The notes beneath the pieces are model-generated. The model worked only from the letters and a program-made list of their open reading frames with translations. It made no database searches and had not been told where the DNA came from. From positions 248,001 through 312,000 of the forward strand of contig JAVYIN010000003.1 in assembly GCA_035968315.1 (NCBI GenBank): a stretch of 64,000 nt of DNA, written 5' to 3'. Shown piece by piece: positions 1 through 64,000 of the stretch. The translations under genes were made by a program, and so were the position numbers. How positions within the stretch are numbered: position 1 is the stretch's first letter; every line of letters starts with the position of its first letter. The stretch is from Nitrospira sp. Its GTDB lineage: Bacteria; Nitrospirota; Nitrospiria; Nitrospirales; Nitrospiraceae.

Positions 1-429
1 ATCCATGTTGATCACTTCCACCGCATGCCCATTCCGCACGATCGTCATAAAGGGCAGAAACAAACAGTCGCGCGCCTCGATCAGGGGCACGGAAATTTCA
101 AACGGCTTGCCCGACTCCACCCCCTCCAGGAGCACGATCGCATCCTTCAACCCCGCATTCGGCCCGACCACAAAATCTCGGAGCAGCCGCCAGCCACGGC
201 CATTCGAGATGCGTCCGCAATAGGCCGGATCGGGAAAGGTAATCAGGTTGAAGCCCTTGGGCTCGGGAATCGGACCATCCAGCCGCACGACACCTTCGAT
301 GGATCCGCCATGCGGCACGTCCACCACTTCATATGCCGCCGCCGGCAACACACCAACCGCCAGAACCAGCAGCCAGAGGGCCGCTATCGCCGCCTTGCTT
401 GCCCGCTGCCAAACCGCCTTGCCATTCAC
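1..429 (-). CDS. Secreted cupredoxin-like / carboxypeptidase-regulatory-like protein (3' end outside window)
   Basis: The reading frame runs off the left edge, so only about 143 N-terminal residues are visible. I chose the GTG at 429 because GGAGG lies 8 bases upstream; an in-frame ATG at 444 is the alternative. The N-terminus is a clear signal peptide (hydrophobic WLLVLAVGVLPAAA, then YEVVDV). The mature part has GGSIEGVVRLDG followed by P-rich spacing and DPAYCG, a pattern of periplasmic beta-sandwich proteins related to cupredoxins and methylamine-utilization-type proteins. It lies just downstream of the multicopper oxidase on the same strand, so a partner role in copper or electron handling is plausible but is inference. 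Copper ligands expected near the C-terminus are not in view. Confidence 0.6.
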   Translation of the reverse strand, partial: MNGKAVWQRASKAAIAALWLLVLAVGVLPAAAYEVVDVPHGGSIEGVVRLDGPIPEPKGFNLITFPDPAYCGRISNGRGWRLLRDFVVGPNAGLKDAIVLLEGVESGKPFEISVPLIEARDCLFLPFMTIVRNGHAVEVINMD

Positions 430-487
430 CGCGTCGTCCTCCATCCGGATGTGAATTTGCACCGCGTCCGCATCGTATCAAAAGGCC

Positions 488-527
488 GCCACAAAGCAAA
501 AGGGGGAAGCCTTTCGGCTTCCCCCTT
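488..527 (-). terminator. Rho-independent terminator of the multicopper oxidase gene
   Basis: A perfect 12-bp stem (AAGGGGGAAGCC pairing with GGCTTCCCCCTT, positions 500-511 and 516-527) closes a 4-base loop. Read on the minus strand it is followed by TTTTGCTTTG. It lies 43 bases after the oxidase stop codon and just before the truncated gene's start, so it should separate or attenuate the two. Confidence 0.85.
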
Positions 528-569
528 CGCGATCGCCCATGCCCCCGCCGCAAGGCAGGAGGCCGGAGA

Positions 570-3500
570 TTACTTTACGGACACCGGGATCGCCATCGCC
601 GGCGGTTCAGCCGACGCGCTCTTCATCCCGGCCGCCGCTCCGTGCAGCGGCAAGAGCCGCTGATCGCCGGACGGCAACACCCGCACATACCCCCACTGGC
701 CGGACTGCGAGTACGGCAACCGCTGGTTGCTGTACACATAGTCGCCAGGCAGGCGATAGGGACCGCCCGCGGAGGGGATAAAGGCATCGATCGTCTCAGA
801 GCCGGAGAACTCCACGACACTGATCTGATCCGCGCCGCGCATGAAGGGCTCGATCGGCCACTCGTGCTTCTCGACGCTGAACATGCCGTTTTGTTCGTTG
901 CTCACACCCAGCACGTGAATGCGCACGGGATCGCCGGCATGCGCCTCGATCAGAGGCGTCGCGGGATCCTCGGGCTTGTCCGCCTTGCAAGGCTGGAACA
1001 CCTTGCCCAGCGAGCAGCCCTGCTCTTCACGGAACTTGTACGGCTCGGACCGGTAGTTCACACCGGTCAGGCCCGCCACGTTCTGCACATAGGGCATGAA
1101 GCTCGTGCCGATGATGTTGTCTTCGTCCTGGAAGAACAACGCCACGTCACGATAGTTCGGCCGGTTTTCCATGCCGGGCAACGAGTGATCGAGGATCACG
1201 TCGGCCGCCCAGGCATTCTTGTTCGTCAAATCGGCACCGGTCTTCGGATCGCGGTACTTGGCGCCCTTCGGGCCCACCACGATGGCGCCGAACAGCCCGT
1301 TGCGCGGATTGGTCATCGCATTGCCCCAATCCCACACCAACGAGGTCGTCTCGCCGTTGAACGGATCCGCGTAGTACGTATAGGTCCGCTCCGCGCCCGG
1401 CGCGATCGTCTGATCGCCGGGGTTCATGCCGATGTTGGCGCCCATCGAATCCTTCGGGTCGAACGCCAGCCCGATGGCCGAGAAGGACGCCTTGCTCTCC
1501 TTCATCTTGTTCTTCAGATTCACCTTCACGCAATCGCCCACGTTCACGCGGAGCGTGAGGGGCATCGGCTGCGCGCCGCTCGCCACCTTGGCGGTATCTT
1601 CCTCCAAGGCGTAGATCTTCGCGTCCGGATTGGTCATGAGGATCTTCCGCTCGAAGTCCACTTCGATGGTCTCAGGAGCCTTCGCGTTGAACTTCATGGA
1701 CGGATAATCCAGCGCCACCACATTGAACGACTTCACCGGAGCATCCGCCGGACACACCGGCAGGGCCTTCGGGATTTCGTTCTTCGTGGAGAAGCCCGAC
1801 GTGAGCTTCTTCAGATCGGCCTGTTCCTTGTCATACACGCGCACGATACCCCAACCGCCCTCGGAGAACTTTGAGGACCGGCCGTTGAAGTGAATGTAGT
1901 CGCCGGCCTGCAAGCGAGGCCCACCGGCCTGCGGCACCACGAGATCGTAGCGCTCCGCAATACCGACGTGCATCGAATTCTTGCGATTGGCGTCACCGGC
2001 ATAGCGCTCCGAGAGGAACGTATGGCCGGAAATCGTCCAGACCATCGACTCGTTCATGAGGGTATGCAGGAGACGGAATACCATCGTGTCTCCCACATAG
2101 GCCCTCAAGGTCGGCGTATAGGGATCGCCGTGGACGTTGCTGTTGAAGATCTGCGACGAATCAGGATTGGTCGCCAACCGCTGCGCGATCGGAGCCGCCC
2201 TGAAATTCAATCCGCTGCCGGTGGTGTGCGTGCCACCATTCAAGAACGGCATCGGCGTCATGTAGATCTTGTCCGGCATCATGAACGACACGGTCTTGCC
2301 GGCCTCGAGCGCCACTTCAATCGGCTGCCCGGGAGGATTGCCCGCGGTCACGACGTTGACGGTGTGCGGCACGGTGTCGTGCACCTGCACCATCAACTCA
2401 CGGAAGCTGTTGTTCACGCCATGACCCACCGGCTCGACGGTCCGGATGTCGGCGATGGGGCCGCTCCGCACTTCCTTGCCGGTCTTCGGATCATGATAGG
2501 TGGACCCGACCGGTTCGGCGATGAAGGTGCCGAACCCGCCGTGCGGCCAGGTGGTCGCGCCGAACGCATGGTCGTGCCAGAACACGGTGCCCACGTCCGC
2601 ATCGACCCAGAACCGCTGCCGGACGAACTCGACCGTCACGATGTCGTTCGCCGGATGGTCGTTCTTCAGGCCCTTCGCCAAGGTGATCGTGTTGCCGTTG
2701 ATCGCCTTGATGCGGGAGATTTCATTGCCCTTCACGTTATCGGCGCCCACCATGATGAGGGTGCCCACGTGATACTGCTTCGCGTTCTTCACCGTGATGC
2801 TGCTGGCGCCCTTCTTGGCCGCCGCCGTCAACGGCGTGTTCATCGGGGCCGGGAGGCCCTTCGGATTCTTCTTCTCCAGCATCGTGAACGGACGGACCGA
2901 CTGCTCATAGGAGAAGCCGGTGATCACGCCGTCCGACGCCTGGTTGTCGAACTGCAGGAAATGCCAATGGGTGTTGATCTTCGACGACTGGAAGTTCGTG
3001 TAGTCGTCGTCGTCCCATTCGCTGGTCAACGTCCAATCGAGGCAGTCATAGATGTTGCCGCGCACGACCAGCGGATACTTCAGGTCGTCGTTGGCGCGGA
3101 CCGCCGCCTCTTCTTCATGCAGCACATAGATCAACCCGTTCGGATCGACCACGGCCGGCTCCTTGCCCTGCGCCTTGGCGATCTTGATCGGCATCTTCAC
3201 GAAGTGGACATTGTAGTGCTTCCGTCCGGCATTCTCCGGGCAGAGGCTCCACACGCCGTTTTCTCCGGGCAAGGCCTGATCGACACTCTCGTCCCCGTTG
3301 GCATCCCGGCGGATCATCTCCAGCCAGGGCGCGCCGACGTGGTTCGGCGAGAACATCACGCGCCGGCCGAAGTGCGGCGTCAGATGCGGCCAGGCCACCT
3401 TGCCGGTCATCGGCTCGAACATGATCGGGTGCCGCTTGCCGGGGTGCGTGGACTTGTACTTGGGATTGTCGACTTCGCTCTCCCGTTCGCTCATCGCCAC

Positions 3501-5429
3501 GTTGCCGTTCCACGTCCAATCCAGGACGGTGGCATCGTACGACTGCGTCTGGCCCTTTTCGTCATCCTTGTGGCCAGGCTTGCCCATGGTGGGCAGCTGC
3601 ATGGCGACCCAATCCTTGATGTTGATGACGGCCGGGTTGCCCTTCCAATTGCTCTTGCCCTTGTCGGTAATCGTGAACTGCTTGCCGAACCAGTCCACGG
3701 TCTGGCCGATCAGCTTGTCCGACGCAATCGGGGTCTTGATGCGGCCCTTGCGGTCCGGCAACTCGCGGAGATCCGGCATCACGTCGTTCCGCAGATCGCC
3801 CTGCTGGATCGTGTTGTACACGCGCCAGTAGCCCCACATGCCCGCCACATAATGGTGCGCGACGTGGCAATGAAAGAGGAAGTCGCCGGCCAGCTGCTGG
3901 CAGAGACCGGACCCGCACTCGGTTTCGAGGTCGAGCGCTTCGGACGGCCCGATGACTTCCACGTCCACGCGGTCGGTCTTGGCGCGGATGACCGGATACT
4001 TGACCGGCCCGTTCGTGCTGGTCGCCCAGAGGTTCATGTCATCGATCGCCCGCGGGCTGCGCGGCCACCGGATCGTGCCTCCGTGCGGATGGTGGCTGTG
4101 GAACACTTCCGATCCACCGTGCACCAGGCGGAACTTCGCCGGGTCACCGATGTAGGAGCGGGGGATCGTCGGCGACGGATCGCCGAACGTATAGGAGCTG
4201 TACCCCATCGACTCATCCTCGAAGCCGAAGTACTCGTGCTGCACATGCATATTGTTGATGCCGAAGGGCTCGCTGCGATAGTTGATCGCGCGGCCACCCG
4301 GACGATAGGCGTCCGTCAACGGATCGCGCTGCGGCAAGAAGTCACCCTTCTTGTTCAGCGGACGGAAGGCCTCATCACCGACTTCATGGTAGTAGAGCAC
4401 GAATTCGCGGAAATCCGGGCCCGTGCCGTTCTTGATCATGACCTGCCAGCCGCTGCTGGCGGGGGTCGCATCCCCGCTGCCGAGGGCTTCCCAGTAGGAC
4501 GAGCCGCGCGGCTCGACGACGAAGGACCCGAACATGCCCATGACCGTGAGCTCACGGTCGTTGCTGAACGTATGGAACTGGCGCACGCCTTCCTGCGTGT
4601 TCGGGTGGATGTACCACTCGAAATCGCCGCTCTTATCCTTGGCGACGATCGTATCCGAGTTCGTCGTGGTCGCCGCGGCGCCCGTCGCGCTCACCACCAT
4701 GGATGAACCATGGATGTGGAGGCTGACCTCTTCGCCGCCTTCCAGCTTGTTGCTCAGCTTGATCTTGAGGCAATCGCCCTGGTTGGCGCGGATGGTCAGG
4801 GGTTGAATCCACTGGGCTTGCACGCCGGGAATGATGGCTCCGGGATCGAAACCTTCCTTCTCGCGCGCGGCCTTGTTCGTCGCCTCTTCCGCACGGACCT
4901 TGTCGAGGTTCTCATCGAGCACGTACATGTAGCCCGGATAGAAATCGAGCCACTGATTCAAGGTAATCTCGACGTTGATCGCGGACACGTTGTACTGCTT
5001 CACCGGCGCCGTCGCGGGGCACTTGCCGCCGCCGGTCATGGCCACCGGCTCAACGCGCGGATCGGACACCAGCAACATGTCCTGCCCGCCCGCACCGTAC
5101 TGGTGCATCATGGACTGGGTGTTGTACATGCCGGTGTTGACGCCTTGCACCTGCGGATCCTGGCTCATGTGCTCCATGATTCGCTGATGCTGCTGCTCGA
5201 CCATCGACGACCGCTCGCCCTTTCCGGACATCGCGTCTTCGACGATCGTCTGACCTTTGAGTTGTTCCGCCCACGCGGGAAGCTGATGATTCATCGCGAC
5301 TTGATGCGTCGCGTGACCAGCTGAACTGGAAGTCTCAGCCGATGCCAGCGGAGCCCCGAACAGGGCTACCGCTGCCATCATGCCGAGCATGCGGGTAGGT
5401 ACACTACCCCGTACCGTACGAAATAACAT
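570..5429 (-). CDS. Very large secreted multicopper oxidase with six cupredoxin domains
   Basis: This is a 1619-residue exported protein with an N-terminal signal peptide (MLGMMAAVALFGAPLASA). The start is supported by AAGGAGG upstream of ATG 5429. I can delimit six cupredoxin-like domains, roughly at residues 170-350, 370-590, 640-1010, 1030-1250, 1270-1440 and 1450-1600. Copper motifs are LHIHG near 239 (domain 1), HSHHPHGG near 445 and FHCHVAHHYVAGMW near 520 (domain 2; type-1 Cys with a Met-type axial ligand), and NTHWHF near 820 and FWHDHAF near 950 (domain 3). Domains 4-6 show no full set. Size and domain number resemble ceruloplasmin and MnxG-type manganese oxidases rather than three-domain laccases. 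It probably oxidises a metal or small reductant with O2 in the periplasm or at the cell surface; the substrate cannot be read from sequence. Confidence 0.85.
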   Translation of the reverse strand: MLFRTVRGSVPTRMLGMMAAVALFGAPLASAETSSSAGHATHQVAMNHQLPAWAEQLKGQTIVEDAMSGKGERSSMVEQQHQRIMEHMSQDPQVQGVNTGMYNTQSMMHQYGAGGQDMLLVSDPRVEPVAMTGGGKCPATAPVKQYNVSAINVEITLNQWLDFYPGYMYVLDENLDKVRAEEATNKAAREKEGFDPGAIIPGVQAQWIQPLTIRANQGDCLKIKLSNKLEGGEEVSLHIHGSSMVVSATGAAATTTNSDTIVAKDKSGDFEWYIHPNTQEGVRQFHTFSNDRELTVMGMFGSFVVEPRGSSYWEALGSGDATPASSGWQVMIKNGTGPDFREFVLYYHEVGDEAFRPLNKKGDFLPQRDPLTDAYRPGGRAINYRSEPFGINNMHVQHEYFGFEDESMGYSSYTFGDPSPTIPRSYIGDPAKFRLVHGGSEVFHSHHPHGGTIRWPRSPRAIDDMNLWATSTNGPVKYPVIRAKTDRVDVEVIGPSEALDLETECGSGLCQQLAGDFLFHCHVAHHYVAGMWGYWRVYNTIQQGDLRNDVMPDLRELPDRKGRIKTPIASDKLIGQTVDWFGKQFTITDKGKSNWKGNPAVINIKDWVAMQLPTMGKPGHKDDEKGQTQSYDATVLDWTWNGNVAMSERESEVDNPKYKSTHPGKRHPIMFEPMTGKVAWPHLTPHFGRRVMFSPNHVGAPWLEMIRRDANGDESVDQALPGENGVWSLCPENAGRKHYNVHFVKMPIKIAKAQGKEPAVVDPNGLIYVLHEEEAAVRANDDLKYPLVVRGNIYDCLDWTLTSEWDDDDYTNFQSSKINTHWHFLQFDNQASDGVITGFSYEQSVRPFTMLEKKNPKGLPAPMNTPLTAAAKKGASSITVKNAKQYHVGTLIMVGADNVKGNEISRIKAINGNTITLAKGLKNDHPANDIVTVEFVRQRFWVDADVGTVFWHDHAFGATTWPHGGFGTFIAEPVGSTYHDPKTGKEVRSGPIADIRTVEPVGHGVNNSFRELMVQVHDTVPHTVNVVTAGNPPGQPIEVALEAGKTVSFMMPDKIYMTPMPFLNGGTHTTGSGLNFRAAPIAQRLATNPDSSQIFNSNVHGDPYTPTLRAYVGDTMVFRLLHTLMNESMVWTISGHTFLSERYAGDANRKNSMHVGIAERYDLVVPQAGGPRLQAGDYIHFNGRSSKFSEGGWGIVRVYDKEQADLKKLTSGFSTKNEIPKALPVCPADAPVKSFNVVALDYPSMKFNAKAPETIEVDFERKILMTNPDAKIYALEEDTAKVASGAQPMPLTLRVNVGDCVKVNLKNKMKESKASFSAIGLAFDPKDSMGANIGMNPGDQTIAPGAERTYTYYADPFNGETTSLVWDWGNAMTNPRNGLFGAIVVGPKGAKYRDPKTGADLTNKNAWAADVILDHSLPGMENRPNYRDVALFFQDEDNIIGTSFMPYVQNVAGLTGVNYRSEPYKFREEQGCSLGKVFQPCKADKPEDPATPLIEAHAGDPVRIHVLGVSNEQNGMFSVEKHEWPIEPFMRGADQISVVEFSGSETIDAFIPSAGGPYRLPGDYVYSNQRLPYSQSGQWGYVRVLPSGDQRLLPLHGAAAGMKSASAEPPAMAIPVSVK

Positions 5430-5781
5430 GGACCGGCCTCCTTGTTATGATGAACGATGCAGAAATAAAACCTATGACACGGAATGTAACGACTGCGGTT
5501 TACATAGTAGGCTCCATTGTACAAACGAACACACGGCCCCCCTCGCGGGGAGGCCGCACGATACTGAACTTGAAAGTCTGTGTCAACCCCTTTGGACAGT
5601 CATACCCGCTCAGGCCATGACGCAAGGCCAGCGTACAGGCCTCAGGAATTTTTCCGAATTCACTCATGGCGAGACTGGTAGCGAGGGCGGCGGCGTCCAT
5701 CGGGGGATTTGGGCATTTAGGCCTATCCCGCCTAGGCCCTCATCTTTTTCCTCCGTTCTCGGATTGTGCGATAATGCACCC
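5430..5781. other. Divergent intergenic region with the oxidase leader
   Basis: This 352-base gap separates the minus-strand oxidase from the plus-strand transporter. It holds a probable minus-strand promoter at 5558-5586. Between that and the oxidase start it holds a GC-rich hairpin at about 5536-5557 (GGCC-rich arms around CGCG), which would lie in the transcript leader. I see no gene here. I could not identify a convincing plus-strand promoter. Confidence 0.5.
5558..5586 (-). promoter_or_regulatory. Sigma-70-like promoter for the multicopper oxidase
   Basis: On the minus strand TTGACA (5586-5581) is followed after 17 bases by TATCGT (5563-5558). The -35 is a perfect consensus match and the -10 matches four of six. 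It would give a leader of about 120 bases. Confidence 0.45.
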
Positions 5782-7605
5782 ATGATTATAAAACGTTGGC
5801 TCGTCGGCGACCCGCTGAAAACGGCGCAAGCCGCGCACGAACGGCTCTCGAAAACCCTGGCCCTGGCCGTCTTTTCATCGGACGCCCTCTCGTCCGTGGC
5901 CTACGCGACAGAAGAAATCCTCCTCGTCTTGGTGCCGGCCAGCATCGCCTTCGCCCAGTTTTCAATTCCGATCAGTCTCATGATCGTGCTGCTCCTGGCC
6001 ATCCTCACCGTGTCCTACTCACAGATCATCTTCGAGTATCCCGAAGGCGGAGGCGCCTATATCGTGTCCAAATCGAATCTGGGCGAGTGGCCCGGACTGA
6101 CCGCGGCCGCCTCCCTCATGATCGATTATGTGCTCACGGTCGCCGTCAGCGTCGCGGCAGGCATTGCGGCGATCACCTCGGCCATCCCGAGCTTGTTTCC
6201 CCATCGCACGGCGCTGGGCGTCTTCGCCATTGTCGCCGTCCTGCTGGTCAATCTTCGCGGCGTGCGGGAATCGGGGAAATTCTTCGCCATCCCGACGTAT
6301 CTGTTCATCGGCGCACTCCTGCTCATGCTGGGCATCGGCGGCGGGCAACTGATCATGGGGCAACTGATGCCGGTCACCCCCCCGGATCTCGCCGGTCAAG
6401 CCGCCGTCGAATCGCTGTCGATCTTCCTGATCCTTCGCGCCTTCTCCTCCGGATGTACCGCGCTCACCGGCGTCGAAGTGATTTCCAACGGCGTCTCCGC
6501 CTTCCGCGCGCCCGAACCGAAAAATGCGGCGATCACCATGGGCGTAATGGCCGCCGTCTTGGCGACGCTCTTCATGGGAATCAGCACGCTGGCGTTTCAT
6601 CTCGGCGTGATCCCGAAAGAAAGCGAGACCGTCATCTCGCAGGTCGCCCGCGCCATCTTCGGCGAGGGGGCGTTCTACTATTTGGTTCAAGCCACGACGA
6701 TGATGATTCTTATTTTGGCGGCGAACAGCGCCTTTGCCGGGTTCCCCCGCCTCGCCTCATTGCTGGCGCGAGACAGCTTCATGCCGCACCAGATGGCCGT
6801 GATGGGGGACCGTCTGGTCTTTTCAAACGGTGTCATCATCCTCGGAGTCTTCTCCTGCCTCTTGATTGTCTTGTTTCAAGGCGATACCCACGCCCTGATC
6901 CCGCTGTACGCCGTCGGCGTGTTCCTCTCCTTCACCCTGTCGCAGGCCGGGATGGTCAAGCGCTGGCTCATCAAGCGGGGGCCCCACTGGAAAACGAAGC
7001 TCGCCATCAATGGCGTTGGAGCCCTGACCACGGCCATTGCCACGATCATTATCGCCAGCACCAAGTTCATGCATGGCGCCTGGATCGTGATCGTGCTGAT
7101 CCCGCTCTTCATCATGATGTTTCGCGGCATCCGCTCGCATTACAAAGCCGTGTCCGAACAAATTACCTTGGACCGCCGGGGTGCCCGGCCACCCATGCCG
7201 CGGCGCAACATCGTGGTCCTGCCGATTAGCGGCGTGAACCGCGCCGTCGTGCGCGCCGTCGACTATGCGCGCAGCCGTCCGGGGGAAGTGCGGGCCGTGC
7301 TCGTTGACCTCGACCCCGAAGAAACGGCCAAGATCGAAATTCAGTGGGCGCAATGGGGCTGCGGCGTGAATCTCATTGCCCTCCCCTCTCCCTACCGTTC
7401 CGTCCTCGGCTCCCTGCTCGACTACATCGAAGAAATTCTCGAAAAAGAACCGGACACCTGGGTCACCGTCGTGATCCCGGAAATTCTCCCCGCTCGCTGG
7501 TGGCAAAATATCCTGCACAACCAACGAGCCCTCATGCTCAAAGCGGCGCTGTTGTTCAAGGATCGCGTCGTGCTGACGGATGTGCCCTTCCACCTGACGA
7601 GGTGA
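5782..7605 (+). CDS. KimA-like APC-superfamily potassium transporter
   Basis: This 607-residue inner-membrane protein has about 12 hydrophobic segments and a C-terminal cytosolic domain of about 150 residues. Start ATG 5782 was chosen over upstream in-frame codons because homology begins at MIIKRWLVGDPLK. The N-terminus closely resembles Bacillus KimA (YdaO): SSDALSSVAYATEEIL and a first-half motif MIDYVLTVAVS. The residues aligning with KimA's K+-site Asp and Tyr are present as D34, Y41 and D115. The length equals that of KimA. The family is a proton-coupled K+ importer, regulated by c-di-AMP in Gram-positives; regulation here is unknown. Many databases label such proteins only as APC family permease or amino acid permease, so substrate specificity is inferred. 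Confidence 0.8.
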   Translation: MIIKRWLVGDPLKTAQAAHERLSKTLALAVFSSDALSSVAYATEEILLVLVPASIAFAQFSIPISLMIVLLLAILTVSYSQIIFEYPEGGGAYIVSKSNLGEWPGLTAAASLMIDYVLTVAVSVAAGIAAITSAIPSLFPHRTALGVFAIVAVLLVNLRGVRESGKFFAIPTYLFIGALLLMLGIGGGQLIMGQLMPVTPPDLAGQAAVESLSIFLILRAFSSGCTALTGVEVISNGVSAFRAPEPKNAAITMGVMAAVLATLFMGISTLAFHLGVIPKESETVISQVARAIFGEGAFYYLVQATTMMILILAANSAFAGFPRLASLLARDSFMPHQMAVMGDRLVFSNGVIILGVFSCLLIVLFQGDTHALIPLYAVGVFLSFTLSQAGMVKRWLIKRGPHWKTKLAINGVGALTTAIATIIIASTKFMHGAWIVIVLIPLFIMMFRGIRSHYKAVSEQITLDRRGARPPMPRRNIVVLPISGVNRAVVRAVDYARSRPGEVRAVLVDLDPEETAKIEIQWAQWGCGVNLIALPSPYRSVLGSLLDYIEEILEKEPDTWVTVVIPEILPARWWQNILHNQRALMLKAALLFKDRVVLTDVPFHLTR

Positions 7606-7608
7606 CCC

Positions 7609-8733
7609 GTGCCGCGTGAAGCGTTAGACGTGAAACGTAAAACGGAGGGAGTGACAGCCGCCGTCTTCGCGCTGGCTCTGCTCCTCGGCGCCCCGTCAGA
7701 ACAGGCCTGGGCCTTCAAGATTATTTCACCCACCGACGGCGCCAGGCTGAAGTCGGGGCAAACCGTCACCGCCCAGGTCGACCTCGGCGCAGACACCGCC
7801 ATCGTGAAAGTCCGCTACTACTGGTACGGGGAACAGGCCGACACCCTCGTGCAGCAGGACGACTCCGACGCCTCGACCATGCCACAACAGGACAAGCTGG
7901 CCGATGACAAGTATTCGCAGAAAGACAGCATCACCGGCGCGCCGGTCGTTGCGGTGGCCGCCCTCTCGTCCGGATTCGACCAGACCCCACCGTTCGGCGG
8001 CACGTTGAAAGTCCCGAAAGAAGCCGTGGGACCGATGCGCCTCTTGGCCGTGGCGGAAATCTCACGCGGACGCCTGGGTACCCGAACCGTGTTCGACGAA
8101 GTCATCGTGAAGGTGGAGCCGGACGCAGCACTGCAGACCATCGACTTCGAGACCGACAAGCCGTTGCAACTGGGACGCGCTGGACAATCCTCGGCCTTCG
8201 GTCATGTTGACTCGATGGGCAAGATCTTCGAGCTGCCGGTCGTGGGCGAATTCGCCGACGGCATCGTGCGCCCGATCCCCACGCCATCCAGCGGCACCAG
8301 CTACCACAGCTCTGACGCCAACGTCATCAAGGTCCTGAATGACGGGATGCTGCAGATCGTCGGCAACGGCAAAGCGACTCTTACCGTAACCAACCGGGGC
8401 AAGCAGGCCTCGCTCGATGTGAATGTGACCGTGAACGACGAGCCGAATGAACCGCCGGTGGCCGATGCAGGGCCGAACAAGACGGTGAAAGCCGGCATGA
8501 AGGTGAAGCTGAACGGCTTGAAGAGCCGCGATCCGGAAGGCGAAGCCCTGTACTATGCCTGGAGCCAGATCCGCGGCAGCAAAGTCCCCCTGCTGGACGT
8601 GAACAATGCCGAGGCGTCCTTCCTCGCGCCGACCGTCTCCGAAAAACGCACCTACCGCTTCAAACTGCGCGTGACGGATAAGAAAGGGGCGGACTCACTG
8701 CCGGCATTTGTGGATGTGGTGGTGGAGCCATAA
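7609..8733 (+). CDS. Exported PKD/Ig-like beta-sandwich protein
   Basis: The GTG at 7609 starts four bases after the transporter stop. GTG 7630 is an equally good start and gives a cleaner signal peptide (MKRKTEG, then a hydrophobic run ending EQAWA). After the signal come FKIISPTDGARLKSGQTV, typical of an Ig-like N-terminal domain, a middle region without recognised family, and a C-terminal PKD/REJ-like domain (PPVADAGPNKTVKAG with SRDPEGEALYYAWSQ). It probably acts in the periplasm or on the surface as an adhesive or scaffold module. Tight coupling to the transporter suggests co-transcription but no shared function is evident. Confidence 0.65.
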   Translation: MPREALDVKRKTEGVTAAVFALALLLGAPSEQAWAFKIISPTDGARLKSGQTVTAQVDLGADTAIVKVRYYWYGEQADTLVQQDDSDASTMPQQDKLADDKYSQKDSITGAPVVAVAALSSGFDQTPPFGGTLKVPKEAVGPMRLLAVAEISRGRLGTRTVFDEVIVKVEPDAALQTIDFETDKPLQLGRAGQSSAFGHVDSMGKIFELPVVGEFADGIVRPIPTPSSGTSYHSSDANVIKVLNDGMLQIVGNGKATLTVTNRGKQASLDVNVTVNDEPNEPPVADAGPNKTVKAGMKVKLNGLKSRDPEGEALYYAWSQIRGSKVPLLDVNNAEASFLAPTVSEKRTYRFKLRVTDKKGADSLPAFVDVVVEP

Positions 8734-8734
8734 C

Positions 8735-8856
8735 GGCTGCTGAAAAAGGCCCCCAGCGGCGTTCTCAGTCGTGTGCCTCCCTGCGACGTACCCTCTCGGG
8801 TACGCCTCAGTCGCCCCACTCCTTGCGGCCTTGCTGGATAGCCTTTTTGAGCAGCC
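8735..8856 (+). repeat. Extragenic inverted-repeat element, copy 1
   Basis: The ends are GGCTGCTGAAAAAGGC (8735-8750) and GCCTTTTTGAGCAGCC (8841-8856), inverted repeats with one mismatch over 16 bases. The interior contains CCAGCGGCGTTCTCAG and a GTACCC/GGGTAC hairpin. It begins one base after the stop codon of the upstream gene. It encodes no protein. A diverged copy lies at 15007-15259 on the opposite strand. Confidence 0.75.
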
Positions 8857-8883
8857 TATCCGAAAGGATATCCGAGTATCATC

Positions 8884-9546
8884 ATGCAAGCAGATGAAGC
8901 ACCTAAAGACTTAGGTCTCAAAAAGACTCCTGGCCTGGACAGGCAAGAAATACTCCAAACATGGATAAAATCAGGCATTGAAGACTTCTATCTGAGCTTC
9001 GAGTTAGAGGATAGATGGCACAGGCACAGCATTTTCTATTGCCATCAAGGTCTGGAAAAAATCTGCAAGGCTTACCACATCGGGAAATCTTCAGCGCGCT
9101 GGGAGAAATTGAACGATGCATCTGCGTTGAAGGAAATCGACAGAATAGCCAAATCTCTTAACCACAACCTTTTTCGTATGGTGAGATGTCTGCAATCGAG
9201 AGGAATACTGCCAGCGTATACGGCGCCTCGTCCCTATTCGGAAGATGACCTTTTGAAAGGCTTAGAGGCAGCCCACACTGAAGCCCGTTATCCCGTCCCT
9301 CTCCCATTCCATCTGACAAGAGACCAGCATGGCAAAGAACGATTTCGGATTCCAAGCAACACGCTGAGGATGTACCACGATCCTCTGGGCGAGACTGCCC
9401 CACGAGATTACGCCCGAAGCATGGCTAGAGTTATGCTAAAAAGGATTGCGAGTGATTTCTCGGTGAGAATTCCCAATTCAAAAGTTTCCACCAAAATATC
9501 GGACGAAGATTGGGAACGGTTTGCGAATGTTTTCTTGCGAGAATAA
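8884..9546 (+). CDS. HEPN-like domain protein
   Basis: This 220-residue protein has no signal peptide. Residues about 55-70 read FYCHQGLEKICKAYHI, matching the first conserved helix of HEPN domains, where a small-residue/Glu-Lys pattern precedes a KAY motif. The second helix has RIAKSLNHNLFRMV, where R followed six residues later by H fits the loose HEPN Rx4-6H pattern. The C-terminal 90 residues are not recognised. HEPN proteins act as RNases or nucleotidyltransferase partners in toxin-antitoxin and defence systems, but no MNT partner lies next to it. Base composition is visibly more AT-rich than the neighbours, which suggests acquisition. The toxin role is unproven. Confidence 0.55.
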   Translation: MQADEAPKDLGLKKTPGLDRQEILQTWIKSGIEDFYLSFELEDRWHRHSIFYCHQGLEKICKAYHIGKSSARWEKLNDASALKEIDRIAKSLNHNLFRMVRCLQSRGILPAYTAPRPYSEDDLLKGLEAAHTEARYPVPLPFHLTRDQHGKERFRIPSNTLRMYHDPLGETAPRDYARSMARVMLKRIASDFSVRIPNSKVSTKISDEDWERFANVFLRE

Positions 9547-9743
9547 GTTGGAGAATCAATATCGGTGGGAGGAACCGCTCCAATCTATTTTCACGCCCCA
9601 CTTACCACACAGGGTCCAAAAGCTGGCACACCTGGTTGAGCTTTTTGACGGGGCGGCGGAGGGCTTTCACAAGTTTCCCCACACGAATCCTTTCTCCTAT
9701 ACTTCCCCTATTCGAAACCCAGCTTCCTTACAAAGGAACCGTC

Positions 9744-9941
9744 ATGCCAACACTCACAACTTCTCTTTCAGAGGAAGAAATGCGGCGGCTGAAAAACCTG
9801 AGTGGGGACGAGGGCTTAACCGTGGAGCAGATGGTGAGACTTTGTGTCCGCGACTGGATAGCCCAACCCGACGAACTCTTTCAAAGCACAGCACCACGAG
9901 TGCTTGAAAAAAATGCGGACCTTTACCGCCGCCTCTCGTGA
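9744..9941 (+). CDS. Small ribbon-helix-helix-type DNA-binding protein, possible orphan antitoxin
   Basis: This is a 65-residue protein; AAAGGA sits ahead of ATG 9744. The N-terminus (MPTLTTSLSEEEMRRLKNL) predicts a beta-strand followed by a helix, then a turn (EGLTVEQ) and a second helix, as in Arc/MetJ-type ribbon-helix-helix proteins. Such proteins are often antitoxins or autoregulators. No toxin follows on this strand; the converging ParE/RelE pair on the other strand has its own antitoxin. It may be an orphan antitoxin. Confidence 0.5.
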   Translation: MPTLTTSLSEEEMRRLKNLSGDEGLTVEQMVRLCVRDWIAQPDELFQSTAPRVLEKNADLYRRLS

Positions 9942-9957
9942 CGCCGAAAAGAATGAC

Positions 9958-10242
9958 TTACAACTGAAGCAGGCGTGCACCGTGGATGAGCGTCACAATG
10001 GTTACGGTATCCCCATCGACTCGATACACCACCCGGTAGTTTCCCACGATGAGTTCCCGATAGATGCCGCGTTTATCTTCTGGAACTTTCCGTCCGGATT
10101 CAGGGAACTGCCGCAATTGTTCAACACGCTGCTGAATGTGCAATCCAAAAGTTTGAGCGTAGCCGGGGGAGTCAGCTTTGATGAAGTCCACCAAGGCCTT
10201 GAGGTCGTCGCGCGCAACGAACGACCAGACTATGCGAGCCAT
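9958..10242 (-). CDS. ParE/RelE-superfamily toxin
   Basis: This 94-residue protein has the compact fold signature of type II toxins: N-terminal MARIVWSFVARDDL, a helix with DFIKADSPGYAQTF, then LRQFPESGRKVPE and the terminal strands REL-IVGNYRVVYRV and TIVTLIHGARLL. It follows the antitoxin gene with a 13-base overlap, the usual arrangement for translational coupling. ParE members poison gyrase and RelE members cleave ribosome-bound mRNA; the sequence does not show which applies. Confidence 0.85.
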   Translation of the reverse strand: MARIVWSFVARDDLKALVDFIKADSPGYAQTFGLHIQQRVEQLRQFPESGRKVPEDKRGIYRELIVGNYRVVYRVDGDTVTIVTLIHGARLLQL

Positions 10243-10412
10243 CCTGCCAGCTCACGCATGACATCCTCGTGCGGGATGACATGTCCGCTCTCCACAGCCT
10301 CTTGCCCGGCCTTGATCTTTTGGAGCACGTACAAGTGATACTGAATGTCTTCGAGCGTGGCTTCTTCCGGCAACTGTTCGAGCAATTTAAGGACAGCCGC
10401 TTTTTCTCCCAT
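10230..10412 (-). CDS. Antitoxin of the ParE/RelE-type module
   Basis: This 60-residue acidic, helical protein lies directly upstream of and overlaps the toxin gene. GGAGGTG precedes ATG 10412 by a good distance. The sequence (LEQLPEEATLEDIQYHLYVLQKI) resembles the short antitoxins that accompany ParE/RelE toxins rather than a full DNA-binding repressor. Two direct repeats overlap its promoter, so it probably represses its own operon together with the toxin. Confidence 0.75.
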   Translation of the reverse strand: MGEKAAVLKLLEQLPEEATLEDIQYHLYVLQKIKAGQEAVESGHVIPHEDVMRELAGWLA

Positions 10413-10442
10413 TAGTCACCTCCGGCAAAACACATCACTCCA

Positions 10443-10473
10443 AGGATACCGTGTATTATACGAGGATACCGTG
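10443..10473 (-). promoter_or_regulatory. Toxin-antitoxin promoter with direct-repeat operator
   Basis: AGGATACCGTG occurs twice on the plus strand (10443-10453 and 10463-10473), exactly 20 bases apart, about two helical turns. Between them, read on the minus strand, is a perfect TATAAT (10460-10455). It lies about 45 bases upstream of the antitoxin start. The layout fits autorepression by the antitoxin-toxin complex. Confidence 0.65.
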
Positions 10474-10657
10474 CCGGTTGCACGTCGAAGGACATTCCTC
10501 TCACAAGCCTTTTCAACACAGATCCAATAGTGTTTAGAATCCAATTGATTGCCGTTTTCATCCGAGCAGTGCCGACTCCAACCTTTGCTTTCTCCTACCC
10601 AACTTCTGAGTTTGCATAGCATGATGAAGCAACATCCACTCAGAAACACACGTGCAC

Positions 10658-12217
10658 TCACACCTCCCCCAATCTCACCGGCCCGAAGAGCTGGCGAGCC
10701 TGTTGAAGCTCCTTACTATGCCGCCGGAGGGCTGGGCCGAATTTGGATTGCAGCACGGCCTTGCGGTGGGGCGCGATGCTGCCTTCCACCTGATCGATCG
10801 CCTCTGTCAGCTGACCAACCATGCGGCGGCCTGAGCCGGTGAGCCAGCCCAGGTGATGATCCGCATAGTGCAGGTCTTGGAGGGAATACCGCACCGACTC
10901 CACCTCTTCCAAACAACGAAACCGCGCCCTGACCAAGTCGCGTGTCGTTAAACCTGCCTGGCGCCACGCCGCCGCCAGCCCCTCGCCCCACACAGACAAG
11001 CGCTCGAACAGCATCGCCCCCATCGTAAAGGTAAAGGAGGCATGCAGAATCCCGCGCAGCGGGCGCAGGCTCCGCCGCCAGGGCGAGTAGAAGATCTTCT
11101 GATTGTGGTCGCCGCGATACATGACATGCTTGCGCAGCAGCAGATTCAAATGGTGATGGCTGTTTTCATGGATCAGGTCGTCGATCAGATCCAGATTGTC
11201 CCGCTCGAAACAGTTGATGAAGGAGAGGCCCGGCCTGTGACGATAGCTGAAACTGACGACGCCGTTCGCATTCAGCGGCACGATATAGGACGTCAGCAGC
11301 GCCAAGACCTCATGCCCTTCCGGCCAGGCGTCGTGAATCGTTTCCCAGGCGCGTTGGATCCGCTCGACCTGCGCCGGGTCCGTGCCCACCACCTTCCGTG
11401 GCTGGCGGTCTTTCCCATAGGCCAAGGTCGGGCCGACCGTGACCGCGCCATAGGTGGTACAGAGCGCCACCGCGGCCGGACGCAGGGCCCAATGCCACTG
11501 GGCCTGCCCGCCAAGAGCGGACCAGACCGGCGAGAGGCTGCGCCCGGCCTTTATGGCAATCCCCTGCGCATCGACTCGGAACGTCGCTCGACCGGCGGCC
11601 TGCGCCAGCGCGCGTTTCAGCGCGAGCGGCGCCTCGCAGCAATCCCCCGCGACACCGAGGGGCACCGTGCCGGCCGCTTCCGCTTTTTCAAAGTTTTGCG
11701 CGAGGCTTCCTGGCACGTCCCAGTGCGGCATATTGCGGGCGCGGCACCAGGCCACCGCCGCCGCAGGATCGAGCCACAGCGACTCCTGTGCAATCTCCTG
11801 GGCGAGTCGTTTGCAAAGACCAGCCAATCTCCGGTCCAATCCACCGGTCTGCGGCTTGCCGTTGGGAAACAGCTCATCGAGATAGCTGTTCTCGAAAAAC
11901 TTCTCCTGGCATTCGGCGAACAATTGTTCGGCAAACTCCCGGCGGTCGGATTCCCCTCGCCACTGCTGCCAAATATCCAGGAAGTAGACCCAATCGTTCA
12001 GCGCCTCGATCCATCCCACGACTTTCCAATTGGACAACTGCTCCGCCTTGAGTGAGCGGCTGAGAAACTCCGCGTAGCCGGTCGGGAACGCAAGCTGTGA
12101 GGCCAGCTCCGGATAATCGTCTTGCAGCTCCCGACAGAGGTCCTGAAGCAGCCGCCGCATCGACACACGAAGCTCTCCGGTCAGTCGGGTCAAAATTTGT
12201 GCATCCAGTAAAGACAT
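10658..12217 (-). CDS. HExxH-motif peptide-modification protein (peptide beta-hydroxylase family)
   Basis: This is a 519-residue cytosolic protein. The C-terminal half carries DDLIHENSHHHLNLLL, an HExxH motif, followed about 20 residues later by YSPWRRSLRPLRGILH. The spacing and the PWR..RPL..GxxH block match the family annotated as HEXXH motif-containing putative peptide modification protein, members of which are now described as 2-oxoglutarate-dependent peptide beta-hydroxylases acting on RiPP precursors. The N-terminal 250 residues are not recognised. I found no obvious precursor peptide, radical SAM enzyme or exporter next to it, so its substrate is unknown. A metalloprotease is the alternative reading. 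Confidence 0.65.
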   Translation of the reverse strand: MSLLDAQILTRLTGELRVSMRRLLQDLCRELQDDYPELASQLAFPTGYAEFLSRSLKAEQLSNWKVVGWIEALNDWVYFLDIWQQWRGESDRREFAEQLFAECQEKFFENSYLDELFPNGKPQTGGLDRRLAGLCKRLAQEIAQESLWLDPAAAVAWCRARNMPHWDVPGSLAQNFEKAEAAGTVPLGVAGDCCEAPLALKRALAQAAGRATFRVDAQGIAIKAGRSLSPVWSALGGQAQWHWALRPAAVALCTTYGAVTVGPTLAYGKDRQPRKVVGTDPAQVERIQRAWETIHDAWPEGHEVLALLTSYIVPLNANGVVSFSYRHRPGLSFINCFERDNLDLIDDLIHENSHHHLNLLLRKHVMYRGDHNQKIFYSPWRRSLRPLRGILHASFTFTMGAMLFERLSVWGEGLAAAWRQAGLTTRDLVRARFRCLEEVESVRYSLQDLHYADHHLGWLTGSGRRMVGQLTEAIDQVEGSIAPHRKAVLQSKFGPALRRHSKELQQARQLFGPVRLGEV

Positions 12218-12397
12218 GGCAACCTCGTGGGTGGGTCAAGCAGAGGGGGCGACTGTATCGCAGGAAGAACGAGGCTGCAAGGAGAGAACGAGGCAGGGCA
12301 GCGAGCAGACCGCCGCGCAAGAGATATCCCGCACGGTTTTCAGCGAGGACAACGGCGACAGGCTTTTCTGCCCCTCGTCAGATCCGCCCTGGTCCGA

Positions 12398-12625
12398 TCA
12401 CGCCGTGGCGTTCACCGAGGTTGCAAAGGCCGGAAGCCGCAGCCCGGTCTTGAGCAGCCGCAACGAGCCGGAGCGCTGCATCATGCGATTGCGCACGATG
12501 AGCGGATCGACGATATTTCCGCAGGACAGGCAGCGCAACCCGCGCATCCACATCGGGAGACAGCTTTCCTGAAGATCGACCAGATCATCGACAACCATGA
12601 GGCCCTGGCATCTCGTGCACGTCAT
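12398..12625 (-). CDS. Small Cys4 zinc-ribbon protein
   Basis: This 75-residue protein starts at ATG 12625 with AGGAGGT just upstream. It has two CxxC pairs, MTCTRCQGLM at the N-terminus and RCLSCGNIVDP near residues 31-41, a minimal zinc ribbon. The start pattern TCxRCxGLMVV is one I associate with short conserved proteins in Nitrospira and related bacteria. The C-terminal tail is basic. Function is unknown; RNA or DNA binding is a guess. Confidence 0.65.
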   Translation of the reverse strand: MTCTRCQGLMVVDDLVDLQESCLPMWMRGLRCLSCGNIVDPLIVRNRMMQRSGSLRLLKTGLRLPAFATSVNATA

Positions 12626-12869
12626 CGCGCACCTCCTGATGATGGTGACCGCCCACTGCCTCACGCGCCCCCTTCTCACCGTCTGGCAGCGTGCCGAAAG
12701 CGCGCTTGCCTCAAAAGGGAAAGCAATCATAATGCCAGTTTCACCACCAACACTCTTGCGGGTTTTTGCGGTGAATCGTAGAGTGGACCTCTCCAGGCAA
12801 CCATTCGCCTGGCACCCATGTGACCGAATTGGCCCCATGGGACGGAAATGGAGAGGGGCCGACGTTCGC

Positions 12870-14312
12870 ATGTCACTGACCGCCATAGAAATCAGCCACG
12901 TTGTCGCGGAGCTGGCTCCGGCTTTGACCGAAGGCTGGATTCAAAAAGTCTATCAACCGGCCCCGCGCACCATCGTGCTGGAAATTCGGACGCCGGGCCA
13001 CACCCACCGCCTCTTGCTATCGGCCAACCCCTCCGCCGCCCGCCTGCACCTGGTCACACAGCCCCTGCAGAATCCCCCGGCGCCGCCGGCCTTCTGCCAA
13101 TACCTGCGGGCCCATCTGCAAGGGGCGCGCATCGATGGCCTCCGCCAGGAATCGAACGACCGTATCGTCACTATCAGCCTGACCGCGAAAGAAGGCCCGG
13201 TCCGCTTGGTCGCCGCCTTGACCGGTCATACCGCCAATCTGTTGGTGCTCGATGCCGACGGCCGGCTCCTCACCGACCTGAATCGTTCGAAGGCGTTGTG
13301 TGGGCAGCCCTATCAGTGGCCCTCCGCACCGGGAGGCGCGGGCCATCGCGAGCGCGTGCCCCGCTTCCCCACGACAGGAGATTCGCCGTTCAGTCTCTCC
13401 GCGGCCATTGAAGCGCACTATCAGGACAAGGAATCGACGGATGCGTCAGCCGCGCTGAAAGACGCGCGCGCCCAGCACCTCAAGAAAGCGCTCAAGAAGC
13501 AGCGCCGGCGCATCGACGCCTGGCATGCGGACCTCGCCAAGGCCGACAAGTACCGGAACTACGCGCGCTACGGGGAATTGCTCAAAGCCAATCTGGGCGT
13601 CATCAAAAAGGGACAAGAGGCCGTGACGGTCGTGGATTATTTTGACGAAGCCCTTCCGCAGATCACCATTCCGCTTGATCCGACCAAGTCGGCGCAAGGC
13701 AATATGGACGACTACTTCCGGAAGCAACGCAAATACGACACGGCTCAACGGGAACTCGGCCCGCGCATTGCCCAAGGGGAACAGGAGTTCGAGGCGCTCC
13801 GCCGTGAACTGACGGCCATCGAGCAAGGCACGTGGCAGCCGCCCGCTGCCTCCGCTCCCGCGCCTGCTCGCCACCGGCCGCCAGCTATCGGCCAGAAGCC
13901 GCCGGCAAAGTCCGGCCCCTTCCGCCGCTTTACGTCGTCGGACGGCCTCCAGATTTTTGTCGGGCGCAACGCGCGCGAGAACGACGAGCTGACCTTTGGC
14001 CTGGCCAAAAGCGAAGACCTGTGGCTGCACGCCCGCGGAACACCGGGCTCTCATGTCGTCGTGCGGCTGGACAAGGGGGCCGAGGCTCCGATCGAAACCC
14101 TCCGCGATGCGGCCACGCTCGCACTGCTCTACAGCGATCTGAAGAAAAGCGGGAAAGGCGACGTCATCTATACCAAGCGCAAATGGGTCAAGAAGGCGAA
14201 GGGGCAGGCAGCCGGGGCGGTCACCGTCACACAGGACAAATCGATTTTCGTCTCGCTCGATCGCCACCGCCTCGACCAACTCAAGGCACGATCGGCCTCA
14301 GCCGGAGACTAA
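12870..14312 (+). CDS. rqcH: Ribosome-associated quality control protein RqcH (NFACT)
   Basis: This 480-residue protein has an NFACT-N domain, a central coiled coil (about residues 195-240) and an NFACT-R domain with LWLHARGTPGSHVVVRL. The Asp-Arg pair needed for C-terminal alanine tailing in Bacillus RqcH is at the same positions, D97-R98, within QESNDRIV. This alignment also supports the ATG at 12870 rather than upstream in-frame codons. RqcH binds obstructed 50S subunits and recruits tRNA-Ala to tag stalled nascent chains. It is divergent from the small zinc-ribbon gene and stands alone. Confidence 0.85.
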   Translation: MSLTAIEISHVVAELAPALTEGWIQKVYQPAPRTIVLEIRTPGHTHRLLLSANPSAARLHLVTQPLQNPPAPPAFCQYLRAHLQGARIDGLRQESNDRIVTISLTAKEGPVRLVAALTGHTANLLVLDADGRLLTDLNRSKALCGQPYQWPSAPGGAGHRERVPRFPTTGDSPFSLSAAIEAHYQDKESTDASAALKDARAQHLKKALKKQRRRIDAWHADLAKADKYRNYARYGELLKANLGVIKKGQEAVTVVDYFDEALPQITIPLDPTKSAQGNMDDYFRKQRKYDTAQRELGPRIAQGEQEFEALRRELTAIEQGTWQPPAASAPAPARHRPPAIGQKPPAKSGPFRRFTSSDGLQIFVGRNARENDELTFGLAKSEDLWLHARGTPGSHVVVRLDKGAEAPIETLRDAATLALLYSDLKKSGKGDVIYTKRKWVKKAKGQAAGAVTVTQDKSIFVSLDRHRLDQLKARSASAGD

Positions 14313-14370
14313 CTCGGCGCACGGCCGGAATCTTCCCTCACCGTCACGCCTGCCAGGCCGCTCCTGCCTT

Positions 14371-14393
14371 GCGAGAATACAAGTTTTTCTCGC
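14371..14393. terminator. Small hairpin between rqcH and the response regulator
   Basis: GCGAGAA (14371-14377) pairs with TTCTCGC (14387-14393) across a nine-base loop. It lies 59 bases after the rqcH stop. There is no strong T run after it on the plus strand, so it may be a weak terminator or a leader structure. Confidence 0.3.
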
Positions 14394-14443
14394 AACTTTA
14401 TACAACTCTCTTTATGATGGCAGAAACTTGAAGGGAGGGGCTT

Positions 14444-14938
14444 ATGGCCGAAGCCCAATCGCCGCCCGCAGCACCTACAATCCTCGTCGTCGATGACGAT
14501 TCCTCAATGGTATCGCTATGCCGCCAGTTTTTGGAGCAAGCGGGCTTCACGGTCTTGGGCGCGGAAGGAAGCCGGGAGGCACTCAAAATCTGCACACAGC
14601 ATCAGGGGCCGATCGACCTTCTGCTCACGGATTTATTCCTTCCTCCCCCGGACTTTGAAATGGCCACGAGCACGAACGCCTTCCCACACGTGAATGGCAA
14701 CGTCCTGGCAGTCAAAGCCGCCGCGATTCGGAAAGGGCTGAGAATCGTGCTGATGTCTGCAGTCTCGGAAGAAGAACTCTCCAAACATGCGATCAAGCAC
14801 GGCGGGCTGCCCTTCCTCCACAAGCCCTTGAAGAAGGACATTCTGCTCCACGCCATCCGTGACACCCTGCAAAATCCCCCGCCGGCCCTCACCGCAGATT
14901 CGGGCAACGCCTCGGGTGACGTGGCCTGGTTCGACTAA
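14444..14938 (+). CDS. Single-domain response regulator
   Basis: This 164-residue receiver protein has GGGAGGGG ahead of ATG 14444. The acidic pocket is VVDDDS (17-19), the phosphoacceptor Asp is D63 in LLLTDLFLP, and the conserved Lys is in FLHKPLKKD. An extra stretch of about 15 residues (PDFEMATSTNAFPHVN) follows the phosphoacceptor strand. There is no output domain, so it must signal through protein contacts or as a phosphorelay intermediate. The nearby sensor kinases at 16.6-21.3 kb are candidate partners. Confidence 0.85.
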   Translation: MAEAQSPPAAPTILVVDDDSSMVSLCRQFLEQAGFTVLGAEGSREALKICTQHQGPIDLLLTDLFLPPPDFEMATSTNAFPHVNGNVLAVKAAAIRKGLRIVLMSAVSEEELSKHAIKHGGLPFLHKPLKKDILLHAIRDTLQNPPPALTADSGNASGDVAWFD

Positions 14939-15006
14939 TCCTTCTGCGCGCTCCGTTTGCGTGGCTCACACGGTATGGCAGCGGTGGAAATTCTGGCTGG
15001 CCCCGT

Positions 15007-15259
15007 CTAGCAGACTGCGGAAAAACTCGCGTAGAAACGCTCTGCATCGATGAATGGAGCAGACACGGGAGTGGTTCAGAGTAATCGCAGGATGATCAAA
15101 AAGGCCACGGTTCTCACCCTCCCCCCCCCCCCGGCGCGCCGAGACGCGCCGTTCCGCGGCAAGGCCGCCGCTCGGGACTTCCCCTCGTTTCACCTTTCAC
15201 GCCTCACGTTTCACGATTCCTGAGAACGCCGCTGGCGGACTTTTTCAGCATCCTGCTAG
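15007..15259 (-). repeat. Extragenic inverted-repeat element, copy 2
   Basis: The ends are CTAGCAGACTGCGGAAAAA (15007-15025) and TTTTTCAGCATCCTGCTAG (15241-15259), imperfect inverted repeats. Read on the minus strand its first 34 bases (TGCTGAAAAAG..CCAGCGGCGTTCTCAG) nearly match copy 1. The interior has a run of 12 C (15121-15132) next to GGCGCGCC. Its outer end overlaps the stop codon of the 2OG-oxygenase gene (TAG, 15258-15256). Most of the gap between 14939 and 15255 is this element; no gene is visible there. Confidence 0.7.
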
Positions 15260-15981
15260 GGATGCTCGGTCATGAACCAACCGGCAATGGAGAGACGCCG
15301 GTGCTGTCCGGCGGTTTGGTCCACACGGCACACGCGGTGAAAGCGCGGCACGGTAAACATGACCAGCGAGCCGGGACGCGGCTCGATGCAATGGGTGATA
15401 TCGAGCGCCGGCTTCTCGGCGGTGTGGGCCGGCCTCGTGGCATAGACGATCAACTCTCCCCCCCAATCCGACTGCCACTCCTCATGGAAATAACTGACGA
15501 CCGCAATCCGGCGCTGCGGTGGCCGCCGTCCGCTCATGGGATGCCCCTGATCGGTATCGTCATGTGTGAGCAGACAGTCGCCGGCGGAATAGGAATAGTA
15601 ACTGAAGCCCATGTGGCGCCCGATGATGTTCGGAAACGATTCCATATGCTGCTGGATACAGGGCAATTGCAGCCGTGAGAGAAAGCGCTGCCCTTGGGCG
15701 GGACCGATCTCCGCCTTCGCCCAATTGCCCGAATCGGGAAAGTCCTCCCGCACGTTCGGCAGATCCGACAGGCTTTTCCAGGCCGCTTGATTCATAGCCT
15801 CGCGAAAGAACCGGCGTTCCTCCGCGGACCAGAAGTTTTCGACCACGAGCACGGGGCTTGTGCGGAAGGAAAACGACTGCAGATCCGCTAGCGCCACCGA
15901 TGACGATTGCACGACTCCCTGAGGGCTCACCAGCTTGCTCCCTTCGTCAGACCGGCCATCCGAACGCCGCTCTCTTATCAT
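15256..15981 (-). CDS. 2OG-Fe(II) oxygenase
   Basis: This 241-residue protein carries the double-stranded beta-helix iron site. The HxD pair is in LTHDDTDQGHP (His near 137), the distal His is in VPRFHRVCRV (near 215) and the 2-oxoglutarate-binding Arg is in HRRLSIAGWFM. Spacing and the RRIAVVSYFHEEW block resemble prolyl-4-hydroxylase-like and Rps23-type oxygenases. The substrate may be a protein side chain. Its stop codon is formed by the end of the repeat element. It lies downstream of the RRM gene on the same strand but a strong terminator separates them. Confidence 0.85.
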   Translation of the reverse strand: MIRERRSDGRSDEGSKLVSPQGVVQSSSVALADLQSFSFRTSPVLVVENFWSAEERRFFREAMNQAAWKSLSDLPNVREDFPDSGNWAKAEIGPAQGQRFLSRLQLPCIQQHMESFPNIIGRHMGFSYYSYSAGDCLLTHDDTDQGHPMSGRRPPQRRIAVVSYFHEEWQSDWGGELIVYATRPAHTAEKPALDITHCIEPRPGSLVMFTVPRFHRVCRVDQTAGQHRRLSIAGWFMTEHP

Positions 15982-16008
15982 CCCCGCGATTCAAATGACA
16001 AGACAGGC

Positions 16009-16051
16009 CGCAAAAACAGAAGGGGTTGCTATCCTGCGATAGCAACCCCTT
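16009..16051 (-). terminator. Rho-independent terminator of the RRM gene
   Basis: A perfect 14-bp stem (AAGGGGTTGCTATC with GATAGCAACCCCTT, 16020-16033 and 16038-16051) closes a four-base loop. On the minus strand it is followed by CTGTTTTTG. It lies 24 bases after the RRM stop codon. Confidence 0.9.
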
Positions 16052-16074
16052 CCAGGCTTATCGTATCGTTGGGA

Positions 16075-16416
16075 CTACCAGCGATCGCGCTTGCCCCCGC
16101 CGCCGCTCCGGCCCCCGCCGCCGCCAAATCCGCCACGTCCACCACCACCGCCGCCGCCAGTGCGGGGCTCTTGCGGACGCGCTTCGTTGACGGTCAAGGT
16201 CCGGCCGCCGAAATCGGTGCCGTTCAACGCCGTAATCGCCGCTTGGGCTTCTGCATCAGAGGCCATCTCCACGAAGCCGAAGCCCCGTGATTGCCCCGTG
16301 AACTTGTCTGTAATGACGCGGGCGGATTCCACCGCGCCATGCGCCGCAAACAGTTCACTCAATTGCTGCTCAGTCGCCGCGTACGGCAACCCACCGACAT
16401 AGATCTTCGAACCCAT
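16075..16416 (-). CDS. Glycine-rich RRM RNA-binding protein
   Basis: This 113-residue protein consists of one RNA recognition motif and a Gly/Arg-rich tail. RNP2 is KIYVGGL (4-10) and RNP1 is RGFGFVEM (about 44-51). The tail from residue 85 on is nearly all Gly and Arg and ends KRDRW. AAAGGAGG precedes ATG 16416. Bacterial members of this family are often cold-induced RNA chaperones. About 190 bases of upstream leader are free of genes, which would permit post-transcriptional control; no cold-shock motif can be asserted. Confidence 0.9.
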   Translation of the reverse strand: MGSKIYVGGLPYAATEQQLSELFAAHGAVESARVITDKFTGQSRGFGFVEMASDAEAQAAITALNGTDFGGRTLTVNEARPQEPRTGGGGGGGRGGFGGGGGRSGGGGKRDRW

Positions 16417-16607
16417 GTGGGTTCCTCCTTTAGAAAGTTGATATTGTCTTGAACTCGAGTGACGGAGGAAGGAGCGGGCCGAAGACGCAAACGGTGCGGC
16501 GACTTAGGTCTGACTTCCGACGAAATTCCCGGTTAAGGCAACATCGTTGCGGGCCTGCTATACCTGAACGATTCACCGTGAGGCCCGTACGGTAAAGTGC
16601 TTCCACC

Positions 16608-18512
16608 CTACCACACGCCTGTCCCAATAGCAAACAAGGCCGCCAGCTTGGCCTGGGCGCTCAAGGCCCCCTTGACCGCCTGCACCAGCGACTCCGACGT
16701 AAAGGGCTTGGGCACGAACATCATCGAACAGCCCGTGATGCCCTGGCGCAACAACTCGTCCTGATTATAGCCGGACATGAACACCACCGAAAGATTGGGC
16801 CGGACCGTCTTCAGCCGATCGGCCAATTCGCGCCCGTTCATCCCGGGCATCAGCACATCGGTCAGCAGCAGATGGATCGGCCCGGCAAAGGCCTCCGCCC
16901 GCTGAAGCGCCTCGGCGCCGCTGGCGGCTTCCAGCACCTGATAGCCCTGCATCGTCAGCATTTGCGCGGCGATATCCCGCACGATCGCTTCATCTTCCAC
17001 CAGCAACACCGTCGGCACCGGCGGCCCGGCCGGCTGCGGCGCGGGTTCGGCAGCGGCTGCCGCCGCGACTCTGGGAAACGTGATCGTAAACGCCGTGCCG
17101 CGGCCGCGGGCGCTCTCCACCTCGATCGTGCCGCCATGCTGCGAGACGATGCCGTACACGATCGAGAGCCCCAAGCCCGTGCCTTTCCCTTGTTCCTTCG
17201 TGGTAAAGAACGGGTCGAAGAGACGCGCCCGCACATCGTCGGAAAAGCCGTGGCCGGTGTCCCTGGCCACCAACCGCACCTTCGGCTCATCTCCCTTCAC
17301 CAGCATCGTTTCGATGGTCAATACCCCGCCATCCGGCATAGCGTCGCGGGCGTTGGTCGCCAGATTCAACAGCACTTGATCGAGCTGGCCGGCATCGGCC
17401 TTGACCGATCCGGCGTCGGGAGCCAGCGTCAGCACCAGCCGGATCCGCTCCCCGAGCAGCCGCGCGAGAATGTCGGCGAACTTGTGCACCTGGCTGTTCA
17501 CCTCCAGCACCTCCGGCTGCACCACCTGCTTCCGGCTGAAGGTCAACAGTTGCTTGGTCAGCTTGGCGGCGCGCTCACCGGCGCCCCTGATGGTTTCCAG
17601 CCTGGGACGGATCGGATTCCAGGGCTCCAATTGACCCAGCACCAATTCCGCGTTGCCATTGATGCCCGTGAGCAGATTGTTGAAATCGTGCGCGATGCCG
17701 CCAACGAGCCGCCCGAGCGCCTCCATCTTCTGCGCCTGGAGGAGTTGCGCCTCCAGCTGTTTGCGTTCCGTAATATCTTGCGCGATCGCCACGTACGACG
17801 AGGGCGCTTCTCCTGGCGCCCACAGGGGGGAGACCGTCACGTGCACCCACACCGTCCGCCCATCCGGCCTGACACACCGCTTCTCCAGCGTATATTCCCT
17901 GACACGGCCATCCAGCAACGACGCCATGCGCTGCCGCTCGGCCTGCGCGGCATCGGGATCGGTCTCCAATCGAATATCGTCCAGGCTCAGGGCATCAGGC
18001 GCATACCCGAAAATGTCGCGGTACCGCTGGTTGACGCGGCCAAACAGGCCCGTCCGGCTGTCGATCTCCGCCACACCCACGGCCGCCTGATCGAACAGCG
18101 CCCGCAAGCGGCGCTCGCTCTCCCGCACAAGCCGCTCCATCGCATGCCGGTGCAGCGCCATCTCGATCGTCGCCCGCACCTCGGATTCGTTGAAGGGCTT
18201 GAGCAAATACCCATAGGGCGAGGTCTTCGCCGCCCGCTCGATCGCCTCGGCGTCGGAATAGGCCGTCAAAAATACGACCGGCACATCAACCAGATCCCGC
18301 AATGCCGCAGCCGTCTCGATGCCGCTCAACGCACCGGCCAGATTGATGTCCATGAGAATGAGATCCGGGCGAAACTCCTCGATCCGGCTGATCACCTCTT
18401 CGCCACGCGCGACGAGACCGCAGACGGTATAGTATTGGCGCTCCAGGCGGTCCGCCAGCTCCATCGCGATCAACGTTTCATCTTCGACGATCAATACGCG
18501 CCGTTTATCCAT
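16608..18512 (-). CDS. Hybrid sensor histidine kinase, REC-PAS-HisKA-HATPase-REC
   Basis: This 634-residue cytosolic protein has an N-terminal receiver (1-125, phosphoacceptor D55 in LILMDINL), a PAS domain (about 130-260), HisKA with GGIAHDFNNLLTG (His near 274), an HATPase with NLATNARDAMPDGG, DTGHGF and GTGLGLSIVYGI, and a second receiver (about 515-634, Asp near 552 in LLLTDVLMPGMNG). There are no membrane segments, so input probably arrives by phosphorelay or a PAS ligand. It follows the larger kinase gene at 56 bases, on the same strand, and probably forms a phosphorelay with it. Confidence 0.9.
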   Translation of the reverse strand: MDKRRVLIVEDETLIAMELADRLERQYYTVCGLVARGEEVISRIEEFRPDLILMDINLAGALSGIETAAALRDLVDVPVVFLTAYSDAEAIERAAKTSPYGYLLKPFNESEVRATIEMALHRHAMERLVRESERRLRALFDQAAVGVAEIDSRTGLFGRVNQRYRDIFGYAPDALSLDDIRLETDPDAAQAERQRMASLLDGRVREYTLEKRCVRPDGRTVWVHVTVSPLWAPGEAPSSYVAIAQDITERKQLEAQLLQAQKMEALGRLVGGIAHDFNNLLTGINGNAELVLGQLEPWNPIRPRLETIRGAGERAAKLTKQLLTFSRKQVVQPEVLEVNSQVHKFADILARLLGERIRLVLTLAPDAGSVKADAGQLDQVLLNLATNARDAMPDGGVLTIETMLVKGDEPKVRLVARDTGHGFSDDVRARLFDPFFTTKEQGKGTGLGLSIVYGIVSQHGGTIEVESARGRGTAFTITFPRVAAAAAAEPAPQPAGPPVPTVLLVEDEAIVRDIAAQMLTMQGYQVLEAASGAEALQRAEAFAGPIHLLLTDVLMPGMNGRELADRLKTVRPNLSVVFMSGYNQDELLRQGITGCSMMFVPKPFTSESLVQAVKGALSAQAKLAALFAIGTGVW

Positions 18513-18567
18513 CGTGCGACTCCTTTTCCTCCAAGACTGCCCCAGTCATACCCCGCGATGCGTGGCC

Positions 18568-21261
18568 TCACTCCGGCAGCGGCACCGTCAGCCGCACCGC
18601 CGTCCCGCGCCCGCTCTCAAATGTGATCGCGCCTCCGACTTGCGCGGCCAGCCCGCGCATCAGCTGCATGCCGAACGTGGCCGACGTCTGAAGCTCGAAC
18701 CCGTCCGGCAGCCCCACGCCCGTGTCCTCAACCGCAATCTCCACCTGGCCATCGCCGTTCAGCACCTGCACCCGCACCTCGCCGCTGCCGTCCTTGGGGA
18801 AAGCATATTTGAACGCGTTCGTCAGCAGCTCGTTCACGATCAGCCCAGCCGGCAGCGCCAGCTCCACCGGCAAGGTGACCGGCTGCGCGTCAACCAGAAC
18901 CTCGACCTTCCCACGCATCCGCTCATACGAACGGCCAATGCTCTCCGCCAAGGCCCGCACATAGTCGCCGAACGCAATATGGGCCAGATCGCCGGAGCGA
19001 TAGAGCTTCTCATGCACCAGAATCATGCTGGTGATCCGGTCCTGCAGCTCGCGAATCACCGCGAGGTCTTCATCGCTCCGGACTTTCTTCGATTGGAAGT
19101 AGAGCAGACTCGACACGAGCTGCAGGTTGTTCTTCACGCGATGATGGATCTCGCGCAGCAGCATTTCTTTTTCCTGGAGCGCTTGCGCGACCTGCAATTC
19201 CGCCAGCCGCTGCTCGGTGATGTCTTGCACCGTGCCCACCGAGCGGAAGGGCTGCCCAGACGCATCGTAAAACGTCTCGCCCCGCTCCATCACATGCTTG
19301 ACCCGTCCGTCCCGCATCAGCAGCCGGTGCATAATCATGTAGGCAGTACGGTTCTGCACCGACTGCGAATAGGCCTCATTCACCATCGCCCGGTCGTCGG
19401 GATGAATGGCGTTGAGAAACCCCTCATAGGATGCCGCAAACTTCGTCTGGTCGATCTCAAAGATCTGGAAAATTTCGTCCGACCAGAACAGCCGATTCGA
19501 CACCAGGTCTAATTCCCAGTTGCCGAGTTTCGCCATGGCTTGCGCCTCTTGCAGCCTCGCGTCGGCCTCACACAACGCCATCTCCCGCTCTTTTCGCTCC
19601 GAGATGTCCGTATGGGTCCCCAGCATGCGCAGCGGACGCCCTTCCGCATCCCGTTCGACAATGCTGCCGATGGAGAGCACCCACTTCCATTCGCCGGACT
19701 TCATGCGCTGCCGAAACTCCACTTCATAGGTTGGATTCTCTCCTCGGATATAGGCCTCGTAGATTCGATAGACCTTTTCCCGGTCCTCGGGATGCATCCG
19801 CGCTGCCCACTGTGCGTTGGTTTCCTTGAATGTAGCCGGATCGTAGCCCAGCATCGTCGCGTATTCATTGCTCACTTCTGCGTTCCCCGTTCGCAGGTCA
19901 AGGTCGAAAATCCCCTGTTGGGATGCCATTAGGGCCAACCGCACCCGCTCCTCGCTCACCCGCAACGCGTCCTCAGCCGCCTTGCGATCGGTAATATCAC
20001 GAACCACCATCGCTACGGTGTTCGTTCTACGATCCTCCGAGGCAATGAGGCTGGTCCTGGCCTCAAACCACCGCCGCCCGCCGGGCACTTCAAGAGGATA
20101 CTCCACCTCCTCCATCGTTCCGCCGGCCGAAACCCGCGCCAGCATCTCCATGAACGGCCGGCCGGATTCACGCCCTAATACTTCTTCAATCGTTCGCCCC
20201 AATATCTCGCCCTTGGGCTTAAACAACAAACTCTCATTCCCGGTCCATACATTGAGATAGGTGCCGTATTCGTCGAACTCGAACACCACATCGTCCAGCG
20301 ACGTCACCAGCGCCTGCAATTGGCGCTCTTGCTGCCACAGCCGCGCCTCCGCCTGCTTGCGCTCGGCAAGATGCCGGCTTCGTTCGACCTCAATAGCAAT
20401 GCGCTGGCCAAACGCGCGCAGCAGCGCCTGATCGTCTTCGGTAAATGCATGCGGCTTGTCGTCCAGCAGACAGGTCACGGCCACGACATGGCCCTCACCA
20501 TCCAGCGCGGGAAATCCGCAATAGGCATAGGCCTGGTGGTCTTTCAAAAACGACGCCTCAGGAAACCGTTCGATAACACGGTCAAAGACGCGCAAGTCTT
20601 TGGTCACCTCGACGGTGGCGCAGGGCGTGATGGCCATCGGGCATCCGCCGGCGTCTCGAAACACCTGCCCCTTGACATACACGGCTTTGAACTTCAGCTC
20701 CTGACCGACAATCTCCGAGAGACATACAACCGGCACCTCGAATAACTCGCCGATCGCCCGCACTGCCTGCTCGAATACGTCCCCGGGATCACCGGACAAG
20801 GCCAGGCTTACCTCTGACAGCCGCTTCAGTTGCTGAGCCCGTGTCCGCTCACGCTCGGCAATGGCCTTCTGCTCCTGTTCCGACTGCCGCAAGGCATCGG
20901 CCAGTTGCTCGGTACGCCTCCCAAACGTCACGCCGGCCCAGAGCGCCCCCCATAACGACGCAAGCCCCAGTGAACGGTTGAAGATCCCCCAGACAAAGGG
21001 AACACCAGGCGGGGAGAGAAATAATCCAAGGATCATCAAGACCGAGCAGAACCCAGCCATGAACACGGCCTGGCGCTCACTCGCCATCCAAAGACAAGCC
21101 AGGCACAACGGCACATACAGGATAAACACCAGCACACCGAGCGGCGTCAGCCAGTCCGCGACGAACACCGCCACTGCGGCAGCGGCGATCCCGCCGATGC
21201 TCGGAACCATCTTCAATTCACCGCGCACCGGGAGAGAGAGACTGGACATGGGAGACTGCAC
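18568..21261 (-). CDS. Membrane PAS/GAF sensor kinase of the HisKA_2 type
   Basis: This 897-residue protein has two to four N-terminal membrane segments (about residues 20-115), a GAF-like domain (about 150-300), at least three PAS domains, and a C-terminal kinase. The phosphoacceptor block LLREIHHRVKNNLQLV (His near 705) identifies the HisKA_2/HWE-related class. The ATPase part has LIVNELLTNAFKYAFP and GVGLPDG. Kinases of this class often phosphorylate stand-alone receivers. It probably passes phosphate to the downstream hybrid kinase or to the response regulator at 14.4 kb. The signal sensed is not evident. Confidence 0.88.
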   Translation of the reverse strand: MQSPMSSLSLPVRGELKMVPSIGGIAAAAVAVFVADWLTPLGVLVFILYVPLCLACLWMASERQAVFMAGFCSVLMILGLFLSPPGVPFVWGIFNRSLGLASLWGALWAGVTFGRRTEQLADALRQSEQEQKAIAERERTRAQQLKRLSEVSLALSGDPGDVFEQAVRAIGELFEVPVVCLSEIVGQELKFKAVYVKGQVFRDAGGCPMAITPCATVEVTKDLRVFDRVIERFPEASFLKDHQAYAYCGFPALDGEGHVVAVTCLLDDKPHAFTEDDQALLRAFGQRIAIEVERSRHLAERKQAEARLWQQERQLQALVTSLDDVVFEFDEYGTYLNVWTGNESLLFKPKGEILGRTIEEVLGRESGRPFMEMLARVSAGGTMEEVEYPLEVPGGRRWFEARTSLIASEDRRTNTVAMVVRDITDRKAAEDALRVSEERVRLALMASQQGIFDLDLRTGNAEVSNEYATMLGYDPATFKETNAQWAARMHPEDREKVYRIYEAYIRGENPTYEVEFRQRMKSGEWKWVLSIGSIVERDAEGRPLRMLGTHTDISERKEREMALCEADARLQEAQAMAKLGNWELDLVSNRLFWSDEIFQIFEIDQTKFAASYEGFLNAIHPDDRAMVNEAYSQSVQNRTAYMIMHRLLMRDGRVKHVMERGETFYDASGQPFRSVGTVQDITEQRLAELQVAQALQEKEMLLREIHHRVKNNLQLVSSLLYFQSKKVRSDEDLAVIRELQDRITSMILVHEKLYRSGDLAHIAFGDYVRALAESIGRSYERMRGKVEVLVDAQPVTLPVELALPAGLIVNELLTNAFKYAFPKDGSGEVRVQVLNGDGQVEIAVEDTGVGLPDGFELQTSATFGMQLMRGLAAQVGGAITFESGRGTAVRLTVPLPE

Positions 21262-21350
21262 TCCATGAGAGCGTGAACCGCCAGCGCTTTACAGACAGAC
21301 CCAATGGCCCAGGACGGCCAAAGAGGCAACGCACCATGCGTTGGGCTATA

Positions 21351-21380
21351 ATCATATAGAGCCAAATGGCTTTAGGGCAA
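21351..21380 (-). promoter_or_regulatory. Probable promoter of the two-kinase operon
   Basis: On the minus strand TTGCCC (21380-21375) is followed after 18 bases by TATGAT (21356-21351). It lies about 90 bases upstream of the kinase start. The rest of the gap between 21262 and 21535 shows no gene. Confidence 0.4.
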
Positions 21381-21535
21381 GCAATGTCAGGGTTTTTCCC
21401 CTTGCTCAAACACCCCCTGCTTCCCTCAATGAAATGGCCAGGATGGCCTTTCCCTCAAGAAATCCTCCGGCAATTTCATCACGGCGGCTTGCCCATCGGC
21501 ACAAGAAAAACGCAAGAAGCAAGGGGAGACGGCCG

Positions 21536-22327
21536 CTACTCGCCCACGCGCACTAAGAGCCCCTGTTCTTTGCAATACGCAAAGGTGCGGTGGAACCAGG
21601 CGATGACCGCGACGAGCAGCGCGATATTGAGCCCGCAGGCCCAGGCAAGATGCATGAGCGGCATGCCCTCCGGCGTGAGGACCGCCCGCATGCCTTCAAA
21701 AATGTGGGCCGCGGGGTTCGCCCAGGCGACCGCCTTTAGCCAGACCGGCAATACGTCCATGGGATAGAATACGCAGGAGATTGGCTGAAACAAAAACACC
21801 ATGCTCCAGGCCAGCACTTCAGCCTCCTGGCCCAACCGCATGATGAGCGAGGTGGTGAAGACCCCGATGATCCAGCCTGTCACCACAAGGCTCACGACGA
21901 AGGGAAAGAGCCAGACGCCGATCAGAAAAATATTGTATCCATAGAACAGCCAGGCGCAGACCGCCATCACGATCGACACGCAGGTCACTTTAAACAGGCT
22001 CATCATCATGGTCGCGGCGAGAAACTCGCCCGGCTTCAGCGGGCTCGCAAACAGATTCATCAGGTTGCGGGCCCAGAGCTCTTCGAGAAACGAAATCGTC
22101 ACCCCTTGCTGGGAGCGAAAGAGCATGTCCCAGAGAATCAACGCGCCGAGGAAGAAGGTCACGAACCCCGGCACCTGAGTCTGATAGCGGGCCAGATAGA
22201 GGGTAATGAATCCCCAGATGACCAGATCGAGAAACGGCCAGTAGAAAATCTCCATCATCCGGGGCAGGCTCCGGCGATAGAGATAGAGGTGGCGAAGCAG
22301 AATGGCCGTGATGCGATGCAGCTTCAT
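21536..22327 (-). CDS. ABC-2 type transporter permease
   Basis: This 263-residue integral membrane protein has six hydrophobic segments. It belongs to the ABC-2 exporter family by its PFLDLVIWGF start, the central TMM-rich segment and SCVFYPMDVLPVWLKAVAWANP before the last helices, a typical ABC-2 signature. It is the last gene of the run that begins at degP and lies just after the 137-residue membrane protein. With the ATPase at 22762 it forms an exporter. The cargo is not evident; location beside a multihaem cytochrome is suggestive only. Confidence 0.85.
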   Translation of the reverse strand: MKLHRITAILLRHLYLYRRSLPRMMEIFYWPFLDLVIWGFITLYLARYQTQVPGFVTFFLGALILWDMLFRSQQGVTISFLEELWARNLMNLFASPLKPGEFLAATMMMSLFKVTCVSIVMAVCAWLFYGYNIFLIGVWLFPFVVSLVVTGWIIGVFTTSLIMRLGQEAEVLAWSMVFLFQPISCVFYPMDVLPVWLKAVAWANPAAHIFEGMRAVLTPEGMPLMHLAWACGLNIALLVAVIAWFHRTFAYCKEQGLLVRVGE

Positions 22328-22333
22328 GCAGAC

Positions 22334-22747
22334 TCAGTGCTCATGCGAATGGGTGTCGCCGCACCCGCCGCAGTCCCCACAGCCTCGATGCGCGCCGAGC
22401 AGTTCGGCTCGCAACTGCCGCACGCCTTCAACCATATGGGATCCCGCCCGCTGCCCATCCGGCGCCCGGCGCGCGGCGAGGGCCAGGAGCGCCAGCGGCA
22501 CCACGGTCAAACCTGCGGCAAACGCCCCAGTGAGCAGCCAAGGCCCCCCCGCGAGGGCCAGCAGCGCCCCGCCTACCAGCAACGGCGCCATCGCCACGGC
22601 AAGACTATTGAGCACCGCCAGCCGGCGGCAGGTCCCGCGCGTGAAGCCGATCAGGCTGACCACCAGCCAATACCATCCCCAACAGGCGCTCAGCAGCAAC
22701 CCGCCGGCCACGATCCCGACCACCCCCTGTACCAACCATTCCTGCAT
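22334..22747 (-). CDS. Small membrane protein with Cys/His-rich tail
   Basis: This 137-residue protein has three predicted membrane helices and a C-terminal tail containing CGDCGGCGDTHSHEH. The tail has three Cys and three His within 15 residues and could bind a metal. The gene sits between the ATPase and the permease of an ABC-2 exporter, 15 and 6 bases from each. I do not recognise a family. It may be an accessory subunit or metal sensor of the transporter. Confidence 0.6.
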   Translation of the reverse strand: MQEWLVQGVVGIVAGGLLLSACWGWYWLVVSLIGFTRGTCRRLAVLNSLAVAMAPLLVGGALLALAGGPWLLTGAFAAGLTVVPLALLALAARRAPDGQRAGSHMVEGVRQLRAELLGAHRGCGDCGGCGDTHSHEH

Positions 22748-22761
22748 AGCCGTTCGTTCCT

Positions 22762-23514
22762 TTACGACGATTCTCTGGCCAGTTTGAGAAACACCTCTTC
22801 CAAATCTGCCTGCCCGAACCGGGCGACGATTTCGGCGGCCGTACCCTCGGCCACGATCTTGCCCCGCTGCAAGAAAATGATGCGGTCCGACATGGCTTCC
22901 ATTTCCTGCATATTGTGCGACGTATAGAGGATGCTGAGCCCCGACGTTCGCCTCGCCTCCTTGAGCAAAGCCCTGATCTTATGCGCGATATCGGGATCGA
23001 GGCTCGCCGTCGGCTCATCGAGAAACAGAATCTTCGGCTCCGTCAGCAAGGCCTTGGCCAGCGTCAGCCTCGTCATCTGCCCGGAGGAGAGCTTACGGGT
23101 CACCTTCTCACGAAACTCTTCCATCTCCAGCTTCGTGACGATCTCGCCGATCTTCCGTTCAACATCCGCCACCCCATAGAGGCGGGCCACCACCCGAAGG
23201 TTCTCCGCCACCGTCAGGGACATCGGCATGGAGATATACGTCGAGGAAAAATTGACCTGCTGGAGAATCTCCTCCCGATGCGACTCCAGATCCAGCCCGA
23301 ACATGCGGATCGATCCGGCCGTCGGCGTGACCAGCCCCAGCAACATTTGAATGGTCGTCGTCTTGCCAGCCCCGTTCGGCCCCAGCACCCCGAGAATCTC
23401 TCCCGGCTTGATGGTAAACGAAATCCCGTTCACCGCCGTGAACGAGCCGAACCGTTTGGTGAGATCGCGGACATCGAGCACAGGCTGCGTCATCGTGGAG
23501 GTCTCGCGCATCAT
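22762..23514 (-). CDS. ABC transporter ATP-binding protein
   Basis: This 250-residue ATPase has Walker A GPNGAGKTT (about residues 45-53), signature KLSSGQMTRL, Walker B ILFLDEPTASLDP and switch His in YTSHNMQEME. It is the drug/polysaccharide-export type ABC-2 ATPase. Its ATG follows the cytochrome stop codon with no gap, implying translational coupling. An internal ATG at residue 8 is a possible alternative start. It pairs with the permease two genes downstream. Confidence 0.92.
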   Translation of the reverse strand: MMRETSTMTQPVLDVRDLTKRFGSFTAVNGISFTIKPGEILGVLGPNGAGKTTTIQMLLGLVTPTAGSIRMFGLDLESHREEILQQVNFSSTYISMPMSLTVAENLRVVARLYGVADVERKIGEIVTKLEMEEFREKVTRKLSSGQMTRLTLAKALLTEPKILFLDEPTASLDPDIAHKIRALLKEARRTSGLSILYTSHNMQEMEAMSDRIIFLQRGKIVAEGTAAEIVARFGQADLEEVFLKLARESS

Positions 23515-24219
23515 TTAAAACAACGCCGCGCTGATTTTTTCAGGAAGATGACAGGTCTCGCACTTCCGGCTGATGGGCTTGCCCTGATGCTCGGTTTTCC
23601 CGTCATGGCACCGGAAACAATCGGACAAGGCGCGCGCGCGGAGATACGTGCCCTCGGGATGTTCGGGGTTCCAGGGCTTGCTGTCCGCCGACACATGCCC
23701 GCGCGGGATCACGATGGGATAGCCCTTGATCGGCTTCTCGTGCACGACCCCCGAATGACAGGTCGTGCAGCCCTCGCCCTGCCCTCTGACGCCGAACGCG
23801 TCCATGTGGGCGCGATGGCTCATCACCAAGCCCACCTCCTTGACCGGCGGAGGCAGATCCCGCGCCGCGATCTCGGAGACCCGCAGAATATTCCGGTGAC
23901 AGCTCAAGCACACGTCCGAGTCCACCTTGGCCTTGAGATTGTGCGCGTCGGTCGGCGTGCCAAAGAGATAGGTCACGGTATCCTTCGTCCCGTTCCAAGC
24001 CTTGTCGTGCAGCCAGCCCTCGACGCCCGGCCGGACATGGCAGGCCACACAGGTGACTTCTTTATGGGACGACGCGGCCCAGCTGTCATAGGAGGGAGCG
24101 ATGGTGTGGCAACTGGCGCAAAACTTCGGATGATTCGTCAGAGGAATTGCGAGACCGCCGAAGGCGAACGCTCCGGCGACAAGGGCCAGGACGATCGTCG
24201 TGTTACGGCTCCAGTTCAT
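23515..24219 (-). CDS. Hexahaem NapC/NirT-type membrane-anchored cytochrome c
   Basis: This 234-residue protein has a single N-terminal membrane anchor (VLALVAGAFAFGGLAI) and six CxxCH haem motifs: CASCH, CVACH, CLSCH, CTTCH, CFRCH and CETCH. The order anchor, first haem, SSHKEVTCVACHV is the NapC/NirT pattern of quinol-oxidising periplasmic cytochromes, though those normally have four haems. It probably moves electrons between the quinone pool and periplasmic redox proteins. Its start overlaps mobB by 17 bases. The molybdenum cofactor and Tat genes upstream suggest that it serves a molybdoenzyme. Confidence 0.85.
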   Translation of the reverse strand: MNWSRNTTIVLALVAGAFAFGGLAIPLTNHPKFCASCHTIAPSYDSWAASSHKEVTCVACHVRPGVEGWLHDKAWNGTKDTVTYLFGTPTDAHNLKAKVDSDVCLSCHRNILRVSEIAARDLPPPVKEVGLVMSHRAHMDAFGVRGQGEGCTTCHSGVVHEKPIKGYPIVIPRGHVSADSKPWNPEHPEGTYLRARALSDCFRCHDGKTEHQGKPISRKCETCHLPEKISAALF

Positions 24220-24715
24220 GCGCGACGCGAGGAAACCGCTTCATAATGAGGGCGGCCACGCCCGTGACATCGTTCAGATCGAGCACCGGGACAGGCAGGT
24301 CGATCGGTTTATCGGAGACGACCGCCAGCAGGCCATCGGGAGACACCGGCACTTCACCGACCTGTTCCCGGATAATGACAATCTTGGGATAGCCCTCGCT
24401 CTTCCAGCCTTCGGCAATGATAAGATCGTAGGAGGAATCGAGAAACCGGTCCCGCACTTCCTCCACTTTCATTTCTTCCGGCACATCGGCAAACATCGCC
24501 AGACTGCCGCGGGACACCACGACGACGCTGCTGGCTCCCGCCCGCTTGTGCCGCCAGCTGTCCTTGCCTTCGGTATCGAGATCGAATCCATGCCCGGCAT
24601 GCTTGACCGTGGCCACGCGGTATCCGGCCCGCACCAGCTCGGGAATCACCCGTTCGATCAACGTCGTCTTGCCGCTGTTCGACCGTCCAACGAATGAGAC
24701 AATGGGCACGGCCAT
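24203..24715 (-). CDS. mobB: Molybdopterin-guanine dinucleotide biosynthesis adaptor MobB
   Basis: This is a 170-residue P-loop GTPase. Walker A is FVGRSNSGKTTL (residues 8-19). KHAGHGFDLDTEGKDSWRH is the characteristic MobB block, and LIIAEGWKSEGYPKI the other. MobB assists attachment of GMP to molybdopterin. It is 19 bases from moeA and overlaps the cytochrome gene downstream, in a single transcription unit. Confidence 0.93.
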   Translation of the reverse strand: MAVPIVSFVGRSNSGKTTLIERVIPELVRAGYRVATVKHAGHGFDLDTEGKDSWRHKRAGASSVVVVSRGSLAMFADVPEEMKVEEVRDRFLDSSYDLIIAEGWKSEGYPKIVIIREQVGEVPVSPDGLLAVVSDKPIDLPVPVLDLNDVTGVAALIMKRFPRVAHELEP

Positions 24716-24734
24716 GACTTCAATCCCTTTCCTC

Positions 24735-26033
24735 TCAACAACAGGACGTCTTATGGCCGCCGCTGTGCGACGGCGCCGCCTGCGTGCTCCACACGGCCCC
24801 GCTCAGCAACTGCACCGTCACCAGATCGCCGGGATTCAACCGTTCGACTTCCACCGGAATATCGATCAGGCAATTGGCCTTGACCATGGAGGTCAGAATC
24901 CCTGAGCCTTGATCGCCCGTCGTCCGCACCTTGAACACGCCGTCTTCGCGCGTGAGCACGCCGCGAAGAAAATGCCGCCGATCCGTCCGCTTCGAAAATT
25001 TTTCCTGGAACACCGCATGGACGACCGGACGGCCGAAGGTGGGATGTCCGCACATCTTCAACATGGCCGGGCGGACCAACTGCTCGAACGTCACCATCGA
25101 CGAGACCGGGTTGCCGGGCAGGCCGAACGCCAGCTTGCCCTGGATCTTGCCGAACGCCAGCGGCTGGCCGGGGCGGATCGCCAGCTTCCAGAAATTCATC
25201 TCGGCGCCCAGATCCCGGAACACGGCCTTGGTGAAGTCATAATCGCCCATCGAGACGCCGCCGGAGAGCACCAGAATATCGGCGTTGAGGCCATGCGAAA
25301 TCTTTTCCTTCAAGGCGTCGGGCGTGTCCCGCGCAATCCCCAAGAGAAAGGGAATCCCGCCGGCTTCCTGCACGGCCGCCGCAATGCCGTAGCTGTTCGA
25401 ATTGATGATTTTCTCTTCGCTGAAACGCTCGTCCAGGTCGGCCAGCTCATCGCCTGTCGAAAGAATCGCCACGCGCGGACGCTGGTAGACGAAGACAAAG
25501 GACTTGGCCAGAATGGCGAGCATGCCGGCATCGCCGGGGCGAATCTGCGTGCCCTTGGCGATGATGCAGTCGCCTTTTTTCACATCCTCGCCCTTGGGCC
25601 GAATGTTGGACCCGCGCGTCTCCGGCTTGAAGACCCGGACCGAGTCCGGCGTATGTTCCGTATCCTCGACCTTGAGCACCGTGTCGGCCCCCTGCGGGAT
25701 CGGCGCGCCGGTCATGATCCGGATCGCCTGGCCAGGGCCGACCGTCTTGGAGGGCATCTTGCCCGCCGGAACATCTTCGATCACCGTCAGCGTGACCGGC
25801 TTCCCAATCGCATGCTCCTGCTTGATGTCCTCCCACCGCACGGCAAACCCGTCCATCGCGCTGTTGTCCCACGGCGGATTGTCGCGCTCGGCCACAATAT
25901 CTTCACCCAGCACCCGGCCCAGCGAATCCAGGATGGAAATCTTTTCCAGGCCGAGGGTCGGCGTAGCATCGAGCACGATTTTTTGCGCGGCATGGAGCGG
26001 GGTCAACCCCGTGGTGGCGTCAGCGGCTTTCAC
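24735..26033 (-). CDS. moeA: Molybdopterin molybdenumtransferase MoeA
   Basis: This 432-residue protein inserts molybdate into adenylylated molybdopterin. Recognisable blocks are NPPWDNSAMDGFAV (about 52-65), RIMTGAPIPQGADTVLKVEDT, IRPKGEDVKKGD, STGDELAD, LSGGVSMGDYDF and FGLPGNPVSSMVTFEQLV. Length is normal. It lies between an Mrp/Nbp35-type ATPase and mobB. The C-terminus ends HKTSCC with paired Cys, an unusual but small feature. Confidence 0.95.
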   Translation of the reverse strand: MKAADATTGLTPLHAAQKIVLDATPTLGLEKISILDSLGRVLGEDIVAERDNPPWDNSAMDGFAVRWEDIKQEHAIGKPVTLTVIEDVPAGKMPSKTVGPGQAIRIMTGAPIPQGADTVLKVEDTEHTPDSVRVFKPETRGSNIRPKGEDVKKGDCIIAKGTQIRPGDAGMLAILAKSFVFVYQRPRVAILSTGDELADLDERFSEEKIINSNSYGIAAAVQEAGGIPFLLGIARDTPDALKEKISHGLNADILVLSGGVSMGDYDFTKAVFRDLGAEMNFWKLAIRPGQPLAFGKIQGKLAFGLPGNPVSSMVTFEQLVRPAMLKMCGHPTFGRPVVHAVFQEKFSKRTDRRHFLRGVLTREDGVFKVRTTGDQGSGILTSMVKANCLIDIPVEVERLNPGDLVTVQLLSGAVWSTQAAPSHSGGHKTSCC

Positions 26034-26046
26034 GATCTCACTCCTA

Positions 26047-27000
26047 TCAATGTGGCTGGCGGGGCGCGATCTTCAGCAACGACCCGCTCTTTTTGCAGAA
26101 GGCTTCGACCTTGTTCGCAATCTCGTGATAGCACTCGGCCGTGGCCGTGTCCGAATTGAACATGGCATAGGGCTCGCCCGCATCCGACTGCATCACCACT
26201 TCGGGGTCGAGCGGAATCCGGCCGAGGAACGGCACGCCCATATCGTTCGCCGACGCTTCGCCTCCGCCCTTGCGGAAGACCTCGATATGGTTGTGGCAAT
26301 GCGGGCACTCCAGGCCGCTCATGTTTTCCACGATGCCGATGATGGGCACTTCGCTGTCTTTGCAGAAGGTGACCGACTTGCGCGAATCCAGCAGCGCCAC
26401 TTCCTGCGGCGTCGTGATAATGACGGCTCCGCTGACCTTGCCCAGCAGATCGATCGTCGTCACCGACTCGTTGCCGGTGCCAGGCGGAAGATCGATCAGC
26501 AGGAAGTTGAGGTCCTGCCACTCGACGCCGCCCAGCAACTGATTGATGAACTCGTATTTGTACGCGTCGCGCCAGATGATCGGATCGTCCGGGTTCTGGA
26601 GCAAGAACGACATCGAGGCGATTTTCAGATTGTAGGCCTGGAAGGGGATGATGCCGCCCGAGGTGCTGATCTTCAGCTTCTGTCCCTCGGCCCCGACCAT
26701 TTTCGGAATGTTGGGTCCATGAATGTCCATGTCACAAATGCCGACATGCCATCCCTTCAGCGCGAGGCTGACCGCGATATTCGTCGTGCAGGTGCTTTTG
26801 CCGACGCCGCCTTTGTTGCTCATGATGAGGACTTTATATTCGATCCGCTCCATGCGCTTCGCGACGAGCCAGCGGCTGTGGCCTTCCTTGTCCTTCTGGC
26901 AGGATTCGTTTTCGTCACAAATGGCGCAGGCCCACATATAGGTACAGGCGTCGCTGCCGCCCGAGGTCGGTGTCTGAATGATATTTAACTCACGCGGCAT
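26047..27000 (-). CDS. Mrp/Nbp35-type iron-sulfur carrier P-loop ATPase
   Basis: This 317-residue protein has the deviant Walker A MSNKGGVGKST (about residue 60), the switch DMDIHGPNIPKM and the C-terminal CPHC of Fe-S scaffold ATPases. In addition it has an N-terminal Cys group, CTYMWACAICDENESC (Cx5Cx2Cx5C). The last three cysteines match the spacing of the N-terminal cluster of eukaryotic and archaeal Nbp35, which ordinary bacterial Mrp lacks. It probably loads Fe-S clusters into apoproteins. The position between tatC and moeA suggests service to an exported Fe-S molybdoenzyme. Confidence 0.88.
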   Translation of the reverse strand: MPRELNIIQTPTSGGSDACTYMWACAICDENESCQKDKEGHSRWLVAKRMERIEYKVLIMSNKGGVGKSTCTTNIAVSLALKGWHVGICDMDIHGPNIPKMVGAEGQKLKISTSGGIIPFQAYNLKIASMSFLLQNPDDPIIWRDAYKYEFINQLLGGVEWQDLNFLLIDLPPGTGNESVTTIDLLGKVSGAVIITTPQEVALLDSRKSVTFCKDSEVPIIGIVENMSGLECPHCHNHIEVFRKGGGEASANDMGVPFLGRIPLDPEVVMQSDAGEPYAMFNSDTATAECYHEIANKVEAFCKKSGSLLKIAPRQPH

Positions 27001-27048
27001 AATGTGTCCTTCTGTATAACGTGAAACTGGGCGGACAGGATCCGCCGC

Positions 27049-28029
27049 TTACCGGCGCGGGCTCCCGCTCGGCACGGCGACATACTCGCCGTCCGCCGAT
27101 TTCGGCATCCCGGCTCCGCCGGGGCCGCGTCCTGCAGGACCCGCCGCGGCGGCGGGCGCCTCGGCAGGCTCTTCCGGCGCGGGTTTCCTCTTGTTGAAGA
27201 ACCCTGCGCTCACGATGCCGACTTCGTAGAAAATGTACATCGGCAGCGCCATCAAACATTGGTTAAACGGGTCCGGTGTCGGGGTCAGAATGGCCGCGAT
27301 GATGAACGAGCCGAGCAGCGCCCACTTCCGGTAGCGCCGCAAGAACGGCGCATCCACCCAGCCCAGCTTGGCCATCAACGTGATCGCCAGCGGCACTTCG
27401 AAAATCAGGCCGAAGACGAGCAGAAACCACAGCGCAAACCCGACGTATTGCGCAATGGAGAGCTGCGGAATGAATCCCGCGCTCACGCCGTAGGAAATCA
27501 AAAAATTCAAGGCGAAGGGCAGGACGAAGAAGAAGGAAAAGAAGACGCCCGCAAAAAACGCCAGCGTGCTGAGCGCCACAAACGGCCCGACAAAGCGGCG
27601 CTCCTGCACATGCAGCCCCGGCACCACGAACTGCCAGACCTCCAGCAGAATATAGGGCATGGCCAGCACGACGGCGAAGAGCCCGGCCACTTTGACGTTC
27701 TGCCACAAGGCTTCGGCCGGCGCGAGAAAGACGAACGGGACCGTGGGCAGATCGGTCGGCTCCCAGGACAGGGTGCTGGGCACAAACATGTTCTGCAGCG
27801 GGATGCGCAGCCACTTGACCAGGGTATCGGCGTAGAAAAACGTCGCGACGAACACGATCGCCGTGATGATCACGGCACGGGTCAGCCGGACCTGGAGCTC
27901 CACCAGGTGCTCCATGACCGGCATCTTTTTATCTTCCAGCGGCTTGAAGACCGAGTCTTGCAGCCACCGGTTGAAGTCGTTCAGCACCGCGCCCTCACCC
28001 GCACAGGACAATGCCGCGCCGGCGATCAC
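27049..28029 (-). CDS. tatC: Sec-independent protein translocase TatC
   Basis: This protein has six membrane helices. The family start is MPVMEHLVELQVRLTRA, and FEVPLAITLMAKLGWV and AAILTPTPDPFNQCLMALPMYIFYEVGI are diagnostic. Annotated here with 326 residues from 28029. GTG 27987 (VLNDFNRW) is a plausible later start. The C-terminus has an extra Pro/Ala/Gly-rich cytosolic tail of about 50 residues. TatC recognises twin-arginine signal peptides and exports folded cofactor proteins. No tatA lies in the window. Confidence 0.93.
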   Translation of the reverse strand: MIAGAALSCAGEGAVLNDFNRWLQDSVFKPLEDKKMPVMEHLVELQVRLTRAVIITAIVFVATFFYADTLVKWLRIPLQNMFVPSTLSWEPTDLPTVPFVFLAPAEALWQNVKVAGLFAVVLAMPYILLEVWQFVVPGLHVQERRFVGPFVALSTLAFFAGVFFSFFFVLPFALNFLISYGVSAGFIPQLSIAQYVGFALWFLLVFGLIFEVPLAITLMAKLGWVDAPFLRRYRKWALLGSFIIAAILTPTPDPFNQCLMALPMYIFYEVGIVSAGFFNKRKPAPEEPAEAPAAAAGPAGRGPGGAGMPKSADGEYVAVPSGSPRR

Positions 28030-28055
28030 CCATCACCGGACGCGGCATGCTCGGT

Positions 28056-29558
28056 CTACTTCGGATTGACTGCCACGAACAGGCTGTTACCCTGCCGGTT
28101 GACCAGCAGCACCGCCAGTTCATCCTTCTTGATCTTGTTGGCCGCCTTCAGGTACTCATCCACCGTCTTCACGGTCTCGTGGTTGACTTCCTGAATCACG
28201 TCGCCGCGCTGCAACCCCGCCGCTTCGGCTGGACCGCCCGCTTCGACGGCCGTGATGACCACCCCGGTGGTCTTGGCCGGAATATTCAGCTGGCTCATCA
28301 GCGCATTGTCCAACGCCTGAATCTTGATCGACGCCAGCACGTTGTCCGGCGGCTTGATGGCTTCGCCCTGCTCTTTCTGGGGCGCCGCTTCCTTCTTGGC
28401 CAGCAGCTCGTCGGACGGACGCTCCGCCACCTTCACCGCGATCGTCTGTTCCTTGCCGTCGCGCAACACCTTCACCAGGGCATCTTTCCCGACCATGGTG
28501 CGCGCCACGAGATTCCGAAGCTGGCTGACACTCGACACTTCCTTCCCGTTGAAGGCAATGACCACATCGCCGCGCTTGATCCCGGCCGCATGCGACGGCC
28601 CATTTTCATTCACATCGCTGATCAGCACGCCCTTCCGCTGCTCGGAGAGCTTGAACGACTTGGCCAGAGCCGGCGTGATTTCCTGAATCGCGACGCCCAT
28701 CCAGCCCCGGACGACTTTGCCCGTTTTCTGGAGGCTATCGACGATATCGACCGCAATGCTGCTGGGAATCGCGAAGCCAATGCCTTCCGACCCGCCGGTC
28801 CGCGAGAAAATCGCCGTATTGATCCCGATCAGCTCGCCGTTCATGTTCACCAGCGCGCCGCCGGAATTGCCGGGATTGATCGCGGCATCGGTCTGAATGA
28901 AATCTTCATAATCGGCAATGCCGACGTTGCCCCGGCCCAAGGCGCTGATAATGCCCAGCGTCACCGTGGAACTCAGCCCGAATGGACTGCCGACCGCCAG
29001 CACCAGATCGCCGACTTGCAGCTTTTCATATTCCGCCCACTTGAGGGCGGGCAAATCCTTCGCGTCGATCTTGATGACCGCCAGATCGGTCTTGGGGTCG
29101 GTTCCCACCGTCTTGGCGGTGAACTCCCGCCGATCACTCAGCGTGACCGTAATCTGGGTCGCGCCCTCAACCACGTGGTTGTTCGTGACAATGTATCCGT
29201 TCGAATCGAAAATCACGCCTGATCCGGCGCTTTGATCGGGACGCCCATGTCCGCCTGGAGGCCCTGGAGGCATCGGAGGCGGAGTCGGCAAATCGCCCCC
29301 GCCCGGTTCCTCCCCGGGAGGCGCTCCGAACGGACCGGGAGGCAACCCGCGACGCCGGCTTTCTCCACCGCCTCCGGTCACGGCAATATTCACGACCGCC
29401 GGATTCACTTTCTTCACAATTTCAGAGAAGCCCTGGGCCAAGGCCGGAGAGGCCGCAGTCGCAACGGAGCTCTCCATGAACCCGCCCGCGACGGCCGCCG
29501 CCACAACGAGTCCACAACCAATGATGAACTTGGTCGCCTGCTGACGCCGAATGACCAT
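28056..29558 (-). CDS. degP: Periplasmic serine protease Do (DegP/HtrA)
   Basis: I chose ATG 29558, since GGGAGG lies 8 bases before it; the longer frame would start at 29597. The 500-residue product has a signal anchor, a Pro/Gly-rich linker (about residues 60-105), a trypsin-like domain with triad H128 (TNNHVV), D158 (DPKTDLAV) and S232 (NPGNSGGAL), and two PDZ domains. It degrades or refolds misfolded envelope proteins. It is the first gene of the minus-strand run through the ABC permease. The next gene, tatC, starts 26 bases downstream. Confidence 0.93.
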
Positions 29559-29894
29559 ACTCAGTTCCTCCCGACGGTTGATCTCACCTACCATCAATCA
29601 ATCACGCTCACCGACACTGGCCCGCATGAAGCGAAGAGCCAGCCAAGCGGTACATCTTACACTAATCTTTCCTTGGGCTTCAAAGAGTAAAAGTCCCGTT
29701 CAGCCGGCCTATAAATCCCCTAGAACCTCGCACCCCGGCTTCCATCGATTCGGTTCTTCGCATGATTGTCCTCCTCTCTCTGCAATACCGCGCAGCGGAT
29801 TCCTGCTCTTTTATTGTCTTCCCACCGCGCTTCCAGTACGGTACGTAGGTGAGGCCGTGAACCGGCCCGGCCATCCAGGTGAACCTCTCGCCAC
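29559..29894. other. Divergent intergenic region degP / pseudo-caspase gene
   Basis: 336 bases with promoters expected on both strands. On the minus strand TTGAAG followed after 18 bases by TAAGAT (around 29660-29690) is a weak candidate for degP. I see no gene or repeat in it. Confidence 0.35.
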
Positions 29895-31727
29895 ATGCGT
29901 TATTCCTTCGCTCTTATCGTCGCGCTGACCAGCCTCACAGCCGGCTGCGCCAGCCGATTCGACTTCCCGCCTCTCGGGGATCCTCTTCCCATCTCAGCCA
30001 CACTCACCATCCCCGCTTCCATCAAAGAACTGCGCGCGGACTATATGGATCTCTGCGGGCATCCGATGCGGGAACCGCTGGGAACCCGATTGGACGCCGC
30101 GCTGATCGAGGCGTCCTCCCGAACCTTTCAATCGGTCACCTATGGAGAAAAGAGCGGGAACGCTGCCGCAGCGCTCGTGCACTTCGATTTGGCGGACTGG
30201 TCCTTTCAGCTTCAGCATGACAGAACAGAGAAACCGGGCACGGCACATATTCAATTGCATGTGCGAATCCGGGTAAGTGATCACACCGGAACGCTTTTGC
30301 GCGCATCCGATATCCTGGTGACCCGGCAAGCGCCCCTGCGCCTCGAGCCCGTGCAGGATGAATGCGCGTACAGACTTGATCCGCTGCTCCAAGAGGTCTC
30401 CGTGGAACTGGCGACGAAATTCGCCATGGAGGCTCGACAGGCTTTCAGCGGTCTGTTGCCGGCCAAACTCACGACAGGCCTGACGCCCCCCCCGCCGGCC
30501 TCTCCGGTCCCAACGGCTCCGAGCCCGGCCGCAGCGGCAACGCTTCCGTCGAAGGTGCGTTTCACCTCCATGCTGCTGGACGAGAACGGCTCCCTCACGC
30601 TTGAAGGTGGAGAACGCTTTCGCGTGCGCGTGGATGTGGCCAACACGGGATCCACTCCGGTTCACCAAGCCCGTGTGCTGCTCTCGGGCCCGGACGCACT
30701 GTTACGCCTGTTTCCCTCCACCTCGCTCACACTTCCCCCCCTTCAACCAGGCGAGGTGAAATCCGTCGAGTTCCTGGCCACGCTCCCGCCCGCAATCCCT
30801 TTGAAAAAAGCCGAGCTGCAGGTGACGGTCGAAGAATCCGCGACACAAGCACAAGCCCAAGCCCCCGCACAGATACTGGCCATCGCCCTACAACCGACCG
30901 GCATCAAAGCCGACGACGTCGATCAGATCCCGGCGGCGGCCATGGAGTTTCGCCAGCCGCAGACCTACCTCATCTCCATCGGTGTCAGCTCATACCGGGA
31001 TCAGCGGCTCTTACCGCGAACATTTGCCTCGCTGGATGCCGAGATGGTCGCCGCCTATTTCATAGCGCTGGGGGGCCTTCCCGCATCGAATGTACGCGTG
31101 CTTCAAGATTGGACTGCCTCCCGATCCAATATCGACGAAGCCCTCTTAACCTGGCTTCCACCACAGATGACGAAAGAGGCCGTCGTCATCGTCTACTTCT
31201 CCGGCCAAGCCATGGTAGACCATGACGGCACGGTGCTCCTTGTCCCTTACGACGGAAGCCCGACGGCCACGACCCGTATGTATTCCCTGAAGGATTTGGA
31301 GTCGGCGCTGTCCCGTCTGAAAGCCAAGCACACGATCTTGCTCTTCGATGGAATGGTTTCGCGGCTTCATAGCGATCCCAAGACCAAACACCTGCCTCCC
31401 CGCTGGGACAGTGGCGGGGCCTCCACGATTCGCCTGATCAGCGGGGAAGCCCTCGGCGCAGGCCTTGAGGACGACAAGCATCACCACGGACTCTTTACCT
31501 ACTATCTCTTGCGGGCCTTGCGCGGAGAAGCAGATTCAAACCGGGATGGCGCGGTGACACTGGGAGAACTGTCCGGCTACGTCAGCCAAAAAGTTGTATG
31601 GGCGGCAAAAACCCAATTTGCCGTGGACCAACATCCGTCTCTGTTTCCCTCGGCCAAATCGGATCATCTTCCCTCGGCCCTTGTGCTCAGCAAGCTGGCC
31701 GCCATTCGCGGAGAGCCCGTTCCGTAA
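29895..31727 (+). CDS. Lipoprotein with CARDB-like domain and catalytically dead caspase-like domain
   Basis: This 610-residue protein begins with a lipoprotein signal (VALTSLTAGC, Cys at 18). Residues about 215-330 form a CARDB-like beta-sandwich (VRVDVANTGSTPVHQARVLL). Residues about 355-600 have the C14 caspase/metacaspase fold: YLISIGVSSYRD, then VIVYFSGQAM where active enzymes have FSGHG, then ILLFDGMVSR where active enzymes have D-x-C. The catalytic His is replaced by Q438 and the Cys by M487. The substrate-side TTYRYSL-type segments remain. It is likely a non-catalytic binding or scaffold protein of the envelope. Confidence 0.75.
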   Translation: MRYSFALIVALTSLTAGCASRFDFPPLGDPLPISATLTIPASIKELRADYMDLCGHPMREPLGTRLDAALIEASSRTFQSVTYGEKSGNAAAALVHFDLADWSFQLQHDRTEKPGTAHIQLHVRIRVSDHTGTLLRASDILVTRQAPLRLEPVQDECAYRLDPLLQEVSVELATKFAMEARQAFSGLLPAKLTTGLTPPPPASPVPTAPSPAAAATLPSKVRFTSMLLDENGSLTLEGGERFRVRVDVANTGSTPVHQARVLLSGPDALLRLFPSTSLTLPPLQPGEVKSVEFLATLPPAIPLKKAELQVTVEESATQAQAQAPAQILAIALQPTGIKADDVDQIPAAAMEFRQPQTYLISIGVSSYRDQRLLPRTFASLDAEMVAAYFIALGGLPASNVRVLQDWTASRSNIDEALLTWLPPQMTKEAVVIVYFSGQAMVDHDGTVLLVPYDGSPTATTRMYSLKDLESALSRLKAKHTILLFDGMVSRLHSDPKTKHLPPRWDSGGASTIRLISGEALGAGLEDDKHHHGLFTYYLLRALRGEADSNRDGAVTLGELSGYVSQKVVWAAKTQFAVDQHPSLFPSAKSDHLPSALVLSKLAAIRGEPVP

Positions 31728-31800
31728 TCTTGGGCGGCCCTGCGAAATCAGGCGCTCCACTCACACGATCCGTCGGAACAGGAAGGGCGGGAACGCGCCG

Positions 31801-31840
31801 CAAAATAAAAAGGGGTGGAGGGACATCCCCCCACCCCTTT
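31801..31840 (-). terminator. Rho-independent terminator of the small cytochrome c gene
   Basis: AAAGGGGTGG (31809-31818) pairs with CCACCCCTTT (31831-31840), extended by an inner GGG/CCC pair. On the minus strand a TTTTTATTTTG tract follows. It lies 26 bases after the cytochrome stop. The converging gene may also use the stem, but no T run follows on the plus side. Confidence 0.85.
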
Positions 31841-31865
31841 CTGAAACACCGATCCGCTTGGGAAA

Positions 31866-32312
31866 TTACTCGCCCTTGCAGAAGCTCCGCTCGTAGTTGA
31901 TGATGTTCCAGGCTTCTTCTTCGGTCACTGCGGCCGGGATCAAAGACACCATGCCCGTTCCCGCGCTGCCGTTCTTGATCACCCAGAACAACTCACCATC
32001 TTTCCGCTTCTTGTGGAACTTGCAATTCGTGAAGTCCCGGGGGCTCGGATCGAGGATCGCGCCGGCCGGTCCATCGCCCTTGCCTTCCTTACCATGGCAA
32101 TTGAAGCAGGTGCCCTTCCCCTCGAACAACGCCTTACCCTTGGCAATGCTCTCCGGAGTCGACGCGACCGGATTCTTCATGGCCTTGGCATCCGCCATCT
32201 GGTCAGCAGGCACGCGGGGCTTCAGGGGATCTCTTTCCGCTGCACCCGCCACGGTGGCCGACATAAGCAGCAAGGCTGCACTGATTCCCAGGAACTTTGA
32301 GAAATAACCCAT
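31866..32312 (-). CDS. Monohaem class I cytochrome c
   Basis: ATG 32312 was chosen because AAAGGAGG lies 7 bases upstream and a signal peptide begins directly (FLGISAALLLMSATVAGAA). The 148-residue product has one haem site, GTCFNCHGKEGKGDGPAG (near residues 67-84), and an axial Met in GTGMVSL. The family is small periplasmic cytochromes c of electron-transfer chains. Extra Cys residues occur in FTNCKFH and at the C-terminus (SFCKGE), which could form a disulfide. It stands alone with its own promoter and terminator. Confidence 0.88.
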   Translation of the reverse strand: MGYFSKFLGISAALLLMSATVAGAAERDPLKPRVPADQMADAKAMKNPVASTPESIAKGKALFEGKGTCFNCHGKEGKGDGPAGAILDPSPRDFTNCKFHKKRKDGELFWVIKNGSAGTGMVSLIPAAVTEEEAWNIINYERSFCKGE

Positions 32313-32412
32313 TGCACTTCCTCCTTTGTGTTGAACACACTGCACGTGAACTCGGCCGAAGGCCGCTGGCTCATTAATTCCCATATCAAAAAGACTGCGA
32401 TGAAACGGGCGG

Positions 32413-32442
32413 ACTATAGCAATCAGGTTCGATTCTTGTCAA
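32413..32442 (-). promoter_or_regulatory. Strong sigma-70 promoter of the cytochrome c gene
   Basis: On the minus strand a perfect TTGACA (32442-32437) is followed after 18 bases by TATAGT (32418-32413), preceded by TGC as in extended -10 elements. It predicts a leader of about 95 bases. Confidence 0.65.
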
Positions 32443-32523
32443 GAAACCTTCACACCCTTTTCCCTGAGACGATGGTCCAGCCCCACCTTCAGGTGCTCCC
32501 TTCTTTTTGATCATCACAATCCC

Positions 32524-32544
32524 TTCGATACGCTCCGTATCGAA
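32524..32544. promoter_or_regulatory. Palindrome, possible operator
   Basis: Perfect 9-bp arms TTCGATACG and CGTATCGAA flank CTC. It lies about 80 bases upstream of the cytochrome promoter's -35, and has no T run. A repressor or activator site is possible; a short hairpin is the alternative. Confidence 0.35.
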
Positions 32545-32816
32545 AGATGTATCAAGGGCCGTGCCAAAATGTGACGGGCAATGCCTGAGATAAATGAACC
32601 ACTTATGGAGGGCGGACCAAACGATCGATTTCATGCCTGTAAGCCGGGACACCTTTGCGCCACAAGCGCTCCACGGATGCCCCATGCAAGCCCACTGATG
32701 GCCTGATAACTGAGAGGCCCCCCACACACCGCCCCGCACTCGACCGTTGGAAATACGATCGAGCAAGGCTCACGAGGGGATGAAGGGAAATCCCTTGGCG
32801 GGAAGGAGCAACGCCG

Positions 32817-33737
32817 TTAGCGCTTCAGCACCACGTCATGCGCCACTTTTCCGCTTGGACCAAACGGCTTTTGCGGCTGTCCATTGAGCGTGGCCCGCAC
32901 ACCGCCCGCATTGCCCAGCGTCAACACGAATTGATCCTGTCCCTTCCAATGCGCCTTCTCACCGGGACGCAAGAGGGCCTCCTGCGGGCTTCCACCATCA
33001 ATCTGCACGACGACCCACGTCAGTTCGACGGCTTCAAGATCGAGCACCAATTGGTCTTCCGCTAGACTGGCTGCGCCTCCATCGATCGAGATGCTTCCCA
33101 GTGGACCGTCAGCTCCAGGCGACGCGGTCGAGACCGCCTCGGATTCCGGCTTGGTGGTGATTCCTGCCGGAGAAGCCGGCTCGATTGAGCGCGCCTCTTG
33201 AGCCGGCTTGGACGGAGCCGGAGGAGCCTCGCCCGATACGGCAGGCCCCCGCGCAGACTCCTGGCCAGGAGAGGCAGCGGATTCCGTGGCCTCTGTCGAA
33301 GCGGACGTGGTGCGCTTGGGAGTATTTAACTCGGATGTGCTCCGACGGAGCACCGACGATTGCTCACGGCTGAGCAGAAAGATGAGCGTCAGCACCGCAA
33401 TCCCGATCGCCACCGCAACCGCCTTCCGGTTCGCTTGACGCTTGCGTTCTTCTTCCACCTGGCGGACTTTCAGCCGCTCGCGTTCATCCTGCTTGTCGTA
33501 AAAGGCCCCGGCTGATTGGGCAAACCGGTGAATGGCGTCTTCCTCATCCAGGCCAAGAGAACGGGCATAGGACCGGACAAATCCTTTGGCAAAGACTTGG
33601 TCCGGCAATTTTGCGAAGTTGCCGTCCTCCAGCGCCTTGACAAAGTCCGAGCGAATGCGCGTTTTCGAGGCCACTTCGTCAACCGTCAGCCCCTTCGTTT
33701 CCCGGACCTGCTTAAAGAATTCGCCGACTGATTCCAT
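32817..33737 (-). CDS. rodZ: RodZ-like cytoskeletal/membrane protein
   Basis: This 306-residue protein has an N-terminal helix-turn-helix of the RodZ type (GEFFKQVRETKGLTVDEVA, then DQVFAKGFVRSYARSLGLD), a basic juxtamembrane stretch, one membrane helix (about 107-123, VAIGIAVLTLIFLL), a Pro/Ala-rich periplasmic linker and a C-terminal beta domain of the DUF4115 type. RodZ links MreB to the cell-wall elongation machinery. It is the last gene of the 13-gene minus-strand cluster, 10 bases after the TPR gene. Confidence 0.85.
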   Translation of the reverse strand: MESVGEFFKQVRETKGLTVDEVASKTRIRSDFVKALEDGNFAKLPDQVFAKGFVRSYARSLGLDEEDAIHRFAQSAGAFYDKQDERERLKVRQVEEERKRQANRKAVAVAIGIAVLTLIFLLSREQSSVLRRSTSELNTPKRTTSASTEATESAASPGQESARGPAVSGEAPPAPSKPAQEARSIEPASPAGITTKPESEAVSTASPGADGPLGSISIDGGAASLAEDQLVLDLEAVELTWVVVQIDGGSPQEALLRPGEKAHWKGQDQFVLTLGNAGGVRATLNGQPQKPFGPSGKVAHDVVLKR

Positions 33738-33747
33738 ACGCCCTCAA

Positions 33748-34437
33748 CTACTTGATTCGAGCCAAGAGTTCCGTTGCCGCTGCCGCATACTCCCCACCCT
33801 GATCCATCGTCAGCACCTTGCCCAATATCTCCCTGGCCTTGGCCGTGAATCCCAGCTTCGAATAGACCCGGCCCAGTTCAAGATGAGTCAACGCCGGCGC
33901 GACACTGGCAGGGTTGACCGTCACCGCATCCTCCAAAGCTTCCATGGCCCCCTGAAAATCTCCTTGATGCGACAGCGCGCGCCCCAAATGAAACCGCGCT
34001 AAATCCGGCGTCGCGTAGAGCGGGTTGGCCAAGGCCGTCCGATACGACCGAATCGCGTCATCCCATTTCCCTTGGCTGGCCAGCACCTGGCCTAAGTAGG
34101 TATGCGCTTCTGAATAGACATCGTCAATGGCAATGGCCGAGCGAAACTGTTGCTCGGCCTGTTTCAACTTCCCCTGAACCGCATAGACGTGGCCGAGGGC
34201 GTAGCGGGCCTCTTTATTGTTCGGATCGACCTGCACCGCTTTCTGAAACGACACGAACGCCTTCTGCCGGTCGTTGTTGAGGCTGGCGAGCCCCTCCTGA
34301 TAATACCCTTGGGATTTCTGCGTCGATTCCTCACTGGTGGCACAAGCCGTCAAGGCGAACAGCCCCGCGATGGCGCATAGTCCACAGACAGCGCGATGGA
34401 GCCAGACCATATGTTTACAGGTTCGCCACACGCTCAC
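33748..34437 (-). CDS. TPR lipoprotein, PilF/PilW-like
   Basis: This 229-residue protein has a lipoprotein signal (AGLFALTACATS) and about five TPR repeats covering residues 45-215, such as AFVSFQKAVQVDPNNKEARYALGHVYAVQ (split over two helices). Layout and size resemble PilF/PilW, which assists secretin assembly for type IV pili, but no pilus gene is near. Its start overlaps the PfkB stop by four bases (ATGA). It may instead be a general outer-membrane assembly or cell-wall scaffold. Confidence 0.65.
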   Translation of the reverse strand: MSVWRTCKHMVWLHRAVCGLCAIAGLFALTACATSEESTQKSQGYYQEGLASLNNDRQKAFVSFQKAVQVDPNNKEARYALGHVYAVQGKLKQAEQQFRSAIAIDDVYSEAHTYLGQVLASQGKWDDAIRSYRTALANPLYATPDLARFHLGRALSHQGDFQGAMEALEDAVTVNPASVAPALTHLELGRVYSKLGFTAKAREILGKVLTMDQGGEYAAAATELLARIK

Positions 34438-35348
34438 GAAATGTCCTCGAAATGCGTCAGCCGCTTAAACTCACGGAACCGAGCCTCGATCTCTTTGTAA
34501 TCCAGGATGCGCAAACGGTCAAGACTAAAGGCTTCTACCGTAAACGACGCCATCACGCTCCCGAAAATGATGGCCTGCTTCATGGCCTCCGGCGAATAGT
34601 TCCCCGTCGCGGATAAATAGCCCAGGAAGCCGCCCGCAAAGGTGTCGCCGGCGCCCGTGGGATCCCGCACATCCTCCAACGGAAAGGCCGGCGCGCCAAA
34701 GACCTGCTTCTCGTTGAACATCAGCACGCCGTATTCGCCCCGCTTAATGATGAGATGCTTGGGGCCGCGGGACAGCACCTGCTTCGCCACCTTCACCAAA
34801 TTCGTGTCCTGGCCGAGCGCGCGGGCCTCTCCGTCGTTGATGATGAGCACATCGACTTTCTCCAGGACTTTCCACAGGGCATCCCGCTTCCCGTTGATCC
34901 AGAAATTCATGGTGTCGCACGCCACCAAACCGGGCCGTTCGACCTTCTGCAACACATCCAGCTGCAACTCCGGATCGATGTTGCCGAGAAACAACACATC
35001 GGGCGAACGATAAGCCTCCGGAATCTTGGGCCGAAACGTTTCAAACACATTGAGCTGCGTGTCCAGCGTATGCGCTTCGTTCAACTGGTGCGTGTACTCG
35101 CCTTTCCACCGGAAGGTCGCGCCAGGCCGCTGTTCCAGCCCCGTCAGATCGATCCCCCGGCTCTTGAGAAAGGCCGTATGCTGCGCGGGGAAATCGTCGC
35201 CCACCACCGCGATCAGGCTGACCGCCGTAAAAAAACTCGCCGACGTCGAAAAATACGTCGCCGAGCCGCCGAGAATATCCGTCCCCTCCCCGAAAGGCGT
35301 TTTCACGGTATCCAACGCCACAGACCCGACCACCAATAACTTGCCCAT
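34434..35348 (-). CDS. PfkB-family carbohydrate/nucleoside kinase
   Basis: This 304-residue protein starts at ATG 35348 (GGAAACAGG precedes). N-terminal GKLLVVGSVALDTVKTP and GGSATYFSTSAS and C-terminal DPTGAGDTFAGGFLGYL (anion hole and catalytic Asp) are PfkB signatures. It phosphorylates a sugar or nucleoside with ATP. It lies 4 bases after mtnP, whose reaction yields 5-methylthioribose-1-phosphate and adenine, so a salvage role is possible. Adenosine kinase or ribokinase cannot be distinguished here. Confidence 0.88.
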   Translation of the reverse strand: MGKLLVVGSVALDTVKTPFGEGTDILGGSATYFSTSASFFTAVSLIAVVGDDFPAQHTAFLKSRGIDLTGLEQRPGATFRWKGEYTHQLNEAHTLDTQLNVFETFRPKIPEAYRSPDVLFLGNIDPELQLDVLQKVERPGLVACDTMNFWINGKRDALWKVLEKVDVLIINDGEARALGQDTNLVKVAKQVLSRGPKHLIIKRGEYGVLMFNEKQVFGAPAFPLEDVRDPTGAGDTFAGGFLGYLSATGNYSPEAMKQAIIFGSVMASFTVEAFSLDRLRILDYKEIEARFREFKRLTHFEDIS

Positions 35349-35352
35349 GGAG

Positions 35353-36273
35353 TTACCTGTTTCCTTTCTTCGGGAGGGCCAGGCGATCAAGAAACAGGCC
35401 CAATTTCTTCCGACAAGCCGCAGAGATGCACTCCGGCGCCGTGACGATGGCGGTCTGCAACGCCTGCTGACAGCCACAGGTTGACACGGCGGCCCCGAGG
35501 CGCGGCACCACCGCCCGTAACATCCGTTTGGCCAGCGCCACGTTCCGATGCAACGTCGCGAGAATGGCTTCGACCGTGACGGCGTCTTCCGTCTCATGCC
35601 AGCAATCGTAATCCGTCACCAACGCCATCGTGGCATAACATATCTCCGCCTCCCGGGCCAGCTTCGCCTCCGGCATATTCGTCATGCCGATCACATCGAC
35701 ACCCCATTGGCGGTACAGGCGCGACTCGGCCTTCGTGGAAAACTGAGGCCCCTCCATGCAGAGATACATGCCGCCCTCCTGGAGCGAGGCTCCGGACTGC
35801 TGCCCGGCCCACGCCAGCGCCTGCGCCACGGTTGGACAAATCGGATCGCCAAATCCGACATGCGCCACCACACCGCCCTCGAAAAACGTGGACGCGCGGC
35901 GCTTGGTGAGGTCGATGAACTGATCGGGTAGCACGACATCACCCGGCTTGATCGATTCTTTCATGCTGCCGACGGCGCTCACCGAAATGATCCGCTGCAC
36001 CCCCAGCGCCTTCATCGCATAGATGTTGGCGCGATAATTAATGTCCGTGGGATTCAGCTTGTGCCCGCGCCCATGGCGGGACAGAAACGCGATGGGGACG
36101 CCATCCAGCGTCCCGATCCGGATCGCATCCGAGGGCAGGCCGAACGGGGTGCGCATGCGCACTTCCCGAACAGCGGTCAGCCCTTCGATATCATATAACC
36201 CGCTCCCGCCGATGACTCCCAACGCCGCCCGTCCACGACTTGCCTCCCGTGCCATGCCCTGTTTACTCCTCAT
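35353..36273 (-). CDS. mtnP: S-methyl-5'-thioadenosine phosphorylase
   Basis: This 306-residue protein cleaves methylthioadenosine with phosphate. Diagnostic blocks are VIGGSGLYD (about 20-28), the phosphate-binding LSRHGRGH, CMEGPQFSTKAESRLYRQWG, GMTNMPEAKLAREAEICYA and TDYDCW. The C-terminal extension with CGCQQ and CISAAC adds several cysteines beyond the usual end, perhaps metal-binding. Start 36273 overlaps the miaA stop (ATGA); ATG 36255 is an alternative. This enzyme works in methionine salvage, linked here to tRNA modification genes. Confidence 0.92.
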   Translation of the reverse strand: MRSKQGMAREASRGRAALGVIGGSGLYDIEGLTAVREVRMRTPFGLPSDAIRIGTLDGVPIAFLSRHGRGHKLNPTDINYRANIYAMKALGVQRIISVSAVGSMKESIKPGDVVLPDQFIDLTKRRASTFFEGGVVAHVGFGDPICPTVAQALAWAGQQSGASLQEGGMYLCMEGPQFSTKAESRLYRQWGVDVIGMTNMPEAKLAREAEICYATMALVTDYDCWHETEDAVTVEAILATLHRNVALAKRMLRAVVPRLGAAVSTCGCQQALQTAIVTAPECISAACRKKLGLFLDRLALPKKGNR

Positions 36274-37280
36274 GTGTCCTGGCCAACGGCCCTTGCCAGC
36301 GGATTCGCGGATTCCAACGCCGTCAGGAACTGTTCGATCTGTCCGATCACGCGATCGGCAATCCGCTCGGTCGATTCATGCTCCTCGACAAAGAGCCAGA
36401 TGATGCCCGGTTCTTTCCGAAACCAGGTGAGCTGCCGCTTGGCGAAGTGTCTCGTGTCCTGCTTGAACCGCCGCACCATCTCAGCCGCATCATACTCACC
36501 CGCCAGATGCGCCGCGATATGCCGGTACCCCAGCCCTTTCATGGAGCCAAGCTGCCGGCCGTATCCCTTCGCCAACAGCGCGCGCGTCTCTTCTATCATG
36601 CCATGCGACAACTGCCAATCGATGCGCGCTTCGATCCGGCGATACATACTCTCTTTCGACCGTTGAAGCCCGATGAGCAGCGTGGCAAACCCCGCTCCCT
36701 GAAACGCATGCTGCGCCTGCAGGCTGGAGAGCGGGACTCCGGACAGGCGATAGACCTCCACCGCCCGGATGATTTTCGACTCATCGTTCGGATGCAGCTT
36801 CGCCGCCGTGACCGGGTCCACTCGAACCAGTTCGGCATACAACCCCTCGCGGCCCCGTTCCTGAACGATCCGATAGAGGGCTTGCCGGACCTCCTGGTTC
36901 GCCTCCGGCGCCTCGCACATTCCCCGGATCAAGGTCCTGATATAGAGCCCCGTCCCGCCGACCACGAACGGCAACCGGCGCGCACCGAACGCCCGCTCGA
37001 TCTCCCCCTCCGCCTCCCGCCGGTACCGCCCGGTATTGAACACCTCATCGGGATCGGCAAGATCAATCAGACGATGCGGCACACCGCGGCGCTCTTCAGG
37101 CGGCGGCTTGTCCGTCCCGATATCCATCCCCCGGTACACCTGCCGCGAGTCCGCCGTCAGAATCTCCGTGCCGTACCGCTTCGCCACCTGCACGCCCACG
37201 GCGCTTTTGCCCACAGCCGTGGGCCCCAACAACACGGCCAATGGACGATGCCGCAGCACAGACTCGGATAATACTCGCAT
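36270..37280 (-). CDS. miaA: tRNA dimethylallyltransferase MiaA
   Basis: This 336-residue enzyme prenylates A37 of tRNAs that read UNN codons. ATG 37280 was chosen from homology at RPLAVLLGPTAVGKSAVG (Walker A). Other blocks are TADSRQVYRGMDIGTDKP, PHRLIDLADPDEVF, VVGGTGLYIRTLIRG and GMIEETRALLAKGYG. It is 17 bases from mutL, the same linkage as in Escherichia coli, and overlaps mtnP. Confidence 0.96.
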   Translation of the reverse strand: MRVLSESVLRHRPLAVLLGPTAVGKSAVGVQVAKRYGTEILTADSRQVYRGMDIGTDKPPPEERRGVPHRLIDLADPDEVFNTGRYRREAEGEIERAFGARRLPFVVGGTGLYIRTLIRGMCEAPEANQEVRQALYRIVQERGREGLYAELVRVDPVTAAKLHPNDESKIIRAVEVYRLSGVPLSSLQAQHAFQGAGFATLLIGLQRSKESMYRRIEARIDWQLSHGMIEETRALLAKGYGRQLGSMKGLGYRHIAAHLAGEYDAAEMVRRFKQDTRHFAKRQLTWFRKEPGIIWLFVEEHESTERIADRVIGQIEQFLTALESANPLARAVGQDT

Positions 37281-37296
37281 GGCCGTCACACAACCC

Positions 37297-39093
37297 CTAC
37301 CAGCCGACCCGGCCGAAAATTTTTTCCAGTTCCTCGGTGCCCAGATGATAGGCCGTGCGCCTGCCATGCGGGCAGGTCTGGATCTTTCCCTCTGCCAGCC
37401 AATCCGCCGCGAGGTGCTTGATCTCGGGCAACTCCATGGCACGCCCCGCCCTTACGGCGCCATGACAGGCCAGCGAGGCCAAGACTGGCCGCACCCGATC
37501 CTCCAGGCTCGACGCCCGGTCCCACTGACTGAGATCCTCGAGGACATCTTGCAGAAAACCCTCCGCATCCACCTTGCCGATGCCCAGCGGGACGCTCCGG
37601 ATCAGCACAGTGGCGGGCCCGAACGGCTCAAGGCCGAGTCCAAGTTGGTCAAGATCGCCCTGATAGCGTTGCAGCAATGCAGCCTGCGGAGCCGTGAGTT
37701 CAACCGATTCAGGAATCAGCAGCGGCTGGGCCGCCATGCCCCGCGCCTGCCAGGCGCGATAGAGCCGTTCGAACAACACCCGTTCATGCGCCGTATGCTG
37801 ATCGACAATGGTCAGGGCTCCGCCAATCTGCACGACAAGGTAGGTGCGATTGAGTTGTCCGAGCGCGACCACGTCCGAGGAAGGCACCCGCACATAGGAC
37901 TCCGCCGCCTCGCTCACAAACGCCAGCTGCTCCACCAGGCGGGCTTCCCCTGCCGGCCGGTCTGAACCGGACGGAAGAGCCACAGCCCCTCCAAACACCG
38001 GCGGGTTCTGAGGCCAAGACGGCACCGTGGCCGGCAACACCGCTCCCCGCGCGCGCACGGGATCCGGCAGCACCTGCACGACGCCCTCGCGGCGGCCCAA
38101 GGCCTGCCGGACCGCGCGGCGCACCAGCTGATGAATGGCCTCATTCGCGGCAAACCGGATTTCCCGCTTGGCCGGATGCACGTTCACATCCACGCTATCG
38201 GAATCGATCTCGAGAAACAGGACAAACTGCGGCTGGTGCCCTTTGGCCAAAAACGACCCGTAGCCTTCGGCCACCGCATGGAGGATCGCCGCATTGCGGA
38301 CCGGCCGGCGATTGACGAACAACTCTTGCGGGGTCCGTGAGGCTTTGGCATGGTTGGCATCGATGATCATCCCGCTGATCGCCGCCCCGGGCTGCTCCCC
38401 CTGCACCGCCACCGCGCGGTCGAGAAACATCTGCCGATACACTTGGCCGATACGATCCTCAGCCGTGGACACGGCGGGGTAATTCAACACCTCTTGCGCA
38501 TTACTCGTGAGCTTGAAGTGCACCGACGGCCAGGCCAGCGCCGCCTGCTGCACCACATGGGTAATGTGGGAAGATTCCGTGGGCATCGACTTCAGAAACT
38601 TCTTCCGGGCAGGCTGGTTATAAAACAGCTCCGCGACCTCGATGCGCGTGCCCACGACCGGCGGCGCATCGAGCACCTGCTGGAGCTGCCCACCGGCCAG
38701 TTGCAGATCGGTGCCGACGGCGTCCCCTTTGGCCGCGGTCACCAGCCGGACCTTGGACACCGAGGCGATACTCGGCAGCGCCTCCCCGCGAAACCCCATC
38801 GTGCGGATCGACCAGAGATCCCGGTCCGAGCGAAGCTTGCTGGTGGCATGCCGTCCAAAGGCCTGCGGCGCATCGGTCCGGGTCATTCCCTCGCCGTCGT
38901 CCGTCACACGGATCATGGCCAGGCCGCCGTCCTTCACATCGACGGTGATCGTCCGGCTGCCGGCATCGAGGCTGTTTTCGATGAGTTCCTTGACCACCGC
39001 GGCAGGCCGTTCAATCACCTCGCCGGCGGCGATCCGGCTGATGACGTCGTCCGGCAAGACCTGAATCTTTCCACTGAGGCCGGTCGTCACCAT
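37297..39093 (-). CDS. mutL: DNA mismatch repair protein MutL
   Basis: I chose ATG 39093 (VTTGLSGKIQVLPDDVISRIAAGEV); an upstream ATG at 39135 would add 14 residues without homology. The 598-residue protein has the GHKL ATPase domain (ELIENSLDAGS, DDGEGM, TMGFRGEALPSIASV) and a C-terminal dimerisation domain. The endonuclease metal motif is present as DQHTAHERVLFE, with SLACHGAVRAG and CPHGRRTAYHL, so this MutL probably nicks DNA itself. That fits bacteria without MutH. Confidence 0.95.
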   Translation of the reverse strand: MVTTGLSGKIQVLPDDVISRIAAGEVIERPAAVVKELIENSLDAGSRTITVDVKDGGLAMIRVTDDGEGMTRTDAPQAFGRHATSKLRSDRDLWSIRTMGFRGEALPSIASVSKVRLVTAAKGDAVGTDLQLAGGQLQQVLDAPPVVGTRIEVAELFYNQPARKKFLKSMPTESSHITHVVQQAALAWPSVHFKLTSNAQEVLNYPAVSTAEDRIGQVYRQMFLDRAVAVQGEQPGAAISGMIIDANHAKASRTPQELFVNRRPVRNAAILHAVAEGYGSFLAKGHQPQFVLFLEIDSDSVDVNVHPAKREIRFAANEAIHQLVRRAVRQALGRREGVVQVLPDPVRARGAVLPATVPSWPQNPPVFGGAVALPSGSDRPAGEARLVEQLAFVSEAAESYVRVPSSDVVALGQLNRTYLVVQIGGALTIVDQHTAHERVLFERLYRAWQARGMAAQPLLIPESVELTAPQAALLQRYQGDLDQLGLGLEPFGPATVLIRSVPLGIGKVDAEGFLQDVLEDLSQWDRASSLEDRVRPVLASLACHGAVRAGRAMELPEIKHLAADWLAEGKIQTCPHGRRTAYHLGTEELEKIFGRVGW

Positions 39094-39162
39094 GGGGTCA
39101 GGCTCCACGAAGGATGCGGCATGGCTGAGGCACAAGGGCGGCTCGCCGCGCGCCTGCGACGG

Positions 39163-39939
39163 TCATCGGATATCGGCGAGTTTATTCTTGGCGAGCTTGG
39201 CTTCCTCGGACGAGGGAAACTCTTCCAGGACATGCTTGAGATATTTCCGTGATTTGACCAGGTCGCCCGTTTCCGCCGTCGCGAGGCCGAGCTTGTAGAG
39301 CGCAGCCGGCACCTTCTCATTTCCCGGATATTCCGTGACCAGATATTCGAAGGCTTGAATCGCGCGCGCATAGTCTTTCTGATTGTAATACGACTCGCCG
39401 AGCCAGTAATGGGCATTCGGGGTCAGCGACGTGCCGGGGAAATCCTTGGTGAACCGCTGAAACCCGGACACCGCCAGCTCATACTTCCCATTCAGATAAT
39501 CGTTATAGGCCAGGTTGAACGCCGCCGTCGGCGTAATCCCCGGCGAACTGGGAATAATCGGCGCGCTCTCTACCTGCGCCTGAGGCTTGCTCGGCTTGGC
39601 TAGTTTCGGCGCCTCGGACGGAACCGGATCCAGCTTGGAGACCGGGCTCCCTGGCCCCTCTTCAAGCTTGGCCAGCCGGGCTTCGATCTTTTGAAGCCGC
39701 GCGGCGAACTCCTCGAATCGGGCCTTTCCCGGCTCCGCGTCCTTCACCCGCTCAAGGGACTCCAGCCGGCGCAACGCCGCATCGACCCGCTGATGATCCT
39801 GCTCCTGCGACTTGGAAATCGTCGAAATCGAATCTCTCAGCTCCACAAAATCGGCATGTTTGGCGCAACCCGTCAGCATCAACAGCTGGCACACACCCGC
39901 CACAGACCATAGATAGCACTGCGCACGTGACGACAGCAT
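39163..39939 (-). CDS. cpoB: Tol-Pal system protein CpoB (YbgF)
   Basis: This 258-residue protein has an N-terminal lipoprotein-like signal (QLLMLTGCAKHADF), a coiled coil (about 30-95) and three C-terminal TPRs (AAFNLAYNDYLNGKYELAVSGFQ, then NAHYWLGESYYNQKDYARAIQAFE and YKLGLATAETGDLVKSRKYL). CpoB couples peptidoglycan synthesis to outer-membrane constriction. It follows a longer paralogue with a 2-base gap, so two CpoB-like proteins are made from one unit. Confidence 0.88.
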   Translation of the reverse strand: MLSSRAQCYLWSVAGVCQLLMLTGCAKHADFVELRDSISTISKSQEQDHQRVDAALRRLESLERVKDAEPGKARFEEFAARLQKIEARLAKLEEGPGSPVSKLDPVPSEAPKLAKPSKPQAQVESAPIIPSSPGITPTAAFNLAYNDYLNGKYELAVSGFQRFTKDFPGTSLTPNAHYWLGESYYNQKDYARAIQAFEYLVTEYPGNEKVPAALYKLGLATAETGDLVKSRKYLKHVLEEFPSSEEAKLAKNKLADIR

Positions 39940-39941
39940 CT

Positions 39942-41450
39942 CTACCGCCCCTCCTTCAACTGCACCAGCTTGTCGGACGCTTTGCCAGCCTCCGGAGTCC
40001 TGGGATACAAGGTCACCACCTGTTTGAATGCCGAGGAGGCCCGCTTCTTATCCTTCAACGCGAGATACGCATAGCCCTTCTTCAGAAGGGCCGCCGGGAC
40101 TTTCTCACTGCGGGGATAATCCAGCTCCACCTTGTCATAGGCGTCGATCGCCTTCTTATACTCTTTCGAACCGTAATAGGACTCACCCAGCCAATACCGG
40201 GCATTCGGAGCCAGATCCGAGTTGGGATAACCGGCCAAGAATGCGGCGAAGCCATTTCGCGCGGCCTCCAAATCTCCGTTGCGAAACAGCGCCAACACCC
40301 GTTCATACTGCTCCCGGTCCGCCGCGACCGATGAGCGGGCGGGCTCGACGGCTGGCGCCTCCGCCGGAGCAACCAGTGCTGCAGGCGGTGTGGCTACCGA
40401 CGAGGAGTCCTCGCTCGAGGACACCGGCGACGGACTTGCGGCCATAGCCTGCTCGGAATCCTGCGCCGCCCGCTCCGCCCCGCCGCCCTCCGGCGCAGCA
40501 ACCGGCTGAGAGCGCTGGGCATGCTTCCCATTGGCCTGCCGCCCACCGGCCTTCTGGCTCACCTGATCGACCGACCGAGCCAGCGCGTCAAGCCGGCGGT
40601 CCTGCTCTTCAAAACGGGAGGCCACCTTGTGATTCATCGACTCCAGGGTTTTCGCGACGGAATCCACGCTTTTCTTGACCGTTTCGACGTACCCCGTCAT
40701 CGACTTATTGGCGTCATTCACATAGGCGGCCGTCTCCCGGCTGCTGGCCTCCAGCTTGGCCGCCAGGCTCTTCGAGGCCTGCTCTTCCTGCCCGACTCGT
40801 TCATTCAATCCGGTCAGCGCCTCTTTGAACCCGGTCAGCGCTTGATTGAACTGCGTGAACTTCTGAGACACCTGATCCAAACGGTGCTGGCTCTCGCCCA
40901 ACCCCTTTTGCTGATCATCGAGCTTCGCATCCACCCGCTTGGCCATGTCTTCATTGGTCTTCTTCACGACCCCGGCCAGGTGCTCTTTCATCCCCTCGAT
41001 CGCCTTGGACACATCTTCGGACATTTTATCGAGACGGGCATTTACCTTCGCATCCTGGGTATCGAGACTCTTCTGAAGCCACTGATACCGCGTCGTCGTA
41101 TCGGCTTCCAGCTTGGCCGCCAGCTGCTCGATCTTCTTTGTCTGCAGCTCCAGCTGGGCCGCGCGATGCTTGATATCTTCCTGCTTGGCTTGGAGTTCCT
41201 GCGCCTGATGCTGAGCCTTCTCCAATTCACCCCGCAATTGCGGCAACTCTTGGTCGCGCAACGACGAGATCTCCTGGCTCTGCCGGGCTCTGGCCTGCGA
41301 GAACTGCTCATCTTGCTGCTTGATTCTTTGCTCCGCCTTCTTTAAATCGGCCTGTTGCGCAACGCATCCGGACAACAGTGTGATGAACATGACCAACACA
41401 AAAGCCACGGAACACCTCACTCCTGAACATTGATCGACGTAACGAAACAT
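39942..41450 (-). CDS. Large coiled-coil CpoB-like lipoprotein
   Basis: This 502-residue protein is twice the CpoB length. It has a lipobox LLSGC (Cys near 29) and a long coiled coil from about 33 to 300. A Pro/Ala/Ser-rich linker follows, and the C-terminal 120 residues of TPRs (NARYWLGESYYGSKEYKKAIDAYDKV) closely resemble those of the adjacent cpoB. Start 41450 is used; a GTG near 41417 or ATG near 41390 would give a shorter signal peptide. It may span the periplasm to position TolA or PBP1B. Function is inferred from the repeat and the neighbours. Confidence 0.75.
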   Translation of the reverse strand: MFRYVDQCSGVRCSVAFVLVMFITLLSGCVAQQADLKKAEQRIKQQDEQFSQARARQSQEISSLRDQELPQLRGELEKAQHQAQELQAKQEDIKHRAAQLELQTKKIEQLAAKLEADTTTRYQWLQKSLDTQDAKVNARLDKMSEDVSKAIEGMKEHLAGVVKKTNEDMAKRVDAKLDDQQKGLGESQHRLDQVSQKFTQFNQALTGFKEALTGLNERVGQEEQASKSLAAKLEASSRETAAYVNDANKSMTGYVETVKKSVDSVAKTLESMNHKVASRFEEQDRRLDALARSVDQVSQKAGGRQANGKHAQRSQPVAAPEGGGAERAAQDSEQAMAASPSPVSSSEDSSSVATPPAALVAPAEAPAVEPARSSVAADREQYERVLALFRNGDLEAARNGFAAFLAGYPNSDLAPNARYWLGESYYGSKEYKKAIDAYDKVELDYPRSEKVPAALLKKGYAYLALKDKKRASSAFKQVVTLYPRTPEAGKASDKLVQLKEGR

Positions 41451-41489
41451 CCCGGCCTTTCTCGGCGCAATCGGAGCGGCGCGCCCTTG

Positions 41490-42191
41490 CTATTTCCCGG
41501 TCTTCACCACGACATGTCCGCGGCGATTCTGTGCGTAGCAGGCCTCATCGCGCTCTTTGCAGAACGGCCGTTCCTTGCCATACGACACCACGCCTACCCG
41601 GCTCGCGCTCACCCCGAGCTCGACTAAATAATTCCGCACCGCCTTCGCGCGCTTTTCACCCAACACCAAATTGTAGGCGGAGGTCCCGCGCTCGTCGCAG
41701 TGCCCTTCGATCTTCAGGCTCGCACCGGCATTCGCCTTGATCCACTCGGCATCGCGCGACAAGGCCTGGCGGCCGTCTTCGGAGATGGCGAAGCTGTCAT
41801 AGGCGAAAAACACATCCCGCAATCCGGCGGCATCCGCCGCGGCTTGTTCCGATCGAATCGCATCCATCTGGCGGCCGCTCTGGGATGGATCGAGCTTGGC
41901 CATCATCGTCCCGTTTGTCACACGCTCTTCAGAGGGACTCTTCCCTCCTGCGACCGCATCCAACCCTCGCAGTCCCCCGGTCGCGCCGGCATCTCTGTTA
42001 GACAACGTGGTGTCAGGAAAATTCGACCCGACGCCTCCGCCACTCGTCCCTTTATCGGCATTGGCCGCTCCTTGCTGCGAAGACTGGGCATCCCCACCGG
42101 ATTGCACGGCTTTCTTTGAACAGCCTGGCCCGGCCATGAGCAGCACCACCGCTGTCATCGATGCATACCAAATCACTCCTGTTGTCCGCAT
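41490..42191 (-). CDS. pal: Peptidoglycan-associated lipoprotein Pal
   Basis: ATG 42191 was chosen because GGAGGGG lies upstream and a lipoprotein signal follows (AVVLLMAGPGCSKK). The 233-residue protein has a Gly/Ser-rich linker and a C-terminal OmpA domain with VFFAYDSFAISEDG, IEGHCDERGTSAYNLVLGEKRAKA and VVSYGKERPFC. The domain binds peptidoglycan and TolB. The linker of about 100 residues is longer than usual. Part of the tol-pal cluster. Confidence 0.95.
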   Translation of the reverse strand: MRTTGVIWYASMTAVVLLMAGPGCSKKAVQSGGDAQSSQQGAANADKGTSGGGVGSNFPDTTLSNRDAGATGGLRGLDAVAGGKSPSEERVTNGTMMAKLDPSQSGRQMDAIRSEQAAADAAGLRDVFFAYDSFAISEDGRQALSRDAEWIKANAGASLKIEGHCDERGTSAYNLVLGEKRAKAVRNYLVELGVSASRVGVVSYGKERPFCKERDEACYAQNRRGHVVVKTGK

Positions 42192-42279
42192 ATCTTCTCC
42201 CCTCCCTCTAAAAAGACATCCGCTGGCCACCCCAGCCAAACATCATCACATGATTGTTGCACTGTTCACTTGGCACGCA

Positions 42280-43596
42280 TCATGACGCCGGCGACCAGGC
42301 CGGCGCACTGTTATGTACCCCAGTGAACGTCACCCGCTCAAGATCTTTGCCATCGGCATTGATCATGTAAATCTGGCTTTTTCCGTCAGCCGTTGAACTA
42401 AACACCAGATGACGGCCGTCCGGCGACCAGGACGGCGAATCGTCCACCCCCGGCCCCGTCGTCAACTGCACCCGCTTCTGTCCGTCCGGCGTAATGAGAC
42501 ACAGTTTATACTCTTTTTTTGGCGTCCGGCACACATAGGCAATCCAATTCCCCCGCGGCGACCAAGCCGGCGCGGCGTTGTAGTCTCCTTCAAAGGTCAA
42601 GCGCCGCACGTTCGAGCCATCGGCGCTGATCAGGAAAATCTGCGGCCCACCACTGCGGTCCGATGCGAACGCCAGCTCCCGTCCCGACGGCGCCCAGGAA
42701 GGCGAGAGATCGCCGGAAGCATGAGTCGTCATCCGCTGCAACGCCTTGGTTCTGGTATCCAGCCGATACAGCTCCGAATTCCCTTCATAGCTCGACGCAA
42801 ACGCGAGGAAGTTCCCGTCCGGCGACAGAGCGGGCGTAATATTGAGCCCGCTCAGCGAGACCATGGTCCAGCGCTTCCCCGTTGCCAGCTCGATCATGTC
42901 GATATCCTGCGTATTCCGGTTGCGATAGGCCGTAAAGACGAGGAATCGCCGATCGGGCGACCAACGCGGCATCAAATTCAGAAACCCGTCGGACGTCACC
43001 TGGCGCGGCTCATACCCATCGTAATCCATCACGAACAACTCGCGCGCCGATCCCTGTTCTGACACGTAAGCAATTTTCGTGCGGGCGATCCCAGGCTCTC
43101 CCGTATACCGGAACACCAATTCATCCGCAAACCGATGCGCCATCAAACGGGCCACGGAGGAGGACCCGACATAGCGCTTGCCGCCGACCACCTCGTTGCT
43201 CCCCCCGTCATAGACAAACCCCTCCATGCTGATATCCGCGTCTTTATCCCCCTCTTTCAAGCCCGCTTTCCCCCACACCAGCACCGACGCGCCGCCCTCC
43301 ACCGCCTGCTTGAATGCGGGATTCGGCACCGTCCCCACATCTTTGAATCCGAGACCCGGCACATCCACCAGCGTAAACACCAATGAGCGGCGGATATCGG
43401 ACTTCAAGACCTCTTCCAGCCGGCCCCCCAGCCATTCAGGCCCTCCGGCATTCTGAATCCCGATCACCCCCACGGGAATTTTCTGAAAATCCGGGCGCGT
43501 CGCTTCCAGAAAGACATCGGTCGCGCCGGACTCAATGATGCCGATGGCTCCTACCAGGGCACAACAGGTCAGCAGAAGACAGGTTCTGAGTCTCAT
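42280..43596 (-). CDS. tolB: Tol-Pal system protein TolB
   Basis: This 438-residue periplasmic protein has a signal peptide, the N-terminal TolB domain (VGVIGIQNAGGPEWLG, WGKAGLKEGD) and a six-bladed beta-propeller with repeated SPDG/SPRG turns (RWSPDRRFLVFTAYR, AWSPRGNWIAYVC, SWSPDGRHLVFSS). It links Pal to TolA. It starts three bases after the tolA stop. Confidence 0.95.
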   Translation of the reverse strand: MRLRTCLLLTCCALVGAIGIIESGATDVFLEATRPDFQKIPVGVIGIQNAGGPEWLGGRLEEVLKSDIRRSLVFTLVDVPGLGFKDVGTVPNPAFKQAVEGGASVLVWGKAGLKEGDKDADISMEGFVYDGGSNEVVGGKRYVGSSSVARLMAHRFADELVFRYTGEPGIARTKIAYVSEQGSARELFVMDYDGYEPRQVTSDGFLNLMPRWSPDRRFLVFTAYRNRNTQDIDMIELATGKRWTMVSLSGLNITPALSPDGNFLAFASSYEGNSELYRLDTRTKALQRMTTHASGDLSPSWAPSGRELAFASDRSGGPQIFLISADGSNVRRLTFEGDYNAAPAWSPRGNWIAYVCRTPKKEYKLCLITPDGQKRVQLTTGPGVDDSPSWSPDGRHLVFSSTADGKSQIYMINADGKDLERVTFTGVHNSAPAWSPAS

Positions 43597-43599
43597 GGA

Positions 43600-44628
43600 T
43601 TATCCGTTCGGCTCCCCGACTGTGAAGGTAAAGTGCGCATCAAAAAAGGACTCTGTCAGCTCGGGCGGAAACCCCGGCAAAGGCTCGGCATTCATGACTG
43701 CCCGCTTGCCGGCCAAGTCGTAATATTCATTGCCTGAAGACTGCTCGATGGCCACGCCGCTGACCGTTCCATTCCGGTGCAGCCGGAACTTGACGACCAC
43801 CGAATAGACCTGAGCGGTCACATCGACCTGTGGGGCAGACCATACACTACTGACCTTTTGCCGTACCCGTGCCAGATACGCGCTGGCCCCCGACGTACTC
43901 CCAGGCACCTTGAGCACCGTATCGACCGCTTTGACGCTTGGAATCTTGGTTTCACGCTGGGGCGCAGACTTCGCCGGCGCCTCCGCCAGCAACGGCTTCG
44001 ACTCCTTTGGCAGCTCCACCTTCTTGATCTTGCTCAGTTCCTCGTCCAGCTCCCGATTCATCTCCTCGCTCAACGACGTTCGCGGCTTGACCTCGGATGG
44101 CTTCCTGGGAAGCTCTTTGGCATCCTGAGCAACCGGCACATCGGGCAGCTTGAGCTTCGAGACGGCAGGCGCCACCGGTTCATGAACTTTTTTCGGCCGA
44201 TCGGTCGGGCTAAAATCTCCAAACTTCGGAGCGTCCGGAGGCAGGTCCACCCCCTTCATCAAGTCTCGCATCGGATCATGGGCCGGCCTCGCCGGGGCCG
44301 CCGGTTCAGGTCTCGCAACGGGCGGAGCCACAGGCGCCATTTTGACCGGCGGCGCCGGAGCGGGCGGCTTGGCAGCCTCGACCGGCTTCGCAGGAGCCTT
44401 GACCGGCTCCGGCATTTTGACCGAAGGCGCCGGCAACGACGCGAGGGAGACTTCGATGGACGCCAGCGGCTGTTCTCCATGCCGGGGCCACCGGACCCAG
44501 GTGACCGCCACCAACACCACCACGTGCAGGACCATGGACCAGACCACCGCCAGCCGGAGATGACGGGCGACCCGCCCCTGCACATCCTCATCCAGCCACG
44601 CGTGCGATTGTGCGGAAGCCTGCACCAT
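43600..44628 (-). CDS. tolA: TolA/TonB-like energy transducer
   Basis: This 342-residue protein has one N-terminal membrane helix (VVWSMVLHVVVLVAVTWV), a Pro/Ala/Lys-rich periplasmic stalk (about residues 60-220) and a C-terminal TonB/TolA domain (YLARVRQKVSSVW, then VVVKFRLHRNGTVSGVAIEQSS). The stalk is proline-rich like TonB, not the long helix of Escherichia coli TolA. Its position between tolR and tolB makes TolA the best reading. Confidence 0.88.
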   Translation of the reverse strand: MVQASAQSHAWLDEDVQGRVARHLRLAVVWSMVLHVVVLVAVTWVRWPRHGEQPLASIEVSLASLPAPSVKMPEPVKAPAKPVEAAKPPAPAPPVKMAPVAPPVARPEPAAPARPAHDPMRDLMKGVDLPPDAPKFGDFSPTDRPKKVHEPVAPAVSKLKLPDVPVAQDAKELPRKPSEVKPRTSLSEEMNRELDEELSKIKKVELPKESKPLLAEAPAKSAPQRETKIPSVKAVDTVLKVPGSTSGASAYLARVRQKVSSVWSAPQVDVTAQVYSVVVKFRLHRNGTVSGVAIEQSSGNEYYDLAGKRAVMNAEPLPGFPPELTESFFDAHFTFTVGEPNG

Positions 44629-44642
44629 AGCGATTCAGGACT

Positions 44643-45086
44643 CTAGTTCTTTCGACGAGGGGACGACGCATCCGTCACCCGCTCAGGCCCGGTCGGATCC
44701 GTCACCATGCCCAGCTTCTCGATGCCGGCCTTCTTCACCCCATCCATCACCTGCACCACAATGCCGTAGGGGACATCACGATCGGCCCGCAGATAGAGCG
44801 CCACATCCGCATGTTCTTCTTTCAGCAGCCTGAGCTTGCGCTCCAGCTGCGCCACACTGACCTGATCTTTGTCCAGATAGAGCCGTTGGTCTTTTTCAAT
44901 GGTAAGGACGGCGCGGATCTCCGGCTTGATCGTATTGGACGCCGACTTCGGCAAGGTGATATCCATTCCACGATACAACATGGGCGCCGTCACCATGAAG
45001 ATGACGAGCAGGACCAGCACCACATCGACCAGCGGAATAATGTTGATCTCCGCCATGAACCGGCGCTGGCGGGTTTCCAGAATCAT
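44643..45086 (-). CDS. tolR: TolR/ExbD-type proton channel subunit
   Basis: This 147-residue protein has an N-terminal membrane helix with the essential Asp in [19 protein letters not shown], and a periplasmic domain ([32 protein letters not shown]). It uses proton flow with TolQ to energise TolA. Its start overlaps the tolQ stop by four bases. Confidence 0.94.
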
Positions 45087-45775
45087 CCCTTGGCTCCGAC
45101 CGATCCCGGTTTCGATTTGGGGGACAATAAGGCAAGAAGCTCCACGGTCACCGTATCCATCCGGAAGGCCGTGCGGCGAATGCGCGACAGAAAATAATTA
45201 TACGCCATGACCGCGGGAATCGCCGTAAACAATCCGGCGGCCGTGGCCACCAGCGCTTCCGACACACCCGGCGCCACCGCTGCAATACTGGCGGTCCCCT
45301 GCGAGCCGATTTCCCGGAACGAATCGATAATGCCCATGACGGTCCCCAGCAACCCGACAAAGGGGCTGATATTGCCGGTCGTCGCCAGAAACGGCAGATA
45401 CGATTCGAGCTGCGACAGCTGGCCTTGGGCAAGATGCTGCGCCGTGCGCTCCATGACATGGCGGTCCACGGCCGGCGCGCTGCCGCCATCCTGAGCGCCC
45501 TGCCCCGTCCCCACCCGGTCCACGACGCCATGAAATATTTTGGCGCAGGGGCTCCCGGCGGAACGATAGGCGTGGCGCGCCACCTCGTCCACATCCTTGG
45601 CCTTCGACAAGACCGCCATGAAACGGAGGTCTTCGGCATCAGCCGACCGGAACATGTTCCACTTGAGGAGAATGACCGCCCAAGAGAGGACTGACAACAA
45701 AAAGAGCAGGAAAAGAACGACTTTCGACACCATCCCCAGTGACCCGAGAAGACCCATGGGACCTGACTGGAACAT
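45083..45775 (-). CDS. tolQ: TolQ/ExbB-type proton channel subunit
   Basis: This 230-residue protein has three membrane helices and the MotA/TolQ/ExbB block ([20 protein letters not shown], then [24 protein letters not shown]). It is the first gene of the 13-gene cluster. The nearest Shine-Dalgarno-like GGAGGG lies about 16 bases before the ATG at 45775, farther than usual, and an in-frame TAG precludes an earlier start. A palindrome CACACCGTGGTGTG lies about 35 bases further upstream. Confidence 0.94.
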
Positions 45776-45848
45776 AGGGCGCTAGCGTCTCCCTCCTTGA
45801 ATCATGACACACCGTGGTGTGATGGAGTGTACCAAACTTTGGAGAAAA

Positions 45849-45926
45849 TGGCGGGGCCGACGGGATTTGAACCCGCGACCTCCAGATTGACAATCTGGCG
45901 TCCTAACCAGGCTGAACGACGGCCCC
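45849..45926 (-). tRNA. tRNA-Asp (anticodon GTC)
   Basis: The minus strand folds as a cloverleaf: acceptor GGGGCCG with CGGCCCC, anticodon stem CCAGA/TCTGG around TTGTCAA, and T arm GCGGGTTCAAATCCCGT. Discriminator G and an encoded CCA follow. Confidence 0.97.
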
Positions 45927-46048
45927 TCGAGACTCTATATTTGGCGGATGATCGGAACGACAAGACGATATCTAGCGGTCGGTCGATTCCAAAACTTAAA
46001 ATGGCTATATCTTCTTTCTTCGCCCTGTCCTCGCACACCAGTCTGCCG

Positions 46049-46124
46049 TGGTAGGCGGAACAGGGATCGAACCTGTGACCTCTGCCTTGTAAGGGCAGCG
46101 CTCTCCCAATTGAGCTATCCGCCC
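46049..46124 (-). tRNA. tRNA-Val (anticodon TAC)
   Basis: The minus strand folds as a cloverleaf with anticodon stem CTGCC/GGCAG around CTTACAA, T arm ACAGGTTCGATCCCTGT and an encoded CCA. The first acceptor pair is a G-T wobble. Confidence 0.97.
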
Positions 46125-46240
46125 GATTGTCCTCACAAGATTCGCGGATGCTACCAAGTCCATCGGAGCTTGTCAATCGATTCTCGCACTATTCTTGCAG
46201 TTTTCTGGCGCACCGAGAAATATTTTTCTCAGCCATCCGC

Positions 46241-47170
46241 TCAGGCTTTGGCACGCCGCGCCTGCCGGGGGAAAAACTTCCGATGCACCTGCGTCAGCCG
46301 CCCGCGTTCGACATGCGTATAGATCTGCGTCGTCGCAATGTTCGCATGGCCCAGCATCACCTGCACGGCGCGCAGATCGGCGCCGCCCTCCAATAAATGC
46401 GTGGCAAACGAATGGCGGAGCATGTGGGGAGAAATCGGCTTGGCAATCCCCGCGCGCCTGGCCCGCTGCCGCACAATTTTCCAGAAGGCCTGTCTGGTCA
46501 GCGCCCCGCCGCGCCGCGAAACAAAGAGCGCGCGCGACGACCGCCGCCGAAGAATGACCGGCCGCACCTGCTCGAGATACTGCACCAGCGCCTCGCGCGC
46601 GGCCTCTCCAATCGGCACCAGCCGCTCTTTCGCCCCTTTTCCGTACACCCGCACACATCCGACCGTGAGATCCAGCCGCGCCAGCTCCAGCGCAACAAGC
46701 TCCGACACCCGCAACCCCGAGGCATACATCAGCTCCAGCATCGTCCGATCGCGCGCATCCTCGACCGTCTGCACCGCCGGCAACTCCAGCAAGGCCGTCA
46801 CTTCCGCCATCGTCAAGGTACCCGGCAGCTTGATCCCCCGCCGCGCCGTGGCAAGATCCCGAGTCGGATTGGCCTCAATAATCCCCTCACGCACCAGAAA
46901 CCGAAACCACCCGCGCAGCGCGGACACCGTCCTCGCCATCGAAACCGGCGACAGGCCCTCCGCATTCAATGATGCGAGAAATCCCACCACCTGCGGCGGG
47001 GACACCGGCGCATCCATCGGGAGTTGCTGCCGGTTCAGAAACGCTTGCAGCTTGGAGAGATCACGCCGGTATGCCTCCAGCGTATTGGTCGCCAGCCCTC
47101 CCTCGACACGAAGGTGGCTCAGGTACCGCTCAGCCAGCGGGTCAAGATTCTGCTCGAGAAGTTGTGCCAT
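46241..47170 (-). CDS. xerD: Site-specific tyrosine recombinase XerD
   Basis: This 309-residue protein has an N-terminal SAM-like DNA-binding domain (RVEGGLATNTLEAYRRDL) and a catalytic domain with the full residue set: Arg in SGLRVSELVAL, Lys in GKGAKERLVP, His/Arg in SPHMLRHSFATHLL, His in LGHANIATTQ and Tyr in IYTH. Length and N-terminus fit chromosomal XerD rather than a phage integrase. It resolves chromosome dimers at dif. It lies near tRNA genes but no attachment sites are evident. Confidence 0.92.
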   Translation of the reverse strand: MAQLLEQNLDPLAERYLSHLRVEGGLATNTLEAYRRDLSKLQAFLNRQQLPMDAPVSPPQVVGFLASLNAEGLSPVSMARTVSALRGWFRFLVREGIIEANPTRDLATARRGIKLPGTLTMAEVTALLELPAVQTVEDARDRTMLELMYASGLRVSELVALELARLDLTVGCVRVYGKGAKERLVPIGEAAREALVQYLEQVRPVILRRRSSRALFVSRRGGALTRQAFWKIVRQRARRAGIAKPISPHMLRHSFATHLLEGGADLRAVQVMLGHANIATTQIYTHVERGRLTQVHRKFFPRQARRAKA

Positions 47171-47277
47171 CGATCAATACGCACCGGACCGTGAACATGC
47201 ACACCGGGGATCTGCCTCCGCGGCAAACTATAGCCAACTCTCCCGGGTGAACTCAATGAAACGACCGGCAGATCTCC

Positions 47278-47306
47278 TTGACACCCTCCACCCTTTCCGA
47301 TACTAG
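47278..47306 (+). promoter_or_regulatory. Possible promoter of the LpoA-like gene
   Basis: TTGACA (47278-47283) is a perfect -35. GATACT after 15 bases or TACTAG after 17 bases could be the -10; neither is strong. It lies about 50 bases upstream of the next plus-strand gene. Confidence 0.35.
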
Positions 47307-47351
47307 TCACTCGGTGCCACAACAACCATCACCCACATATTCAACACCCAC

Positions 47352-49310
47352 ATGCCAGTCCAGATGACAGACCGACGATATCCGCATCTCTACGCCATGG
47401 TGGCACTCCTCTTCACCTGCCTCACCCTCGCAGGCATCTCAACAGACACCCTCCTGGCGGCCGATCTCAAATCTCCGGCAGCCGATCCTCCCATCCTGAC
47501 TCAGGCCAAACGCCTCATCGACAAGGGAGATCCGGAATCCGCCGCCACCGTACTCCGCCGGTATTTGGCGACCTCGCCTCGCGCCGAATACCTCGACGAC
47601 ACCTATCTGCTCCTGGGAGCGGCCCTCTTCGACCTGAAGGAATACCCGGACGCCTTGAAAGTCTTGAATCAACTTTACACCGAGTTTCCCGCCTCGGAAT
47701 GGAGCGACCGGGGAAAGGTGCTGCTTGCCAAGACCCATGCCGCCATGGGGAACATCGATCTGGCGTTGCCCCTCCTCACCCAGCTACGGACCGGCGCAGC
47801 CGCCGATGACACGAAACGGGAAGCCCGCAAGCTGACGGCAGAGTTTCTGGCCCAGAAAAAAGACTACGTCCGGGCGATTCAAGCCCTCCTCGAAGAGGCC
47901 GCGGAAGGAACGGATGAGCAGGTTGCCGATACACGAAACCAGATTCGTGAATTTCTCACCGAGAAACTCGACAAGAACGCGCTCCTCCGGATACGAGAAC
48001 TGTATCCGAAGGCATTTCCCGGCGACCTGGCCTCGATCCGGCTGATCGAAATCTATACCGAGCGGGGAGAAGACCATCTCGCGGAACGGCAGATTCAGCA
48101 ATTTCTCAAGCAATTTCCCAATCACCCGTACGAGCCCAAAGCGACGGAAGCCCTGGCGCAGTTGAAGGCCCGGCTCAAGACGAATCAATACTCCATAGCC
48201 GCCGTCCTTCCACTTTCGGGCCGTCTCGCCCCCTTCGCCAACGAAATTCTAGAAGGCATCCAGCTGGCAGTCGAACGCGCGCGTGAACAAGCAGGCGCCC
48301 CGTCCGTCGGCCTGCTGGTCAAAGACAACGAATCGGACCGAGCCTCGTTCATCGAAGACCTCGCTACCCTCTTGAGCGACGACCACCCCTTGGCCGTTAT
48401 CGGTCCGGTGCTGTCGAAGAACCTCCCGGTGATGGCGGAAATGGCCGAGCGCAGTAAAACGCCCTTGATCACACCGGCAGCCACCTTCCCCAACGTCCGC
48501 CGCCTGGGCAGTTATCTCTTCAGCACCACCCTGACCTACGGGCTCCAAGCCACACGCATCGCGGACTACGCGCTCAAAGAACAAGCGTACCGCCGGTTCT
48601 GCATTCTCTACCCGGATACCATCTACGGGCGCGAACAGGCCCGCCTCTTTGCACAGGAAATCCGGCAGCGTAACGGCGAAATCATTGCCATGGAATCCTT
48701 CAAGGAAGGCGACACGGACTATTCGGCGCAGATCAAGCGGTTGAAGGAAGAAGATCTGAAGAAATACGGACTGGCCGTCCCCTACGACCCGTCACGGCCG
48801 GCCGGGAAACCGATCGGGAAAACCGAGAAACGAATTCTCTACACTCCGGGATTCGACGCGGTCTTTATCCCCAGCCGGGCGAGCGAGATCGGCCTGCTGG
48901 CGGCCCAGCTCGCCTTTCATGATGTGAAAGTCCCGCTCTTGGGCACCAATGGCTGGAACTCCCCGGACTTCCTCCGCACCGCGGACCGCACCGTCGACGG
49001 CGCCGTCTTTGTGGACGGATTCTTCGCGGACAGTCCGAGCGCCGCCGTGCAGGAGTTCGTCCAGCGCTACCAGAAACGGTTTTCCGGCACGCCGACGCTC
49101 TTTACCATGCAAGGCTACGACGCCGCCAGACTCGTTCTCGAAGCGGTCCGCCACGGCGCCACCTCAGGGGACGCGGTGCGCGCGTTTCTGACCACGCAAC
49201 AAGACTTGCCCACGCTCCTGGGACCGGCCAGCTTCGGACCGGAAGGCACCTTGCACCGGCCCCTCTTTCTCCTGCAAGTCAAACACGGTAAATTTGTGCA
49301 GCTCAACTAA
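47352..49310 (+). CDS. LpoA-like protein: TPR region plus periplasmic-binding domain
   Basis: This 652-residue exported protein has a signal peptide (ALLFTCLTLAGIS), TPR-like helices (about 40-270, such as LLLGAALFDLKEYPDALKVL) and a C-terminal type I periplasmic-binding domain (IAAVLPLSGRLAPFANEILEG, then YTPGFDAVFIPS). This combination occurs in LpoA, the outer-membrane activator of PBP1A, and in some branched-chain amino acid-type receptors. No lipobox is visible, so attachment differs from Escherichia coli LpoA. No ABC genes follow, which argues against a transport role. Confidence 0.7.
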   Translation: MPVQMTDRRYPHLYAMVALLFTCLTLAGISTDTLLAADLKSPAADPPILTQAKRLIDKGDPESAATVLRRYLATSPRAEYLDDTYLLLGAALFDLKEYPDALKVLNQLYTEFPASEWSDRGKVLLAKTHAAMGNIDLALPLLTQLRTGAAADDTKREARKLTAEFLAQKKDYVRAIQALLEEAAEGTDEQVADTRNQIREFLTEKLDKNALLRIRELYPKAFPGDLASIRLIEIYTERGEDHLAERQIQQFLKQFPNHPYEPKATEALAQLKARLKTNQYSIAAVLPLSGRLAPFANEILEGIQLAVERAREQAGAPSVGLLVKDNESDRASFIEDLATLLSDDHPLAVIGPVLSKNLPVMAEMAERSKTPLITPAATFPNVRRLGSYLFSTTLTYGLQATRIADYALKEQAYRRFCILYPDTIYGREQARLFAQEIRQRNGEIIAMESFKEGDTDYSAQIKRLKEEDLKKYGLAVPYDPSRPAGKPIGKTEKRILYTPGFDAVFIPSRASEIGLLAAQLAFHDVKVPLLGTNGWNSPDFLRTADRTVDGAVFVDGFFADSPSAAVQEFVQRYQKRFSGTPTLFTMQGYDAARLVLEAVRHGATSGDAVRAFLTTQQDLPTLLGPASFGPEGTLHRPLFLLQVKHGKFVQLN

Positions 49311-49321
49311 CCGGACCGGAC

Positions 49322-50062
49322 ATGGACACCCTCGCCCCGATCATTCATAAAATCTCCTACATGGCGCTCCCGCTGCTGTTCGCCATGGTGTTCCATGAAT
49401 ATGCGCACGGATGGGTGGCCGACAAGTGCGGCGACCCCACCGCCAAGCTGCAGGGCCGGCTCACCTTTAACCCGATCGCGCACATCGATCCCCTCGGCAC
49501 CATTATTCTTCCCTTGATCTGCCTGGCCCTGCCCGGCGGCTTTCTCCTCGGATGGGCCAAGCCGGTCCCCATCGATCTGCGCAACATGCGGCAGCCCCGG
49601 CGCGACATGGCCCTCGTTGCCGCGGCCGGGCCAGGCATGAATCTCCTGCTCGCCACCCTCAGCGCCCTGCTCGTGGCCGGGCTCCTGGCCGTCGATCCGA
49701 CCCTGTTGCAGCAAGAGACCGCCGCGCGCGACTCCACATCCTCGAGCCTGGCCACCATGATCCTGCTGCCCGTTTCCGTCATGGCGCTGTACTCCGTCCT
49801 CATCAACGTCTTTCTGGCGCTCTTCAATTTGATCCCCATCCCGCCGCTCGACGGCGGCCGCATCCTGACCTGCCTGCTGCCTCCACGCCCGGCCCTCGCG
49901 CTGGCGAAGCTGGAGCCGTACGGCATGATGATTCTCATGGGCCTTATCGTATTCGACAAAGAACTCCGCGTGATCCACACGATCACCGGCACATTCGCCA
50001 ACGCCCTGTCGGGCACCATTCTCTCGACGGCACTCGGCTTCGGCACAGGAGTCTTGCAATGA
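49322..50062 (+). CDS. Site-2 protease family (M50) membrane metalloprotease
   Basis: This 246-residue protein has five or six membrane helices, zinc motif FHEYAHGW (HExxH, His near 25) and the third ligand in the IPPLDGGRI motif. AAGPGMNLLLA is also typical. It follows the LpoA-like gene by 11 bases, and its stop overlaps the trpS start. It cleaves membrane proteins within the bilayer; targets are unknown. M50 genes lie next to trpS in many bacteria. Confidence 0.9.
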   Translation: MDTLAPIIHKISYMALPLLFAMVFHEYAHGWVADKCGDPTAKLQGRLTFNPIAHIDPLGTIILPLICLALPGGFLLGWAKPVPIDLRNMRQPRRDMALVAAAGPGMNLLLATLSALLVAGLLAVDPTLLQQETAARDSTSSSLATMILLPVSVMALYSVLINVFLALFNLIPIPPLDGGRILTCLLPPRPALALAKLEPYGMMILMGLIVFDKELRVIHTITGTFANALSGTILSTALGFGTGVLQ

Positions 50063-51054
50063 CCATCGCACCCAAGAAACGCGTCCTCAGCGGCATGCAG
50101 CCCAGCGGATTGATGCACCTCGGCAACTACCTCGGCGCCCTGGAAAACTGGAAGCTGTTGCAAGAAGAGCACGAGTGCTTCTTCTTCGTCGCCGACTGGC
50201 ATGCCCTCTCCAGCAACTACGCCGACACCAGCCGCCTGAAAGAATTCGTGCGCGAATTGTTGATCGATTGGTTTGCCGCCGGCATCGATCCGAAACGATC
50301 GACCGTCTTCATCCAATCGCACATCCCCGAGCACGCCGTGCTGCATCTGCTCTTTTCCATGATGATTCCCGTCTCCTGGCTGGAGCGGAATCCGACGTAC
50401 AAGGAAAAGCAGGAAGAGATTAAGGAAAAGGACCTCAGCACCTACGGATTCCTCGGCTACCCCGTCCTCCAAGCGGCGGATATTTTATTGTATAAGCCGG
50501 ACTTCGTGCCGGTCGGGAAAGATCAGCTGCCGCACCTGGAACTCACGCGGGAAGTGGCCCGGCGCTTTAACGACATCTATAAGAAGTCCGTGTTCCCCGA
50601 GCCGAAGGAGTACCTCACCAAGTTCCCCAAGGTACTGGGAACCGACGGACGCAAGATGAGCAAGAGCTACGGCAACACGATCAATCTCTCGGACACGGAG
50701 CCGGTGGTCCGGCAAAAGCTGAAGACCATGGTGACCGACCCGGCCCGCGTACGGCGCACGGACGTGGGCAACCCCGATGTCTGCCCGGTCTACGAATTTC
50801 ACAAGATCTATTCGCCGCAAGCCGTGCAGGACCAAATCAACAAGGATTGCCGCACCGCCGCCATCGGCTGCATCGACTGCAAAAAACAGGTGGCGGATAA
50901 AATGGTGGAGCGCATGGTCCCCATGTGGGACGCCCGCGCCGCGCTGACGAGCACCCCGTCACGCATCGACGAGATCATTCAAGACGGCAGCCAGCGGGCC
51001 GAAAAGGTCGCGAAAGCCACCCTCGCCGAAGTCAACGAGGCAATGAAGATCTGA
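50059..51054 (+). CDS. trpS: Tryptophan--tRNA ligase
   Basis: This 331-residue class I synthetase has a HIGH-type motif (SGLMHLGNYLGAL), LGYPVLQAADILLY, PVGKDQLPHLELTREVA and RKMSKSYGNTI. ATG 50059 overlaps the M50 stop codon (ATGA). A C-terminal CIDCKKQ pair is present. It charges tRNA-Trp. Confidence 0.97.
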   Translation: MTIAPKKRVLSGMQPSGLMHLGNYLGALENWKLLQEEHECFFFVADWHALSSNYADTSRLKEFVRELLIDWFAAGIDPKRSTVFIQSHIPEHAVLHLLFSMMIPVSWLERNPTYKEKQEEIKEKDLSTYGFLGYPVLQAADILLYKPDFVPVGKDQLPHLELTREVARRFNDIYKKSVFPEPKEYLTKFPKVLGTDGRKMSKSYGNTINLSDTEPVVRQKLKTMVTDPARVRRTDVGNPDVCPVYEFHKIYSPQAVQDQINKDCRTAAIGCIDCKKQVADKMVERMVPMWDARAALTSTPSRIDEIIQDGSQRAEKVAKATLAEVNEAMKI

Positions 51055-51070
51055 GCCGGGTCAAGGCAGC

Positions 51071-51388
51071 ATGAGGATAGTCATGATTCGATGGATGGTG
51101 CCCTGTACCGCATTGGCCTGCCTATTGAGCTTCGCCGGCCTAGCGGCCGCGATCGATCCACCCTGCGACGCCTATCCCCAGGCGAAGCAAGCCCGCTGCG
51201 TGACGATTTGGAAAGAGCTGAACAAGGAAGACGGCAACGCCATCGCCCAATTCGGGCTCGACCAGCTAAAGCGGCGTGAGGAAGGGAAGATCAACGCCCA
51301 GCAACACCTGGCCGAAAACATGGCCTTCATCAAACAGTCGACCGAGAAACGCCTGGCGCGCCTCAAGGAGCGCATGGCGAAAGAATAG
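51071..51388 (+). CDS. Small exported helical protein, unknown function
   Basis: This 105-residue protein has a signal peptide (CLLSFAGLAAAIDPP), then a pair of Cys (DPPCDAYPQAKQARC) that could form a disulfide, and a charged C-terminal helix (about 60-105). The start has no strong ribosome site; an internal ATG at residue 5 is possible. It follows trpS by 16 bases on the same strand. I do not recognise a family. Confidence 0.6.
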   Translation: MRIVMIRWMVPCTALACLLSFAGLAAAIDPPCDAYPQAKQARCVTIWKELNKEDGNAIAQFGLDQLKRREEGKINAQQHLAENMAFIKQSTEKRLARLKERMAKE

Positions 51389-51396
51389 CCGCAGCC

Positions 51397-52038
51397 TCAC
51401 TCCACGCGAAAAAACTGATTCGACTCTTTTTCAATGCCAATTTCAGTTTCCGGCCCGTGCCCGGTGACGACTGCCGTCGCGTCGTCGAGCGTATAGAGCC
51501 GCTCGCGGATCGACCGCTCGATGGCATCGAAATCCCCGCCCCAGAGATCGGTGCGCCCGATGCTGCCACGAAACAGAGTATCGCCCGCCAGCACGAGCTG
51601 GTCATCCGGCACATGAAAACTCATCGAGCCCGGCGTGTGGCCCGGCGTATGGATGGCCACAATCGGCACCTGCCCCACCAGCACTTTCTCTTCATCCTTA
51701 AGCCAATAGTCCGGCATTGGCACCGCCACGTAGGGCACACCGAACATCCGACATTGCACATCAAGATTCTGCCAGAGGTCGAGATCGTCTTGATGGAGGC
51801 AGAGCGTCGCGCCGGTCGCCTTCTTCATTTCACCGGCGGCGAGGAAATGATCGAAATGCGCGTGGGTGTGAAAAATATAGCGGACCGTCAGCCCGAGTTG
51901 CTGGACTTCGTGCAGAATCCGTTCGGGCGCACCGCCGGGATCGACCACGATGGCCTGTTTGGTGACCGGATCGCCGATGATGGAGCAATTGCACCCGAGC
52001 GGCGGAACCGAAAACGTTTTGCGAATCAAGATCGGCAT
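51397..52038 (-). CDS. MBL-fold hydrolase, glyoxalase II/YcbL-like
   Basis: This 213-residue protein has the metal motif HTHAHFDH (about 57-64), His in HTPGHTPGSMSF, Asp in LAGDTLFRGSIGRTDL and a final His in VTGHGPETEIG. Overall it resembles YcbL and short hydroxyacylglutathione hydrolases, which lack the long C-terminal helical domain. It is convergent with the small plus-strand gene, with an 8-base gap. Confidence 0.88.
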   Translation of the reverse strand: MPILIRKTFSVPPLGCNCSIIGDPVTKQAIVVDPGGAPERILHEVQQLGLTVRYIFHTHAHFDHFLAAGEMKKATGATLCLHQDDLDLWQNLDVQCRMFGVPYVAVPMPDYWLKDEEKVLVGQVPIVAIHTPGHTPGSMSFHVPDDQLVLAGDTLFRGSIGRTDLWGGDFDAIERSIRERLYTLDDATAVVTGHGPETEIGIEKESNQFFRVE

Positions 52039-52066
52039 GGAGGTCGCATGCTACCGCTCAACCGGC

Positions 52067-52726
52067 TCAGGGTGCAAGCAGCGGCCCGCCGTCTGATTCC
52101 GGCTGAATGCGGACCGTCCAGATGACCTCGGTATCCCAGATCGTCCAGCGTGATCCCTGCCGCCGAAACCAGACCAGAAAGCCGGCGCCGCTTCTATCGG
52201 GGCGAGGGTTGCCGACATAGACAAGCGCCTGGTTCTGCTGGAGAGTGAACGCCACGCGCGAAAACACGAGCCGATCCAACACCGGCAAGGCCTGCACGGA
52301 TCTGGCCTGCTCCCAGCGGACAGGCTGGGCACGCGACACTTCCGGCTCTTCAATCGTATCCCCCGAGACAAACCGATAGCGCGTGCCAAAATGGAATCGT
52401 CCCTCAAGCCGGATCGCCATTTGATTCACAGCCACAAACTCCCGCACCAGATCCGCCGGAAGCGCCCCATCGAAATACCCCTGCTCCAGGAACAGCGGCA
52501 CCGTCAATGGGCCCTCTTGGTTAGGGACAATCTGGGTCGTGGTCATGCGCTCGATGAGGACGAGAGAGGTCTCAGAGGTGAGAAACTTGCTTGTGATGAT
52601 CTCGTCGTAGAGTCGATACTCGTCGTCCGGGAAACCTGACAGGGCAGGTTGCAGCTCCATCGCCTGCACCGGCCAGGCAATACCCAGGCTGATCACAAGC
52701 AGAATGAAGCGAACGACGCCACGCAT
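52067..52726 (-). CDS. Exported protein of unknown function
   Basis: ATG 52726 begins a clear signal peptide (MRGVVRFILLVISLGIAWPVQA). The 219-residue product has helical SGFPDDEYRLYDEIITSKF followed by strands ending SRVAFTLQQNQALVYVGN and WFRRQGSRWTIWDTEVIW. The second block recalls a family of exported bacterial proteins in which a SRVGF..QALVYV pattern precedes a strand rich in aromatic residues. I cannot name a function. It is divergent from the lipoprotein at 52837 and downstream of nothing obvious. Confidence 0.55.
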   Translation of the reverse strand: MRGVVRFILLVISLGIAWPVQAMELQPALSGFPDDEYRLYDEIITSKFLTSETSLVLIERMTTTQIVPNQEGPLTVPLFLEQGYFDGALPADLVREFVAVNQMAIRLEGRFHFGTRYRFVSGDTIEEPEVSRAQPVRWEQARSVQALPVLDRLVFSRVAFTLQQNQALVYVGNPRPDRSGAGFLVWFRRQGSRWTIWDTEVIWTVRIQPESDGGPLLAP

Positions 52727-52836
52727 GAGTGGAGCATAGCCGCCAGGCCGGAGGCCGGTCAATTCGAGAAATACTGCATGGACAAGCTCACGTGAACCAT
52801 GGATAATCGGCGGATGATCTTCATCGGGAGCGCGGC

Positions 52837-53562
52837 GTGACACGACAGCAGATCTCCATGGCCCATATCGGCCTGCTGGCCTGTTGCTTGCTGGCCGCCG
52901 GCTGCAAACCGGACGACTCGCCCTTCAAGGCCGAGAATGAATCGCTGAAGAAACAAGTGGCCCGGCAGGAATCCCTGCTCTCCTCGCTGCAAGACGGGAA
53001 TAAGGTCATGCAGCAGCAGATCGACCTGTTGAATCAGGAACTGCGCGATGCCAAGAAGGCGACGGAATCGGCCAAAGCGGAGATGGCCGTCTTATCCAGC
53101 CAACTCACTACCCAATTGGCCCAAGCCAAGCGCCTGAGCGCCGATGCGCAGAAATCCGCGGCGACACAGGCCGCCCAACAGCTGCGGATTGACGAAAAAG
53201 GCGCGCAAACCGACACCCTCCCGCGCCCGCTGACCGCCGTCGCCAAAGTCGTCGAGGAGGCGCTCGCCAAGAACGGGTATTCGGTCAAAGTCAGCTTCAA
53301 GAGCGACCAGAAAACCGTCTACGTGACGGAGCGGAAACTGTCGAACCCCGCGTCGCTCGAAGCCTCCGGCTCCCGCAATCAATACCTCCTCGTGCTGCAG
53401 GCCCTGCCCGCCAACCTGACCAAGCTCACGGTCAAGGCGGAGTTTGAGAAGGTGACACGGGATGGACGCATTCTCTCTGTCAGCCCGGAGGAAATCGCGG
53501 AGGTCGAACGCGGCCTGATCCGTGAAATCAGCAAAGCCCTCGAACAGCCGGGCAAGATCTGA
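52837..53562 (+). CDS. Coiled-coil lipoprotein
   Basis: GTG 52837 with GGGAG upstream begins a lipoprotein signal (LLACCLLAAGCKPDD, Cys at 23). Residues about 30-105 form a strong coiled coil (ENESLKKQVARQESLL, QDGNKVMQQQIDLLNQEL). The C-terminal 100 residues are a mixed alpha/beta domain without recognised family. It overlaps the next gene by one base, so the two are probably co-translated and work together at the envelope. Confidence 0.65.
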   Translation: MTRQQISMAHIGLLACCLLAAGCKPDDSPFKAENESLKKQVARQESLLSSLQDGNKVMQQQIDLLNQELRDAKKATESAKAEMAVLSSQLTTQLAQAKRLSADAQKSAATQAAQQLRIDEKGAQTDTLPRPLTAVAKVVEEALAKNGYSVKVSFKSDQKTVYVTERKLSNPASLEASGSRNQYLLVLQALPANLTKLTVKAEFEKVTRDGRILSVSPEEIAEVERGLIREISKALEQPGKI

Positions 53563-54470
53563 TGGCCTTCTCGCGTTGGTGCTCCACGATTCTTCTCCTC
53601 GCTCTCACGGCCTGGTCCCTGGCATCGCCCCCTGCCAAAGCCGCAAAAGCTCCGCATCCTAAACCCTCTCAAGATCTGGCGCGGCACCTCACCGGGATCG
53701 CCGCGCTCGCGAAACCTTCGCCGATCGTCACCGTACCGGCTGGGGCGTTCCTGCTCGGCAGCAAACGCATCGATGACGACCCCTACGGCATCGGCACGCA
53801 GTTTGACGATACGGAACTCCCCCAGCACCGCGTGTGGATGGACGCCTTCGAAATAGATCGGGACGAAGTGAGCCTGGGCGAATATCTTGCGTTCCTGTAC
53901 CGGCAGAAGATCACCCCGTCGGACGAATTGCAGAAACTGATCTGGCACGTGATCACCGTCCACTCCGTCAGCGATGAGACGCTCACGCGCTGGCCGGCGC
54001 TCTATGTCAGCTGGACCGAAGCCCGCGATTTCTGCCAGTTGCAGGGGAAACGCCTGCCGACCGAGGCCGAGTGGGAAAAAGCCGCGCGCGGCACGGACGG
54101 CGGACTCTTTCCCTGGGGCAATGCCATGCCCGACTCGAAACTCGCCATGTTCGGGCAACACCACGTCCACGAGATCCCCATCTTGGCCCCGGTGGATTCC
54201 CTCGACGACGGACGCAGTCCCTTCGGCCTCCATCACATGGCGGGCAACGTGGCCGAGTGGGTCCAGGACTGGTTCGGATTCGATTACTACGCCTATATGC
54301 CGGAAAAGAATCCGCCGGGACCGGCGAGCGGACGCTACCGCAGCGTACGCGGCGGATCGTGGAAAAGCAGAGTGATCATGCTGCGGACCGCCACGCGGAG
54401 CGGCTCGGAGCCCGAGAAGCGATCGGCCACCATCGGCTTTCGCTGCGCGCAATCCATCGCATCGCCCTAA
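53562..54470 (+). CDS. SUMF1 / formylglycine-generating-enzyme-like protein lacking catalytic Cys
   Basis: This 302-residue exported protein has the C-type-lectin-like SUMF1 fold: VTVPAGAFLLGS, WPALYVSWTEARDFCQLQGKRLPTEAEWEKAARG (split), FPWGN, MAGNVAEWVQDWFG and RGGSWKSRVIMLRTATR. In true FGE the segment after GGSW carries two Cys; here they are Ser and Leu, so formylglycine formation is unlikely. Such proteins often serve as binding or iron-type oxidase domains. The start codon overlaps the stop of the preceding lipoprotein gene. Confidence 0.8.
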   Translation: MAFSRWCSTILLLALTAWSLASPPAKAAKAPHPKPSQDLARHLTGIAALAKPSPIVTVPAGAFLLGSKRIDDDPYGIGTQFDDTELPQHRVWMDAFEIDRDEVSLGEYLAFLYRQKITPSDELQKLIWHVITVHSVSDETLTRWPALYVSWTEARDFCQLQGKRLPTEAEWEKAARGTDGGLFPWGNAMPDSKLAMFGQHHVHEIPILAPVDSLDDGRSPFGLHHMAGNVAEWVQDWFGFDYYAYMPEKNPPGPASGRYRSVRGGSWKSRVIMLRTATRSGSEPEKRSATIGFRCAQSIASP

Positions 54471-54534
54471 CACGCGCGCAGCAACGAGGCCTTTTCTTGG
54501 CCCCCTGCGCGTGGCATGCTAGCATTCCGTTCAC

Positions 54535-56097
54535 ATGGCACTCTCAACCAGCGTCCACGACCTCCGCACATTGATCCGGTCCTTCCACCCGTTGATCGTC
54601 ATCGAAACGGTGGAAGAAGACCGCGTGTCTTCGCTGCTGCAATCGGTCAGCGCCCAGGAGCGCATGCCGCTGTTTGAATGGTCCATTACGCGCGGCCTGA
54701 CCCGGCAGGAAGACGGCCCCACGCTCAGCAAGATGACCGCCACACCCCTCGCGCTGCTCCAACATGTGCAGGGCCTCACGGTCGAAGGCATATTCTGGCT
54801 CAAGGACATGGCCCCTCATCTGCAAGATGCCGCCACGGCCCGCCAGCTCCGTGAAGTGGCCGCGGCCTACAGCCGCTCCCGCGCTACCTGCGTGATCACC
54901 GGGGAGCCGATCGCGCTGCCGCCCGACCTTGAACGCCTGGCCGTCCGCTACCGGCTCAGCCTCCCGGACCAAGATGAATTGGACGCCATGCTCGGCCATG
55001 TGCTGCAGTCACTCGACCGGCACCGACTCCAGGGCCGCCCCCGATCCACCACGCTCGCGCACAGCATGGCCAGCGCCCTCACAGGGGCTCGCGACATGCC
55101 ACCCCCGCTGCCGCCGCAAGAACGCGCAGCCATCCTCCGGGCGCTCAAAGGGATGACCTTGCACCAGGCGCGGCAAGTCATCACCCAATGCGTCGTGGAC
55201 GACGGCGCCCTTACGGCGGACGACGTGCAGAAAATTCTCGACCGGAAAGTGCAGGCCGTGAAAGATGGCGGGCTGTTGGAGTACTACCCGCTCGAAGACA
55301 ATCGGTTCGAGCTGGGCGGATTCGGCAATCTCCAGCGCTGGCTTGACCGTGCCAAGATGGGCTTCACGCCGGAAGCCAAAGCGCTGAATCTGCAGCCGCC
55401 CCGGGGCATCCTGCTGGTCGGCGTGCCGGGCTGCGGCAAATCGCTGGCGGCCAAAGTGATCGCCCGCGAGTGGCGCTTGCCGCTCCTGAAGCTCGACGCC
55501 GGCCGCCTGTTCGACAAATTCGTCGGCGAATCGGAAAAGAATTTTCGCAAAGCGGTGGAGATGGCGGAATCGCTGGCCCCGATTATCCTCTGGGTGGATG
55601 AAATCGAGAAGGCCCTGGTGGCGGGCGGAGGCAACGGCGAGGCCGATGCCGGGCTCAGCCGGCGGCTCTTCGGCGCCTTCCTCACCTGGCTCCAGGAAAA
55701 GAAAGAAGACGTCTTCGTCGTAGCGACAGCCAACGACCTCTCCTCCTTGCCGCCTGAACTGCTCCGCAAAGGGCGCTTCGATGAAATCTTTTTTGTGGAC
55801 CTGCCGGACGATCGCGAGCGTGAGGCCATCTGGAAGATTCATCTCGGGCTCCGCAAGCAGGACGTGACGGCCATCAACCTCACCCATGTGGTGAGTGCCA
55901 GCGATGGATTCAGCGGATCGGAAATCGAACAGGCAGTCGTCGCCGCCCTCTATCGCGCCCTGCACCAAAAGACCACCCTGACGACCGAATTGTTGATTGA
56001 AGAGCTGACCCAAACCATCCCGCTCTCCGTCACGCGGCGGGAAGACATCGACCGCCTCCGCGAGACCGCCCAAGGCCGTTTTGTGAATGTCCGGTAA
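54535..56097 (+). CDS. Ycf46-like AAA ATPase
   Basis: This 520-residue cytosolic protein has an N-terminal domain of about 250 residues that resembles the Ycf46 family ([21 protein letters not shown]) and a C-terminal AAA module: Walker [28 protein letters not shown], Walker [13 protein letters not shown], sensor 1 [23 protein letters not shown] and [10 protein letters not shown] at sensor 2. No protease domain follows. Bacterial Ycf46 relatives have been linked to regulation of photosynthesis and CO2 fixation in cyanobacteria; the role here is unknown. Confidence 0.85.
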
Positions 56098-56101
56098 CTC
56101 T

Positions 56102-56770
56102 ATGCGTCTGCTGATGACTGGAACCACCCTCGCTCTGCTCACCCTGGCCGGCTGCGCCACCGCGCCGATCGAACTGCCGCCGGCTCCCCAGATTGACGCC
56201 GTCCCGGCCAAGACTCCCGCCGGGCTGTCACGCACCAGAGCCGCCGTCGTCCGCACCGCGGCTAAACTCGTCGGGACCACCACGCTACAGAGCAACGGGC
56301 GGCGGATCGCCTACGATTGCGCCGGGGTCACCCGCGCCATCTTCCTCGAACATGGGATCGACTTGTACAGCGGGGGCACAAACGATCCGAACGCCAACGG
56401 AGTCCGCCTCATCTTCTCGCATGTCCGACGGCATGGGACCCTGCACCAGAACCCTGTCGCCCACCCCGGCGATCTCGTCTTTTTCGACAACACCTGGGAC
56501 TTCAACGGCGACGGCAGGCTCAACGATCCCTTGACCCATGTCGGCGTAGTGGAACGCGTCGATCCCGACGGCACCGTCACCTTCATCAGCCGCGTGGCCG
56601 AGTCGGTCGAGCGCTATCGCATGAACCTCGCCCTTCCCCACATCCACAAAACCGCCGATGGCCGCGTCCTCAACGACTACATCCGCCGCATCCACCCCAG
56701 CGACCCCGTAGACATGGGGCACCTCACCGGCGAACTTTTCACCTTCTATGGAGCGCGGCTGGGGCAATAA
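56102..56770 (+). CDS. Lipoprotein with NlpC/P60- or CHAP-like hydrolase domain
   Basis: ATG 56102 gives a standard lipoprotein signal (TLALLTLAGCATAP); ATG 56087 would add five residues and overlap the AAA gene. The domain (about residues 50-180) has Cys in IAYDCAGVTRAIF, PGDLVFFDNTWDFNGDG and LTHVGVVERVDPDGTVTFI, the Cys/His arrangement of NlpC/P60 and CHAP amidases. It probably cuts peptidoglycan stem peptides. An extra FNGDGRLND loop could bind calcium. Confidence 0.75.
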   Translation: MRLLMTGTTLALLTLAGCATAPIELPPAPQIDAVPAKTPAGLSRTRAAVVRTAAKLVGTTTLQSNGRRIAYDCAGVTRAIFLEHGIDLYSGGTNDPNANGVRLIFSHVRRHGTLHQNPVAHPGDLVFFDNTWDFNGDGRLNDPLTHVGVVERVDPDGTVTFISRVAESVERYRMNLALPHIHKTADGRVLNDYIRRIHPSDPVDMGHLTGELFTFYGARLGQ

Positions 56771-56913
56771 TACCCCGGCCTACCGGCCCGCCTGCCGGGG
56801 GCTCTGCGCGCTACAGTCTGGAAAGAGACCTGCCGATAATGGAGGCAAGCCGATCACGCTCGCCGGAGTCGTTGACACGGCCGGTCCGCTGGTACAACCT
56901 GGAGGCAGGACTC

Positions 56914-57345
56914 ATGGCCACATCGTCGAAAGAACTCACCACCAAGAAAGCCACCCCCCTGCGCCAAACGCTCATGGGTGTCCGATACGGACTCTTAGGC
57001 CTTCACAAAGCCCTGATCGTTGCCGAGCAATTGACGTTCGAACGCATATACGGGCGCGTGGATTCCACCGGACAGCTGCTGCAACTCGTCATGAACGATC
57101 CGTGGTTTACCTGGCTCCACCCCCTGTCGAATATGGTGGTGCGCATCGATGAGATGCTGGAGGACGAAGAGAGCCTCACGATCGACGAAGTGGCCATACT
57201 CCTGAGCGAAGTCAGAGGCATGATCCGGCCCTCCGAGATGGGAGATGGATTTGAGCGCAGTTACTACGAGGCCCTTCAGCGGGCCCCTGACGTCGTCATG
57301 GCCCACTGTGAAATGAAAAAACTCCTGACCCTGCCCGCAGTCTGA
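56914..57345 (+). CDS. Conserved cytosolic helical protein, unknown function
   Basis: ATG 56914 has GGAGG seven bases upstream. The 143-residue product is predicted almost entirely helical, with GLLGLHKALIVAEQLTFERIYGRV, then a conserved-looking NDPWFTWLHPLSNMVVRIDE (each half quoted is separated by a turn). It looks like a conserved soluble family; I know similar sequences in other bacteria but no function. A terminator-like hairpin follows 40 bases after the stop. Confidence 0.65.
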   Translation: MATSSKELTTKKATPLRQTLMGVRYGLLGLHKALIVAEQLTFERIYGRVDSTGQLLQLVMNDPWFTWLHPLSNMVVRIDEMLEDEESLTIDEVAILLSEVRGMIRPSEMGDGFERSYYEALQRAPDVVMAHCEMKKLLTLPAV

Positions 57346-57385
57346 CCCATCTGCGGACCAGCCCCCTCAGAGCCCTCATAACAAA

Positions 57386-57419
57386 CCAGGCGGCCCACTC
57401 GAACGAGCGGGCCGCCTGG
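57386..57419. terminator. Bidirectional hairpin terminator
   Basis: CCAGGCGGCCC (57386-57396) pairs perfectly with GGGCCGCCTGG (57409-57419), and an inner CTCG/CGAG pair extends it. It lies between converging genes. The minus strand continues TTTGTT, so termination of the 57455 gene is the better case. Confidence 0.7.
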
Positions 57420-57454
57420 CTCAACCAACAACGATCCCGGCAGACGACGACTGG

Positions 57455-57799
57455 CTAGTTCTTTTCCTGCTTGTCGCCCTCGTCGTGCTTGTCCTTCTCG
57501 CCGTGCTTCTCGCCATCCTTATGCTTGCCCTTATGCTTGCCGCGGTTCTTATGCTCACCATCTTTGCGATGTTCACCACTCTTGCCGCGGCCATGGCGAT
57601 CGCCCTTCATCTTCTCCTTCTCTCCATCAGCCTTGGGGGCTTCCGCCGCTGGCGCCGGAGCTGGGGCTGGGGCTGGGGCCGCAGCCGGTGCATGAGCCGG
57701 AGCGGTGGCTTCCGGAGCCGGGGCCGGCGCCTGCGCGTACAAATTCGAAAATGCCAACAACACCGCCGCGGCGGTCACAGTCGAGACAGTCTTGATCAT
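57455..57799 (-). CDS. Exported low-complexity protein, Pro/Ala then Lys/His/Gly-rich
   Basis: GAGGAGGATC precedes ATG 57799. The 114-residue product has a signal peptide (VTAAAVLLAFSNLYA), a Pro-Ala repeat (about 23-52) and a highly charged half rich in Lys, His, Asp, Glu and Gly. The tail has KHKGKHKDGEKHGEKDKHDE, a repeated KH/EKH pattern of the kind seen in metal-binding or polyanion-binding tails. No fold is expected. The function is unknown. Confidence 0.65.
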   Translation of the reverse strand: MIKTVSTVTAAAVLLAFSNLYAQAPAPAPEATAPAHAPAAAPAPAPAPAPAAEAPKADGEKEKMKGDRHGRGKSGEHRKDGEHKNRGKHKGKHKDGEKHGEKDKHDEGDKQEKN

Positions 57800-58122
57800 G
57801 CTGATCCTCCTCGTTGAAATGGATAATGGTGCACTCGGGGAATTCCCCGCACAATGCGTCTAGGAACCCTGAAATCTAGCAAGGTCGATGCCATTACGCC
57901 ATCGAATCTTTGAAGTGTGCAGATCCCTGATATACGAAGGATTGCCTCAATCTTTCTGTGTCCTTGCGCCAGGGAGTTCCGGCAAAAACGCGACAGACCA
58001 GCCGGATCGCCTCATCTCTTGTCGAGTTACACAGGGGGAGATAAGTACGAGAACCGATACACTTCTACAATTTGAGCACAGGGCCAGGCCGTCTCCCCGA
58101 GTCTTCTCCTCTGCCAACCGAC
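57800..58122. other. Intergenic region with palindrome upstream of the Lys/His-rich protein gene
   Basis: 323 bases. A perfect 14-base palindrome CGGGGAATTCCCCG lies at 57836-57849, about 37 bases upstream of the minus-strand start, and could be an operator or a leader hairpin. I see nothing else I can call. Confidence 0.4.
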
Positions 58123-58560
58123 CTACAGGCGCCCTTCGTCGAGTTCAATCGCATCCGCCCAGGTCGATGCCGGAGGCAGTGCACTAACCGGCACGCCGCG
58201 CTTCTTGGCTATCTCATCCAGCCGTCCCTGAAAGCGCGCACGAGTCGCGTCATCTTTCGGGCCGGACACCAGCAAGCCCTGCGACCATTGCGCGATCGCT
58301 TCGTGAGAATGCGGCTTGCCGTTCGCCTTCACCCAGTCCAGCAACTGTTCATCCGTTCCACCGGCCAACACCTTCTGCTCAAACGCCTTCGCATCGATGC
58401 CGAGGAAATCGATCAGATACTTGTCAAACCCTACCGTGATGTAATTGTAATCCTGAATCTGCCCCGCATGGCGGAGCTTGATCTTGTCGATAAACCGGCC
58501 CAGGTGGGCGATGCCACCGAGCAAGGCTTTCGGACTGCGGGGATAGGTGGATTGCGTCAT
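58123..58560 (-). CDS. DUF5069-family protein
   Basis: ATG 58560 was chosen because GGAGAAT lies before it and family homology begins soon after (SPKALLGGIAHLGRFIDKIKLR). The 145-residue protein has the family pattern LGRxIDKxxLRHAGxIxDYNY, then FDKYLIDFLGIDAKAFEQ and ELLDWVKANGKPHSHEAIAQW. Function of the family is unknown. It stands alone in divergent orientation to the PilZ gene. Confidence 0.75.
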   Translation of the reverse strand: MTQSTYPRSPKALLGGIAHLGRFIDKIKLRHAGQIQDYNYITVGFDKYLIDFLGIDAKAFEQKVLAGGTDEQLLDWVKANGKPHSHEAIAQWSQGLLVSGPKDDATRARFQGRLDEIAKKRGVPVSALPPASTWADAIELDEGRL

Positions 58561-58737
58561 GCGAGTATTCTCCAGATTGGTGAGGACCCAAACCATACAG
58601 GCCTGGGCAAGAGAAGTCTAGCGAGGAACGCGCGGATGGAATTCAACGCAAGCACCCCAACTTTTGCCAAGCGAAGATGCCACAACATCAAGTTTTCCGT
58701 CGCATGACCGATACGTATCTAACAGGAGGGCAAAACC

Positions 58738-59100
58738 ATGCAGTCCCGAGGTCGCCACCGCATTCCCGTCGGCTATCCGGCCAATATCCAAAGTGATACC
58801 TGCGCCGGTGAAGGCACCTTGCTCGACCTCTCGCCCACGGGCTGCAGAATGCGCAGCGACATTGCGCTAGATGCAGGCACCTACCTGGCGCTCGAGATCG
58901 CGGTGGCCCAGGAGCCAGCCCCGCTGGGAGTGGAAGTGTCCGTGGTCCGCTGGTGCAAGGACGGCCAATTGGGAATTGAGTTTCTTCGGTACCGCCAGGG
59001 AGACCGCGAGCGGGTCACGCATTTCGTCGAAACCATGCCCTCGTATCACGCCCCCGTCTCGGCCTACGCAGAATCAACCCTCAGCGCCGCCAGCGTATAG
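58738..59100 (+). CDS. PilZ-domain c-di-GMP-binding protein
   Basis: AGGAGGGC precedes ATG 58738. The 120-residue product is a single PilZ domain: RGRHRIPV near the N-terminus supplies the RxxxR motif and LLDLSPTGCRMRS the D/NxSxxG motif. VVRWCKDGQLGIEF is the usual last strand. It probably changes partner interactions on binding c-di-GMP. No motility or polysaccharide gene is adjacent. Confidence 0.82.
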   Translation: MQSRGRHRIPVGYPANIQSDTCAGEGTLLDLSPTGCRMRSDIALDAGTYLALEIAVAQEPAPLGVEVSVVRWCKDGQLGIEFLRYRQGDRERVTHFVETMPSYHAPVSAYAESTLSAASV

Positions 59101-59430
59101 CCCAATCTCCGCAAAAATCACGTTCACAAATAGAACCCCTGAGCGGGCTCGACCGAAGAGAGAGTTTTTCTTTTCCCTGAAAGACTTTCGGTAGATTTTC
59201 CGGTTCTGATGTTGCCTTGCGCTTGATGCCACCCGCACAAAAACTAGTCAAGGCGAGAAATCTAAAAAGTCTACTCACTCCTTGCCAAGAAACGACTCAT
59301 CACGGATCAGAGTGATGTCTGTCCGTAAACACTGCGCTTTTCAACTAGCCGCACTTCTTGGCCAGAAACGGACTGATTAGATGAGCAACCTGTTACCCCT
59401 GCACTGAAAAGTAACTGCTCTTTTCAGATT
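59101..59430. other. AT-richer intergenic region before the attC site
   Basis: 330 bases without a gene. It contains an 8-bp hairpin CTGAAAAG/CTTTTCAG (59404-59427) and two loosely similar segments (CTTGCCAAGAAACG near 59281 and CTTGGCCAGAAACGG near 59356). The base composition drops relative to the neighbours, consistent with foreign DNA. Confidence 0.4.
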
Positions 59431-59493
59431 ACCTAACGTTACATTAAGGGGCACGCGGCTTTTGGCGTGTCCCTCTCGAGTGCCATGTTAAGC
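59431..59493 (-). other. attC recombination site of an integron-type cassette
   Basis: Read on the minus strand the 63-base site begins GCTTAAC (RYYYAAC) and ends GTTAGGT (GTTRRRY). Between them AGGGACACGC and GCGTGCCCCT form an imperfect hairpin around CAAAAGCC, with the expected bulge/mismatch. It begins 23 bases after the stop codon of the ABM gene, as in gene cassettes. Confidence 0.7.
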
Positions 59494-59857
59494 ATAGCTA
59501 TGGCGATTGCCATGCCTTAGAACTCTTTGTAGTAACTGCTTGTTGGATCACAAGCTAAATGTGTAGCAATGTGGCTCCAAAAACCAGATGACACCATACC
59601 TTCGAAAAATTGTTTATGCTCGGCTTCAGATACCCACGTTTCGACCAGAGTAAATGTACAAGGCTCGTTGACGTCATTGAATATTCGAAATGCCTTGCAG
59701 CCAGCGACTTTAGGGACGTCAATTTTTGCTTGGTTCAGTATTTCTACAAACGCCGCTAACTTTTCAGGCTTCGATTTAAAAGTGACGATTACATTTGTAC
59801 TCATGGTGTTTCCCCTAAAAGATTGCGGCAGATAAAAGGCGCTGCCGCTCCGCCTAA
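59437..59857 (-). mobile_element. Single integron-type gene cassette
   Basis: The interval runs from the TTAGGC boundary (59857) to the G of the attC core (59437) and has length 421 bases, with one gene and its attC. The gene starts 48 bases inside the left boundary. No integron integrase or second complete attC is visible, so this is a lone cassette rather than a full integron. Confidence 0.6.
59517..59804 (-). CDS. ABM-domain (antibiotic biosynthesis monooxygenase-like) protein
   Basis: ATG 59804 has AGGGGAAA upstream. The 95-residue protein has the dimeric alpha-beta barrel pattern: NVIVTFKSKPEKLAAFVEIL, GCKAFRIFNDVNEP, FTLVETWVSEAEHKQFFEG. Members include monooxygenases, quinone-related enzymes and haem-degrading proteins; His or other catalytic residues cannot be assigned. 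Its base composition is clearly lower in GC than the surroundings. ABM genes are frequent cargo of integron cassettes, which agrees with the attC site downstream. Confidence 0.8.
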   Translation of the reverse strand: MSTNVIVTFKSKPEKLAAFVEILNQAKIDVPKVAGCKAFRIFNDVNEPCTFTLVETWVSEAEHKQFFEGMVSSGFWSHIATHLACDPTSSYYKEF

Positions 59858-59858
59858 C
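59852..59858 (-). other. Cassette boundary core site GTTAGGC
   Basis: GTTAGGC on the minus strand is the consensus crossover site, 48 bases before the ABM start. A complete attC upstream is not recognisable, so this could be the remnant of an attI or of a second attC. Confidence 0.5.
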
Positions 59859-60225
59859 AACGTTTGCGGACAGGAATAGGAACAGGCTACTTTTTGTACC
59901 ACAGCGTGTCAACCAGACGAGGGAGACAATTGCCCGCGTGTGCCGGGGCTCCTCGCTGACGTTGCCGAAGGAGCGGGGACCCACCGAGACTTAACCAAGA
60001 GGGGAAGCTGAAATTATCAGCGGGTGGCACGGCGAACTGGGCGACTTTCTCACCCTCCCAGCCCTGCCGCGCCAAGACGCGGCTTTTCACCAAGGGCGCG
60101 CAACGAAAGGGCCCCACTGGGGGATGGGTGGAGTGAGCACGGCGGGGCTGTTCTCCGTGACAGGCCCCGCCGCCTCAGGAAGCTGGGCCAGGGACAGGCG
60201 CCGGCGATGCCGGAGCCAGTCCCCG
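59859..60225. other. Intergenic region between the cassette and gltD
   Basis: 367 bases. It holds a GC-rich hairpin near 60146-60176 (GGCGGGG arms) that may terminate gltBD transcription on the minus strand. A 76-codon open frame at 59887-60117 (minus) has no ribosome site and a composition unlike a protein; I do not call it. Confidence 0.4.
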
Positions 60226-61662
60226 TTACTTTACTGCCTGTTTTGCGGATTTTCCCGCTTGCAGATACTGATTGATCCCCGCGGCCATCTTGCGGCCTTC
60301 GGAGATCGCCCAGACAATGAGGGAGGCGCCGCGCTTGGTGTCGCCGCCGGCAAAAACCCCGTCGAGGTTGGTCATGAAGCCTTCGTCCACCGACACCGCG
60401 CCGCGCTGATCGTACTTCACGCCGAGGCTGTCGAGCAGGCCGTTCTTCACCGGACCGGTGAAGCCCATGGCGAGCAAGACAAGATCCGCATCCATCTCGA
60501 AGTCGCTGTTCGGAATTGGCGTGAACTTGCCGCCCTCGAACTTCACCTTGTTCCCATGCAGCTTGGTGACCTGGCCGTTGTGGCCGGTAAACTTAGTGGT
60601 CGAAATGCTCCACTGCCGGTCGCAGCCTTCTTCATGCGCATGCGAGGTCCGCAGCTGCATCGGCCAGAGCGGCCAGGGCGTTGAACTGGCGCGGGTTGGA
60701 GGCGGCTCCGGCAGCAATTCAAACTGATGCACTTCCGCGCAGCCTTGGCGATGGGCGGTGCCGACGCAATCGGACCCGGTATCGCCGCCGCCGATCACGA
60801 TCACCCGCTTGCCTTTGGCCACGATGGGCTCGTCCGTGATGGGAATGCCCGCCGTGCGCTTGTTCTGCTGGGTGAGATATTCCATCGCGAGGTGCACGCC
60901 CTTGAGCTCGCGCCCTGGGATCGGCAGCTCGCGCGCCTGCTCGGCGCCCATGGTTAAACCCACCGCATCGAACTGCTTGCGCAGTTGTTCGCCCGTGATG
61001 TCTTTCCCGATCGTGACGCCGGTCTTGAAGTCGACGCCTTCGGCCTTCATCTGCTCCAGCCGCCGGTCAATGACCCACTTTTCCATCTTGAAATCGGGAA
61101 TGCCGTAGCGCAGCAAGCCGCCGATGCGATCGGCCTTCTCAAACACGGTGACACTATGTCCGGCGCGCGCCAGTTGCTGCGCGGCCGCTAACCCGGAGGG
61201 GCCGGACCCGACGATGGCCACGGTCTTGCCCGTCTTGACGACCGGCAAAATCGGCTCGACGTAGCCCTCGTTGAATCCCCGATCAATGATGTTCCATTCG
61301 ATGATGCGGATCGACACCGGATCTTCATTGATGCCGAGGACGCAGGCGCCTTCGCAGGGAGCCGGACAGAGCCGGCCGGTAAATTCGGGGAAGTTGTTCG
61401 TGGTATGGAGCGCCTTGAGCGCGTCTTTCCAGCGGCCACGGTAGACGAGATCGTTCCACTCGGGAATCAGATTGACCACCGGGCAGCCGGTCGAGCCCTG
61501 GCAGAACGGCACACCGCAATCCATGCAACGGGCGCCCTGGACCTTGAGCTTGTCCTCGGGGATCGGCTCGTACATTTCCTTCCAATCGAGCACGCGCAAC
61601 TCGACCGGTTTCCGCTTGGGGCCCTCGCGGGCATATTTCATGAAACCTTTTGGATCGCCCAT
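60226..61662 (-). CDS. gltD: Glutamate synthase small subunit GltD
   Basis: This 478-residue flavoprotein feeds electrons from NAD(P)H to the large subunit. N-terminal Fe-S cysteines are CMDCGVPFC (about 46-54) and CPAPCEGAC. The FAD site is VAIVGSGPSGLAAAQQLA and the NAD(P)H site VIVIGGGDTGSDCVG; the closing FAD block is GVFAGGDTKRGASLIVWAI. Length matches the beta subunit of GOGAT. It follows gltB by 13 bases. Confidence 0.96.
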   Translation of the reverse strand: MGDPKGFMKYAREGPKRKPVELRVLDWKEMYEPIPEDKLKVQGARCMDCGVPFCQGSTGCPVVNLIPEWNDLVYRGRWKDALKALHTTNNFPEFTGRLCPAPCEGACVLGINEDPVSIRIIEWNIIDRGFNEGYVEPILPVVKTGKTVAIVGSGPSGLAAAQQLARAGHSVTVFEKADRIGGLLRYGIPDFKMEKWVIDRRLEQMKAEGVDFKTGVTIGKDITGEQLRKQFDAVGLTMGAEQARELPIPGRELKGVHLAMEYLTQQNKRTAGIPITDEPIVAKGKRVIVIGGGDTGSDCVGTAHRQGCAEVHQFELLPEPPPTRASSTPWPLWPMQLRTSHAHEEGCDRQWSISTTKFTGHNGQVTKLHGNKVKFEGGKFTPIPNSDFEMDADLVLLAMGFTGPVKNGLLDSLGVKYDQRGAVSVDEGFMTNLDGVFAGGDTKRGASLIVWAISEGRKMAAGINQYLQAGKSAKQAVK

Positions 61663-61675
61663 TCCCTCTATCCTT

Positions 61676-64000
61676 CTACTTGCTCGCGGCGGCCTTCTTC
61701 TTCCGCTCTTCCAGTACGCGCTTGTAATCGACCGGCATCACCTTCACAAACTTCGGCAACAGGGCCTCCCACGAATCCAGGATGCGCTTGGCATTCCGGC
61801 TGCCGGTGACCATGAAGTGCGCAGTAATCATCTCATGCAGCAGCTTTTTATCGTCGGCGGCCGCCACCTTCTCCAGCTCGACCATGCCGGTGTTGCAGCG
61901 CGCCGGGAACTTGCCCAATTCGTCGAGCACGAAGGCCACGCCGCCCGACATCCCGGCCGCAAAGTTGCGCCCGGTCCGTCCCAGCACGACGACGACGCCG
62001 CCGGTCATATATTCGCACCCGTGATCGCCGGTGCCTTCCACGACGGCCCGCACGCCGCTGTTCCGCACGGCAAACCGTTCACCGGCCATGCCGTAGAAAT
62101 AGGCTTCGCCCTGCGTAGCGCCGTAGAGCGACGTGTTGCCGACCAGAATCGTCTCTTCCGGCACATAGATCGCGTTCTTCGGAGGGAAGACGACGATTTT
62201 GCCACCGGAGAGCCCCTTGCCGATATAGTCGTTCGACTCGCCTTCGAGCGTCAGCGTGACGCCGCGCGCCAGAAATGCGCCGAAGGATTGGCCCGCCGAT
62301 CCATTGAACTTGATGGAGATCGTGTCGTCCGGAAGCCCCTCCGAGCCATACTGCTTGGAGATCCGGCTCGACAACATCGTACCGACGGTCCGATTGACGT
62401 TGCGGATCGGCAAGTCGAGCGAGACCTTTTCGCGTCTGTCCAAGGCCGGCTTGCACAGCTCGATCAACTGGTTGTCCAACACCTCGGCGATGCCATGGTC
62501 CTGTTTCTGAACGCAATGACGCGGGACATCGGCACCGACGTCCGGCGCCTTCAGCAAGGGCGTGAGATCGAGGCCTTTGGCCTTCCAATGATCGATGGCC
62601 TGTTGCACTTTGAGCTTATCGACGCGGCCAACCATCTCATTGATGGTCCGGAACCCCAGCTTCGCCATGATGTGCCGCAACTCTTCGGCGACGAAGAAGA
62701 AGAAATTGACGATATGCTCCGGCTGTCCGCTGAACTTCTTGCGCAACTCGGGATCTTGCGTGGCGATGCCGACCGGGCAGGTGTTCAGATGGCACTTGCG
62801 CATCATGATACAGCCTTCCACGATCAACGGCGCCGTGGCAAAGCCATATTCTTCCGCGCCGAGCAGCGTGGCAATGGCGACATCCCGCCCCGTCTTCAAC
62901 TGGCCGTCGGTTTCGACACGGATACGGCCGCGCAGATCGTTCATCACGAGCGTCTGATGGGTTTCCGCCAGCCCCAGCTCCCAGGGCCCGCCGGCATACT
63001 TGATCGACGACAAGGGCGACGCGCCGGTTCCGCCGGAATCGCCGCTGATCAATACCTTGTCGGCATGCGCTTTGGCCACGCCCGCGGCGACGGTCCCGAC
63101 GCCCACTTCCGACACGAGCTTGACCGACACGGCGGCGTCCGGGTTGGCATTCTTCAAATCGAAAATCAGCTGCGCCAAGTCTTCGATGGAATAAATGTCG
63201 TGATGCGGCGGCGGGGAAATCAACGCCACCCCGGGCGTGGAATGGCGGAACTTGGCGATGTTCTCATCGACCTTGTGCCCCGGCAACTGGCCGCCTTCGC
63301 CCGGCTTCGCACCCTGCGCCATCTTGATCTGCAACTCTTTGGCGTTCGCCAGATAATGGCTGGTCACGCCGAACCGGGCCGACGCCACCTGCTTGATGTA
63401 GCTGTTTTTGGAATCCCCGTTCGGCAGCGGCTTGAACCGCTCCGGATCTTCGCCGCCCTCGCCGGTGTTGCTCTTGGCGCCGAGGCGGTTCATCGCGACC
63501 GCCAGCGTTTCGTGGGCTTCCTTGCTGATGGAGCCGAACGACATGGCGCCGGTGGTAAAGCGCTTGACGATGTCCTTGGCCGGCTCCACCTCATCGAGGG
63601 GAATCGGCTCGGGCAGGAACTTGAAATCGAGCAGCCCGCGCAAATTGGAGCGCCGCTTGCTCTCGTCGTTGACGAGCTGCGAGAACTCCGCAAAGGTCTT
63701 GGGATCGTTGTTCCGCGTCGCGTGCTGCAGCTTATAGATCGTGTCCGGGTTCCAGTTGTGGTGCTCGCCCTGGATCCGGTAGTGAATTTCGCCGCCGAAA
63801 TCGAGCTGTCTGATCGGCACCGGTTCGTAGGCCAGCTTATGCCGACGCAGCGTTTCCTCGCCGATCTCCCGAATGCCGATCCCTTCGACGCGGGAGGGCG
63901 TCCCGGTAAAGTAGCGGCCGATCAATTCATGATTGAGCCCGATGGCCTCGAAAATCTGGGCACCGCAATACGACTGCACCGTGGAGATGCCCATCTTCGA
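61676..64000 (-). CDS. gltB: Glutamate synthase large subunit GltB (5' end outside window)
   Basis: The C-terminal 774 residues are visible. The frame is open to the right edge (codons continue upstream of ATG 63994), so that ATG is internal. FMN-binding synthase domain blocks are [52 protein letters not shown] and [16 protein letters not shown]. The 3Fe-4S cysteines are in [19 protein letters not shown]. The C-terminal beta-helix has GxGGxG-type repeats ([14 protein letters not shown]). The glutaminase domain lies outside the window. Confidence 0.97.

Follow-up and report, generated by a model that had tools for sequence, protein, structure and literature searches.

Near one end of the window (the whole stretch of 64,000 nucleotides that was analysed), a single uninterrupted open reading frame of 1,619 codons raises three linked questions: where a six-domain multicopper oxidase would hold its copper, whether that arrangement is unusual, and what the enzyme might oxidise. 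The frame is stable among close relatives, with same-length orthologues in sister genomes at 95–96% identity over its full length. We consider it likely (probability roughly 0.82) that it encodes an MnxG-type six-domain multicopper oxidase acting in the periplasm of a nitrite-oxidising Nitrospira and holding its trinuclear cluster at the junction of domains 2 and 3. The reading frame, its domains, ligands and kinship and the conserved partner gene are shown here; that copper is bound, that the enzyme works as an oxidase, what it oxidises and where it resides are what we infer. Coordinates are collected in Table 1.

Table 1 Features of the oxidase gene, its downstream neighbour and its paralogues. 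Coordinates refer to the window unless a contig or locus is named.
Feature	Position	Strand	Basis
Predicted MnxG-type six-domain multicopper oxidase, 1619 aa	570..5429	-	ORF and homology
Predicted Sec-type signal peptide, residues 1-31, PLASA/ET	5337..5429	-	by eye from sequence
Domain 1, residues 143-308, without conserved Cu ligands	4506..5003	-	conservation, hhalign
HIH (H238, H240) in LHIHG (residues 237-241), domain 1, probably vestigial	4710..4718	-	not conserved
Domain 2, residues 338-545, predicted type-1 Cu and half of trinuclear cluster	3795..4418	-	conservation, hhalign
Domain 2 L3, HSHHPH (HxxHxH, 444-449): H444 assigned to type 1; H447, H449 to trinuclear	4083..4100	-	conservation; aligns with MnxG HSFHYH
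Domain 2 L4, HCHVAHHYVAGM (HCHxxxHxxxxM, 520-531): H520, H522 assigned to trinuclear; C521, H526, M531 to type 1	3837..3872	-	invariant in 73
Domain 3, residues 735-975, predicted other trinuclear half-cluster	2505..3227	-	conservation, hhalign
Domain 3 L1, HWH (H821, H823), assigned to trinuclear	2961..2969	-	invariant in 73; aligns with MnxG HIH
Domain 3 L2, HDH (H952, H954), assigned to trinuclear	2568..2576	-	invariant in 73; aligns with MnxG HDH
Domain 4, residues 1007-1202, without Cu set	1824..2411	-	ligand table, hhalign
Domain 5, residues 1228-1388, without Cu set	1266..1748	-	ligand table, hhalign
Domain 6, residues 1424-1590, without Cu set	660..1160	-	ligand table, hhalign
P0002, 324-aa secreted plastocyanin/amicyanin-like cupredoxin, directly downstream	1..462, on to L038:17488-18462 outside the window	-	conserved His, CxxHxxM
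Paralogue 1 (the window gene)	G000:C3
Paralogue 2, 68% identity	C6:151320-156191		two FGE-sulfatase-like neighbours, not cupredoxin
Paralogues 3 and 4, about 55% identity, close together	C5:144294-148850, C5:153079-157515		cupredoxin neighbour each

Domain plan and copper ligands

Pfam recognised only fragments of the oxidase, namely Cu-oxidase_3 in domain 1 and Cu-oxidase_2 around the HCH motif of domain 2. Profile–profile comparison of the inferred domains with hhalign bore out the six domains proposed in an earlier, sequence-only reading: domains 1, 3 and 5 matched one another (E = 6e-6 to 3e-13), as did domains 2, 4 and 6 (E = 2.5e-5 to 1e-16), and no odd-versus-even match among the six was significant. 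Since matches occurred only within these two groups, the six domains form three tandem odd/even pairs, which is the plan of ceruloplasmin-like rings. The predicted signal peptide is followed by a conserved leader rich in Met, His and Gln (residues 32–134), and the protein is predicted to be secreted, with a presumed location in the periplasm. Domain 3 carries an insertion of ~100 residues between its two HxH motifs (approximately residues 850–945; window 2,595–2,882, minus strand).

Ligands were assigned to the type-1 site or to the trinuclear cluster according to the usual motif pattern of multicopper oxidases. On the level of residues, trinuclear ligands were found in domains 2 and 3 and type-1 ligands in domain 2 only. 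Eleven of the 12 ligands in these domains are invariant across 73 full-length homologues and the remaining one, H444, is His in 72 of the 73; all 12 align with the MnxG of Priestia and with a Streptomyces homologue, and the host genome's three other paralogues retain the full set. Judged from these alignments, the ligand pattern is far beyond chance, and by homology the trinuclear cluster is placed at the domain 2/3 interface, where ligand conservation and the alignment with MnxG agree with the earlier proposal. Domains 4–6, likewise as proposed, appear devoid of copper ligands, as ligand tabulation found neither a Cys in any type-1 position nor an HxH pair in them. The motifs named in the sequence-only reading (LHIHG, HxxHxH, HCHxxxH, HWH and HDH) are all present, but LHIHG does not hold up as a copper site: H238 is His in 60 of 73 homologues and H240 in 56 of 73, and both give way to Asn, Gln or other residues in paralogues and many homologues. 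Because this domain-1 pair is not conserved, it is not a required ligand and probably not a copper site at all; LHIHG was rejected as a second half-cluster for the same reason.

A predicted structure of domains 1–4 (1,092 aa, 35 sequences) reached a mean pLDDT of 57, most of domains 2 and 4 scoring under 30, and is too poor for ligand distances. Foldseek with this low-confidence model returned MnxG as the best match (E = 2.3e-35), followed by factor V and ceruloplasmin (E = 1e-9 to 4e-9), a result that we take as only supportive.

Kinship with MnxG and distribution in Nitrospiria

Searches against solved structures separated MnxG sharply from all other matches. The sole near-full-length solved homologue is Bacillus MnxG (PDB 9bxa), found at E = 1e-82 with phmmer, with a two-domain laccase next at ~1e-4, and at E = 3.1e-116 in a profile search, with the next match at 7e-7; the phmmer values support the suggested kinship with metal-oxidising six-domain oxidases as opposed to phenol laccases. 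The entry is titled ‘Structure of Mnx H340A complex from Bacillus sp. PL-12’, and the Ala at position 340 aligns with H526. The motifs recur in their respective domains in Priestia megaterium MnxG (HSFHYH, HCHLYPHFGEGM, HVH and HDH), whose gene has small hypothetical genes upstream of it, an arrangement also known from the Bacillus mnx operon; tblastn with the putative Priestia E and F proteins, queries too small and diverged for a firm negative, gave nothing credible in the window or in seven stretches from its own genome. Further afield, a homologue on a Streptomyces plasmid shares 30% identity with 90% of the query covered. The Pseudomonas putida MnxG model (NCBIfam NF041487) matched in seven stretches (E = 1.4e-39), with 134.9 bits against a curated cut-off of 3100, which places the oxidase outside the Pseudomonas-type equivalog. 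It also falls outside the ceruloplasmin/hephaestin family, since neither domain 1 nor domain 6 has a conserved His pair, and outside the three-domain laccases, having six domains with ligands in domains 2 and 3. By its sequence, the oxidase is a member of the known MnxG-like bacterial six-domain type; no biochemistry for this oxidase clade was found in the literature searched.

The host genome comprises 3.1 Mb in 11 contigs, and the named organisms most closely related to it are Nitrospira species, N. moscoviensis and Ca. N. defluvii among them, as had been supposed from the sequence; the Ca. N. defluvii counterpart is 89% identical to the window gene. Four paralogous six-domain oxidases, all with full ligand sets, are encoded in this one genome. 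Across the phylum, 120 of 296 sampled genomes gave a match to the oxidase type, all but six of them in the host’s class and those six weak, and among the non-matching genomes listed (the first 20 of 176) all lie outside that class. The type is apparently present in all ~114 sampled genomes of the host’s class and, within the phylum, is all but confined to it. An order-level sample gave matches in 97 of 99 genomes. A Nitrospirales-type six-domain oxidase (70% identity) was also seen in MAG OFTM84, which is labelled Opitutales, through either a misbinned contig or lateral transfer.

Nitrite oxidoreductase appeared to be absent from the host genome. A true lack of the enzyme was rejected, given that pieces covering the N-terminal 57 residues of NxrA lie exactly at the ends of two host contigs (G000:C8:2-172 and G000:C7:544431-544601), and the nxr copies were probably cut by assembly. 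The assembly’s completeness value of 99.97% would thus mask the loss of the key metabolic gene; NxrB matches are missing in several relatives too. In N. moscoviensis, one stretch (L127, 4,262,001–4,282,000) carries in series on one strand nxrA-nxrB, a sigma-54 activator, a 338-aa Cu-oxidase-domain protein and a six-domain oxidase paralogue, the last ~4 kb from nxrAB.

Cupredoxin partner and candidate substrates

The oxidase gene is followed on the same strand by genes for P0002, whose C-terminal part is carboxypeptidase-regulatory-like, a 214-aa secreted protein, a HEAT-repeat protein, a second cupredoxin-like protein and a DUF420 protein, in a run that also includes two bd-oxidase-like subunits, an FGE-type protein and cytochromes c. 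Of 64 loci with sufficient sequence, 54 have a P0002 homologue 3' of the oxidase, on the same strand and no more than 1.5 kb away, often as two tandem copies; such a homologue also follows the oxidase in 29 of 33 loci of a second set that overlaps in part with the first. The P0002 homologue of N. moscoviensis was modelled (pLDDT 83), and its fold resembles those of plastocyanin, amicyanin and a Nitrosopumilus cupredoxin; His146, Cys207, His210 and Met213 are conserved among the homologues; P0002 is most likely a type-1 copper protein, and its co-location with the oxidase suggests that the two may exchange electrons. Elsewhere in the window, an aKG-HExxH-type peptide beta-hydroxylase domain occurs in the product of 10,658–12,217 (minus strand; NCBIfam TIGR04267, E = 1.5e-19, no Pfam match), and a caspase-like (Peptidase_C14) domain in a protein of 610 aa (29,895–31,727, plus strand).

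Oxidase chemistry is established for multicopper oxidases with a full ligand set, and it is assigned here on that knowledge together with the full set present. Electrons would enter singly at the sole type-1 copper in domain 2 (H444, C521, H526 and M531) and pass through the His-Cys-His bridge (H520/H522) to the trinuclear cluster, which would be formed by domain 2 (H447, H449, H520 and H522) and domain 3 (H821, H823, H952 and H954) and reduce O2 to water; domains 1 and 4–6 would serve as copper-free scaffold. The likeliest electron donors would be a metal ion, either Mn(II), as for Bacillus MnxG, or Fe(II), or else the downstream cupredoxin, which could alternatively act as an electron relay or a copper supplier. 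Oxidation of Mn or Fe, as the sequence-only reading had suggested, is a fair hypothesis, and one already put forward for Nitrospira and Nitrospina (PMC3578206).

Three alternatives differ from the preferred reading in substrate and role only; among substrates, Mn(II) and the cupredoxin seem about equally likely, with iron or copper below them. An MnxG-like oxidase was described in Nitrospina and Ca. N. defluvii by Lücker et al. 2013, who proposed that it protects against oxygen radicals by way of Mn(III) (PMC3578206). Applied here, the oxidase would convert Mn(II) to Mn(III), which clears superoxide in cells without superoxide dismutase and catalase. Kinship to MnxG speaks for this proposal, as does the host genome, where a search limited to Fe/Mn-SOD and catalase found its controls but no match to either enzyme. 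Against it, four paralogues and a conserved cupredoxin partner suggest more than a simple protective role; we hold it only tentatively. We are equally reserved about a cupredoxin-coupled periplasmic oxidase, or electron sink, tied to the nitrite-oxidation chain, in which the downstream cupredoxin would feed the type-1 copper. The frequent and often doubled cupredoxin gene beside the oxidase, the bd-like oxidases, cytochromes c and second cupredoxin of the same gene run, and the nxrAB genes beside an oxidase paralogue in N. moscoviensis are all consistent with such coupling, but co-location is no proof of electron transfer, and O2 reduction in the periplasm would waste energy for a nitrite oxidiser. 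The stronger form of this idea appears unlikely to us, namely that the MnxG-type oxidase of Nitrospiria does not act on metals but is a dedicated cupredoxin:O2 oxidoreductase tied to the nitrite-oxidation chain, its paralogues having specialised for different loci (nxr-linked, bd-like-oxidase-linked and FGE-linked). A role in metal detoxification through oxidation of iron or Cu(I), in the manner of ceruloplasmin/FOX1 or CueO, is similarly doubtful: algal FOX1 also has a domain 2/3 cluster (PMC3600357), and the axial Met and the Met/His-rich leader would fit, but no copper-resistance operon was recognised around the window gene and the closest characterised relative oxidises Mn.

Returning to the preferred reading of an MnxG-type periplasmic oxidase, its importance lies in breadth, as the type is apparently class-wide, falls into several paralogous clades and usually stands beside a cupredoxin gene. 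If Mn(II) is oxidised, nitrite-oxidising Nitrospira would have gone unrecognised as a source of Mn(III/IV); if the cupredoxin is the electron donor, the electron chain of nitrifiers would have a branch, formed by these oxidases, that has been overlooked.

Comparison with known six-domain oxidases

In a three-fold ring, the 2/3, 4/5 and 6/1 interfaces are geometrically equivalent, and a domain 2/3 cluster is equivalent to that at the ceruloplasmin 6/1 interface moved round the ring. The evolutionary scheme of Vasin, Klotchenko and Puchkova 2013 also treats these interfaces as equivalent, and their analysis places the trinuclear site in domains 2 and 3 of the Chlamydomonas and Dunaliella ferroxidases and of all bacterial six-domain oxidases analysed, with mononuclear sites of the latter in domain 2 only and leftover ligands of lost sites persisting in other domains (PMC3600357). 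Since this published placement already accounts for the 2/3 ring, for a half that is scaffold and for a vestigial pair in domain 1, the arrangement is not new, and the ‘rearranged ring’ that the sequence-only reading took to be unusual is the norm for bacterial six-domain oxidases. Both the arrangement and its occurrence in Nitrospira are thus already published (PMC3600357 and PMC3578206); new here are the four paralogues in this genome, the near-universality in the class Nitrospiria and the cupredoxin gene downstream in most loci.

With ceruloplasmin and hephaestin, the Nitrospira oxidase shares six cupredoxin domains, a three-fold ring and a cluster at the junction of an even domain with the odd one that follows, but in those proteins the cluster joins domains 6 and 1 and type-1 copper occupies domains 2, 4 and 6, whereas here the predicted cluster joins domains 2 and 3 and a single type-1 site is expected. 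MnxG of Bacillus sp. PL-12 and Priestia is closer: it too has six domains and no ligands in domains 4–6, its one type-1 site lies in domain 2 and its trinuclear ligands are divided between domains 2 and 3, with every ligand position aligning. Identity to MnxG is nevertheless low, and the Nitrospira protein, at 1,619 aa against about 1,220, is ~400 residues longer, its extras being the signal peptide and leader, a linker and the domain-3 insertion, which is absent from the alignment to Bacillus MnxG; no genes for the MnxE and MnxF of the Mnx complex were recognised beside it, and its conserved neighbour is a cupredoxin gene instead. A neighbourhood of the same kind as that of the window gene is the cluster in Nitrospina gracilis and Ca. 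N. defluvii (Lücker et al. 2013), where two cupredoxin-like proteins, a bd-like oxidase and cytochromes c are encoded together with the MnxG-like oxidase (PMC3578206).

Follow-up and report, generated by a model that had tools for sequence, protein, structure and literature searches.

Known integron systems

An integron is usually described as one integrase, one attI site and one array of cassettes. A lone cassette lying without an integrase is known in kind, from CALIN and from secondary sites; Loot et al. have reportedly devoted a paper to attG sites. CALIN are detected by IntegronFinder 2, by default, from at least two attC sites, and two of them are reported in Ca. Nitrospira inopinata; attI sites are said to be poorly described outside class 1 (PMC9024848 for all three points). 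For the delta-attI1 sites, a minimal core 5'-AAACAAAGTTRRRY-3' is given in PMC12901181.

Structure of the cassette

The window (the whole stretch of 64,000 nucleotides of Nitrospira sp. DNA that was analysed) carries one short gene between gltD and a PilZ-domain gene, and is organized as follows.

58738-59100, plus strand: PilZ-domain gene (PF07238, E 2e-10), a flank conserved in many relatives
59201-59436, no strand assigned: stretch past the attC, in which comparison with relatives showed no homology
59431-59493, minus strand: attC site of 63 nt (covariance models R1, 22.7 bits, and R2, 31.0 bits)
59437-59857, minus strand: gene cassette of 421 nt between two G|TT crossover points, boundaries GTTAGGC and GTTAGGT, GC 0.451 versus 0.607
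59517-59804, minus strand: ABM-family gene, 95 aa (PF03992, E 1.9e-9)
59852-59870, minus strand: presumed attI remnant TCCGCAAACGTT|GTTAGGC, with the core AAACNNNGTTRRRY at 59852-59865
59884-59912, minus strand: promoter-like TTGACA-N17-TAGCCT, 25 nt before the junction, the only match in the window
60226-61662, minus strand: gltD, conserved flank

On the minus strand the cassette extends from G|TTAGGC to G|TTAGGT, with a G|TT boundary on both sides of its single short gene. The attC begins with GCTTAAC and ends with GTTAGGT, the R' box, at 59431-59437. An earlier note on this DNA had described a 63-base site with RYYYAAC and GTTRRRY ends, placed 23 bases past the stop of a low-GC gene; the site was recovered exactly, as was the 23-nt gap from the final base of the gene (59517). 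The GTTAGGC announced before the gene start is also present (59852-59858), at 47 nt from the ATG at 59804 and not at 48. When both strands of the 64 kb were searched for RYYYAAC...GTTRRRY pairs (50-130 nt, 7/7 box positions pairing on the top strand), this attC was the sole case.

The gene has a GC content of 0.406 against 0.607 for the window, where no other 288-bp stretch is that low, and its composition is foreign to its surroundings. An AGGGG, noted by eye, precedes its ATG. It was found in one of the 76 genus genomes, its own, the other 75 having been searched without finding it; vertical conservation with normal composition, named beforehand as the outcome that would speak against a cassette, is not what is observed. 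Relatives of the protein were found on two Rhizobium plasmids (41%), and none by pattern scan of genome contigs or of viral contigs. Comparison with the PDB gave one weak match (E 0.0052) and comparison with NCBIfam gave no match near its cut-off. Going by its family, the protein may at a guess be a small cofactor-free monooxygenase.

Two other elements are visible around the locus. Just past the attC, at 59404-59428, lies a hairpin CTGAAAAG/CTTTTCAG, picked out by eye and possibly a terminator. Downstream of gltD, positions 60020-60170 belong to a dispersed repeat with many copies in the genus, one more of which is found in the same genome (C7:455995-456143).

Covariance models and folding of the attC

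Models were trained on attC sites of class 1 integrons on plasmids and of integrase-bearing genomes of the same genus: R1 on 11 sites, the window site being excluded, and R2 on 25 sites, none from the window. One integron contig (G060), which may be a contamination of that assembly, has attC sites of 68-80% GC, which were included in R2 all the same. R1 scores the window site at 22.7 bits, comparable to class 1 attC sites outside its training (dfrA14 20.9, dfrA17 20.4 and dfrA27 20.0, named after the plasmid annotations), with an E of 0.087 over the whole genome. R2 scores it at 31.0 bits (E 1.1e-4 in 198 kb), and the fold and the RYYYAAC and GTTRRRY boxes of an attC are there. The covariance search suggested by the earlier note thus accepts the site. 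The word "canonical" used there is nevertheless a little strong, since six columns of the R2 alignment to the site are flagged as non-standard pairs and the fold with forced R boxes is weak: -7.6 kcal/mol on the bottom strand, versus roughly -11 to -40 kcal/mol for accepted class 1 sites, and -6.1 on the top strand. Pairs of the R2 alignment, which was itself fitted to the structure, covary well above shuffled and slid controls.

The specificity of R2 also shows in 39 stretches totalling 129 kb, all but one of which lie downstream of gltD: a single stretch had hits, and these were just two sites and their reverse strands. In a whole-genome search in which R2 scored 150 of 3205 candidates, neither the window site nor a 40.5-bit site on contig C8 was listed. 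A scan by regular expression and forced fold did not return the 63-nt site of the window, and the covariance models were used instead. Rfam at its gathering threshold gave two tRNAs only and no attC family.

Integron integrase

A search of the genome (99.97% complete) with TIGR02249 gave nothing above the cut-off of 265 bits, which extends the absence of an integrase noticed earlier to the genome as a whole; an intI beside the cassette, the mark of a complete integron, is lacking. The best match, of 85.3 bits, maps to positions 46304-46498 of the window, in a recombinase that is presumably a Xer protein. Among 79 genus genomes, 10 have an intI match at E<=1e-60 and 8 exceed the TIGR02249 cut-off. 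At five integrase loci (L049, L052, L056, L059 and L134), an attC or attI was seen downstream of the intI 3' end, on the strand of intI.

The gltD-PilZ interval in relatives

Several relatives also have PilZ and gltD on either side of this place, with differing cargo between them; GIY-YIG, Hcp-like and PIN genes are guesses made by eye. The nearest relative, G014, whose PilZ protein is 90% identical, has another gene in the interval, and its homology to the window stops at about 59200 and returns at about 59882. For the left flank (59101-59437), matches were limited to the genome itself and a 73-nt segment of G014. The empty site expected by the earlier note did not turn up: G014 and the other intervals that were read all hold other genes.

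The R2 scan downstream of gltD covered 50 other genomes (38 + 13, one in both), with several stretches ending at contig ends and one 95-bp gltD-side stretch left out. The sequences place an attC (E<1e-3) at the gltD locus in three of them: G003 (39.5 and 33.5 bits), G026 (51.6) and G051 (30.0). A further candidate in G015 reaches 11.5 bits (E 2.9). All are in the orientation of gltD, as in the window. The promoter motif of the window is common to the gltD side of G014, G015, G025, G051 and others; TTGACA-N-TAGC occurs in 22 of the 52 gltD-side stretches besides the window, and could just represent a promoter type widespread in these organisms.

The upstream junction

The upstream junction reads AAACGTT|GTTAGGC, which has the attI core form AAACNNNGTTRRRY. 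Within 342 kb there are 395 GTTRRRY sites, and five of them have this core: the window junction, two of the attI copies in the same genome, the attI of G015 at its gltD locus, and the gltD-locus junction of G026, where an AAAC core stands ahead of the cassette. Four loci that came in through the attI search (L167-L170) are left out of the count, which serves as a check rather than a blind test, the core having been noticed beforehand. For equal base use, a match at one given site has a chance of about 1 in 256. By gapped alignment the window junction scores 6.5 and ranks 8 among 419 GTTRRRY sites, tied with one unrelated site, a rank that taken alone is only suggestive.

G015 offers the closest comparison. 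At the same place and behind the promoter that it shares with the window, it has an attI 3' half (profile positions 92-167, nhmmer E 1.9e-9), followed by GTTAGGC and then by a gene; the two junctions align as TCCGC--AAACGTT|GTTAGGC in the window and TCCGCCTAAACATT|GTTAGGC in G015. Applied to 53 gltD-side stretches, including that of the window, the attI nhmmer profile found no longer attI except in G015. It does not report the window junction, where only an attI-type core stands next to the cassette.

A dispersed, presumed attI element

The attI sequences belong to a repeat of about 165 bp, which was traced via attC hits on other contigs of the same genome. It is homologous to the sequence found 15-19 bp past the 3' end of intI in G051, G074, L134 and L137 (the G074 and L137 records contain only the end of intI). 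Its own 3' end is CTAAACAT(T/A)G|TT, and of 52 copies, 45 have the GTT at the junction and 20 the complete GTTRRRY. For 59 of 67 copies, the 60 nt that follow the element contain the start of an open frame of 60 codons or more, versus 17 of 67 in the opposite direction at the other end. A motif TTGA[AC]N-16..18-TATNNT was counted in 32 of the 52 copies, where shuffling gives a mean of 0.085. R2 gave 49 hits (E<=0.5) in 32 of 45 pattern-matched records, 43 of them downstream of an attI, and its specificity is apparent from the strand, which is that of the attI for all 49. Sequence of intI lies within the available stretch in two of the 45 element-bearing records. The element is present in 60 of 76 genus genomes, with at least 11 matches in the richest one among the matches listed; across the order, 57 of 117 genomes have it, belonging to 8 of 24 genera. 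On these sequence comparisons we read it as the promoter-bearing attI of an integron family of Nitrospira, which for the most part has spread with no integrase beside it.

The genome studied (G000) contains six full or partial copies outside the window, each 9-42 nt before a different gene.

C8:160670-160850: element copy
C7:381629-381795, minus strand: element copy
C3:63564-63718: element copy
C3:64574-64690: element copy
C9:93826-93980, minus strand: element copy
L106:5797-5862: partial element copy, on C5

An attC is found near three of the six (29.6-40.5 bits) and is absent near the other three. The C7 and C8 cassettes have about 75 nt directly past their attC in common (L104:6742-6819 and L103:6208-6286), as well as the attI before them, as would be seen if two distinct cassettes had inserted into copies of a single target.

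The GGCTAAC...GTTAGCC ends of the C8 copy, noted by eye, led us to consider the repeat as a long attC. This reading was rejected because RYYYAAC stands beside the 5' box in none of 25 copies and because four records have the start of the element 15-19 bp behind intI. The 25 copies are those of the 52 in which the 5' box was found by pattern, and the C8 copy was not flagged by that pattern.

Origin of the cassette

Whether the cassette had been captured at a secondary site or remained from an array was left undecided in the earlier note; its view of a single cassette without integrase stands, and a remnant is now favoured. Probably, an integron here has decayed and lost its integrase, its attI has shrunk, and this one cassette is what is left of it. 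This is preferred to capture at a random site on account of the attI core at the junction, the attI 3' half in G015 and the attC sites at the gltD loci of G003, G026 and G051. On this account, an integron integrase would have placed a low-GC ABM-family gene of foreign origin, together with its attC, at an attI between gltD and PilZ. That attI, formerly complete at the junction, would since have been reduced to about 19 nt. The integrase, now absent from the genome, would have recombined the folded bottom strand of the cassette attC with the attI. TTAGGT, the last six bases of the attC, would presumably come from the target, and TTAGGC would belong to the cassette. When the one differing base is swapped for the cassette's own, the predicted forced bottom-strand fold goes from -7.6 to -8.8 kcal/mol, which agrees with this assignment, as a hint from a single base and no more. 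Transcription of the gene probably starts from the promoter-like motif (59884-59912) that lies 25 nt ahead of the junction, and the cassette would not be expected to move without an integrase in trans.

Capture at a secondary (attG-type) site, in a leader behind a host promoter and with the core reflecting the target preference of the integrase, is a less likely account, to which we give perhaps one chance in a handful. The match to the attI core is short, neither intI nor a full attI is present at the spot, and for IntI1 it is established that insertion can take place away from att sites (PMC12901181 and PMC10127599). This account has to reckon, however, with a recognisable attI half at the same place in G015, with the AAAC core before the gltD-locus cassette of G026, and with the rarity of the core, missing at 390 of 395 sites while its four other carriers are integron junctions. 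That an ordinary horizontally acquired gene lies by accident beside an attC-like hairpin, for instance a terminator, we hold to be very improbable. The weak forced fold and the R1 E value of 0.087 in the genome would fit it, but no T run follows the hairpin on the strand of the gene, both G|TT boundaries are present, R2 gives 31.0 bits, and cassettes with attC occupy the same locus in other species.

For the decayed integron and its relatives together, we lean by a small degree towards a dispersed integron system of Nitrospirales: scattered, integrase-free attI and promoter pads of about 165 bp, several per genome, would each feed a different captured gene, the integrase being kept in few genomes and acting in trans or transiently, and the window cassette would sit on a worn-down pad at the recurrent gltD locus. 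No description of such a dispersed promoter-bearing attI in Nitrospirales was found in the literature searched, whose accessible portions mostly leave subscription papers outside, so that its absence is unproven. If attI pads with promoters are scattered in Nitrospira chromosomes, cassette capture there would be a genome-wide process, and tools keyed to an integrase or to at least two attC would largely miss it. Dispersed pads would also provide a concrete test, in environmentally important nitrifiers, of whether one integrase serves many sites in trans. Within that picture, the cassette of the window would be a modest case, with its one gene on one worn-down pad.

Comparison with known systems

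The locus resembles a class 1 cassette such as that of aac(6')-Ib/aacA4 (L088:5032-5103) in having one gene, a short 3' gap, an attC with R and L boxes, and G|TT boundaries; TCGAG.GGGAC and CCCCT..ATGT..AAC|GTT are, by eye, common to the aacA4 attC and that of the window. It differs by the lack of an integrase in the genome, by a weaker R-box pairing in the integrated form and by being a single cassette. The integrons at L049, L052, L056, L059 and L134 have intI and cassettes in the same reading direction, unlike class 1 integrons. With CALIN the locus has in common an attC without an integrase; it has one attC where CALIN are called from two, and it also has an attI-type core. Finally, the window core has the same minimal form, AAACNNN-GTTRRRY, as the delta-attI of class 1 and 2 integrons in PMC12901181. 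As described there, the delta-attI core replaces the attC downstream of a gene, whereas the window core stands upstream of its gene, in a chromosome without integrase, and resembles the Nitrospira attI family.
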